This document shows positions 1 through 39,077 of a stretch of DNA of 39,077 nucleotides, piece after piece. The notes below the pieces were generated by a model, which was not told where the DNA came from, made no database searches, and was given only the letters and a program-made list of their open reading frames with translations. Position numbers and translations under genes: made by a program. The DNA lies in contig NZ_WUUU01000011.1 of the NCBI RefSeq assembly GCF_009831555.1, positions 1 to 39,077 on the forward strand, read 5' to 3'. The DNA comes from Halobacterium bonnevillei (GTDB lineage Archaea > Halobacteriota > Halobacteria > Halobacteriales > Halobacteriaceae). Position 1 is the stretch's first letter. Every line of letters begins with the position of its first letter.

Positions 1-1
1 C

Positions 2-724
2 TCACGACTCACCGCCCCCGTTCAGGCGCCGGTCGAGGTCCGCGACGTCCGCGGCCGTGAACCGGTCGAGGAAGTCCGCGAACTCGCCGTACACTCCGGT
101 CCCGGGCTCGGCGTCCAGGGCTTCGGCGACGCCGGTCGCGACGACCCGGAGGTGGCGGTCGTGGAAGTCGAGGCGGGCCGCCGCGACGTCGGGGTCGACG
201 GCCGCCTCCCGCCGACAGAGGTAGCCCATGAACTCCAGCTGGAGGCGGACGTGGTCGTGGTTCCGGCGGGTCTCCTGGTCGACCTCGCAGCCGAAGTGCT
301 CGTACGCTCTCGCGAGGTCGAGGTTCACCTCGTTCCACGACGCCTCCGGTCGGTAGTCCGACTCGTAGAGGGACACTGGTGGGCCGTAGTTCTGGACTGT
401 CCCGTCGGTCCTGTCGACCACCTCCGAGTAGCCGACGACGAACAGGTCGTTGTACCGGGCGGACAGAATCTCCCGCTCGTCGTCGACAGCGAGGTCCGGC
501 GCTTCGACGTCCAGGCCCGTCCGGTCGAGCAGGGCCGACAGTTCGTCAGCCAGGTCGCCGCTGTCCAGCGCCCGGTACAGCGTCTCCGTGGGCTCGGTGA
601 AGGCCGTGGCTGCCACCGCGTAGACCGCACCGCGAGCCCCCGCCGTCACGCTGATCGCGTCGCCGAGGCGCTCCCAGTCCACCGGCGATCGCACTCGGTC
701 GTGGTCGGGTGCCGGCACGGTCAC
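2..724 (-). CDS. narJ: NarJ/TorD-family molybdoenzyme chaperone
   Basis: Probable cytoplasmic chaperone that helps insert the molybdenum cofactor into NarG and holds it back until Tat export. The protein is all-helical and acidic, about 240 residues, a normal length for the TorD/DmsD/NarJ family. It carries the family pattern ARYNDLFVVG in the first half and DHVRLQLEFMGYL further on. I start it at the GTG at 724, which overlaps the stop of the upstream gene (GTGA), as at other junctions in this operon. The open frame runs further upstream to 856, but that part is arginine-rich shadow sequence. It is the last operon gene visible here, and others may lie off the left edge. The chaperone assignment is fairly sure. 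The symbol rests on position behind narG and narH rather than on sequence alone. Confidence 0.8.
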   Translation of the reverse strand: MTVPAPDHDRVRSPVDWERLGDAISVTAGARGAVYAVAATAFTEPTETLYRALDSGDLADELSALLDRTGLDVEAPDLAVDDEREILSARYNDLFVVGYSEVVDRTDGTVQNYGPPVSLYESDYRPEASWNEVNLDLARAYEHFGCEVDQETRRNHDHVRLQLEFMGYLCRREAAVDPDVAAARLDFHDRHLRVVATGVAEALDAEPGTGVYGEFADFLDRFTAADVADLDRRLNGGGES

Positions 725-1540
725 CCACCCCGCGTCTGGCGGACGCCGATGATGGTCACGAGCGTCGTCGCGACGATGCCCAGCCCCGCGATCGTCCAGA
801 GGATGAGTTCGTACGGTGGTCCCGACGGGCCCGGGCCGAGCGCCAGGTAGTACCACTCGCTTGCAGCCTTCTGTCCCGAGCGCTCCATGTTCCCGCCGTT
901 CCAGGCCGCGATGGCGACGTCGACGTCCTGGTCAGTCGGAATCGTCGTCCGGTTCGCCGTCGACGCGTCCAGGGGCCGCGAGAACGCGACCTGCCAGCGG
1001 CCGTCCTCGTACGTCGCGTTCGCCTCCACGGCCGGGTCCTCGAAGGCCGTCGTCGTACCGGCGCCGCCAGCGAGCAGTTCCTCGGTCCTGCCGTCGGCCG
1101 TCCAGTACCAGACGTTGACCCTGTTGTCGGTGCTCCCCATCGCGATTGGCGGCCGACTCGACGCGTTCGACGGGAATTGGACCGCCACGGCGTCGGCGAA
1201 GGCTCGTATCCGGTCGGTCGAGGCGTTCCGGGACGGGTCCGCCCACGTCAACCGCAGGTACAACCGGTCGTCGGACTGGACGGCCGCGACAGTCGCGCGC
1301 TCGACCGTCGTGTCGTCTGCCGCCGGGACGTTGGCGCCCGCGCTGGTGAGCGGAATCGTCGCGGCCGGGACGTCGGTCCACGCGTCGTCGCCGGCGCGCT
1401 CGAGGGGACTCGGCGTCGGCCTCGTACTGGACGGGGATCTCGTAGGCCGGGCGCGCGTCCGCGAACGCGGGAGCGAGGCCCGCGGTCGCCAGCACCACCG
1501 CCACGAGTACCGCCAGGACCGCGAGGTCGCGGTTAGTCAT
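721..1540 (-). CDS. Heme-domain membrane-anchored subunit of the nitrate reductase operon (frameshifted)
   Basis: Resembles the gamma, heme-b-binding subunits of outward-facing DMSO-reductase-family enzymes (ethylbenzene dehydrogenase gamma type). The role would be to pass electrons to NarH outside the membrane. The N-terminus is a signal peptide starting MTNRDLAVLAVLVAVVL, followed by ARPAYEIPVQYEADAES. The frame then breaks. The rest continues in another frame from LERAGDDAWTDVP through YLRLTWADPS and VNVWYWTADG to a single C-terminal membrane helix near ELILWTIAGLGIVATTLV. Removing one C from the run of four at 1404-1407 joins both halves into 272 codons. The start overlaps the narH stop by 8 bases, and the stop overlaps the chaperone start. 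The shift may be an assembly error or a real lesion. The family call is by domain resemblance and is moderately sure. Confidence 0.7.
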
Positions 1541-2588
1541 CGAACACCTCCAACCGGTACTGTTCGGCTGTGTCCTTCGTCGTCAGCAGCTCCATCACTT
1601 CGCTGTCCTCGCCCTGCCTGACCCGGTCCCGCTCGCGCTCGATGGTGTTCAGCGCCTCGTTGACCTTCGGCCCGAACAGCTCCTCGAGGTAGGTGCGGGG
1701 GATGCGGTCGGCGTTGAGGGACTCGCCGCTCTCGGAGTGCTGTGGCGGCGCGAACGGCGGAATGTAGTAGACGTTCGGCTCGGTCCGGTACTCGGGGTGG
1801 AGCCGTACGGCGACCTCGTACTCGTTGACGAGCTTGTGGATGGGGCCGTCCTCGTCGTCGAGGTAGCCGACGAGCCTGAGCTGCGGCGGGCAGTCCGCGG
1901 CACAGGACGGCGGCCGCACCTCATCGTCGGGGCCCTCGCCCTCGATGCGCGGGTAACAGAAGATGCACTTCTCGGAGGTCTTCTTCATCGCGTTGTAGTA
2001 CACTTTCTTGTAGGGGCACCCCTCGACGCAGTACCGGTAGCCGCGACACCGGTCCTGGTCGACGAGGACGATGCCGTCCTCCGAGCGCTTGTACAGCGCC
2101 GACCGCGGGCAGGCCTCCACACACGAAGGGTGCGTGCAGTGGTTGCAGATGCGCGGCAGGTAGAAGTAGTACGAATTGGGGTACTCGCCGGCGCCCTCGT
2201 CCTCGTCCCAGTTGGGGCCCCACGAGGCGGCGTCTCCCATCGGGCGGAGGGGTTCGTCGCTGCCCTCGTACATGATCTGTTCGTGGTTGAAGTCCCAGGG
2301 CGCGCCGTACGCCTCGTCGTCAGGGAGGTCCCCCGGCGTCCGCTGCTCGCCGTCGTCGTCCCAGCCGCCCCCCATTTCCTCCCAGTCGCGGGGATAGCCG
2401 GAGCCGGGCTTCGTCTCGACGTTGTTCCAGTACATGTACTCCCGGCCGCCGCCGTCCGTCCAGTTCGTCTTGCAGGCGATGGTGCAGGTCTGGCAGCCGA
2501 TGCACTTGTTCAGGTCCATCACCATCGCGACCTGGTGGTCGATGCCCTCGGCGAGGTCGACCGCGTCGCCGTCGTCGGTCTGGCTCAT
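1533..2588 (-). CDS. narH: Respiratory nitrate reductase beta subunit, four-cluster iron-sulfur protein
   Basis: Carries electrons from the membrane module to the NarG molybdenum site. The 351-residue protein has NarH landmarks in order: CIGCQTCTIAC near residue 29, NNVETKPGSGYP, CNHCTHPSCVEACP, CRGYRYCVEGCPYKK, SEKCIFCYPRIEGEG, and LHPEYRTEPNVYYIPP. At the position where E. coli NarH has tryptophan in place of a cysteine ligand (CRGWRMC), this protein has tyrosine, which still predicts a [3Fe-4S] cluster there. It is shorter than E. coli NarH, mostly in the first insertion. The ATG at 2588 overlaps the narG stop by four bases (ATGA), so the start is secure. It has no signal peptide and is expected to be exported with NarG as a Tat hitchhiker. 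Confidence 0.95.
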   Translation of the reverse strand: MSQTDDGDAVDLAEGIDHQVAMVMDLNKCIGCQTCTIACKTNWTDGGGREYMYWNNVETKPGSGYPRDWEEMGGGWDDDGEQRTPGDLPDDEAYGAPWDFNHEQIMYEGSDEPLRPMGDAASWGPNWDEDEGAGEYPNSYYFYLPRICNHCTHPSCVEACPRSALYKRSEDGIVLVDQDRCRGYRYCVEGCPYKKVYYNAMKKTSEKCIFCYPRIEGEGPDDEVRPPSCAADCPPQLRLVGYLDDEDGPIHKLVNEYEVAVRLHPEYRTEPNVYYIPPFAPPQHSESGESLNADRIPRTYLEELFGPKVNEALNTIERERDRVRQGEDSEVMELLTTKDTAEQYRLEVFDD

Positions 2589-5494
2589 CCGTCACCACCC
2601 CCGGTAGCGTCGCCCCCACCGGGTCCGTCTGCGACCTTCTCGACCTCGACGCGGACGTCGCTGTTGACGCCCGTGGGCCCCCAGTAGTTCGGGAAGAAGT
2701 GCAGGTGCTCTCCGGTGTCCTCCGGGTACTGGACGAGCTGTGTCGGCTTCATGTACATCGGGACCAGCGAATTGAAGTTCTGCCGGTCGGGGTACTGGAA
2801 TTTCTCCCAGGCGAAGAAGTGCCGCACAGTCCCCGGTTCCCCGCTCGGGTAGACTTTCGCCTGCACCTCCACCTCGGCGAGGTCGTTGTACACGCGCACG
2901 GTGTCGCCGTCCTCGATGCCGCGTTCCGCGGCGTCCTCCGGATTGATGTAGACGGTCGGCTCGCCGCGCTGCAGGCGCAACATCTTGGTGTTCTCGCGCC
3001 ACGTCGAGTGAATCGACCAGCGGCCGTGCGGGGTGTTGTAGCCGAGCGGGTACTCCGACTTCTCCTGTAACACGGGGGCGTCCTTGTGGGTCGGGAGCTG
3101 TTCGCCGACGTCCAGGAACCAGTCGTGGTCGATGTAGTACTGCTGGCGGCCGGTGAACGTCGGCCACGGGTTCTTGTCCTGCACGTAGTCCTTCCAGGGC
3201 GTGTAGGCCTCTCCATCCTCGATGTCCGAGGTCCAGTGGTCGCCGGCTGCGAGGAAGCGACGGGGCTGCTCGTCGATCTCGTCGAACGTGATCTGGTCGT
3301 CGACGTCGTCCGGGTTCGTCTCCTCGGAGTGGTCGAGAATGAACTCCGAGGCCGCGCGGTCGGACTCGAGGGCGCCCGCCTCGCCGGTCACCCAGTCTCG
3401 GACGTAGTCGTCGTGGATCGACGTGAGGTCGATCTCGCGGTCGAACGCCCGGTCCTGAACGGGGTCGACGTCGCGTTCCCGCGCGACCTCCTGGATCTTC
3501 GCGGCCAGCTCTCGGAAAATCTGCCAGTCGGTCTTCGACTCCCCGAGCGGTTCGACCGCGGGCGTGAACGGGTGGACGTACGTGTGCATGTCCGTCATCG
3601 AGAGGTCGTGTTTCTCGTAGTGGCTGGCCGCCGGGAGGACGATGTCGCTGTTCATCGCCGTCGAGTCCATCCGGAAGTTGACGTCCACGACGAGGTCGAG
3701 TTTCGGCCACAGTTCCTCCTCGACGGCGACGTTGCCCTTCGCCTGGTTGAAGTAGTTCCCCCGCCAGACGAACAACAGCCTGGGGTCCGGACGGCTGCCG
3801 TCCTCGCGCTCGGACGGATACAGCGGCATCCAGTCCCGCTCGATGGACTCCTGGATGCGCGATGCCGTCTCCTCGTCGGTGTTCTCGAGGATGCCCGCGT
3901 GGTAGTACGTCCACAGCGTCGTCGGCACGCCGCGGACGCTCCCGGTCGGGAACGACAGCCGTTGCCAGCCCTTGAACGTCCAGATTTTCTCCTGGCCGAC
4001 GTAGTGGTCGAGGCCGGTGCCCTGTCGGCCGAGGTTCCCGGTGAGCGTCACGAGCAACTGGATGGCCCGGTTGCCGAGGTCGTTGTGGTACCAGTCGTTG
4101 ACGCCCTTCCCGTGGATGATCTTCGCCCGGTCGACCCCGGCGAACTCTCGGGCGACGCGCTGATGGGTCTCGCGTCCGACACCGGTGACGTCCTGGACGT
4201 GGTCTGGGGTGTACGTCGACAACTCCTCGCGGAGGTTGTTCCACACCGACCGCACGGAAACTTCGCCGTCGGCCGTCTGGACGTCAGTCTCGACGGCCAA
4301 CCGGGGGTCGAAGTCGAGTTCGATGCTCTCGGAGTGGTCGTGCTGGCCGTCGCGCTCGCCCAGCGAACCGGGCGCGGGTCGAAGCGTTCCCTCCGAGTCC
4401 TGCATGACGAACACGTACTCCGGCCGGTCCGCGTCGACGTCGAGGCCCTGCACCTCGCTCGCGCGGAGGAACTTCCCGGTGTCCTCGCGGACAAGCAGCG
4501 GCATGTCGGTCTGCTCCTCGAGGTGGGCCTCGTCGTAGAGCCCCTCGTCGACGATCGTGCGCGCCATCCCGAGTGCGAGGGCGGTGTCAGTCCCCGGTTC
4601 CGGGCTCAGCCACTCGTCGCAGTGGATGGCCGTCTGAGAGTAGTCCGTGAACACGCCGACGCGCTTCGTCCCCTCGTAGGCCGCTTCCAGGAAGTACTTC
4701 GCGTCCGGGATGCGCGTCACGTTGACGTTCGACCCCCACGCCATCAGGTAGTCTGCGTTGTACCAGTCAGCGGACTCCGCGTTGTCCGTCTGGGTCCCCC
4801 ACGTGATCGGCTGGCCCGGCGGGAGGTCAGAGTACCAGTCGTAGAACGAGTGCGAGACGCCGCCCAGGAGGTTCACGAGCCGACTCCCGCCCGCGAACGA
4901 CACGGGACTCATCGCCGGAATCGGCGTGAACCCGCTGATCGCGTCGTACTCCTCGTCTTCGGCGACCGTGTCGACGACTTCCTCCGCGATCTCGGTGAGT
5001 GCTTCGTCCCAGGAGATGCGTTCCCACTGGCCGTTGCCGCGCTCACCGACGCTCCGCAGCGGATACAACACGCGGTGGTCGGCGTTGACGTAGTCCGAGT
5101 AGCACGCGCCCTTCTGGCAGCCGCGGGGGTTGGGGTCGGGGAGGCTCTCGTCGAACTGGGGGTAGTCGCCGGCCTGGTCCTCGCGCCAGACCTGGCCGTT
5201 CTTGACGTACACCTCCCAGGAGCAACTGCCGGTGCAGTTCACGCTGTGCGTGCTCCTGGCGGTCGAGTCCCAGTCCCACTCCTCGCGGTAGAGGTCCTCC
5301 CAGTCCCGGTACGGGTAGGACCCGATCGGGTCGTCGACGACGTCGAGGCCGTCCATCTGGAGCATCGAGTCGCCGAGGACGCTGCTCGACCCGGCGACGG
5401 TCGCGATTGCACCGATCCCTTTCAGGAAGTCGCGTCGGGCCAGGTCCAGGCCGTCTGCGTCCGTGCTGTCGTGGGTTTCAGATTGGTCACTCAT
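2585..5494 (-). CDS. narG: Respiratory nitrate reductase alpha subunit, molybdenum catalytic subunit, Tat-exported
   Basis: Reduces nitrate to nitrite at a bis-molybdopterin guanine dinucleotide molybdenum centre. The protein has 969 residues. Near residue 20 is the twin-arginine signal LARRDFLKG followed by a hydrophobic stretch, so the active site faces outward as in other archaeal NarG proteins. HSVNCTGSCSW plus GCQKGACYSDYVN supply the His/Cys ligands of the [4Fe-4S] cluster. SFYDWYSDLPPG contains the aspartate expected to bind molybdenum, followed by GTQTDNAESADWYNADYLMAWGSN split by no gap, as in E. coli NarG. The ATG at 5494 overlaps the stop of the preceding small gene (ATGA). Longer in-frame extensions upstream are shadow. 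The stop overlaps narH. This call is very secure. Confidence 0.97.
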   Translation of the reverse strand: MSDQSETHDSTDADGLDLARRDFLKGIGAIATVAGSSSVLGDSMLQMDGLDVVDDPIGSYPYRDWEDLYREEWDWDSTARSTHSVNCTGSCSWEVYVKNGQVWREDQAGDYPQFDESLPDPNPRGCQKGACYSDYVNADHRVLYPLRSVGERGNGQWERISWDEALTEIAEEVVDTVAEDEEYDAISGFTPIPAMSPVSFAGGSRLVNLLGGVSHSFYDWYSDLPPGQPITWGTQTDNAESADWYNADYLMAWGSNVNVTRIPDAKYFLEAAYEGTKRVGVFTDYSQTAIHCDEWLSPEPGTDTALALGMARTIVDEGLYDEAHLEEQTDMPLLVREDTGKFLRASEVQGLDVDADRPEYVFVMQDSEGTLRPAPGSLGERDGQHDHSESIELDFDPRLAVETDVQTADGEVSVRSVWNNLREELSTYTPDHVQDVTGVGRETHQRVAREFAGVDRAKIIHGKGVNDWYHNDLGNRAIQLLVTLTGNLGRQGTGLDHYVGQEKIWTFKGWQRLSFPTGSVRGVPTTLWTYYHAGILENTDEETASRIQESIERDWMPLYPSEREDGSRPDPRLLFVWRGNYFNQAKGNVAVEEELWPKLDLVVDVNFRMDSTAMNSDIVLPAASHYEKHDLSMTDMHTYVHPFTPAVEPLGESKTDWQIFRELAAKIQEVARERDVDPVQDRAFDREIDLTSIHDDYVRDWVTGEAGALESDRAASEFILDHSEETNPDDVDDQITFDEIDEQPRRFLAAGDHWTSDIEDGEAYTPWKDYVQDKNPWPTFTGRQQYYIDHDWFLDVGEQLPTHKDAPVLQEKSEYPLGYNTPHGRWSIHSTWRENTKMLRLQRGEPTVYINPEDAAERGIEDGDTVRVYNDLAEVEVQAKVYPSGEPGTVRHFFAWEKFQYPDRQNFNSLVPMYMKPTQLVQYPEDTGEHLHFFPNYWGPTGVNSDVRVEVEKVADGPGGGDATGGGDG

Positions 5495-5682
5495 TGTTTG
5501 TCGATGATGACAGTAGCGAGCCCGAAGGCGACGCCGAGCGCCGCGAGCGCGATTCCAGGCAGCGTGTCGCCGCCGACCTCGAGGCCGGCGGCGACGAGTG
5601 CGACGCCGGTCAGTTTCGTCACGCGATCCAGCCAGCGGTACCGGCGGGGCGAACACGTGAACCGGCCGCGGGTGTCCGTCAC
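5491..5682 (-). CDS. Small two-helix membrane protein of the nitrate reductase operon
   Basis: Sixty-three residues with a basic N-terminus ([11 protein letters not shown]) and two hydrophobic segments, near [13 protein letters not shown] and [20 protein letters not shown]. It sits between cytochrome b and narG, overlapping each neighbour by four bases (ATGA at both ends), so it is translated as part of the operon. I do not recognise a family. A likely role is assembly or tethering of the Rieske/cytochrome b module to NarGH, but that is inference from position only. Confidence 0.75.
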
Positions 5683-7133
5683 GAGCCCCCACCTCCGGCG
5701 TCCTCGGTCCCATCGCTTCGCTCGTCGGTCACGTTGTCGCCCCCGTGACCCGAGTCGCTGGCGTCGGCGGAATCGCGCAGAACGGAGTACGTGAGCAGTC
5801 CCGCGGCCACGGGAACCACGAACAGCGCCGCGGTGAGGTACGGTCTGATGGCTGCGGTGTCCGACCCAAGCAGGTCAGCGACGATGACGTCCATGCCCGC
5901 GATGGAGGCGACCATGACGAACACGACTGCGGCGACGCCGACAGCCGTCTGCCGCGGCCGCTCGAACGGGTTCGCGGTGAAGTGGACCGGTTCCTGCTCG
6001 TAGTCGACGAACGGCCAGACGGCGACCGCGACGAACACCAGGCCCGGCAGGACGAGTCCGCCGACGAACTCGGAACTGAAGTGCACGCCCAGCAGGTCGA
6101 AGCTCATCCACGACGGCGTCAGCTTCAGGAACCCGTATCCCCACATCAGGAACCAGTCCGGCATGACGAGCGACGGGGTCGACGCGGGGTCGTTGGGGCC
6201 GTACTCGGCGACGTTGTGGACTGGGAGGAGGCCGGCCAGAAGCGACAGCGTCGCCAGCGTGAGGAAGAACACGACGGCGCTGACAGCCACCTGGTTCGGG
6301 ACGGCCGGGAGACCGACGACGACCGAGTCGTCCTCGCGGTCGACGGCGTCGATGGCGTCCGACCCGGTGGTCGCTCCAGTTGCAGTGTCGGAGCCGTCCG
6401 CCCTCGCGGCGGGGCGCCCCTTCACGTCCTCGTCTCGCTCGGCTTCCGTGTGCTTCTGCCGGAGCAAGATCACCATGTGGACGCCGATGAGCGCCGCGAT
6501 GAGCAGCGGTAACACGTAGACGTGCAGGAAGAAGAACCGCGGAATCGTCGCGCTGGCCGGGAACTCCCCGCCGAAGACGACCTGGCCGAGCAGGTCGCCG
6601 ACGATCGGAATCGAGACGGCGACGTTGTAGCCGATGCCGGCAGCGGTGCTGGCGAACTCGTCGAAGGGCAGCGCGTACCCGGTGTACGCTGCGAACATCG
6701 ACGTGCCGGCGAGCGCGGTGCCGACCAGCCAGTTCAGCTCGCGGGGGTTCCGGTAGGCGCCCGTGAAGAACACGCGCAGCATGTGCAGCCCCAGCGAGGC
6801 GACGAACAGGTGGGCCGCCCAGTGGTGGAGCCGCCGGATCAGCATCCCGAACGGCACGTCGTAGGTGATGTTGAGGACGCTGACGTACGCCGCCGGCATC
6901 TCCACGCCCTGGAACTCCGCGACGCTGCCCTCGTAGGCCACCTCTGTGGTGCTCGGCTCGAAGAAGAACCCGAGAAACGTCCCCGTCAGGACCAGTACGA
7001 CGAAGCAGAACAGCGCCACTTCCCCGAGCAGGAACGAGTCCTCCGCGGGGAACGCCTTCCCGAGGAACTGCTGGGCGCCGCTCAGACCGAGCCGGTCGTC
7101 GAACGCCTCGTAGGCGCGGTCGAGTCGACTCAT
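5679..7133 (-). CDS. narC: Cytochrome b of the nitrate reductase complex (fused b6 plus subunit IV type)
   Basis: Membrane quinol-oxidising subunit that, with the Rieske protein, forms a bc1-like module feeding NarGH. It has 484 residues. The N-terminal half carries the two paired heme histidines, in [20 protein letters not shown] and [21 protein letters not shown] polar acidic linker around residues 225-265 leads to a subunit-IV-like half with further helices. The Qo-site PEWY motif of cytochrome b appears as PDWF ([15 protein letters not shown]). The tail is hydrophilic and rich in Ser, Asp and Gly. The ATG shares one base with the Rieske stop. The symbol follows my recollection of haloarchaeal nar operons and is less certain than the family. 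Confidence 0.9.
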
Positions 7134-7816
7134 CAGCCACCACCCGGGCCCACCGGCCCCGTGAAGTCGCCCGTCGCGACGAGGTAGCCGTCACTCGAGA
7201 CCGTGATTGGGAGCTGGGGGAGCCGACGCGGCGGCGGTCCGCCGGTCACGCTGGCCCCGCTCAGCGGGTCGAATCGGCCCGAGTGGCACGGACACACCAG
7301 GATGTCGTCGTCCCTGTCCGAAACCATGCAGCCCGCGTGCGTACAGACCTTCGAGTACGCCGCGTACCCGCCGACCGTGTCCGCCACGTTCGTCCCCTCG
7401 CCGTACGCCGATTCGGGGAACCGAACCAACAGCGTCGGCGCGTCGGCGATGCCGGGGCGCGGCTCCGGGAAGACGGTCGTGTGCTCGCCGTTCTCGAGGT
7501 GGTCCTCCGGAATCCGCTCGCCGTCTTCGTCGACGAGCGCAACGCCGTCGGAATACACGGGGCCCGTGTACCGCCGCTCGAACACCTGGGTCAGGCTGGC
7601 CAGTGGCGCGGCGAGGCTGCCGACGGCGGTTAGTCCGCCGATGGTCGCCAGCAGTTTGGCGTAGTCGCGCCGTTGCAGCTGTGCGCGTTCGTCCCGCCAG
7701 AACTCGCGGTAGATGCTCGGTTCGTCTGCACCGCCGCTCGCACAGGGACACGGGTCCTGTTCGCGCTCGTCGGAGCGGACGTAGCCCTCGTCGGCGTCCT
7801 CCTCGGCCCCGGTCAT
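7133..7816 (-). CDS. narB: Rieske [2Fe-2S] protein of the nitrate reductase complex
   Basis: Moves electrons from quinol at cytochrome b toward the NarGH side. The 227-residue protein has an acidic, cysteine-containing N-terminal tail (DPCPCASGG), then [21 protein letters not shown], a twin-arginine-like motif followed by one membrane anchor. The Rieske fold lies in the last 130 residues with both cluster-binding boxes, CTHAGC and CPCHSG. Its start overlaps the upstream gene's stop (ATGA) and its stop touches the cytochrome b start. The N-terminal CPC pair is unusual and has no assigned role. Family certain; symbol by operon analogy. Confidence 0.92.
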
Positions 7817-8397
7817 CGGTGCTCCCTCCGTTCGGCGACTTCGACGTGCGGCATGAACCAGGCGTAGTACGACACTGTCAGCCCCGTCAGTGACATGAAC
7901 ATCCCGAACGCGTAGACGCCGAAGTACTGGGTCCGCGCGAGCGTGAGATACTCGGCCGTGAACAGCGCCGCGAAGACGATGGTCAACACGGTGAGTCCGC
8001 CCATGGCGACGAGCCCCGCGAGCGCGTCGCTGGACGGAGCGTACTCGACGACCCAGCGGTCGTCAGTATCGAACCACGTGAACCCGGCCGCGTTCGCACC
8101 GCCGTCAGCGGCCGCAGCGTCCGGGTTCGCGTTGGGTCTGGCCGCCTCGTTCATGAACCGATGGAACACCGAGAGGAGACCGACCAGGGCGAACAGTGCC
8201 ACCCAGACGATGACGCCGACCTGGCTCGGTGAGAGCTTGTTCGGAGTGTCTACGAACCCGTCCAGCGGGCGAATCTCCGTGACACTGTGATCGATTCGTA
8301 CTTCCTCGGACGGTGGTTCTCCCTGGATTGCGACGAACCAGGTCGGGAGCAACACCGCGAGCACGACGCCGACGACGACGACATGTTCGAGTTGCAT
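7813..8397 (-). CDS. narA: First gene of the nitrate reductase operon: four-helix membrane protein
   Basis: The protein has 194 residues from the ATG at 8397 (an upstream in-frame TTG at 8409 is unlikely). It shows four hydrophobic helices: HVVVVGVVLAVLLPTWFVA, VGVIVWVALFALVGLLSVF, LAGLVAMGGLTVLTIVFAAL and VYAFGMFMSLTGLTVSYYAW. A loop rich in Ala, Gly and Asp separates the two halves. Family unclear to me. It leads the operon upstream of the Rieske and cytochrome b genes, where I recall a NarA-type membrane component in other haloarchaea. It may help anchor or heme-load the complex. Symbol is tentative. Confidence 0.7.
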   Translation of the reverse strand: MQLEHVVVVGVVLAVLLPTWFVAIQGEPPSEEVRIDHSVTEIRPLDGFVDTPNKLSPSQVGVIVWVALFALVGLLSVFHRFMNEAARPNANPDAAAADGGANAAGFTWFDTDDRWVVEYAPSSDALAGLVAMGGLTVLTIVFAALFTAEYLTLARTQYFGVYAFGMFMSLTGLTVSYYAWFMPHVEVAERREHR

Positions 8398-8751
8398 GCG
8401 TTGTTGCAACGGCGTGAGGCGTTGAGCTGGCTGTTCGGCCCCCTCGGAAACGCCAGCAACCCGGATCTCACGGTGTGCATCTCACTCCTCGGTCGCGGGG
8501 CGAAACGGTCGACCGCCCCGTCTCCAGATCTGGGCCCCGGTCGCCGGAAGCCGTTGGTCGGGCGCCCATTCCGGCCGTCACGTCTGCCTGGTGTTTGCGT
8601 GGGGTCAGTCCGACATGTGAGACCAACACAAGCGACCGTCTTAAAATTTGAGAGCACATTCGTGCATACCAGATTCGACAGGCGACGTATCCGTCGACGG
8701 CGTCCCCCGGCGTGACCTTCAACACCGTACCGGTCCAACACGACGGTACGG
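8398..8751. promoter_or_regulatory. Divergent promoter region between the nitrate operon and the Mo-domain gene
   Basis: A 354-base gap with no convincing gene; the open frames across it are arginine-rich shadows. The AT-rich core at 8641-8650 (TTAAAATTTG) reads as a TATA-like box on either strand. It could serve both divergent genes with leaders of roughly 80 bases rightwards and 220 bases leftwards. On the leftward side of the box are two ATTCG half-sites at 8658-8662 and 8673-8677, spaced 15 bases apart. A short palindrome GTTGCAAC lies at 8403-8410 beside the operon start. I do not find the CGAAC-N4-GTTCG element I recall for the haloarchaeal regulator NarO. Transcription starts are inferred. 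Confidence 0.5.
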
Positions 8752-9222
8752 ATGTCAGACACCGACCCGGCCACACCGCGGGAGTCTCCCGGGCGCGACG
8801 TCCGAATCCGGGGTGCGGACGAGCGGTCGCTGGCCGCCGTCCTCGACAGGCCGGACGTCTCGACGGTCGACCGCTCCGTCAGCTACGAATGCCTCTCCGA
8901 GGGGCGCAGAAACGCCGACTGGCTGGGCGTCCCGGTCGCGGACCTCGTGGACGCCGTCGAGGTCCCTCCTGCGACGACCCACCTCGTGGTGGAGAGCCGC
9001 GACGGGTACCGGAGTTGCGTGGCGGTCGACGAGGCCCTCGAGGGCTTACTCGCGCTCGAACGCGACGGTGCCAAACTCGACCACCCGCGGTTCCTGGCGC
9101 CGGGCATCGAAGGGCCGCGGGCGGTGAAGGACGTCGCAGCGCTGACGGCCGTCGCGCTCGACCCGGACGAGGACCGCTCGGAGTACGAGACGAGCGGCTC
9201 AGACTCGACTGACAGCGAGTGA
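8752..9222 (+). CDS. Small sulfite-oxidase-fold (molybdopterin-binding domain) protein
   Basis: The 156-residue protein matches the later part of the oxidoreductase molybdopterin-binding domain. SYECLSEGRRNADWLGVPVADL holds, in the usual place, the cysteine that ligates molybdenum in the family. It is followed by the typical GYRSCVAVDEALEGLLAL and RFLAPGIEGPRAVKDVAAL. It lacks the N-terminal portion seen in full-length enzymes and has no export signal, so it may bind cofactor without a complete active site. The tail is acidic and Ser-rich. It is divergent from the nitrate operon, suggesting a role in molybdenum enzyme maturation or a linked redox step. Domain call moderate; function unknown. 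Confidence 0.72.
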   Translation: MSDTDPATPRESPGRDVRIRGADERSLAAVLDRPDVSTVDRSVSYECLSEGRRNADWLGVPVADLVDAVEVPPATTHLVVESRDGYRSCVAVDEALEGLLALERDGAKLDHPRFLAPGIEGPRAVKDVAALTAVALDPDEDRSEYETSGSDSTDSE

Positions 9223-9311
9223 ACTGCTGCGGCGTCGCGACCCGCCATCGAGGAGTGCGGTTCGACTCGGAGACGCAGGTCTTCCCGGGGCTCCGCGGAA
9301 CACGGGCAGTT

Positions 9312-11180
9312 CTACCCGCCGCCCGCAGGTCCCACGCCCGTAATCTCGAAGCGCGCCCCGCCGTCCTCGCTGTCGGTGACCGCGACGTCCCACCCGTGCG
9401 CGGACGCGATCTCGTTGACGATCGCGAGTCCGAACCCGGTGCCGTCCTCGCTGGTCGTGTACCCGCGCTCGAAGACGTCCTCGCGTTCGTTCTCCGGCAC
9501 GCCCGGGCCGTCGTCCGCCACGTAGAACCCGTCGGCGAGTTCGCCGACGCGAACCGAAACGCCGTCTGCGGTGTCTGTCGAACCGTGCTCCACCGCGTTT
9601 CGGAACAGGTTCTCGAACACCTGCTGGAGACGGTCCGGGTCGCCGCGGACCGCGAACTCGTCCTCGACGGACAGGTCGGCGTCGGGCGTGGCGACGCGCT
9701 CCCAGCACCGGTCCACGACGTCGGTGACGTCGACGGACTCGCGCTCGGTGACCATCTGGCCCTCGCGAGCGAGCGTGAGCGTGTCCTCGATGAGCGTGTC
9801 CATGCGGTCCAGCGCGTCCCCGACGTCGTCGAGGTGCTCGCTGTCGCAGTCCGTCCTCGCGAGTTCCAGTCGTCCCTCCGCGACGTTCAGCGGCGCGCGC
9901 ATGTCGTGGCTGACGATCGTCGCGAACTCCTCGAGGCGGTGGTTCTGGCGCTCCAGTTCCTCAGTGCGTTCGCGCAGGCGGCGCTCGGTCTCCAGGCGAG
10001 TCAGCGCTTCGCGGGCGTGGCCCACGAGCAGTTCCGCGAGTTCGCGGTCCGTCTCGTCGAAGGCGTTCTCCTCCCGGGAGACGGCCTGGAACGTCCCGAT
10101 GTCAGCGATTGGCGTCGTCAACGCCGACCGGTACTCGGGGTCGGCTGGCGTGATCTCGGGTTCCCGCAGGTCGTCGACGACGATGGTCTCCTGGCGCTTG
10201 TACGCCCGCGTCGCGAACGTGTCGTCCTCGATCGGTGTGACTTCCCAGTAGCCCTCCGTGTCGAGTGCCAGCGACATCGCGCGCTGGACGAGCGCCTCGT
10301 CCTGGTAGACGTCCACCGCCACGAGGTCGAAGTCGAGGATGCCCTCGGCGGCGTCGACGAGGATGTCGTAGACTGCAGCCTCGTCGTTCGCGCTCTCCAG
10401 GTCCGTCGCGGCGTCGTGGAGCGCCGCCAGGGCTTTCCCGCGCTCCTTGCTGTCGGTCAGGTCCCGGACCGTACACACGAGTTCGCCTTCGTCCGTCGTC
10501 GCGAGCGTGTGGTCCTCGACGAACGTCGCGCCGTCCGCCCGCAGCCCGGTCGTGCGCCCGCTCCACCCGCCGTTGGTCTCCACGGCTGGCAGTATCTCCT
10601 CTCTGACGCGCGGGACCTCCTCCTCGGGGTACAGCAACTGCCAGTGCTCGCCGAGCATCTCCTCGGGTTCGTAGCCGTAGAGGTCGGCGTACGCCTCGTT
10701 CACGTACGCGAACTCGCCGTTCTCGTTCAGGATGCTGATTCCCTCCTCGGCGGCCTCGATGGCGTCCAGCTGGCGCTTCCGCTGGGACTTCGCCTTCGCC
10801 GTGTCGACGTAGTTCAGGACGCGGTTCGCGAGAATCGTGTACTGGTCGGTGCCGCCCTCCTTCTGCAGGTAGTCGGTCGCGCCGGCCGAGATCGCTTCGC
10901 TGGCGACCTCCTCGCTCCCCTTCCCCGTGAACAGGATGAACGGCAGGTCCGGGTATTCCTCGCGGACGTCCTCGAGGAACTCGATGCCGGTGCGCTCCGG
11001 CATGTCGAAATCGCAGACGACGCAGTCGACGTCGTGTTTGTCGAGCAGTGCATACCCCTCCTCGGCACTCGTCGCCGTCACGACGTCCAGGCGAGCGTCC
11101 TCCCGTTCGAGGAACTCACCCGCCATCTCCGCGAAGTTCGGCTCGTCGTCTACGTGGAGTACGCGGATGGACTCGGTCAT
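9312..11180 (-). CDS. Receiver-PAS-GAF hybrid sensor histidine kinase
   Basis: Soluble 622-residue two-component sensor. A receiver domain occupies residues 1-120 with acidic pocket VDDEP, phospho-acceptor Asp57 (CVVCDFDMPERTG) and the LFTGKGSEE switch region. A PAS domain follows at about 130-255 and a GAF domain at about 260-405. The kinase core has the H-box ATIVSHDMRAPLN, N-box QQVFENLFRNAVEHG, and G-boxes VADDGPGVPE and GTGFGLAIVNE. No membrane helix is present. This architecture is very common in haloarchaea; the signal is unknown. Proximity to the nitrate genes is only suggestive. The ATG at 11180 follows a TATA-like GGTTAAGC about 40 bases upstream. Confidence 0.9.
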   Translation of the reverse strand: MTESIRVLHVDDEPNFAEMAGEFLEREDARLDVVTATSAEEGYALLDKHDVDCVVCDFDMPERTGIEFLEDVREEYPDLPFILFTGKGSEEVASEAISAGATDYLQKEGGTDQYTILANRVLNYVDTAKAKSQRKRQLDAIEAAEEGISILNENGEFAYVNEAYADLYGYEPEEMLGEHWQLLYPEEEVPRVREEILPAVETNGGWSGRTTGLRADGATFVEDHTLATTDEGELVCTVRDLTDSKERGKALAALHDAATDLESANDEAAVYDILVDAAEGILDFDLVAVDVYQDEALVQRAMSLALDTEGYWEVTPIEDDTFATRAYKRQETIVVDDLREPEITPADPEYRSALTTPIADIGTFQAVSREENAFDETDRELAELLVGHAREALTRLETERRLRERTEELERQNHRLEEFATIVSHDMRAPLNVAEGRLELARTDCDSEHLDDVGDALDRMDTLIEDTLTLAREGQMVTERESVDVTDVVDRCWERVATPDADLSVEDEFAVRGDPDRLQQVFENLFRNAVEHGSTDTADGVSVRVGELADGFYVADDGPGVPENEREDVFERGYTTSEDGTGFGLAIVNEIASAHGWDVAVTDSEDGGARFEITGVGPAGGG

Positions 11181-11297
11181 TGCTCTGCCTATCGTCGTTT
11201 ACCTGATGGGTCTACCGCTTAACCGTTCCGGATTTGTCGATGTTCGGAGGCGTGAAAGGTAGGGCCACGACGAGAATTCATGTAAGAACTTTGGTAG

Positions 11298-11321
11298 TGG
11301 TCCCGGGCGGATTCGGACCGC
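11298..11321 (-). repeat. Detached copy of the tRNA-Gln 3' end (possible attachment-site scar)
   Basis: These 24 bases match the T-arm and 3' acceptor strand of the nearby tRNA-Gln (11397-11420) at 22 of 24 positions and in the same orientation. No D-arm, anticodon arm or 5' acceptor strand precedes it, so it is not a gene. A 3' tRNA fragment next to the intact tRNA is the pattern left by tRNA-targeted integration or its excision. Local duplication is the alternative. No integrase is visible in the window. Confidence 0.6.
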
Positions 11322-11396
11322 GAGGACTCGAACTCTCTCGTCCTCTGGGCTCGAATCCGGGGAACTATTCGCTCCTCACGTCCGTTCGTCGCAGAA

Positions 11397-11498
11397 TAGT
11401 CCCGGGCGGATTCGAACCGCCGTCATGGGCTTACTTTCCGGTACGCAAACCCGTACCAGTCCAAAGGCCCATATGATTGGCCACTACACCACGGGACT
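11397..11498 (-). tRNA. tRNA-Gln (anticodon TTG) with a 29-nt intron
   Basis: Read on the minus strand, the gene folds as a full cloverleaf: acceptor AGTCCCG/CGGGACT with discriminator A, D-arm GTG/CAT, anticodon stem TGGGC/GCCCA, T-arm GGCGG-TTCGAAT-CCGCC. The anticodon loop CTTTGG...A gives TTG. After loop position 37 an insert of 29 bases (11432-11460) interrupts the gene. The insert itself pairs, GGTACGG with CCGTACC-like arms, as expected of an archaeal bulge-helix-bulge splice substrate. Mature length is 73. Haloarchaeal tRNA-Gln(UUG) is known to carry an intron at this place. CCA is not encoded. Confidence 0.93.
11432..11460 (-). other. tRNA-Gln intron
   Basis: Insert between anticodon-loop positions 37 and 38. 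Boundaries are set by requiring a seven-base loop CTTTGG plus A and a five-pair stem TGGGC/GCCCA. It would be removed by the archaeal splicing endonuclease. The exact cut could shift by a base because both junctions border an A. Confidence 0.8.
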
Positions 11499-11554
11499 TC
11501 GAATCGGAATAGTCGGAGGGCGTACTTGAGTAGTACGGTCTCGAGCGGTTTTCT

Positions 11555-11989
11555 TCAGTCGTCAGCTTCCACTCGGTCCTCGACCAGCAGGCCGCAGGCG
11601 TCCGCGTCGGCGTCGAAGCAGTCCGGGCACTGGGGCTCCCGGTCGATGATCATGTCGAGGCGGTCGGCGACTGTCTCGTCGATGACGGGTTCGAGCTGCC
11701 GGGCTTCCGCGCGGTAGTCGTCGACGTCGAGGACGTTCGCGAGGAAGCGCTCGAGGATGCAGTACGTCTGCAGCGCTTCTCGGGCGCGCGCTTCGCCGTC
11801 GTCGGTGACGGTCGCGCCCTTGTACTTCTCGTGGGCGACGAGCCCGCGGTCCTCGAGCTTCCCGATCATCTCGTTGACGCTGGCGGGACTGACGCCGAGG
11901 CGGTCGGCGAGGTCGCCGGTGGCGGCGGGGCCGTCCTCGAGTTCCTGCACGAGGAAGATCGTCTTCAGGTACTGGTCAGCGGTGTTCAC
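11555..11989 (-). CDS. DtxR/MntR-family metal-dependent transcription regulator
   Basis: Iron- or manganese-responsive repressor of 144 residues. The N-terminal winged helix (MNTADQYLKTIFLV, GDLADRLGVSPASVNEMIGKL, GLVAHEKYKGATVT) is followed by the DtxR dimer and metal-binding domain (REALQTYCILERFLANVLDV, YRAEARQLEPVI). The end (PQCPDCFDAD) is cysteine-containing. It lacks the SH3-like third domain. The start is the GTG at 11989, chosen because a full GGAGGTGA Shine-Dalgarno sequence sits six bases ahead at 11996-12003, a rare feature in haloarchaea. It lies behind a ferritin-like gene and next to the suf genes, which supports iron control. It may act at the palindromes near 12601 and 16316. 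Confidence 0.9.
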   Translation of the reverse strand: MNTADQYLKTIFLVQELEDGPAATGDLADRLGVSPASVNEMIGKLEDRGLVAHEKYKGATVTDDGEARAREALQTYCILERFLANVLDVDDYRAEARQLEPVIDETVADRLDMIIDREPQCPDCFDADADACGLLVEDRVEADD

Positions 11990-12042
11990 GTGACGTCACC
12001 TCCCTGGCGGAGCACATCGACGTCGGGTCCTGTGGCGTTCAT
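11986..12042 (-). CDS. Eighteen-codon ORF linking the ferritin-like and DtxR genes
   Basis: Reads MNATGPDVDVLRQGGDVT. Its ATG overlaps the ferritin-like stop (ATGA), and its stop overlaps the GTG start of the regulator. The Shine-Dalgarno sequence for the regulator lies inside it. It may act as a translational coupler or leader peptide rather than make a useful protein. Only the overlaps support it. Confidence 0.4.
   Translation of the reverse strand: MNATGPDVDVLRQGGDVT
11996..12003 (-). promoter_or_regulatory. Strong Shine-Dalgarno sequence for the DtxR-type regulator
   Basis: GGAGGTGA on the minus strand, fully complementary to the archaeal 16S 3' end and six bases before the GTG at 11989. 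It decides the start of the regulator. It fits an internal operon gene, in contrast to the leaderless first genes nearby. Confidence 0.75.
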
Positions 12043-12542
12043 GCGCGGTCCTCCATGAGTTTCGCGACTTCCTCGACGCCCTCGGCTTCGGCCTCGCGGA
12101 TCTCGCGTAGCGTCTCCAGTACCTCCTTGCGGTCGACGCTGAACGCCGCGGAACTGGACTCGACGGCGTCGATGAGGTCGTCGTAGAACTTGTACGCCGT
12201 CTCCTCGCCGTGCAGCTGGTCGTAGAGCACGCCGTCGAAGTCCTCCGGGCCGGTCTGCCCGTAGCTCTCCGCGACCAGGGCTTTCACGTCCTCGAAGGGG
12301 ATGCTCTCGGCGTCCAGCCCGTCGATGAGGGCTTCGAGTTCGCGGCGGTGGTCGGCGGACTCGTCGCTGGCTTCCTCGAGCAGCGACTCGATTGCGTCGT
12401 CGCGCTCGTCGGCGGGCAGCGACTGGTAGTGGCGGTGTGCGCGCGCTTCCACGACCTCCTCGAGGACGACCCCGATCTGGAGGAGGCGCGCGAGCTGGTC
12501 GTCGGAGTCGACGCGGGCCGCGACCGAACTCACGCCGACCAC
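12039..12542 (-). CDS. Ferritin-like diiron-fold protein, N-terminus probably frameshifted
   Basis: A four-helix, very acidic protein of about 167 residues. Carboxylate/histidine pairs spaced along the helices (GVVLEEVVEARAHRHY, ESADHRRELEAL, LHGEETAYKFYDDL) resemble ferritin-like and rubrerythrin-type domains. It may store iron or protect against peroxide; iron biology is supported by the adjoining DtxR-type and suf genes. The only in-frame start is the GTG at 12542. However, a TATA-like box (TTTAAG, 12591-12597) points to a leaderless ATG at 12565, whose frame reads MSTAQPARWSA and stops. One missing base near 12543 would fuse that start to this frame (175 codons). Fold call moderate, substrate unknown. 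Confidence 0.72.
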   Translation of the reverse strand: MVGVSSVAARVDSDDQLARLLQIGVVLEEVVEARAHRHYQSLPADERDDAIESLLEEASDESADHRRELEALIDGLDAESIPFEDVKALVAESYGQTGPEDFDGVLYDQLHGEETAYKFYDDLIDAVESSSAAFSVDRKEVLETLREIREAEAEGVEEVAKLMEDRA

Positions 12543-12590
12543 CTCGCCGGCTGTGCGGTACTCATTGCTGGATACTGGGAGAGAAGCGGA

Positions 12591-12597
12591 CTTAAAC
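12591..12597 (-). promoter_or_regulatory. TATA-like box of the ferritin-like gene
   Basis: CGTTTAAG on the minus strand, centred about 29 bases before the ATG at 12565. This is the spacing of haloarchaeal leaderless promoters. It supports translation beginning at 12565 rather than at the GTG at 12542. Confidence 0.55.
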
Positions 12598-12600
12598 GGT

Positions 12601-12621
12601 TCCCTCCGACGGTCGAAGGGA
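12601..12621. promoter_or_regulatory. 21-bp palindrome upstream of the ferritin-like promoter
   Basis: TCCCT and AGGGA arms enclose CGAC-G-GTCG, so ten of the possible base pairs on each side of the centre match except one. It begins just upstream of the TATA-like box and about 30 bases after the sufD stop. It could be an operator for the iron regulator or a hairpin at the end of the suf transcript; no T-run follows, which favours an operator. Confidence 0.4.
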
Positions 12622-12653
12622 CGGCGAGCGAGTGTGTCGCGGCGAGGAACGGT

Positions 12654-13877
12654 CTACCGGAGGCGTTCGCGGACGCGTTCTGCGAGGTCGTCGCGGAGTT
12701 CCTCGACTTCGACTTCCTCGAGGACGGGCACGAAGAAGCCCTCGACGAGCATGTTCGTGGCGTCCTGCTCGGGGAGGCCGCGGTTCTCCATGTAGAACAG
12801 GTCCTCGTCGTCGACCTGGCCGACGGTCGCGGAGTGACTGGCCTCGGTGTCGTGGTTGTTGATGATGAGCTTCGGGGAGGCGTCGGCCTCGCTCTCGTCG
12901 CTCAACATCAGGGTGTTCTCGCGCTGGTACGACGACGTGTCCCAGGCGTCGCTGCCGACGTCCTGGACGCCCTCGTAGACGGAGCGGGCGTGGTCGTCGA
13001 TGACGCCGCGGGTCACGAGGTCCGCGGTCGTGTGCTCGCCGCGGTGCCAGACCTTCGAGTCGAGGTCGAAGTGCTGGTCGTCGTGGCCGAAGAACGCGCC
13101 GACGATCTTCGTCTCGCTGGAGTCGCCGTTGAGCTCCGTGGAGACGCTGGTCTTCGTCAGGCGACTGCCGAGGTTCCCCTCGATCCAGTCGACCGTGCTG
13201 TAGGTGTCGGCGTCTGCCCGCTTGACAGTGTAGTTGTACGTGTCCTGGTCGAAGTCCTGGAGGCTGCCGTACTGGACGTAGGAGTTCTCGCCCGCGTCCA
13301 CTTCGACGACGCCCGAGTAGTATCGACCCTCGTCGGCAGCGTCGGCGTCCGCCGCGGTGTCCTGGCGCTCCAGGATCGTAACGGAGGCGTTCTGCTCGGT
13401 GACGACCAGCGTGTAGTTGAACAGGGACTGCGACGTCATCGACGTCCGGATCGTCACGTCCTCGGCGTCGACGCCCGCGGGCACGTAGATGACGGTGCCG
13501 GTGGTGAACAGCGCTGTCGAGAGCGCGGTCAGGCGGTTCTCCGTGGGGTCGACGACGCTCCCGAACGTCTCCTCGACGAGTTCGGCGAGGTCGTCGTCCT
13601 GCAGCGCGTCGTGGAACGACGCGACCTCGATGTCGTCGACGCCGACCTGGTCTTTCTGTTCGGTCTGCCGGAGCGGGTCGACCAGTGCTTCGAACTCGAG
13701 GTCCTCGAGGTTCGTCCACTTGCGGCCGGGCGTCTTGATGACGCTCGGGTAATCGAGGGTCTCGAGCTGATCGAGCGCGTCGAGTCGCGCCTCCAGCAGC
13801 CACTCGGGCTCGTCGCGTTCGGCCGCCAGCTTGCGTACGGTCTCTTCGGAGATGTCCTGGTGAATCTGCGTGCTCAT
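12654..13877 (-). CDS. sufD: SufD, Fe-S cluster scaffold subunit
   Basis: Partner of SufB in the SufBC2D scaffold that builds iron-sulfur clusters in the cytosol. The 407-residue protein has the SufBD beta-helix region from about residue 130 onward. Family landmarks include FTTGTVIYVPAGV, VVTEQNASVTILE and DWIEGNLGSRLTKTSVSTELNGD. The C-terminal block contains EASHSATVGQVDDEDLFYMENRGL and MLVEGFFVPVLEEV. One base separates its ATG from the sufB stop, so the three suf genes form one operon. SufB and SufD are homologous; the order and lower conservation identify this one as SufD. Confidence 0.93.
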   Translation of the reverse strand: MSTQIHQDISEETVRKLAAERDEPEWLLEARLDALDQLETLDYPSVIKTPGRKWTNLEDLEFEALVDPLRQTEQKDQVGVDDIEVASFHDALQDDDLAELVEETFGSVVDPTENRLTALSTALFTTGTVIYVPAGVDAEDVTIRTSMTSQSLFNYTLVVTEQNASVTILERQDTAADADAADEGRYYSGVVEVDAGENSYVQYGSLQDFDQDTYNYTVKRADADTYSTVDWIEGNLGSRLTKTSVSTELNGDSSETKIVGAFFGHDDQHFDLDSKVWHRGEHTTADLVTRGVIDDHARSVYEGVQDVGSDAWDTSSYQRENTLMLSDESEADASPKLIINNHDTEASHSATVGQVDDEDLFYMENRGLPEQDATNMLVEGFFVPVLEEVEVEELRDDLAERVRERLR

Positions 13878-13878
13878 G

Positions 13879-15309
13879 TTATCCGAGGCTACCCTCCATC
13901 TCGAGTTCGATGAGGCGATTGAGCTCGACGGCGTACTCGATGGGCAGTTCCTCCGTGATCGGCTCGATGAAGCCGGCGACGATCATCTGCTTGGCGTCGT
14001 CGTCGTCCAGTCCGCGCGACTGGAGGTAGAAGACGTCCTCGTCGCCGATCTTGCCGACGGTCGCCTCGTGGGCGACGTCCACCTTCGACTCGTTGATCTC
14101 CATGTACGGCATGGTGTCGCTGGTGGACTCGTTGTCGAACATCAGCGCGTCGCACTCGACGGACGTCGAGGAGTTCTCGGCGCCGTCGGCGATGTGGACG
14201 AGGCCGCGGTAGTTCGTGCGGCCGCCGTCTTTCGCGATGGACTTCGACTCGATGGTGGACTTCGTGTCGGGCGCGTTGTGGTAGACCTTCGCGCCGGTGT
14301 CGATGTCCTGGCCTTCGCCCGCGAACGCGATGGTGATGTGGTTGTCAGTCGCGCCGCGCCCCTTCAGGATGGTGCTCGGGTACAGCATGGTGGCTTTCGA
14401 CCCCATCGACCCGGACACCCACTCCATGGTCCCGTTCTCCTCGACGATGGCGCGCTTCGTGTTGAGGTTGAACGTGTTCTTCGACCAGTTCTGGACGGTC
14501 GAGTACTGCACGTGGGCGTTCTCCTTCACGAAGACCTCGACGCCGCCCGAGTGGAGGTTGTGGGAGCCGTACTTCGGGGCCGAACAGCCCTCGATGTAGT
14601 GGACTTCCGAGCCCTCCTCGGCGATGATGAGCGTGTGCTCGAACTGGCCCATGCCCTCCGAGTTCATCCGGAAGTACGCCTGCACGGGCATGTTCACGGT
14701 CACGTCCTCTGGGATGTAGACGAACGACCCGCCGGACCAGACGGCGCCGTGGAGCGCCGCGAACTTGTTGTCACTCGGGGGAACGCACTTCGTCATGAAG
14801 TGCTCCTTGACGAGTTCGGGGTGTTCCTGGACGGCCTCGTCCATGTTCATGAAGACGACGCCCTTCTCCTCCCAGCGCTCCTGCATGTTCTGGTAGACGA
14901 CCTCGGACTCGTACTGGGCGCCGACGCCGGAGAGCGCTTCGCGCTCGGCCTCGGGGATGCCCAGTTGCTCGAACGTGTCCTGGATCTCGTCCGGGAGGTC
15001 CTCCCAGCTGTCGGCGCCGGAGCGCTTGTCGACGTCGGGGCGGATGTACGGCACGATCTGCTCGACGTCGAGTTCGGACAGGTCCGGCTGGCCCGGCCAG
15101 TCCGTCGGCATCGGCATCTTCTTGTACTGTTCGAGGGCGCGGAGCCGGCGCTCCAGCATCCAGTCGGGCTCGTCTTTGTCTTCGGAGATGAGCCGAATGG
15201 TCTCCTCCGTGAGGCCTTTCTCGGACTTGAAGGCGGACTTCTCCTCCTTCTTGAACTCGAATCGGGCCTCGGTGTCGGTTTCTTCGAGGTGATCTTGGTC
15301 TGAACTCAT
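13879..15309 (-). CDS. sufB: SufB, Fe-S cluster scaffold subunit
   Basis: Core scaffold protein of the SUF system, on which clusters are assembled with sulfur and iron. It has 476 residues. Hallmarks are AALHGAVWSGGSFVYIPEDV, VHYIEGCSAPKY with the conserved cysteine, ENAHVQYSTVQNWSKNTFNLNTKRA and GSMGSKATMLYPS, then EATVGKIGDEDVFYLQSRGL near the end. It lies 12 bases after sufC. No SufS/SufU or SufE is seen in the window, so the sulfur donor must be encoded elsewhere. Confidence 0.96.
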   Translation of the reverse strand: MSSDQDHLEETDTEARFEFKKEEKSAFKSEKGLTEETIRLISEDKDEPDWMLERRLRALEQYKKMPMPTDWPGQPDLSELDVEQIVPYIRPDVDKRSGADSWEDLPDEIQDTFEQLGIPEAEREALSGVGAQYESEVVYQNMQERWEEKGVVFMNMDEAVQEHPELVKEHFMTKCVPPSDNKFAALHGAVWSGGSFVYIPEDVTVNMPVQAYFRMNSEGMGQFEHTLIIAEEGSEVHYIEGCSAPKYGSHNLHSGGVEVFVKENAHVQYSTVQNWSKNTFNLNTKRAIVEENGTMEWVSGSMGSKATMLYPSTILKGRGATDNHITIAFAGEGQDIDTGAKVYHNAPDTKSTIESKSIAKDGGRTNYRGLVHIADGAENSSTSVECDALMFDNESTSDTMPYMEINESKVDVAHEATVGKIGDEDVFYLQSRGLDDDDAKQMIVAGFIEPITEELPIEYAVELNRLIELEMEGSLG

Positions 15310-15321
15310 GGTTGTGTGTGG

Positions 15322-16230
15322 TTATGCCGTCTCGTAGACCTGGTCGCGCACCCAGTCGTAGCCCTCGTCTTCGAGCTGCTGAGCGAGCTCCGCGTCGCCC
15401 TCCATCACGATCTCGCCGTCCAGCATGATGTGGACGCGGTCGGGTTCGACGTAGTCGAGGATGCGCTGGTAGTGCGTGATCTGGAGGATCCCGGTGTCCT
15501 GTTCCTCGCGGAGGGCTTCGATGCCCTTCGCGACGTCCTGCAGGCGGTCGATGTCCAGCCCGGAGTCGATCTCGTCCAGCACGGCGATCGAGGGCTCGAG
15601 GATGGCGGCCTGCAGAACCTCGTTCTGTTTCTTCTCGCCGCCGGAGAAGCCGGCGTTGAGGTAGCGCTGGGCGAAGGATTCGTCCATGTCCAGCAGCGCC
15701 ATCTTCTCGGAGAGGAGCTGCTGGAACTCGGCGACGCCGACGTCGCCGTCGTCCGCCGGGCCCTCCATCGGGGAGGTCTCGTAGCCCGCGTCCTCCTCCT
15801 CGTCGTCTTCGTCGTCGCCGAAGAGGAGTTCGTCGCGCTCGTCGAGTTTCGCGTTGAGCGCGGTCCGGAGGAAGTTCACGAGCGTGACGCCCTCGATCTC
15901 GGCGGGGTACTGGAAGCCGAGGTAGATGCCGAGCGCGGCGCGCTCGTTCGGTTCCAGTTCGAGGAGGTCCCACGTCTCGGCGCCCTCGGGAATCTCGTCG
16001 ATGTCGTCGAAGTCGTTCGCTTCGATGTGAAGCAGGACTTCGCCGTCTGTGACGTCGTACGCCGGGTGACCGGCGACGATCTTCGACGTCGTCGACTTCC
16101 CGGAGCCGTTGGGCCCCATCAGCGCGTGGATCTCCCCCGACGGGATCTCCAGGTCGACGCCGTTGAGAATCTTCTCTCCGCCCTCTTCTGCGACTTCCGC
16201 GTGTACGTTTTTGAGTTCGAGCGTAGCCAT
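15322..16230 (-). CDS. sufC: SufC, ABC-type ATPase of the Fe-S assembly complex
   Basis: Cytosolic ATPase that drives the SufBCD scaffold. Its 302 residues include Walker A GPNGSGKST near residue 40, FQYPAEIEGV typical of the SufC Q-loop, signature FSGGEKKQNE, Walker B AVLDEIDSGLD and the final switch histidine in QITHYQRIL. It is longer than bacterial SufC (about 250) because of an acidic loop rich in Asp and Glu around residues 130-160. First gene of the suf operon. The ATG at 16230 follows a weak TATA-like GTTATGC, and a 21-bp palindrome lies further upstream. Confidence 0.96.
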   Translation of the reverse strand: MATLELKNVHAEVAEEGGEKILNGVDLEIPSGEIHALMGPNGSGKSTTSKIVAGHPAYDVTDGEVLLHIEANDFDDIDEIPEGAETWDLLELEPNERAALGIYLGFQYPAEIEGVTLVNFLRTALNAKLDERDELLFGDDEDDEEEDAGYETSPMEGPADDGDVGVAEFQQLLSEKMALLDMDESFAQRYLNAGFSGGEKKQNEVLQAAILEPSIAVLDEIDSGLDIDRLQDVAKGIEALREEQDTGILQITHYQRILDYVEPDRVHIMLDGEIVMEGDAELAQQLEDEGYDWVRDQVYETA

Positions 16231-16315
16231 TGCCTCAGTCGTCCTGACGAAGGGGACTGGGACGCATAACGGTTACGGAATCCCCCCTATCCGTTTTCTA
16301 ATTCTCGAAAAACAG

Positions 16316-16336
16316 TTAGGGTTTGGGAAAACCTAA
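16316..16336. promoter_or_regulatory. DtxR-box-like palindrome upstream of sufC
   Basis: TTAGG at 16316-16320 and CCTAA at 16332-16336 enclose a partly symmetric centre (TTT and AAA arms, one mismatch). The outer arms equal those of the classical DtxR/IdeR box. The site overlaps a possible distal TATA (TTTTTAGG) of the suf operon. Control by the DtxR-type protein encoded at 11555-11989 is inference. Confidence 0.5.
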
Positions 16337-16365
16337 AAATTGATGGTCGAACCCGTACGTCCCGC

Positions 16366-16956
16366 TCAGTCGTCGGCCGCAACCGGCTTCCCGTGGTCGA
16401 TTTCAGTGCCCAGGAGGTCGAGGTACTGCGCGATCCACTCCGGGTGGTCCGGCCACGCCTGCCCGGTCACGAGGTTCCCGTCCGTCGTCACCTCGTCCAC
16501 CCACGAACACCCGGCCGCCTCCACTTCGGCGCGGACGGCGGGATACGACGTCATCTCGTAGCCGTCGAGGACGCCGGCCGCTGCGAGGATCTGCGGACCG
16601 TGGCACAGCGCCGCCACGGGCTTCTCGGCCTCGAAGAAGTGCCGGACAGTCTCCAGCACCTCGTCGTACGTCCGGAGGTACTCCGGCGCGCGGCCGCCCG
16701 GAACCACGAGCCCGTCGTAGTCCGCGGGGTCGACGTCCGCCATCGTCGCGTTCAGCGCGAAGTCGTGGCCGCGCTCCTCGAGGTACGTCTGGTCCCCGCG
16801 GAAGTCGTGGATCGCCGTCTTCACCGTGTCGCCGTCCTCCTTCTCGGGGCAGACCGCGTGCACCTCGTGGCCCACTGCCTGGAGTGCCTGGAACGGCACC
16901 ATCATTTCGTAGTCCTCTACGAAGTCACCGGCGAGCATCAGTAGTTTCGCGCCCAT
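16366..16956 (-). CDS. DJ-1/PfpI-family protein
   Basis: Class I glutamine-amidotransferase-like fold of about 196 residues. The nucleophile elbow is [17 protein letters not shown] with the reactive cysteine, and the family glutamate sits in [16 protein letters not shown]. These proteins act as glyoxalases, deglycases or stress chaperones; which applies cannot be told here. I start at the ATG at 16956 rather than the GTG at 16977. CAGTTATC centred near 16985 then gives a leaderless transcript. The direct repeat TTCGCTAG occurs twice upstream, at 16989-16996 and 17003-17010, and may be a regulatory site. Confidence 0.88.
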
Positions 16957-17079
16957 GTTCGGACAAACGGCTGCCACGGAGATAACTGTTCGCTAGCCAA
17001 CATTCGCTAGGGCCGGCCGTCGGGGCACTCCCGCCGGGTCGACTCACTGCTCCGGTCCCAGTCGCAGACCGCCGCCGGC

Positions 17080-19818
17080 TCACATGAAGTTCCCGAGACC
17101 GGTCTGGGTCTGCCCGCTCTTGACCTCCTCCCAGGAGATGTCCAGCGCCTCGAGGATGCGCTCGATTGGCCCCTTCAGGGTCTTGTCCAGCATCTTGTCG
17201 AAGTCAACCTCGAACTCGTCGGGAATCTGGTCGGCGTACTCGTAGCAGATGACGTCGTGGTCGGTCTTGAACTCCACGTACAGCGGGTCGTCCCGCAGGT
17301 CGGGGTTCTCCGCCTCCAGCTCCCGGAAGAAGTTCGGGTGGACCTTCCGGAGGTAGAGGCGCTTGGGTTTGGACCCGCGCTGGAAGTTCGTCCCCAGCAG
17401 GCGGTTCGCGTACTTCGCGCCCCTGACCTGCGCGGTGTCGGTGTCGTAGTTGTCCAGGCGCTTCCCGATGCCGCCAGGGATGCCGATGTCGTCGAGGTCC
17501 ACGCTCCCCTGCTGGTAGTCCTCGATGACGTCGTGGACGTACTCCTCGACGGCGTCCACGTCGCCCTCCTTCACGATGAGCTCGATGACGCGCTTCTGGA
17601 CGCGCTTCGTGATGGGCGCGATGTCCGAGCGCTGGTACTCGAAGCCCGTGATGTCGATGTCGTCGACGTCCTTGCCCTCCTTCCAGACGATGTGACCGGC
17701 GTAGCGCTTCTTCTTGCCCGCCTGGAAGAACCGCCGGTAGAGCTTCTCGAACTCGATCTCGAAGCGGTGCTCGTCCGCGTGCAACTCCTCGCGCGCGAAC
17801 TCGTCGTAGGCGGCGTTGATGTGCTCCTCGATGCCGAAGGACTCCTCGATGGCCTCCTCGGTCGAAATCTGTCCCCCGAGTTCCAACATAACGCTGTCGG
17901 TGTCGCCGTATGCCACCTCGTGGCCGATTTCGTTCGCCGCGTCCTCGGTGAACGAGATGACCTCTCGACCCGTAGCGGTGACGGCAGCGCCCATCTCCTT
18001 GTCATAGAGCCGGAAGCGATCCCACCCAAGAACGCCGTAGAGACTGTTCATGATGACCTTCACCGCGGCCTGCTGGCGGTCGTAGCGGTCGTACGTCTCG
18101 CTGTCGGGGTCGTGCTCGTTGCGCAGCGACTTCTTCTGCTCGCGCTCCGCGAGCGTCTCGTCGATGATCTCCCGGATGATGCCGTCCGGTTCCTTCCGGA
18201 AGTGCGTTCCATTGGGAGCGCGGTACGTCTCGCCGTCGTAGGCCTCGGGGTCGACTTTCGTCTCCGGCGACGCGTTCGTCGTCACCATGCACATCGGGTA
18301 CAGGCTCTTCAGGTCCAGCACCGTCACGTTCTCCCGGACGCCAGTAATCGGGTCGAAGACCGCGCCGCCCTCGTAGTCCTCTGACTCCTGCTGCCCCTTC
18401 GACGGCAGCACGAACCGGCCGTGGGCCTTGTGGAGGATGTAGAGGTCCACCGCGTCCCCGGGCGTGGTCGCGTCCTCGAGCTTGCAGCCGACGAACTCCG
18501 CGACCTCTTTCCAGAACGGGACGATGTTCTGCTTGCGGTCGATCTCCACGCAGAGCTCGACGTCGCGGATGTTGTACTCCAGGAGGCGCTCGGGGTCGTC
18601 CTCCCAGAGGTCGCCGATGTCGCCCGTGTAGCGTTCCTTCCCGGCGTCCAGTTCCTTCTCCCCGACCGCGTCCAGGCGGTAGGAGTCCAGTTCCGAGCGC
18701 TGCATCCGCTGGTAGCCGTACAGCAGGTCGAAGACGACCCGTCCCTTGACGTTCGGGCCGCCCCACCCGGACGTCCAGACCTCGTTCACCCGCGAGAGCC
18801 GGTCGGAGTCCAGGTCGTGGTCCGTGTAGGGGTCGAGTTCGTCGAGGCGGTCGATGTAGTACGGCGCGTCGAAGTCGTCGAAGTTCCAGCCCGTGAGGAC
18901 GTCCGGGTCCGTCGTCTCGACGTACTCCAGGAACGCGTCGTGCATCGCCTCCTCGGTGTCGAACGCCCGGACTTCGACGTCGGCGGACTCTTCGAGGAGT
19001 TCGTGGTCGGCGACCTCGGATGGCGACGGTGCGGTGGCGTCAGGTGCCTCGTAGAGCCACGCGATGTACTCGTCGCGGTAGGAGTCGTGGCTCGTCAAAC
19101 AGAGGACGGGTTCCTCGCCCTCCTCGGGGAACCCCGAGCGGTCGTCGACCTCGATGTCGAACGTGTTCACGCGCACGTCGCCGGCCACCTCGCTCGTCTC
19201 GATTTCGTCGTGGTGGACGTAGACGGCGCCGTCGTCGGCGCGGCGCTCCGGCACGCGCAGCCCGCTCGTGACGTCTTTGTCGATGAGCAGGCGGTTCGGG
19301 AACAGGATGTCCGCCTCGTAGTGGTCGAAGTTGTCCCGGATGTTCCCGACGTCGCGGGGCGTCCGCCCGAAGATCTTCGTGAGTTTCTCGCCGCGGATGG
19401 ACTCGTAGGGGTCGCCGCTCTCGTCGGTCTCCTCGGTGCCGGTGATGGCGTCGTCCGTGAGGTCGTCCTCGTCGATGCTGTCTGTCGGCGCGTAGAAGTA
19501 CGGCCGGAACCCGTGGACGCGGACGTGCTCGGCTGTGTTGTCCGCGGTGCGGCCGAACACGTGAACGACGGGGCGCTCGCGGTCCCCCCCGCCCTCGACG
19601 GTGTAGTCCACCTGGGTGACCATCAGTTCGACGTCGCCGTCGGCGTCCGGCAGCGCGTCCGCTTCCGCGCTCACGATCTCGGTCACGACGGGGTCCGCGT
19701 CGCCCGCCACCACCTCCGCCTCGGCCCGCCGCACGTCCTCGGGCACGTCCGCGCCGCCGTCGCCGTCGGACGCGCCACTCCCCTCGTGCATGAACTCGGA
19801 GAGGTCCGTGTCTTCCAT
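17080..19818 (-). CDS. polB: Family B replicative DNA polymerase, intein-free
   Basis: DNA-directed polymerase with proofreading exonuclease, 912 residues. An acidic N-terminal extension (about 60 residues) precedes the uracil/N-terminal domain. Exonuclease motifs are NTFDIEVDD, NFDDFDAPYY and YNIRDVELC. Polymerase motifs are DLKSLYPMCMVTTNASPET (A), KVIMNSLYGVLGW (B) and YGDTDSVML (C). The motifs run without interruption, so there is no intein, although inteins are common in haloarchaeal PolB. The C-terminus QTGLGNFM resembles a PCNA-binding tail. The ATG lies about 31 bases after a TATA-like TTTTTAGG. It is divergent from three small genes and near mre11-rad50. Confidence 0.97.
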   Translation of the reverse strand: MEDTDLSEFMHEGSGASDGDGGADVPEDVRRAEAEVVAGDADPVVTEIVSAEADALPDADGDVELMVTQVDYTVEGGGDRERPVVHVFGRTADNTAEHVRVHGFRPYFYAPTDSIDEDDLTDDAITGTEETDESGDPYESIRGEKLTKIFGRTPRDVGNIRDNFDHYEADILFPNRLLIDKDVTSGLRVPERRADDGAVYVHHDEIETSEVAGDVRVNTFDIEVDDRSGFPEEGEEPVLCLTSHDSYRDEYIAWLYEAPDATAPSPSEVADHELLEESADVEVRAFDTEEAMHDAFLEYVETTDPDVLTGWNFDDFDAPYYIDRLDELDPYTDHDLDSDRLSRVNEVWTSGWGGPNVKGRVVFDLLYGYQRMQRSELDSYRLDAVGEKELDAGKERYTGDIGDLWEDDPERLLEYNIRDVELCVEIDRKQNIVPFWKEVAEFVGCKLEDATTPGDAVDLYILHKAHGRFVLPSKGQQESEDYEGGAVFDPITGVRENVTVLDLKSLYPMCMVTTNASPETKVDPEAYDGETYRAPNGTHFRKEPDGIIREIIDETLAEREQKKSLRNEHDPDSETYDRYDRQQAAVKVIMNSLYGVLGWDRFRLYDKEMGAAVTATGREVISFTEDAANEIGHEVAYGDTDSVMLELGGQISTEEAIEESFGIEEHINAAYDEFAREELHADEHRFEIEFEKLYRRFFQAGKKKRYAGHIVWKEGKDVDDIDITGFEYQRSDIAPITKRVQKRVIELIVKEGDVDAVEEYVHDVIEDYQQGSVDLDDIGIPGGIGKRLDNYDTDTAQVRGAKYANRLLGTNFQRGSKPKRLYLRKVHPNFFRELEAENPDLRDDPLYVEFKTDHDVICYEYADQIPDEFEVDFDKMLDKTLKGPIERILEALDISWEEVKSGQTQTGLGNFM

Positions 19819-19847
19819 TAGGTCGTAGTTTGGGCCTACCGCCTAAA

Positions 19848-19872
19848 AACTCGCCCTTCCGTGCGGCGAGTT
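19848..19872. promoter_or_regulatory. Palindrome beside the polB promoter
   Basis: Perfect eight-base arms AACTCGCC and GGCGAGTT separated by nine bases. It abuts the TATA-like box of polB on its upstream side, in the region between polB and the divergent small gene. It could be an operator controlling one or both; no regulator is identified. Confidence 0.45.
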
Positions 19873-19919
19873 CGGACACTGGGGGAAGGCTTATGCCATG
19901 CTACTTCATACCACATTCC

Positions 19920-19926
19920 GAGGTGA
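19920..19926 (+). promoter_or_regulatory. Shine-Dalgarno sequence setting the GTG start at 19932
   Basis: GAGGTGA, five bases before GTG. A TATA-like CTTATG at 19889-19894 would start the transcript near 19917, just before this site. Together they reject the upstream ATGs in the same frame. Confidence 0.65.
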
Positions 19927-19931
19927 CCAAC

Positions 19932-20117
19932 GTGACTGACCACGCAGCGGGCGACGCGCATCGCCACAACGACGTCCCGCAGTTGCCAGAGGGCAAAGAC
20001 GCCCGAGAGAACGTGGAGTCCTACGACACAGAGGACGGGGTCGTATTCTACGACGCCGAGAATCCGCTCGCGTGGCTCAAAGCGACGAACGCGATGTCGC
20101 TGGGCGACGTGCTCTGA
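19932..20117 (+). CDS. Small conserved-looking haloarchaeal protein, function unknown
   Basis: Sixty-one residues starting at GTG with a good Shine-Dalgarno sequence. It is acidic and has the compact motif ESYDTEDGVVFYDAENPLAWLKAT near the end (first part shown as seen at residues 29-53). It has no membrane helix and no cysteines. I recall small proteins of this look near polB in other haloarchaea but cannot name the family. The open frame upstream of 19932 is not part of it. Confidence 0.7.
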   Translation: MTDHAAGDAHRHNDVPQLPEGKDARENVESYDTEDGVVFYDAENPLAWLKATNAMSLGDVL

Positions 20118-20156
20118 TAGGTAACGCTTTTCCACCGACGACGCCCTTCTTCGACC

Positions 20157-20504
20157 GTGCTGGACGACCTGGTGCCCGACGAGCAGTCCGACGCCGAGCG
20201 CGAACTCGCGCCGTCCGTCGACGTCCCCGACGAGTCCGACGCCGACCCTCGCCTCCAGCGGCAGTTCTGGCTGCTCGTGCTCGTGTTCAACGTCGCGCTG
20301 ATGGCGCTCAGCGTCGGCGCGATGCTCGCAGTCTTCCGCGGCCAGTGGGACACCGGGGGTAGCCTCGTCGGTGCGGGCACCGTTCTCACCGCCTACGGCT
20401 ACTACAAGTACCGCGTCTACTCGCAGAAAGACGCGGCGGACGATGACGCGGACGCCGACGTGGACGCGGACGCCGACGTGGACGCGGACCCACAGGACGA
20501 GTAG
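20157..20504 (+). CDS. Small membrane protein with acidic repeat tail, function unknown
   Basis: 115 residues from a GTG start that is probably leaderless. The N-terminal 35 residues are acidic; two membrane helices follow (FWLLVLVFNVALMALSVGAML and a shorter GGSLVGAGTVLTAYGYY). The tail is a short Asp-Ala repeat in which the unit DADADV occurs twice, encoded by an 18-base direct repeat around 20449-20484. Such a tail may vary in length between strains. I do not recognise a function. Confidence 0.7.
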   Translation: MLDDLVPDEQSDAERELAPSVDVPDESDADPRLQRQFWLLVLVFNVALMALSVGAMLAVFRGQWDTGGSLVGAGTVLTAYGYYKYRVYSQKDAADDDADADVDADADVDADPQDE

Positions 20505-20513
20505 CCCGCGACC

Positions 20514-20520
20514 AGTTTTT
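20514..20520 (+). terminator. Oligo-T terminator after the small membrane protein
   Basis: A run of five T (AGTTTTTCTT) about ten bases past the stop at 20504, in otherwise GC-rich DNA. Archaeal terminators are typically such T-runs without a required hairpin. Confidence 0.45.
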
Positions 20521-20584
20521 CTTGGGCCACCGTGGCTCCCCCGGACCCGGAACGCCTAACGCCCAGCAGTCGCTGTGTGCTCGT

Positions 20585-21007
20585 ATGCGAACGGTCCGCG
20601 ACGAGGACGGGCGACGCTACGTCCTGCTCAAGGAGAGCACCGACAGCAGCCTCGTCCGCGACCCCGAGACGGGGGAGGAACGCCACCTCCCCAACGACGA
20701 CCTCGAACCAGCGGGCGGAGAGGCCCCGTTGGCGGTCCTCGCAGACGCGATTCCGGAGGCCGCGCGCCGCGTCGTCAGCGCGTGCCACGACGACTGGCAC
20801 CTGGGCCTCCTCGTCGACCTCGCGGACCGCGGCCCGCTGGCCGCCCGCGAGATGCTCGGCGCCTACGACGCCTGCGAGAGCGACCTCGTCGGCTCGCTCA
20901 CCGAACTCCGCGCCGCCGGCCTCGTCGAGGAGACGACTGTCGCCGGCGAGCGCGGCTACCGGCTCACGGATCTCGGCGAACGCGGCGTCGCTGCGCTTCG
21001 CGACTAG
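20585..21007 (+). CDS. Winged-helix domain protein, function unknown
   Basis: 140 residues from the ATG at 20585, which lies about 30 bases after CCTAACG and is probably leaderless. The N-terminal part is a beta-rich stretch (MRTVRDEDGRRYVLLKES, RDPETGEERHLPND). The C-terminal half is a winged helix: LGLLVDLADRGPLAAREML, SLTELRAAGLVEE, ERGYRLTDLGERGVAAL. It is convergent with rad50, 24 bases apart. It may be a DNA-binding regulator, possibly of the repair genes, but position is the only hint. Confidence 0.75.
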   Translation: MRTVRDEDGRRYVLLKESTDSSLVRDPETGEERHLPNDDLEPAGGEAPLAVLADAIPEAARRVVSACHDDWHLGLLVDLADRGPLAAREMLGAYDACESDLVGSLTELRAAGLVEETTVAGERGYRLTDLGERGVAALRD

Positions 21008-21031
21008 GGATGGGCGTGCTCCCGGCGCCAC

Positions 21032-23694
21032 TCAGTCCGCCAGTACTTCCGCGGCGTCCCTGACGATCCGCGACCGGTTCGTCGTCGCGTCCTTCTCCAC
21101 GCGCACCACGTCGTCCGCGGCGTCCACGAGCTCGTCGTCGTGGCTCACCACGACGATCTGCTCGACGCCCTTCCGGCGCATCGAATCCACGAGTTCCACG
21201 AGCTGCGAGATGTGTCCGGAGTCGAGGAACACCGTCGGTTCGTCGAGGATGAGCGGCGGCATCGGCGCGTCGCCCTCGATGCCCTCCGCGAGCAACTGGT
21301 AGATGGCACACCGCAGGCTGAGGTTGAACAGCGCGCGCTCGCCGCCCGAGAGCTGTTCGGGTTCCAGGGGCTCGCCGTCCTTCTGGTAGACCGTCAGCTC
21401 GTACTCGCCGGAGAGCTCGATGCGCGCGTACGAGTCGTTCTGGTAGACGAGGTCGAACGTCTCGTTCAGCAGGCGTTCGAGTTTCGTGACGTTCTGCTGG
21501 CGGAGTTCAGCGCGCAGGTCGCCGTACATCGACTCCAGTTCCGACACCTCGTCGTGGATCGACGTGAGTTCGGCGAGCCGCGCGGCGACCGTCTCGCGCT
21601 GGTCGCGCAGTTCCTCCAGCGCCTCGATGGCGTTCTCCGCGGCTCCGATCTGCCCCTGGAGGTCGTCGCGGTCCTCGTACAGCGACTCCAGCTTCGGCTC
21701 GACCTTCTCGATGTAGTCCTCGGCGCGTTGCCTGTTCTCCCTGGCTTCCTCGATGCGGTCCTCGTCGAACGCCGCCTCGAGGGTCTGCTTGCGCTCCCGG
21801 AGGTCGGCGAGGCGCTCGCGGCGCTCGTCGTTGCGGTCCGCGAGGTCCGCTCGCTTCTCCGCGAGCTGGTCGGCTTTCTCCCGCTTGTCCGCGGCCGCCG
21901 CCAGCAGGTCCGCCAGGTCGTCGAGGACTGAGATGCGTTCCTTGAGCTCGGTCTGCTCGGCGTTCAGCTCCGCGAGTTCCTCGCGCTTGGCGTCGGCCTG
22001 CTCGCGCTTCGATTTGGCCTCCTCGCGGGCGTCCAAGGCCTGCGAGTCGAGGTCGGCGGCGTCCTCGCGCTTCTGTGCGGCGGCTTCTCGCGCCTCCTCG
22101 GCGGCCGCTTCCCGGTCGTCGCGGCGGTCCTCGGCGAGTTCACGGTTGCGCTCCAGTTCGGCGACCTCGCGCTCGCACTCCACGAGCGCCTCCGCGCGGT
22201 CGATGCGGTCGGTGACGTCGTCGCGTCCGCCTCGATGGCCTCCAGTTCCGCCTCCAGGTCGGCGACGCGCTCGCGGTACTCGTCGACGCTCTCGACGTGC
22301 GGCGACCCGTCGACCGGCTGCCCGCACTCCGGGCACTTCCCGGCGTCCAGTAACTCCTCGGCCTCCTCGACGCGGTCCGTCGCGGACTGCAGGTCCGCGC
22401 GCACGTCCTCCCGGCGCTCCCGGAGGTCCGCTAAGTCGGCTTCCAGCGACTCGCGGTGGGCCGTTGCGTTCCCGAAGCCAACCGGCGCGTCCTCGAATGC
22501 CGCCTTCGCCTCTGCGATTTCCCCGTCCAGGTCCTCGATGCGCTCGACGGCCTCCTCGCGGTCAGACTCGGCCTCCTCGGCCTCCGCCTCGAGTTCGTCG
22601 GCCGTCTCCCGCACGTCCTCGGCGCGGTCTTCGAGGTCCTCGGCGCGCTCGGCGGCGTTCTCGGCCTCCGTCTGGAGTCTGGAGACGTCGGGCGCGACCT
22701 CCGAAATCTGCTCGGTGACCGACTCGCGCTGGTCGGCGAGGTCCTCGCGCAGCGACGCCACCGCGTCCTCGTCGGCTTGCTCGAGTTCAGTGCCAGCGAC
22801 CAATTCTGACGCCTCGTCCTCGAGGTCGCTGGCGACCGCCCGGAGGTCGCTGGCGCGCTCGGCCAGGTCCTCGCGCTCGCTGGTCGTCTCCGCGATGGCC
22901 GCCCGGACGTCCGAGATGGTTCCCTCGACGTCCGCGAGTTCCTCGCGTTTCTCCTCGTAGCGCTCCAGAACGTCCCGGGCGTCCGCCAGGGTCTCCCTGG
23001 CGGTGTCCCGCTGGTCCTCGTAATTCTCGATGTCCGCCGCGACGTCCGCGAGGTCGGATTTGAGGCTCGCGAGCGTCTCGTGGGGCTCGTCCGCCTCCCG
23101 GGCCTCGATCTGTTCGTCGAGCTGGTCGAGTTTCCCCTCGACGTTGCTCCTGACGTCCTCCACGCCGAGGCGGGCGTCGCCCGCGCGCTGCCGGTACTCC
23201 TCGAGCTTCCCGAGCTGGAGGAGGTCGTCCAGCATGTCCTGGCGGGTGGACGGCGACGCGTTGATGAGCTTGTTCACTTCGCCCTGCCGGACGTACGCGC
23301 AGTTCACGAACGCCTCGGCGTCCATTCGCAGGAGCTCCGTGACGTGACCCTCGACGTCGGTGACCCCGTCGATGCTGCCCGACGGCGTCTCGAGCACGCA
23401 GTCCGCGGTTGTCGCGCGGTCGCCCGTGTAGCGAATCCGGCGGTGGACGTGGTACTCGCTGCCCGCGTGCGTGAACCAGAGGTCGATTTCGGCTTCCTCC
23501 GCGCCGATGGTGACGATCTCGTCCAGCGTCTTGTCGAGGGCGTTCGCGCCGTACAGCGCGAAGAAACACGCCTCCAGCAGGCTGGACTTCCCGCTGCCGT
23601 TGAGGCCGTGGATGACCGTCACGCCCCGGTCGAGGCGGACGTCGGCGTCCTCGTAGCACTTGAAGTTCCGCAGGGAGACTCTGGTGAACCTCAC
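21032..23694 (-). CDS. rad50: Rad50 double-strand-break repair ATPase (one-base frameshift)
   Basis: SMC-like ATPase partner of Mre11. The first part (23694 to about 22225) holds the Walker A box [10 protein letters not shown], the N-lobe, the Q-loop [12 protein letters not shown], a long coiled coil and the zinc hook [10 protein letters not shown]. The frame then breaks near 22214-22232, within EAIEADA. The second coil and C-lobe continue in another frame from [13 protein letters not shown] to the signature [14 protein letters not shown], Walker [12 protein letters not shown] and the H-loop VVVSHDDEL. Adding one base at the junction gives 887 residues, normal for the family. The GTG start overlaps the mre11 stop (GTGA). 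Because both halves are intact in sequence, an assembly error is likely. Confidence 0.9.
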
Positions 23695-25004
23695 GAGAAG
23701 TCCTCCATGGTGGTCGCCTCTACCTGCGCAGTCGATTCGTCGTCGTCACCGGCCCCGACGTCGTGGTCGGTCGCCTCGTCGTCGCTGTCGACAGTCTCGT
23801 CGTCGCCACCAGCCGGTTCGTCGTCGCTGTCGACAGACTCGTCCCCGCCACCTGCCGCGTCGTCGCCACCTTCGCGCGGTTCGTCGTCGACGTCGTCGCT
23901 CGCGTTCGCTGGTTCGTCCTCGAGCACCGCCTCGACGCGCTGCTTGACGCGCTCGCGGACGTTCGAGTCCGCGACGCCGTCGTCGCGGACCGTGTCGTCG
24001 ACGTCGAGGCTCGCTTCACTGAGCCCCATCTCGCGGACGCGCTCCCTGACGGCCTCGTCGGGGTCCGCGAACGAGACTTCGACGTCGTCGTCGGCCTCGA
24101 CCTCGCGGCGGTCGTTCACGCGCGTGATGAGAGCACCGCGCTCGTCGCCGAAGCGCTCGACGTCGGCGGGCGTGACGGTGTCGCCGCCGCCCTCGACAGT
24201 GACGATGACGACGGCGCCCTCGAGGTCGCGCTCGCGGAGTCGCTCGCGGACGTACTCGGTGCCGTCCTCGGGCCCGAGGTCGACGTCCACGAACACGAAG
24301 TCGCGGGTGTCCAGGCCCTTCCGGGAGATGGCGACGTCGCCGTCCTCGAAGTCGACGAGGTTGTAGCCGCGCGCCTCGCGCTCGCTCGCGCTCGCTCGCT
24401 CGGTGGACCCACAGTACGTCACCCAGGTGTCTGCGACCTGGGCGGTGTCTGCTTCGTGGTTGTCGCCGAGGAGGACGGCGTCGAAGTCGACGTTCGATTC
24501 CTCGAGCACGACGTCGAGGTCCCAGTTGGCGTGCGCGAACGGCGTGAACAGGCCGTGCGAGACGAGCGCGGAGTGGTCGGCGTCCCGTTCGTCGAACTCG
24601 TAGTCGAGGTCCGGTCGCTTGGACTCGGGGACGTAGTCCTGGCCGTAGAAGACGGTGTCCTCGACCACGCGGCCGGTCTCGTCGAGGCGTTCGGCGAGGT
24701 CCAGCGTCTCGAAGAGGTCCAGCCACTGGGCGTCCCGCGTGCCCTCGTGGTTGCCGACGATGGCGAGGAACGGGATGTCGTTCTCCCGCAGCGGTCGGAG
24801 GACGGAGATGGTCCCGAGGATGTCTCGGAGGCCGGGCCGCCGGTCGTGGTAGAGGTCGCCCGCGTGGACGACGGCGTCGACGTCCGCCGCGACGGCGTCC
24901 TCGACCACCGACCGGAACGCCTCGAGGAAGTCCTCGCGGCGCTCGGGGGCGTGGTACTGGCGGTAGCCGAGGTGGGTGTCCCCCGTGTGGATGACGCGAA
25001 CCAT
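23691..25004 (-). CDS. mre11: Mre11 double-strand-break repair nuclease
   Basis: Mn-dependent nuclease acting with Rad50 at DNA ends. The 437-residue protein carries the phosphoesterase motifs [28 protein letters not shown] and LGDNHEAD in the first 200 residues, then a capping domain. The last 90 residues are a low-complexity acidic tail with a repeated [21 protein letters not shown]-like unit, closing with TTMEDFS. DNA at 24370-24401 is a simple GCGAGC-rich repeat encoding ERASASERE. The ATG at 25004 follows a TATA-like TTTATCC (25032-25038), so mre11 leads the mre11-rad50 operon. Confidence 0.95.
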
Positions 25005-25074
25005 TTGCTGTGAAGGTGTAGCGGTACGGCGGATAAAGGTTCGGCGCTTTTGCGGACCGGGAGCGCTCCCTCTG

Positions 25075-25509
25075 TCAGTTCGTACCGACTGGGACGACGG
25101 CCTGGAGCCGCTTGACGACGTGGAACGTGAGGATGGCTTCGACGAAGTACAACGGTGCGAGCAGGTGGATTTCGATGAGCGGTCCGAGGACGTCGAACAG
25201 CCCGTCCCAGCTCGCCCACGTGTCGATGGGGAACGCGTAGAAGCCCAATGGAATCCCGATCAACAGGACGCCCGTAATCAGGGTGGCTGCGAGGACGGCG
25301 GGGAGGCCCGCGAACTGGAGACCGAACTCCCACTCGTCGGTCCGGGGGCCGTTGAGGACGCCCGCGAGACAGCCCGCGAGCAGCACGGTGTTCAGGGACG
25401 GGTCGGCGAACCTGCCGGCCGTCCCGACGACGGCGACGAGCAGCGTCGCCTGGAGGATTCTGTCGTCTGTCGAGAGGTACTCGAATGGGTGCTTGGAGGG
25501 CAACCGCAT
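25075..25509 (-). CDS. Multi-helix membrane protein, function unknown
   Basis: 144 residues with four hydrophobic stretches: ILQATLLVAVVGTAGRF, NTVLLAGCLAGVLNG, AGLPAVLAATLITGVLLIGIPLG and LIEIHLLAPLYFVEAILTF. I do not recognise a family. The ATG at 25509 stands about 26 bases after CACTTTAGG, giving a leaderless start. It lies just upstream of mre11 with its own promoter in between, so co-transcription is possible but not required. Confidence 0.75.
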   Translation of the reverse strand: MRLPSKHPFEYLSTDDRILQATLLVAVVGTAGRFADPSLNTVLLAGCLAGVLNGPRTDEWEFGLQFAGLPAVLAATLITGVLLIGIPLGFYAFPIDTWASWDGLFDVLGPLIEIHLLAPLYFVEAILTFHVVKRLQAVVPVGTN

Positions 25510-25613
25510 GCCCAGGAGGGGAGGAAACAGGTCCTAAAGTGTTGGGATGACGATTAGATCGGGTGACGACCCAGGGCACCCGAGACCGTGGGGTCGGGCG
25601 TGTAGCTGGGTTC

Positions 25614-25708
25614 GCGGTCAGAGACTGCCGCAGGATGTGTTGGCGGTCAGAGACTGCCGCAGGATGTGTTGGCGGTCAGAGACTGCCGCAGGATGTGTTC
25701 GCGGTCAG
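25614..25708. repeat. Three tandem 29-bp hairpin repeats plus a partial fourth
   Basis: Units begin at 25614, 25643 and 25672, with a fourth truncated copy at 25701. Each unit begins GCGGTCAGAGACTGCCGC, which folds as a seven-pair stem (GCGG-CAG/CTG-CCGC, one bulged T, loop AGA), and continues AGGATGTGTTG. The copies are identical apart from the last base or two. There are no spacers, so this is not a CRISPR array. The partial copy contains the stop codon of the winged-helix gene at 25705. It could be a stacked terminator or RNA-stability element, or simple slippage. Confidence 0.85.
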
Positions 25709-25947
25709 GCGAGCGTGTAGATGCGCTTGCGGGCGTCCGAGAACGAGAACCGGGACTCGACGACCTCGTGTTCCTCGAGGCGGGTGAGCGCGTAGCGGAC
25801 CGTGCGTGCGGGAAGCAGGGTTTCTTCTGCGAGTTCGCTCTGGGTGAGGGTGTCGTTGTATTCCAGGACCTTCGCGACCAGCTTGGCGCTGGGCGGCAGG
25901 TCTTCGAGTGCTTCGACCGTGTCGCCGTCGAGTGCGGTGGCGCTCAT
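25705..25947 (-). CDS. Small winged-helix DNA-binding protein divergent from PAN
   Basis: 80 residues, almost all one winged helix: LPPSAKLVAKVLEYNDTLTQ, SELAEETLLPARTVRYALTRL (recognition helix) and EVVESRFSFSDARKRIYTLA (wing). The MarR/TrmB-like fold is common among small haloarchaeal regulators. The ATG at 25947 follows the AT-rich TTATCTTTAAGC, so it is probably leaderless. It shares a 124-base AT-rich divergent promoter region with the PAN gene, in which AATGC occurs three times (25962, 25975, 25993). It may regulate itself and PAN. The stop lies in the tandem repeat. Confidence 0.85.
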   Translation of the reverse strand: MSATALDGDTVEALEDLPPSAKLVAKVLEYNDTLTQSELAEETLLPARTVRYALTRLEEHEVVESRFSFSDARKRIYTLA

Positions 25948-26071
25948 ACCACCCCATACTGAATGCTTAAAGATAATGCTTTCGCTATTGAAAATGCGTA
26001 TTGGTTATTATTCCGCCGGGTATGTTGGGTCACCCGAAGCCTCTTATGAACCAGCGCCTTACTCTCGTGTG

Positions 26072-27286
26072 ATGACCGAGACCGCAGAGGACGCGGAGCT
26101 GCCCTACGAAGACGGCGCTTCTCTCCAGGAGAAAATCGAAGCGCTCGAAGAGCAGCTCTCGGCCCTCGAGGACGAGAACGAGGAGATGCGGGACCGTCTC
26201 CTCGACGCGAACGCCGAGAACAACAAGTACCAACAGAAACTCGAACGCCTCTCCCACGAGAACAAGAAGCTCAAGCAGTCGCCGCTGTTCGTCGCCACCG
26301 TCCAGGAACTCAACGACGACGGCGCCATCATCAAACAGCACGGCAACAACCAGGAGGCGCTCACCGAGGTCACCGACGAACTCCGCGAGGACCTCGAACC
26401 CGGCGCCCGGGTCGCCGTGAACAACTCGCTGTCCATCGTCGAACGACTCGACGACGAGGCGGACGTCCGCGCCCGCGTCATGGAAGTCGACGAGTCGCCG
26501 GAGGTCGGCTACGACGACATCGGCGGCCTCAACGACCAGCTCCGCGAGGTCCGGGAGACCGTCGAACTCCCGATGAAGAACCCCGAACTGTTCGACACCG
26601 TCGGCATCGACCCGCCGAGCGGCGTGCTCCTGCACGGGCCGCCCGGTACCGGGAAGACGCTGATGGCGAAGGCCGTCGCGAACCAGACGGACGCGACGTT
26701 CATCAAGATGGCCGGCAGCGAACTCGTCCACAAGTTCATCGGTGAAGGCGCGAAGCTCGTTCGCGACCTCTTCCAGGTCGCCCGCGACCACGAGCCGGCC
26801 GTCGTCTTCATCGACGAGATCGACGCCATCGCGTCGAAGCGCACGGACTCCAAGACGAGCGGCGACGCGGAAGTCCAGCGCACGATGATGCAGTTGCTCT
26901 CCGAGATGGACGGCTTCGACGAGCGCGGGGACATCCGTATCATCGCCGCGACCAACCGCTTCGACATGCTCGACCGCGCCATCCTCCGGCCCGGCCGCTT
27001 CGACCGCCTCATCGAGGTGCCGAACCCCGACGACGTCGGTCGCGAGAAGATCTTCCGCATCCACACGCGGCGCATGAACCTCGCCGACGACGTGGACTTC
27101 GCGAAGCTCGCCACGGACACCGACGGCCGCTCCGGCGCAGACGTCGCCGCGATCTGCACGGAGGCCGGGATGTTCGCCATCCGGGACGACCGCGAGCAGA
27201 TCACGATGGCGGACTTCGAGGCCGCACGCGAGAAACTCGAACAGGACACCGACGCCGCCGCGGAACCGACGCGGACGTTCGCGTAA
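26072..27286 (+). CDS. pan: Proteasome-activating nucleotidase (PAN)
   Basis: Hexameric AAA ATPase that unfolds substrates for the 20S proteasome. The 404-residue protein has an N-terminal coiled coil (residues 15-80), an OB domain (residues 85-140), then the AAA module. Motifs are Walker A GPPGTGKT, Walker B VVFIDEIDAIA, sensor IIAATNRFD and the double-arginine finger LRPGRFDR. The pore loop is near FIGEGAKL. The C-terminus ends TFA, where Phe may replace Tyr of the HbYX docking motif. The ATG at 26072 stands 27 bases after CTTATG, so it is leaderless; the longer upstream frame is not translated. A T-rich stretch at 27324-27336 may end the transcript. Confidence 0.96.
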   Translation: MTETAEDAELPYEDGASLQEKIEALEEQLSALEDENEEMRDRLLDANAENNKYQQKLERLSHENKKLKQSPLFVATVQELNDDGAIIKQHGNNQEALTEVTDELREDLEPGARVAVNNSLSIVERLDDEADVRARVMEVDESPEVGYDDIGGLNDQLREVRETVELPMKNPELFDTVGIDPPSGVLLHGPPGTGKTLMAKAVANQTDATFIKMAGSELVHKFIGEGAKLVRDLFQVARDHEPAVVFIDEIDAIASKRTDSKTSGDAEVQRTMMQLLSEMDGFDERGDIRIIAATNRFDMLDRAILRPGRFDRLIEVPNPDDVGREKIFRIHTRRMNLADDVDFAKLATDTDGRSGADVAAICTEAGMFAIRDDREQITMADFEAAREKLEQDTDAAAEPTRTFA

Positions 27287-27452
27287 CGCGGCCCGATCGG
27301 TCTCGGAGCCGGTTCTCGGTCTCGGCTTTTAGTTTCTCGAGCGGCCGCGCTGGGACTCCTCCACCTACAGCTCCGAGCCCGTCGCGTCGAAGCTGTTCGC
27401 GGACAGGGGGTGTGACGTCACTTCCCCCTCGGCACCGGCACCGCACCGTGTC

Positions 27453-27470
27453 GCGGAAACATACTTCCGC
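27453..27470. promoter_or_regulatory. Distal NrpR-type operator
   Basis: GCGGAA-N6-TTCCGC, a perfect six-base-arm palindrome containing the GGAA-N6-TTCC operator established for NrpR of Methanococcus. It lies 106 bp, close to ten helical turns, from a second such site. It is upstream of the likely TATA box of the aminotransferase gene. Confidence 0.65.
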
Positions 27471-27535
27471 TATTTTGCGGCGGAGAATATCACAAATCCC
27501 GTTCAACGCCCTTTGAGGGACAATTCGGGGATAGA

Positions 27536-27546
27536 TTTATCATATC
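27536..27546 (+). promoter_or_regulatory. TATA-like box of the aminotransferase-NrpR operon
   Basis: TTTATCATATCC in otherwise GC-rich DNA. The expected transcript start, near 27563, would lie within the proximal NrpR-type operator, giving a 20-base leader. A second AT-rich word (TAGAATAC, 27553-27560) could instead give a leaderless start. Confidence 0.5.
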
Positions 27547-27559
27547 CGCGCCTAGAATA

Positions 27560-27575
27560 CGGAAGTAGAGTTCCG
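27560..27575. promoter_or_regulatory. Proximal NrpR-type operator overlapping the predicted transcript start
   Basis: CGGAA-GTAGAG-TTCCG, a perfect palindrome matching GGAA-N6-TTCC. Its place over the predicted start of transcription fits repression. It ends eight bases before the ATG at 27583. The regulator is probably one of the two NrpR-like proteins of this locus. Confidence 0.7.
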
Positions 27576-27582
27576 GTTACAG

Positions 27583-28983
27583 ATGGCTCCACCAACCACC
27601 GACGACCTGTCGACGGACGAACTACTGGCTCGCGAGTACGACCGCTACACCGACCGCACGCCGAACTCCGCGGACGTGGCCGAGACACTCCGGGAGATCG
27701 TCCCGGCAGGCGTCTGTAGCACGTTCCGCGCGTACGACCCCCATCCCGTTCACGCGGAGCGCGCAGAGGGCGCGTCGATGTTCGACGTGGACGGCAACGA
27801 GTACCTCGACTTCGCGCTGAACAACGGCACGCAGCTCGTCGGCCACGCACACCCGACGCTCACCGACGAAGTGAGCGACCAGCTCGAGGACGGCACGCTG
27901 TACACGCGGCCGTCGGAGCTCATCGGGTACGCCGCGCAGCCCCTCGTCGACCGCTGGGACGCCATCGAACAGGTCCGGTTCACGAACAGCGGGACCGAGG
28001 CCGTGATGCACGCGACGCGGCTCGCTCGCGCGTACACCGGCCGCGAGAAACTCATCCGCATGGAGGGTGCGTACCACGGCGCCCACGACCCGGCGCTCGT
28101 GAGCAAGATGCCGCCGGTCGAGCAGGCCGGGCCGGCCAGCGACCCGCGCCCGGTCAAGGAGTCGCAGGGCATTCCCGACGCGGTGCCGGAGGACGTACTG
28201 CTCGCGCAATACAACGACCCGAACAGCGTCGAGCGCCTGCTCCGCGACCACGGCAGCGAGGTTGCGGCGATTCTCGTCGAACCCGCGTGCCTCAACCTCG
28301 GCCTGGTCGAGCCCGAGGACGGGTTCCTGGAGTCGGTGCGCTCGCTGGCCGACGAGTACAACGTCGTCCTCATCTTCGACGAGGTGAAGACGGGCGTCAA
28401 GCTCGCACCCGGTGGCGGCGCCGAATACTACAGCGTTCAACCGGACCTCGTCGCGCTCGCGAAAGCAATCGGCGGCGGCTACCCGGTCGGCGCGTTCGGC
28501 GGCCGCCGCGACATCATGGAACTCGTCGCGGCCGACCTCCAGGAGGGCGTCGCGACGGGCGCGGCCCACTACGGCACGTACAACGGGAATCCGCTGGCGC
28601 TGCGCGCGGTGGGCGTGACGCTGCGGGAGATTCTCACCGCGGACGCCTACGACCACGTCACCGGGCTCGCGGAGATGCTCGCGGACGGCTACCGCGAAAT
28701 CGCGGCTGACGCCGGCCTCGACGCGCAGGTCAAACACGTGGGGTCCCAGGGGATGGTCCACTTCACGGACGAACCGATACGCACGTTCCGCGACTGGGAG
28801 CACATCGACGAACAGTTCCACGAGGCGTACTGGATCAGCATGCTGAACCGCGGCGTCATCCCGCACCCGCACGACGCCTCACAGCAGTGGACAGTCAGCG
28901 TCCAGCACACCGCCGAGGACGTGGAGGCTCACCTCGAGGCGTTCGCTGCCATCGCGGATGACCTCGCGGCGGCCCAGGAGTGA
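27583..28983 (+). CDS. Class III aminotransferase, glutamate-1-semialdehyde-aminomutase-like
   Basis: PLP enzyme of 466 residues. VRFTNSGTEAVMHATRLARAY binds the phosphate, VVLIFDEVKTGVKLAPGG carries the PLP aspartate, and LALAKAIGGGYPVGAFGG holds the Schiff-base lysine. The sequence is closer to glutamate-1-semialdehyde aminomutases than to ornithine or GABA transaminases. A housekeeping heme role is unlikely because it leads a nitrogen-type operon behind two NrpR-like operators. The likely task is amino-group transfer on an amine or amino acid taken up by the neighbouring transporter; the substrate is unknown. Seven bases separate it from the regulator gene that follows. Confidence 0.85.
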   Translation: MAPPTTDDLSTDELLAREYDRYTDRTPNSADVAETLREIVPAGVCSTFRAYDPHPVHAERAEGASMFDVDGNEYLDFALNNGTQLVGHAHPTLTDEVSDQLEDGTLYTRPSELIGYAAQPLVDRWDAIEQVRFTNSGTEAVMHATRLARAYTGREKLIRMEGAYHGAHDPALVSKMPPVEQAGPASDPRPVKESQGIPDAVPEDVLLAQYNDPNSVERLLRDHGSEVAAILVEPACLNLGLVEPEDGFLESVRSLADEYNVVLIFDEVKTGVKLAPGGGAEYYSVQPDLVALAKAIGGGYPVGAFGGRRDIMELVAADLQEGVATGAAHYGTYNGNPLALRAVGVTLREILTADAYDHVTGLAEMLADGYREIAADAGLDAQVKHVGSQGMVHFTDEPIRTFRDWEHIDEQFHEAYWISMLNRGVIPHPHDASQQWTVSVQHTAEDVEAHLEAFAAIADDLAAAQE

Positions 28984-28990
28984 CGCGTCG

Positions 28991-30004
28991 ATGGCATCCG
29001 ACCCCGACCAGCGGACGTACGACATCCTCCGATTGCTGGCGGCGCACGAACCCGTGGGCAGCGTCCACCTGACGGAGCACCTCCGGGAACGCGGCTACTC
29101 GCTGACCGAGCGGACGGTCCGACTGACGCTCTCGGACCTCGACGACGAGGGCCTCACCGAGAAGGCCGGCGGGAAGGGCCGGCGGTTGACGGCGGCCGGT
29201 CGCGCGGAACTCGAACGCGGCGGCGTCAGCGGCCGCGTCCAGCACGTCCGCGAGCGGCTCGCGGACCTCACGAGCCGCGTGACCTACGACCCGGATAGCG
29301 ACGACGGCGACCTGGTAGTCGGAACGGTGCGCGTCCCGGAGACAGAGCGGTCGACGCTCGAGGAACTGCTCGCGGGACTCGACGACTCACCGCTCGGACC
29401 GGTCACCGCCTCCGTCGAGCCGGTGACGGTCGACGGAATCGACTCCCTGGAGGTGGCGGCACCGTCGAGTGTCACGGTCGACGGCGTGCTGTTGTCCAGC
29501 GGCATCGACAGCCACCCCGACACGCTCGGCCTCGTGGAGTACGACCCCGACCCCGACCCGGGGTCGCTCCCCTACGAGGACGACGACCCCGGTGCGGATG
29601 GCGGCGCGATTCGGCGGTTCACCGACGTCATCGGCGACGAACGCGCGACCCTGGACCTCGTGTCACTGCTCATCGACGCCGGCCGAACCGACGTTTCCAG
29701 CGCACTGGACGGCGACACCGGGTTGCTCGTCGCCGACAACCGCGAGGTGCCGCTGGCGAAGTACGACACTGCCCGCGAGCGGGCAACGAGAACGCGAGAG
29801 CGACTCGGCGGCGTCCTCGACTTGCGGCGGCCCCGGGAGTCCGGACCGTTCCCCTGGGGCGAACCGGGATGGACGTTCGCGTCGCTGACGTACGCGGGGA
29901 CCGCGGAGTGCGTCATCTCGCTGTGCGTGGAAGCCGGAATCGCTGCCGACTGGGAGACGCTCGCCGGGACGCGTCCCCGGTCTGACCTCTCTAGCACCCG
30001 CTAG
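28991..30004 (+). CDS. NrpR-like transcription regulator, first copy
   Basis: 337 residues. An N-terminal winged helix (QRTYDILRLLAAHEPVGSV, RGYSLTERTVRLTLSDLDDEGL) is followed by a DUF128/NRD-type effector domain from about residue 75 to the end, with LGPVTASVEPV, PSSVTVDGVLLSSGI and GGVLDLRRPRE. In methanogens NrpR represses nitrogen genes and is released by 2-oxoglutarate. This copy has only one effector-domain region. It is co-transcribed with the aminotransferase behind two GGAA-N6-TTCC sites, so it probably controls itself. It is paralogous to the protein at 35079-36179 over its whole length. Confidence 0.82.
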   Translation: MASDPDQRTYDILRLLAAHEPVGSVHLTEHLRERGYSLTERTVRLTLSDLDDEGLTEKAGGKGRRLTAAGRAELERGGVSGRVQHVRERLADLTSRVTYDPDSDDGDLVVGTVRVPETERSTLEELLAGLDDSPLGPVTASVEPVTVDGIDSLEVAAPSSVTVDGVLLSSGIDSHPDTLGLVEYDPDPDPGSLPYEDDDPGADGGAIRRFTDVIGDERATLDLVSLLIDAGRTDVSSALDGDTGLLVADNREVPLAKYDTARERATRTRERLGGVLDLRRPRESGPFPWGEPGWTFASLTYAGTAECVISLCVEAGIAADWETLAGTRPRSDLSSTR

Positions 30005-30177
30005 CAGCGGCAGTACGAGCGAACGAATCGGGGCCTGTTCTGAGCCGTCCGCTCTCGGCTGAATAGTTTCCACGCCGAAAGGGGCGGATCGAACAGCCGT
30101 GGGCCCCAGTAGTGGCGGCGTCGCGTACGAAGGCTTATGTATCCCTACCTGTGATTGACTGGCACGGTGGCAAACAC

Positions 30178-31287
30178 ATGCCAGGTAACAATTCACACTC
30201 TCGGCGGGAGTTCATCCGGACGACTGCAGCTGGCGCGGGAGCGGTCACGCTCTCCGGGCTCGCAGGCTGTACAGGCATCCTCGGCGGCGGCGGTGACAGC
30301 GGACCGCTGTCCGTAGCCGTCTACGGGGGCGTGTTCAAGGAGGTCATGGACGAACACCTCTTCGACCCCTTCCGCGAGGAGGTCGACTTCGAGGTCGAGT
30401 CCAAGGCCGCGCCGACCTCCGAGGAAGCGCTCACGCAGTACGACAACGCCGTCTCGGCGGGCGAAGCGCCCGTCGACGTCGCCATCATGGCGAACACCGG
30501 CGTCCTCAAGGGCCTGAACAAGGACCTGTGGCACTTCTGGAGCGACGACGACTTCGACAACCTCCAGTACATCACTGACAACCTCATCAACGAGACCGAC
30601 GACGGCGTCGCCGCGATCGGCGCGCTGTCGTGGTACATCAACCTCGTCCAGAACACGGAGCAGTTCGACGAGACCATCGACTCGTGGACCGCGCTCTGGG
30701 ACGACGAGTACAAGGGCGACCTCGCGCTCCTCAGCTACGCGTCGAACTCCTTCCTCCTCGAAGTCACGGCCGAAGTCCACTTCGACGGCAAGGAGATGCT
30801 GAACAGCAGGGACGGCATCGAGCAGTGCCTCGAGAAGCTCCAGGGCGTGAAGTCCCAGGCGGGCATGTGGTACGAGAACGAGGCGGAGTTCCAGTCCCGC
30901 CTCCGCAACGGCGAAGTCCCGGCGGGGATGCTGTACAACGACGTCACCCTGGTCATGCAGGACAAGGGCGCGCCGGTGCAGACGAACTTCGTCGAGGAGG
31001 GGTCGATCCTCGACTCCGGGCTGTGGGTCACGCTCAAGTCCTCGAACCTCAAGGAGGAGGCCCGCCAGTTCATCGACTACGCCAGCCAGCCGGACGTTCA
31101 GGACACGGTCGCGCAGAACCTCTACACGAGTCCGACGATTAAGCGCGAGCACTCTAGCATCGACGACGAGACCTACGAGAAGATCGCCGGCCCGGGTCCG
31201 TCCGAGGCCATCACCCCGAAGTACGAACTGTACGTCGAGGAAGCTGACTGGGTCAACGAGAAGTGGAACGAGTTCATCACCAACTGA
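30178..31287 (+). CDS. Substrate-binding lipoprotein of a spermidine/putrescine-type ABC transporter
   Basis: Extracellular solute receptor, 369 residues. It starts with a Tat lipoprotein signal: SRREFIRTTAAGAGAVTLSG followed by the lipobox LAGC. The mature part has the PotD/PotF-like pattern VAVYGGVFKEVMDEHLFDPF, then WTALWDDEYKGDLALLSY and RNGEVPAGMLYNDV. The ligand could be a polyamine, agmatine or a related cation or amide; the family also includes other specificities. The ATG at 30178 is preceded by a TATA-like GGCTTATGT near 30137, giving a separate promoter for the transport genes. No GGAA-N6-TTCC site is found here. Confidence 0.88.
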   Translation: MPGNNSHSRREFIRTTAAGAGAVTLSGLAGCTGILGGGGDSGPLSVAVYGGVFKEVMDEHLFDPFREEVDFEVESKAAPTSEEALTQYDNAVSAGEAPVDVAIMANTGVLKGLNKDLWHFWSDDDFDNLQYITDNLINETDDGVAAIGALSWYINLVQNTEQFDETIDSWTALWDDEYKGDLALLSYASNSFLLEVTAEVHFDGKEMLNSRDGIEQCLEKLQGVKSQAGMWYENEAEFQSRLRNGEVPAGMLYNDVTLVMQDKGAPVQTNFVEEGSILDSGLWVTLKSSNLKEEARQFIDYASQPDVQDTVAQNLYTSPTIKREHSSIDDETYEKIAGPGPSEAITPKYELYVEEADWVNEKWNEFITN

Positions 31288-31290
31288 CGC

Positions 31291-32367
31291 ATGAGTGGAA
31301 TCTCTCTCCAGGATATCTCTAAGCGGTACTCTGGCTCGGTGCTCGCGGTCGACGACATCGACCTCGAGATCGAGAGCGGTGAGTTCGTCACGCTCGTCGG
31401 GCCCTCCGGCTGCGGGAAGACCACGACCCTGCGGACCATCGCGGGCTTCGAGAAGCCGACCGCCGGAACGGTCCACATCGGTGGCAAGGACGTCACCGAC
31501 GCGCCGCCGTACGAACGCAACACCGGGATGGTGTTCCAGGACTTCGCGCTGTTCCCGCATCTGACCGTCCACGAGAACGTCGCCTACGGCATGGAAGCGG
31601 ACGGTGGCTACACGGACGAGGAGATCGACGCACGCGTCGCGGAGATGCTGGAACTGGTCGAACTCCCCGGCACGGGCGACCGGAAGCCCGACCAGCTGTC
31701 GGGGGGCCAGCAGCAGCGCATCGCGCTCGCCCGCGCGCTCGCCCCGAAGCCCGACGCGTTGCTGCTGGACGAACCGCTCGCGAGCCTCGACAAGAAGCTC
31801 CGCGAGCAGATGCAGGTCGAGTTGCGCCGCATCCAGCAGGAAGTCGGCATCACCACCGTCTTCGTCACGCACAACCAGGAGGAAGCGCTCACGATGTCCG
31901 ACCGCCTCGCCGTGATGAACGAGGGCAAGTTCGAGCAGGTCGGCCCGCCGGGCGACGTCTACAACGAACCCGAGACGCGGTTCGTCGCCGACTTCATCGG
32001 CACGGCGAACATCTTCGACGGTGACGTGACACAGACCGAGGACGGCTACGTGAGCGTCGACTGCGGCGACGTCGAGGTCGAGTCGACTGCGACCAGGGAA
32101 ACCGCCGTCGGCGACGACGTCTCCGTCGTCGCGCGACCCGAGCGGTTCAACTTCCAGTCGTCTACCGACGACGACCGGGACGAGAACGTATTCACGGGCG
32201 AAGTCACGTTCCGGCGCCACCTCGGGAGCAGCGTCGAGTACCGCATCGAGACGGCCGAGGGCCGCGAAGTCGTCGTCGTGCGGCCGAGCGGGCTGGACGA
32301 ACACGAACCGGGCGAGCAAGTGACGGTTTCCGTCGACGCCGACAACTGTCGGGTCGTCTCCACGTAA
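31291..32367 (+). CDS. potA: ABC transporter ATPase, PotA type
   Basis: 358 residues. Walker A GPSGCGKTTT, Q-loop MVFQDFALFPHLTV, signature LSGGQQQRIALARAL, Walker B ALLLDEPLASLD and switch histidine VFVTHNQEEAL. The C-terminal 120 residues form the TOBE domain usual for PotA/FbpC-type ATPases. Three bases separate it from the receptor gene and one base from the permease gene. Specificity is inferred from neighbours; FbpC-like iron or thiamine importers share the architecture. Confidence 0.93.
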   Translation: MSGISLQDISKRYSGSVLAVDDIDLEIESGEFVTLVGPSGCGKTTTLRTIAGFEKPTAGTVHIGGKDVTDAPPYERNTGMVFQDFALFPHLTVHENVAYGMEADGGYTDEEIDARVAEMLELVELPGTGDRKPDQLSGGQQQRIALARALAPKPDALLLDEPLASLDKKLREQMQVELRRIQQEVGITTVFVTHNQEEALTMSDRLAVMNEGKFEQVGPPGDVYNEPETRFVADFIGTANIFDGDVTQTEDGYVSVDCGDVEVESTATRETAVGDDVSVVARPERFNFQSSTDDDRDENVFTGEVTFRRHLGSSVEYRIETAEGREVVVVRPSGLDEHEPGEQVTVSVDADNCRVVST

Positions 32368-32368
32368 C

Positions 32369-34225
32369 ATGGCGACCGAAACATCTACCAGCGACGGTGG
32401 CGAGTCGGGCCGCGCGGGCCTCAAGCAGAACGCCAAGTACTACATCCTCTCCTACCCGCTCGCGTGGCTGGTGTTCGTGTTCCTCGCTCCGCTGGGGATG
32501 CTGTTCATGTTCAGCTTCTGGGTGCACGTCCCCGGAACGGGGTACACGGCCGGGTTCACGCTGGACAACTACGCGCGGTTCTTCACCAGCTCGCTGTACG
32601 TCCAACAGCTCTGGGTCACGGTGGAACTGGCGCTCGTGACGGCCGTCGTGTCCCTGTTGCTGGGCTATCCACTGGCGTATTACCTCGCGCGCATCGACCG
32701 GCCGTGGCTGCGAAACGTGCTCCTGATAACGATCATCTCCTCGCTGTGGATCACGTACGTCATCCGGGCGTACGCGTGGCAGGTCATTCTCGCGTCCCGC
32801 GGCATCCTGAGTTCGCTCGGCGTCGCGACCGGGATTCTCGGGAGCCACCAGTCGTTCTACCCCGGATACTGGGGGCTCGTCGTCGGGATGGTGTACGTCT
32901 TCCTGCCGTTCATGGTGCTGTCGCTGTACAGCAGCATCCGGAACCTCGACGGGGAACTGCTGGAGGCGTCGAAGAACCTCGGCGCCGGCCCCGTGCGGAC
33001 GTTCCGCCGCGTGACGCTGCCGTTGACGAAGAACGGCATCGCGAGCGGGACGGCGCTGGTGTTCATCCTCGCGCTCGGCGCGTACGTGCTGCCGCGCCTG
33101 CTGGGCACGCCCAACCAGCGCACCCTACCGGTGCTCATCGAGCAACAGATCATGAGCGAGAGCAACTACCCGTTCGGGGCGGCGATGAGCGTCCTGCTCA
33201 TCGTCGTGATGCTCGTGTTCCTCTGGGCGCTCATTCGCATCACGAACGTCTCCGCAGCGAACATCGGCGGCGCGGAGGGCGTCACCGGTGAGGACGAGAC
33301 GTCGACGACCAGCGGCCCGGGCGCGCTTTCGGGCCTCTGGAGCCGACTGGGCGGCGTCGTCGCGGCGACCGGTCTCAGCCGGGTCTACGGGAGCGTCGCG
33401 TCGGCCGTCTCTGACCGGGTCGAGGCCGTCGACTCGGACACCCGCGAGTCGGTCATCGGTACGTCCTTCCGCGTGTACGTCGCCGCCGTGATGCTGTTCA
33501 TCGCTGCGCCGCTGGGCATCATCGTCGCGGTGTCCTTCACGCCCGAGGAGTTCCTGACGTTCCCGCCGGGTGGCTTCTCCACGCGGTGGTACGTCGAGTT
33601 CTTCACCGACCCGGCGTGGGTCCGATCGCTGGTCAACAGCCTCACCATCGCGGCGGCGGCGGCGCTGCTGTCGACGTCCATCGGCGGCATCCTCGCGTTC
33701 ACGCTCGACCGCTTCGACTACAAGTTCGGGTCGCTCATCGGGACGTTCGGCGTCCTGCCGATTCTCGTGCCGCCGGTCATCATCGCCGTCGCCTTCCTCG
33801 TCTTCTTCCTCCAGATCGGCCTGACGGGGACGCGGACGGGTATCATCGTCGCGCACGGCATCTTCTACGCGCCCCTGCCGTTCATCCTCATCACGCAGGG
33901 ACTCAGCGAACTGAACCGCACCTACGAGGAAGCCGCGATGAACCTCGGTGCGTCGCCGGTCCGCACGATCCGCACCATCACGTACCCGCTGCTGCGTGCG
34001 AACGTCGTCTCGGGTGCGCTGTTCGCGTTCATCCTCTCACTGAACGAGTACATCATCGCGTGGCTGCTGTCGCTGTTCCTGGTGAAGACCATCCCGATCC
34101 AGATCTTCAACCAGCTGCGGTACTCCTATCCGCCGACCATCGCGGCGGCGAGCACCGTGTTCATCCTGCTCACCGTCGTCGTCATGACCGCGATCAATCG
34201 GCTGTCCGGGGGGATCTGGGAGTGA
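32369..34225 (+). CDS. Fused PotB-PotC-type permease
   Basis: One 618-residue protein holds both membrane halves of the importer, which are normally separate proteins of about 280 residues. Each half has about six helices and its own ATPase-coupling EAA loop: EASKNLGAGPVRTFRRVTLPL near residue 200 and EEAAMNLGASPVRTIRTITYPL near residue 525. A polar linker of roughly 60 residues (about 300-360) joins them, with its ends in TGEDETSTTSGPG and VDSDTRESV. The frame is unbroken through the linker. The stop overlaps the amidase GTG start, tying transport to metabolism. Confidence 0.92.
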   Translation: MATETSTSDGGESGRAGLKQNAKYYILSYPLAWLVFVFLAPLGMLFMFSFWVHVPGTGYTAGFTLDNYARFFTSSLYVQQLWVTVELALVTAVVSLLLGYPLAYYLARIDRPWLRNVLLITIISSLWITYVIRAYAWQVILASRGILSSLGVATGILGSHQSFYPGYWGLVVGMVYVFLPFMVLSLYSSIRNLDGELLEASKNLGAGPVRTFRRVTLPLTKNGIASGTALVFILALGAYVLPRLLGTPNQRTLPVLIEQQIMSESNYPFGAAMSVLLIVVMLVFLWALIRITNVSAANIGGAEGVTGEDETSTTSGPGALSGLWSRLGGVVAATGLSRVYGSVASAVSDRVEAVDSDTRESVIGTSFRVYVAAVMLFIAAPLGIIVAVSFTPEEFLTFPPGGFSTRWYVEFFTDPAWVRSLVNSLTIAAAAALLSTSIGGILAFTLDRFDYKFGSLIGTFGVLPILVPPVIIAVAFLVFFLQIGLTGTRTGIIVAHGIFYAPLPFILITQGLSELNRTYEEAAMNLGASPVRTIRTITYPLLRANVVSGALFAFILSLNEYIIAWLLSLFLVKTIPIQIFNQLRYSYPPTIAAASTVFILLTVVVMTAINRLSGGIWE

Positions 34226-35049
34226 CACCCGGCCCCGCGGACGCCCGGGTCACCGTCGTCCAGACGGAGCCGGAGTTCGGCGCCGTCGACGCGAACCGAC
34301 AGGCGACCGTCGACGCGGTCCGCGAGCACGCGGACGCCGACCTCGTCGTGCTGCCTGAACTGGCGACTAGCGGCTACGTCTTCGAGTCGCACGGGGAGGT
34401 CGACGCGGCCGCCGAACCGGCCGACGGCCCGACCGCCGAGGCCTGGTCCGCGGTCGCCTCGGAGACGGACACCTGGGTCGTCGGCGGGTTCCCGGAAGCC
34501 GACGGCGACGACCGGTACAACAGTTCGCTCGTCGTCTCGCCCGGTGGCGTCGAGGGCGTCTACCGCAAGGTCCACCTGTGGAACGAGGAGAAGCGGTGGT
34601 TCGAGGCCGGTGAGGACCTTCCCGTCTTCGACACGCCGTTCGGCCGCCTCGGCGTCCAGATCTGCAACGACGTCTGGTTCCCCGAACTGACGACGAAACA
34701 GGCGCAGTCAGGTGTCGACCTCGTCGCGGTACCGACCAACTGGGTGCCGGAGCCAGCGGACCGTCCCGCGGGGTGGACGATGGGCGTCCACCACGCCGTC
34801 GCAAACGCGAACGCCAACCGGGTGTTTTTCGCGTGCGCGGACCGCGCCGGCACCGAACGCGGCGTCACCTTCGAGGGGCAGAGCGTCGTCGTCGACCCCG
34901 ACGGCGTCCCGCTCGCGGGACCGCTGCCCGACAGCGGAAGTCACAGCGCCACCGCGGACTGCGACCTCGCGCGAGCCAGGGACAAAGCCCTCACGCCGCG
35001 CGACGACGTGCTCGCGGACAGGCGGCCCGACGTCTACGACGACCAGTAG
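34222..35049 (+). CDS. Nitrilase-superfamily carbon-nitrogen hydrolase
   Basis: 275 residues. The Glu-Lys-Cys triad is visible: LPELATSGYVF, YRKVHLWNEEKRWFEAG and VQICNDVWFPE. These enzymes hydrolyse amides, N-carbamoyl compounds or nitriles to release ammonia. In a Pot-type and agmatinase-type setting an N-carbamoylputrescine-amidase-like or omega-amidase-like activity is plausible, but the motif does not settle it. The GTG at 34222 overlaps the permease stop, so they are co-translated. It converges with the second NrpR-like gene, 29 bases away. Confidence 0.88.
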   Translation: MTPGPADARVTVVQTEPEFGAVDANRQATVDAVREHADADLVVLPELATSGYVFESHGEVDAAAEPADGPTAEAWSAVASETDTWVVGGFPEADGDDRYNSSLVVSPGGVEGVYRKVHLWNEEKRWFEAGEDLPVFDTPFGRLGVQICNDVWFPELTTKQAQSGVDLVAVPTNWVPEPADRPAGWTMGVHHAVANANANRVFFACADRAGTERGVTFEGQSVVVDPDGVPLAGPLPDSGSHSATADCDLARARDKALTPRDDVLADRRPDVYDDQ

Positions 35050-35078
35050 TCGCTGCGTCGCGGTCGCTCCGCCGAGAA

Positions 35079-36179
35079 TCAGTCGTCGAGTGCGGCCGGA
35101 CGCGGCGCCGCAATCGGTCCGAGGCGGTTCCGTTCTATCGTGCCGTACAGCGTCTCCCAGTCCTCGGTCAGTCCGTACTCGTACAGCGCCGCGAGCGCGA
35201 GTTCGCCGGTGCCGCAGTACGTCAGCGTGCCGAACGCCCACGCGAGGGTCCCGTTCGAGACTGTTTCGTCCTCTCGTGGCCGCCGGAAATCGAAGACGCC
35301 GCCGAGGGCGTCCCGGGTGGCGATGGTGAGGTCCCGGGCTTCCTCGAAGCGGTTGATCGGGAACTCGCGGTCGTCACCGATGAGCAGGCCGGAGTCGCCG
35401 TCCTCGAGCAGCGGCCTGACGTTGCTGCGGCCGGCCTCGACGAGCAGCGAGATGACGTCGATGGACGACCCCTCGCCGTTGATGACGTCGACGTACCGGA
35501 CGATGCGGCCGCCACGTGATTCGCTGCCCGGGACGGCGACGTACTCCGTGCTCCCGTCGACGGGATCGTCGGCGACCGCCTCGTCGACGCATTCGTCGTC
35601 GCTCTCGGCTGAACTCGCGGTCGGCTCGTATTCGAGGACGCCCGCGGTCAACAGGTTCGCGTTCACGCCGTGTGAGAGCAGGACGCCGTCCAGCGTGATG
35701 CTGGACGGGGCCAGCAGCCGGTAGTCGCCGGGCTCGGTGTCGGAACTCTCCTCGAGGGAGACCGGGACCGGGCCGAGGGGCAACGCGTCCAGTCGCTCGA
35801 CGAGGGAGACGGCTGCCTCCACGTCGTCTTCGTCGATGAACGCGCCCGACGCGACGAGGACGCCGGCGTCCTCGACGGGGTCGTAGCTGACGCGGCTGGT
35901 CAGCGTGGCGATTTCCGCGCGGACCTGCTCCAGGCGGCCGCGGACGTCGCCCTGCTCGAGCTCCTCGCGGCCCGCTCTGGTGAGTCGACGGCCCTTCCCG
36001 GGAACTTTCTCGGTGAGACCAACGTCGTCGAGTTCCGAGAGTTTCAGGCGGATGGTCCGGTCTTTGATGTCGTATCCCCGCAGCTGCATCAGTTCGACGA
36101 GCTGGATGCTACCGATCGGCCCGTGTCGTTCGACGAGCCGGAGGATGTCGTAGGTCCGCCGGTCCAGCTCATTGCCCAT
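35079..36179 (-). CDS. NrpR-like transcription regulator, second copy
   Basis: 366 residues, with the same layout as the copy at 28991: winged helix (RRTYDILRLVERHGPIGSI, RGYDIKDRTIRLKLSELDD) then an NRD/DUF128-type effector domain (LGPVPVSLEES, PSSITLDGVLLSHGV, GGVFDFRRPRE). It is about 30 residues longer because of an acidic loop near residues 205-235. It is divergent from the agmatinase-family gene across a 108-base gap, the classical place for a local repressor. The gap lacks GGAA-N6-TTCC but has ACCAA-GGT-TTGGT at 36208-36220. The two copies may read different signals or form a heteromer. Confidence 0.82.
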   Translation of the reverse strand: MGNELDRRTYDILRLVERHGPIGSIQLVELMQLRGYDIKDRTIRLKLSELDDVGLTEKVPGKGRRLTRAGREELEQGDVRGRLEQVRAEIATLTSRVSYDPVEDAGVLVASGAFIDEDDVEAAVSLVERLDALPLGPVPVSLEESSDTEPGDYRLLAPSSITLDGVLLSHGVNANLLTAGVLEYEPTASSAESDDECVDEAVADDPVDGSTEYVAVPGSESRGGRIVRYVDVINGEGSSIDVISLLVEAGRSNVRPLLEDGDSGLLIGDDREFPINRFEEARDLTIATRDALGGVFDFRRPREDETVSNGTLAWAFGTLTYCGTGELALAALYEYGLTEDWETLYGTIERNRLGPIAAPRPAALDD

Positions 36180-36207
36180 GCTGGTCCACCGTATGGCTAC
36201 TACCTAC

Positions 36208-36220
36208 ACCAAGGTTTGGT
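36208..36220. promoter_or_regulatory. Palindrome between the second regulator and the agmatinase operon
   Basis: ACCAA-GGT-TTGGT, perfect five-base arms. It lies 30-40 bases upstream of the second regulator's ATG, over its core promoter, and about 40 bases upstream of the TATA of the divergent operon. Candidate operator for either direction. Confidence 0.4.
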
Positions 36221-36257
36221 TTCGCGGAGCGCGTTGGCCGTCACCAGCCGCTGAAAA

Positions 36258-36267
36258 TTATTTATAG
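36258..36267 (+). promoter_or_regulatory. TATA box of the agmatinase-family operon
   Basis: TTATTTATAG, the strongest TATA word in this block. Its centre is about 26 bases before the ATG at 36288, so the transcript should begin at that mini-ORF, not at the ureohydrolase start 142 bases further on. Confidence 0.7.
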
Positions 36268-36287
36268 CGCGTCCTGCAACAGTACCC

Positions 36288-36317
36288 ATGGCAATGGTTT
36301 GCCGGCTTGGGAAATAA
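36288..36317 (+). CDS. Nine-codon leaderless mini-ORF in the agmatinase-family leader
   Basis: Reads MAMVCRLGK, beginning where the transcript is expected to start. Its stop TAA shares one base with the next ATG (TAATG). Possibly a regulatory leader peptide. Evidence is promoter geometry and overlap only. Confidence 0.4.
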   Translation: MAMVCRLGK

Positions 36318-36433
36318 TGGCACGCAACGTCTTCCTCTCGATCGACCCGGTATCGACGAACTGGGGCACGGCCGCCCTCGCTCCCGTGAACGCCGAGCCC
36401 TCGACGCTCGAACGCGAGGCGGTGTCGCGATGA
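36317..36433 (+). CDS. 38-residue ORF coupled to the agmatinase-family gene
   Basis: Starts MARNVFLSIDPVSTNW and ends LEREAVSR. Its ATG overlaps the stop of the nine-codon ORF and its own stop overlaps the ureohydrolase ATG (ATGA). No family recognised. It could be a small protein or a leader whose translation governs the downstream gene. No Shine-Dalgarno sequence precedes the ureohydrolase ATG, so coupling through this ORF seems needed. Confidence 0.5.
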   Translation: MARNVFLSIDPVSTNWGTAALAPVNAEPSTLEREAVSR

Positions 36434-37437
36434 GCGACCACGAGCACAGGGCCGCTGCGTTCCGCGAATCAGTCTCCGGCGCCGACGTCGAACTCGCGTA
36501 CGCGGGCCTGGACACCTTCCTGAAGAGCGAACCGCGCGGCGTCGGCGACGTCGGCGACGTCGACGCCGCCGTCTTCGGCGTCCCCTACGACAACGCCGTC
36601 TCGAACCGGCCGGGCGCGCGCTACGGCCCGGGCGCCATCCGTGAGGCCAGCGAGTGGTGGGCGTACATCTCCACGTACAAGGGGCAACTGACGAACATGT
36701 GGAACGGCGAGCAGGTCGACTTCGACGACATCTCGGTCGCCGACGTCGGCGACGTGCCGCTGTTCCCGATGGACGTCGAGACGACCGCCGAGAGCATCAC
36801 CGCGCACGCGGCGACAATCGCCGAGCAGACGTTCCCCGTGATGCTCGGCGGCGACCACTACTGCACGTTCCCGGCGTTCCGCGGCTTCGCGGAGGGAACT
36901 GACCACGACAGCGTCGGCTTCGTCCAGATCGACGCCCACACGGACACCGTCTCCGAGAGCCCCGTGTTCGGCGCCGACTTCCACGGGTCGAGCACGGCGC
37001 GCATCGCGGACCTCCCGAAGGCCGACTACGACTCCGTGAGCCAGGTCGGCATCCGCGGCTACGAGTCCGCCGAGTACTTCGAGTTCGCCGAGGACTCCGG
37101 CATCGACCTCTACACGATGCGGGACGTCGAGGACCGGGGCATCGTCTCCGTCGTCCGCGACGCCGTCGAGTCCGCCGCCGAGGACACGGACGCCGTGTAC
37201 GTCACCTTCGACATCGACGGCGTGGACCCGTCGGTCGCCCCGGGCACCGGGACGCCCGTCCCGGGTGGCCTGACCGCCCGCCAGGCGCTGTTGACGATGT
37301 CCGTGCTCGGCAGCCACGACGCCGTCGGCGCCGTCGACATGATGGAGGTCGCGCCCCGCTACGACAGCACCGAAGGGACGGAGCGACTCGCCGCTTACCT
37401 GCTCGTGAAACTGCTCGAACGGAAATTCATGGTGTGA
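36430..37437 (+). CDS. speB: Agmatinase-family (ureohydrolase) metalloenzyme
   Basis: Binuclear metal hydrolase of guanidino compounds releasing urea, 335 residues. Metal-ligand motifs are complete: MLGGDHYCTF, QIDAHTDT, and TFDIDGVDPSVAPGTGTPVPGG. FGVPYDNAVSNRPGARYGPGAIR is the usual N-terminal element. The family includes agmatinase, guanidinobutyrase, guanidinopropionase and guanidine hydrolase; the sequence alone does not fix the substrate. No hypA/hypB-type nickel chaperones are nearby. I choose the ATG at 36430 because it overlaps the preceding small ORF; in-frame extensions to 36307 lack support. Symbol tentative. Confidence 0.88.
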   Translation: MSDHEHRAAAFRESVSGADVELAYAGLDTFLKSEPRGVGDVGDVDAAVFGVPYDNAVSNRPGARYGPGAIREASEWWAYISTYKGQLTNMWNGEQVDFDDISVADVGDVPLFPMDVETTAESITAHAATIAEQTFPVMLGGDHYCTFPAFRGFAEGTDHDSVGFVQIDAHTDTVSESPVFGADFHGSSTARIADLPKADYDSVSQVGIRGYESAEYFEFAEDSGIDLYTMRDVEDRGIVSVVRDAVESAAEDTDAVYVTFDIDGVDPSVAPGTGTPVPGGLTARQALLTMSVLGSHDAVGAVDMMEVAPRYDSTEGTERLAAYLLVKLLERKFMV

Positions 37438-37441
37438 CTCG

Positions 37442-37522
37442 ATGGGGGAACACCTACTTGCCGACGCGGCGGGAGCGACCCAGCAGCGGCCCGACGACCG
37501 AACACCGGGGGTGCGAGCGTGA
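37442..37522 (+). CDS. 26-codon ORF bridging the ureohydrolase and aminotransferase genes
   Basis: Starts four bases after the ureohydrolase stop (MGEHLLADAAG...) and ends TPGVRA. Its stop overlaps the GTG of the aminotransferase (GTGA). It resembles the coupling ORFs elsewhere in this window. A coding role is unproven. Confidence 0.35.
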   Translation: MGEHLLADAAGATQQRPDDRTPGVRA

Positions 37523-38688
37523 ACGATCCGCGACGCCCGGACCGGGAGGTCGGCGCGGCCCGACTGGGCGCCGTCTCCGAATCGGTCATCCGCGAGATGA
37601 CGCGTGAAGCCCACCGCCACGACGCCATCAACCTCTCCCAGGGCATCCCGGACGTCGACGAGGCGCCCCAGGCAATCAAGGACGCGGCGAAGTCCGCCAT
37701 CGACGCGGAGAGCCAGTACACCATCACGTGGGGGCTGCCGGACCTCCGCGACGCCGTGGCCGACCGGTACAGCGACTGGAAGGGCGTCGACTACGACCCC
37801 GAGACGGAAGTGACCGTGACGACCGGGACCAGCGAGGCGCTCGTGTCGACGCTGCTCGCGCTCGCGGAACCCGGCGACGAGGTCGTGTTCTTCGAACCCG
37901 TCTACGAGAGCTACATCCCGGCGACCCGGTTCGCGGGCGCCGAACCCGTCCCAATCGACATCACCGACAGCCTCGAACTCGACGTCGACGCCCTCGAGGC
38001 CGCCGCGGAGACCGCCAGCATCCTCGTGTTGAACACCCCGATGAACCCCACTGGGAAGGTGTTCACGCGCGAGGAACTCCAGCAGATCGAGGAGATCGTC
38101 TTCGAGCACGACCTGCTCGTGGTGACCGACGAGATCTACGAGCACATCGTCTACGACGACGACTACGTGAGTCCCGTGTCCGTCGGCGACCTGGCTGACC
38201 GGACCGTCGTCTGCACCGGGATGTCGAAGACGTTCAGCGTCACGGGCTGGCGGGTCGGGTTCTGCCTCGCGCCCGAGTACCTCTCCCGGGAACTCCGGAA
38301 GGTCCACGACTACACGACCATCTGCGCGCCGACGCCGTTCCAGCGCGCCGGCGTCGAGGCGCTGTCGCTGCCCGAATCCTACTACCAGGAGCTCTCGGAC
38401 TCCTACGAGCGCCGCCGCGACGTGCTCTGCGAGGGGCTGGCCGACGCGGGCCTCGACCCCGTCGTTCCGGACGGCGCGTACTACGTGATGGCGCGGTATC
38501 CGACCGACGAGACGGACGTCGAGTTCAGCTACCGGCTCGTCCGCGAGGCCGGCGTCGCCGTCGTCCCCGGCGGGAGTTTCTACACCGACCCCGACCCCGA
38601 GGCCGACTGGGTGCGGTTCACGTTCTCGCGGGACGAATCGACCATCAGGGAGGCCGTCGACCGCCTAACGGAGCACCGATGGTGGTGA
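37519..38688 (+). CDS. Class I/II PLP-dependent aminotransferase
   Basis: 389 residues, aspartate-aminotransferase fold type I. Motifs: INLSQGIPDVDEAPQAI, ITWGLPDLRDAV, NTPMNPTGKVF, VVTDEIYEHIVYDD, and the lysine motif GMSKTFSVTGWRVGF. Close to the kynurenine/methionine-type aminotransferases and to general class I enzymes. In this locus it may transaminate the amine or amino acid left after ureohydrolase or amidase action; substrate unknown. Start at GTG 37519, overlapping the small ORF upstream. The next gene begins 24 bases later. Confidence 0.9.
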   Translation: MNDPRRPDREVGAARLGAVSESVIREMTREAHRHDAINLSQGIPDVDEAPQAIKDAAKSAIDAESQYTITWGLPDLRDAVADRYSDWKGVDYDPETEVTVTTGTSEALVSTLLALAEPGDEVVFFEPVYESYIPATRFAGAEPVPIDITDSLELDVDALEAAAETASILVLNTPMNPTGKVFTREELQQIEEIVFEHDLLVVTDEIYEHIVYDDDYVSPVSVGDLADRTVVCTGMSKTFSVTGWRVGFCLAPEYLSRELRKVHDYTTICAPTPFQRAGVEALSLPESYYQELSDSYERRRDVLCEGLADAGLDPVVPDGAYYVMARYPTDETDVEFSYRLVREAGVAVVPGGSFYTDPDPEADWVRFTFSRDESTIREAVDRLTEHRWW

Positions 38689-38712
38689 CCGACCGCGAAA
38701 CACGAGAGACCG

Positions 38713-39077
38713 ATGACTGACCTCCGAGTCTACTACGACGACGCCGCGCTCGCGCACGTGCCGCCGTCCGGGGAGTTCGACCTGCCGTGGTCCGGACGAC
38801 TCGCGGTCCAGCAACAGCACCCGGACCGACGCGAGCGCGTCGAGAACGTCGTCGCGATGCTCCGCAGCGAGCTCGACGACGTGACGACGTGGGCGTCCGT
38901 GGACCCAGCGAGCAGAACGGACCTCGAGCGCGTTCACGCCTCCGACTACGTCGACGAGATTCGAGAATGGGCCGCCGACGGCGGCGGCCGCCGGAGCCCG
39001 GAAACGGGCGGAAACGCGGAGACGTACCGCGCCGCCGTGACCGCGGCCGGTGGCGCCATCGCCGCCGCACGGCACGC
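38713..39077 (+). CDS. Histone-deacetylase-superfamily protein, acetylpolyamine-aminohydrolase-like (partial)
   Basis: The first 121 residues of a protein cut by the window end. The start resembles acetylpolyamine amidohydrolases and acetoin-utilisation proteins: VYYDDAALAHVPPSGEFDLP, then HPDRRERVENVVAML, RVHASDYVDEI and GNAETYRAAVTAAGGAIAAA. The zinc-binding motifs would lie beyond the edge, so activity cannot be judged. Position after the ureohydrolase and aminotransferase favours deacetylation of an acetylated polyamine. The ATG at 38713 lies 24 bases after the previous stop, in the same operon. Confidence 0.75.
   Translation, partial: MTDLRVYYDDAALAHVPPSGEFDLPWSGRLAVQQQHPDRRERVENVVAMLRSELDDVTTWASVDPASRTDLERVHASDYVDEIREWAADGGGRRSPETGGNAETYRAAVTAAGGAIAAARH

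Follow-up and report, generated by a model that had tools for sequence, protein, structure and literature searches.

NrpR proteins of methanogens are the closest described systems. NrpR of Methanococcus carries two NrpR domains (NRDs), and NrpRI of Methanosarcina mazei is a DNA-binding protein with one NRD. The regulon of Methanococcus maripaludis NrpR comprises nif, glnA and glnK-amtB, and the title of Lie 2005 reportedly names two operators for this protein. Methanococcus NrpR binds GGAAN6TTCC, as given in PMC2723118, and according to PMC11957540 methanogen NrpR is let go of DNA by 2-oxoglutarate. A 2019 study describes an NrpR-type master regulator as not conserved in non-methanogenic haloarchaea (PMC6801745). 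This statement, as it is worded in that source, needs qualifying, since NRD proteins turned up in about 1 in 8 genomes of the order (46 of 392). Haloarchaea do have NrpR-domain proteins, though these apparently do not serve as a global nitrogen regulator. A literature search that left most subscription journals outside its range returned no title on NrpR operators in haloarchaea.

Two such proteins, NRP1 and NRP2, are encoded in the DNA analysed here, a stretch of 39,077 nucleotides from Halobacterium bonnevillei (the window). They were compared with a sample of 47 further loci, which together with the window covers all 46 genomes with NRD proteins among the 392. The locus resembles the M. maripaludis system in its NrpR family and its GGAA-N6-TTCC core. 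It differs in that the regulator has one NRD, in that its candidate targets are local, and in that a second regulator with an apparent operator class of its own is present. The features are as follows.

27454..27469, no strand: candidate distal type A operator, CGGAA-N6-TTCCG within GCGGAA-N6-TTCCGC
27536..27541, + strand: TTTATC, TATA-like element for the aminotransferase operon, by eye from promoter comparison
27560..27575, no strand: candidate proximal type A operator, covering the predicted transcript start and ending 7 bp 5' of the ATG
27583..28983, + strand: class III aminotransferase (ATIII; PF00202, E 6.7e-57)
28991..30004, + strand: NRP1, NrpR-like, winged helix plus one NRD (PF08461, PF01995; model matches 3nek)
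30168..30183, no strand: candidate type B operator TGGCAAACACATGCCA with one mismatch, lying across the start codon of the first transporter gene
30178..31287, + strand: polyamine-type solute-binding protein of the ABC transporter (PF13416; PotD matched weakly, below cut-off)
31291..32367, + strand: ABC transporter ATPase, PotA family (TIGR01187 above cut-off)
32369..34225, + strand: ABC transporter permease, PotB-like and PotC-like halves fused (PF00528 in two stretches; PRK09497 and PRK09500 below cut-off)
34222..35049, + strand: carbon-nitrogen hydrolase, start uncertain (PF00795, E 3.1e-43)
35079..36179, - strand: NRP2, second NrpR-like regulator (PF08461, PF01995)
36207..36218, - strand: CAAACCTTGGTG, about 39 bp 5' of NRP2, an element conserved in 15 of 19 NRP2 upstream regions
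36289..36304, no strand: candidate type B operator TGGCAATGGTTTGCCG with one mismatch, in the gap separating NRP2 from the agmatinase gene
36430..37437, + strand: agmatinase-family ureohydrolase (PF00491, TIGR01230 above cut-off)
37519..38688, + strand: class I/II aminotransferase (PF00155)
38713..39077, + strand: histone-deacetylase-family protein, cut by the window end (PF00850, E 6.1e-09)

Two genes are assigned more closely, the agmatinase by clearing its curated cut-off and the transporter ATPase by clearing a polyamine subfamily cut-off; the others are assigned at family level. Since this holds for most of the genes, amine-type uptake and breakdown is what we infer for the cluster. Acetylpolyamine amidohydrolases are members of the histone-deacetylase family. 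A 38-codon open frame (36317-36433, + strand) lies directly before the agmatinase gene with an ATGA overlap, and by eye may be a small protein or chance.

The first-pass annotation had described two GGAA-N6-TTCC palindromes 106 bp apart. Both are present, with 27453-27470 reading GCGGAAACATACTTCCGC and 27559-27576 reading ACGGAAGTAGAGTTCCGG, and their cores are spaced by 106 bp. The likeness goes past the core, as both sites fit the extended form CGGAAGTA-N3-TTCCG when suitably oriented. CGGAA-N6-TTCCG occurs at no third place in the whole window with up to one mismatch. The bare core was found twice in the window against 0.27 expected, and 3 of 100 shuffles gave two copies. For CGGAA-N6-TTCCG, Markov resampling of the window gave at least two copies in 1 of 400 runs, and two copies no more than 200 bp apart in 0 of 400.

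Commonness of the sites across the genome had been named as evidence against operator function. The bare core is indeed common (44 places in 3.5 Mb, or 1 per 80 kb; 5 places for the reversed-pattern control), but CGGAAGTA-N3-TTCCG is found at these two places only in the same 3.5 Mb. It was absent from 25 further genomes of the family. Of 41 examined other core sites (41 of 42, the site on contig 193 being left out), 38 fall in open frames that run for at least 190 codons, so these sites probably lie inside genes. CGGAA-N6-TTCCG also fits at least three other core sites of the genome (L201, L210, L234).

The aminotransferase-NRP1 pair was found at 17 loci including the window (8 genera, 3 families; one genus supplies seven of the loci). 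These loci were gathered through PF01995 matches, and an independent aminotransferase search of the 392 genomes gave the same 17 genomes as the sole matches at 74% identity or more. CGGAA-N6-TTCCG is exact in all 17 orthologous promoters with a varying spacer, at a chance rate of 117 of 850000 per 60-bp promoter. Lack of conservation at orthologous operons had also been named as a refutation; the proximal site was conserved in 17/17, and GGAA-N6-TTCC in the regulated promoter, a trait of the NrpR family, is found in every NRP1 operon. The end of the site lies 2-13 bp before the next ATG at the 17 loci. In seven promoters compared by eye, the site begins 23-35 bp past a TATA-like element and so falls about on the predicted transcript start, which supports the earlier placement of the proximal copy. 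Among 12 aminotransferase paralogues (51-58% identity), none carried the site in the 500 bp before the aligned start, even with one mismatch tolerated, and three of these 12 come from genomes with NRP1. These results indicate that the palindromes are very probably operators of the NRP1 encoded in the same operon, as judged from sequence comparison.

The longer palindrome CCGGAA-N6-TTCCGG occurs somewhere in 180 of the 392 genomes and in 15 of the 17 with NRP1, so that it is telling by position only, and its whole-genome counts were set aside as an uninformative test. Seven of the 17 NRP1 genomes have one further such site. An identical 18-mer containing it is shared by two genomes with NRP1 (G127, G337) and two without (G091, G362).

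NRP1 and NRP2 are both NrpR-like, as the first-pass annotation had proposed for the protein of the controlled operon. Their scores are 63.8 and 61.4 bits for the NRD (PF01995, cut-off 25) and 48.8 and 45.1 bits for the N-terminal winged helix (PF08461, cut-off 21.4). The AlphaFold2 model of NRP1 has a mean pLDDT of 87.8. In a Foldseek comparison it matched 3nek (E 2.8e-14, TM 0.81 by target length), the regulatory domain of MJ0159 and a methanogen NRD structure, with a like fold at 20% identity. In a tree with 10 same-phylum rows as out-group, presumably from methanogens or related archaea, NRP1 (17 rows) and NRP2 (18 rows) formed separate groups with support of 81/100 and 100/99; the NRP2 of L052, the NRP2 of L082 and L069 were left out. 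The out-group open frames of 325-357 aa have a layout like that of M. mazei NrpRI. In contrast to the NrpRI/NrpRII system, no separate NRD-only partner was found in the genome of the window, whose four NRD stretches belong to two winged-helix proteins; the genome is 92% complete, and a missed gene is possible. A planctomycete metagenome contig (L159) encodes a 28%-identical relative.

The third helix of the winged helix, which we take as the recognition helix, begins at residue 40 in the NRP1 model. Its sequence TERTVR resembles GERAVR of the out-group. Residue 40 is Glu in 17/17 NRP1 and 9/10 out-group rows, and Asp or Gly in 18/18 NRP2. Three regulators (L060, L064, L074) have Gly at this position yet GGAA-N6-TTCC upstream, so the link between Glu-40 and GGAA is imperfect. 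NRP1 keeps 20 of 29 near-invariant out-group columns in the winged helix and 26 of 53 in the ligand domain, as counted on 9 out-group rows with one row dropped. Column 159 changes from Cys in the out-group to Ser in all 61 haloarchaeal rows.

General nitrogen control was not supported by a scan of nitrogen genes, a check that the first-pass annotation had named. Among the 12 NRP1 genomes examined, no exact type A or B site was found within 1500 bp upstream of 27 glutamine-synthetase-family genes or 11 ammonium-transporter genes, a further difference from M. maripaludis NrpR. A one-mismatch type A site at -422 of the L169 ammonium-transporter locus was the only such case among the 11. A global nitrogen regulon was rejected on these 27 + 11 loci, and from the sites NRP1 looks like a local, self-regulating switch of the amine-type cluster rather than a global nitrogen regulator. 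The methanogen logic might operate here as well: NRP1, with or without NRP2, would come off DNA by 2-oxoglutarate when nitrogen is short and turn amine scavenging on. The domains, fold and operator core are as in methanogen NrpR, which dissociates with 2-oxoglutarate as PMC11957540 describes, and the enzyme families present could free nitrogen from amines. The empty nitrogen loci speak against it, as does the ligand domain, which keeps 26/53 columns versus 20/29 in the winged helix and has lost the Cys at column 159, although both findings are compatible with 2-oxoglutarate. We regard this alternative as a real contender, while leaning away from it.

A second operator class, new here and missed by the first-pass annotation at the transporter and agmatinase promoters, appears to track NRP2. 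This type B palindrome, TGGCAA-N4-TTGCCA, has the size and geometry of type A; it was first spotted by eye on the NRP2 side and then counted in the same loci. All 19 NRP2 upstream regions scanned contained type B with no more than one mismatch, compared with 545 of 20000 random 350-bp stretches from the same loci. The scan left out L052, the twentieth NRP2 promoter, which has no type B site and whose NRP2 match lacks the first 108 residues. The site at 36289..36304 lies about 25-30 bp past a TATA-like element, by eye. The CAAACCTTGGTG-type element lies 36-41 bp upstream of NRP2, the place expected for a TATA box.

Each of the 21 transporter promoters had a type B site, which carries one mismatch in 18 of them, two in 2 and three in L155. 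It was exact in none of the 21, where half of the site is coding. The first gene of the transporter has CCA as its proline codon 2 in 18 of 21 cases, versus 28 of 249 proline codons further on, and this excess argues for constraint on the DNA itself. Four loci with the transporter and NRP2 in which NRP1 was not found (L062, L085, L086, L155) have type B and no type A, an absence that is partly trivial because the aminotransferase gene is missing too. Across the 392 genomes there were 30 exact type B sites, fewer than for the reversed control pattern, and hence no enrichment. For 11 of these 30, as compared by eye, an NRD gene is found no more than about 3 kb away. L077 has a further type B site (1447-1462) ahead of its deacetylase-family gene, in a genome where NRP2 is not beside the transporter. 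Other NrpR-like regulators (L056-L084), many beside agmatinase-type genes, have nearby GGTGGCAA-N4-TTGCCACC-like or mixed GGAA/GGCAA sites, which suggests that regulation of this kind extends beyond the present cluster.

NRP1 and NRP2 might instead form one pool, each binding both site types or joining in a heterodimer, with the operator classes being grades of affinity. The 14-bp frame GG-N10-CC is common to both types, sites of intermediate form (GTGGAAATATAATTCCACC is one) occur beside other relatives, and the two proteins of the window are 45% identical. In the 17 clusters, however, no CGGAA-form type A site was found other than upstream of the aminotransferase (in L045 with a further copy about 500 bp more distal), and type B sites lie at the promoters of the transporter and of NRP2 (in L077 also before the deacetylase gene). 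Together with the separate tree groups and the different helix residues, this distribution makes a shared pool possible but doubtful. It is improbable that some other, unlinked transcription factor reads the palindromes and the NrpR-like genes are bystanders. The pairing of NRP1 with its operator is deduced from sequence, and haloarchaea have many winged-helix regulators, which counts in favour of such a factor. Against it, the operator core equals the Methanococcus NrpR consensus, type A tracks NRP1, type B tracks NRP2 and its relatives, and exact type B sites gather near NRD genes in 11 of 30 cases. An RNA hairpin formed by the proximal palindrome in a short 5' leader would fit the place just 5' of the start codon in 17/17, but is very improbable, as exact copies lie upstream of the promoter in 4/17, type B sites straddle the start codon, and the predicted start at or inside the site means that the full hairpin would often not be transcribed.

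We return to direct binding by NRP1 and the question of a second type A site. The first-pass annotation had raised the distal copy and DNA looping. The distal position is limited, being exact in only 4 of the 17 loci (the window, L043, L044, L048) and present with one mismatch in L047. The other 12 loci have GGAA-N6-TTCC within the aminotransferase gene at +748 to +757, so that every one of the 17 has a second site (5 upstream, 12 intragenic), which adds support for looping and makes it plausible. L045 has the intragenic site plus another about 500 bp upstream. In these intragenic copies GGAA and TTCC are invariant, whereas the pair of amino acids encoded in between differs among loci (DG, DN, GD, GS, NC, NG, SG), as expected of an operator spacer. 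Codon chance (7 sites seen against 1.9 expected in 10 pattern-matched loci) had been considered for the intragenic site, and was dropped because the loci with this site are precisely the 12 that lack an upstream one within 350 bp. By plain combinatorics the odds of this split are 1 in 6188 with L047 and 5 in 2380 without it, figures weakened by shared ancestry, as seven of the 12 intragenic loci belong to one genus. The same-genus pairs window/L040 and L044/L045 differ as expected from the split. None of the 12 paralogue genes has the core site, but they lack the homologous codons and so are a weak control.

The exact upstream spacings (106, 139, 161 and 171) are in helical phase with a best pitch of 10.9 bp. 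The p value was 0.017 after scanning pitches of 10.2-11.2 and 0.0026 with L047 added, in a set where L043, L044, L047 and L048 share one NRP1 subclade. The helical phase of a single promoter was discarded as uninformative alone. In the lac system, looping occurs with an auxiliary operator. By this analogy there is moderate support for an auxiliary operator at these loci and, through it, for looping.

Taken together, the full model appears probable to us. An NRP1 dimer would bind CGGAA-N6-TTCCG, which overlies the predicted transcript start, and would thereby shut off the aminotransferase-NRP1 operon; this autorepression would form a negative feedback loop. An auxiliary operator, upstream or intragenic depending on the species, would strengthen repression, possibly through looping. 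NRP2 would use TGGCAA-N4-TTGCCA at the transporter promoter and at the divergent NRP2/agmatinase promoter. A small ligand on the regulatory domains, which may be 2-oxoglutarate or a pathway amine, would release NRP1 and NRP2 and switch the amine-type uptake and breakdown cluster on. The sites, their conservation and position, their co-occurrence with each regulator and the predicted fold are the observations on which the model is built; from them we infer binding, repression, the pairing of each protein with its site, looping and the ligand.

A bolder and tentative extension is that the two proteins are paired, pathway-specific amine sensors derived from a methanogen nitrogen repressor. A single base of the operator (GGAA versus GGCAA), paired with Glu versus Asp or Gly at residue 40 where the recognition helix begins, would insulate them from each other, and NRP1 would act by lac-like looping between the operator at the start site and an auxiliary one that has shifted in evolution between upstream and intragenic positions. 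If binding is confirmed, the haloarchaeal branch of NrpR would have defined operators that can be read off sequence, and the locus would show a nitrogen repressor moved to an amine-type cluster. It would also offer natural variation for how paralogous archaeal repressors avoid each other's sites, and for DNA looping.
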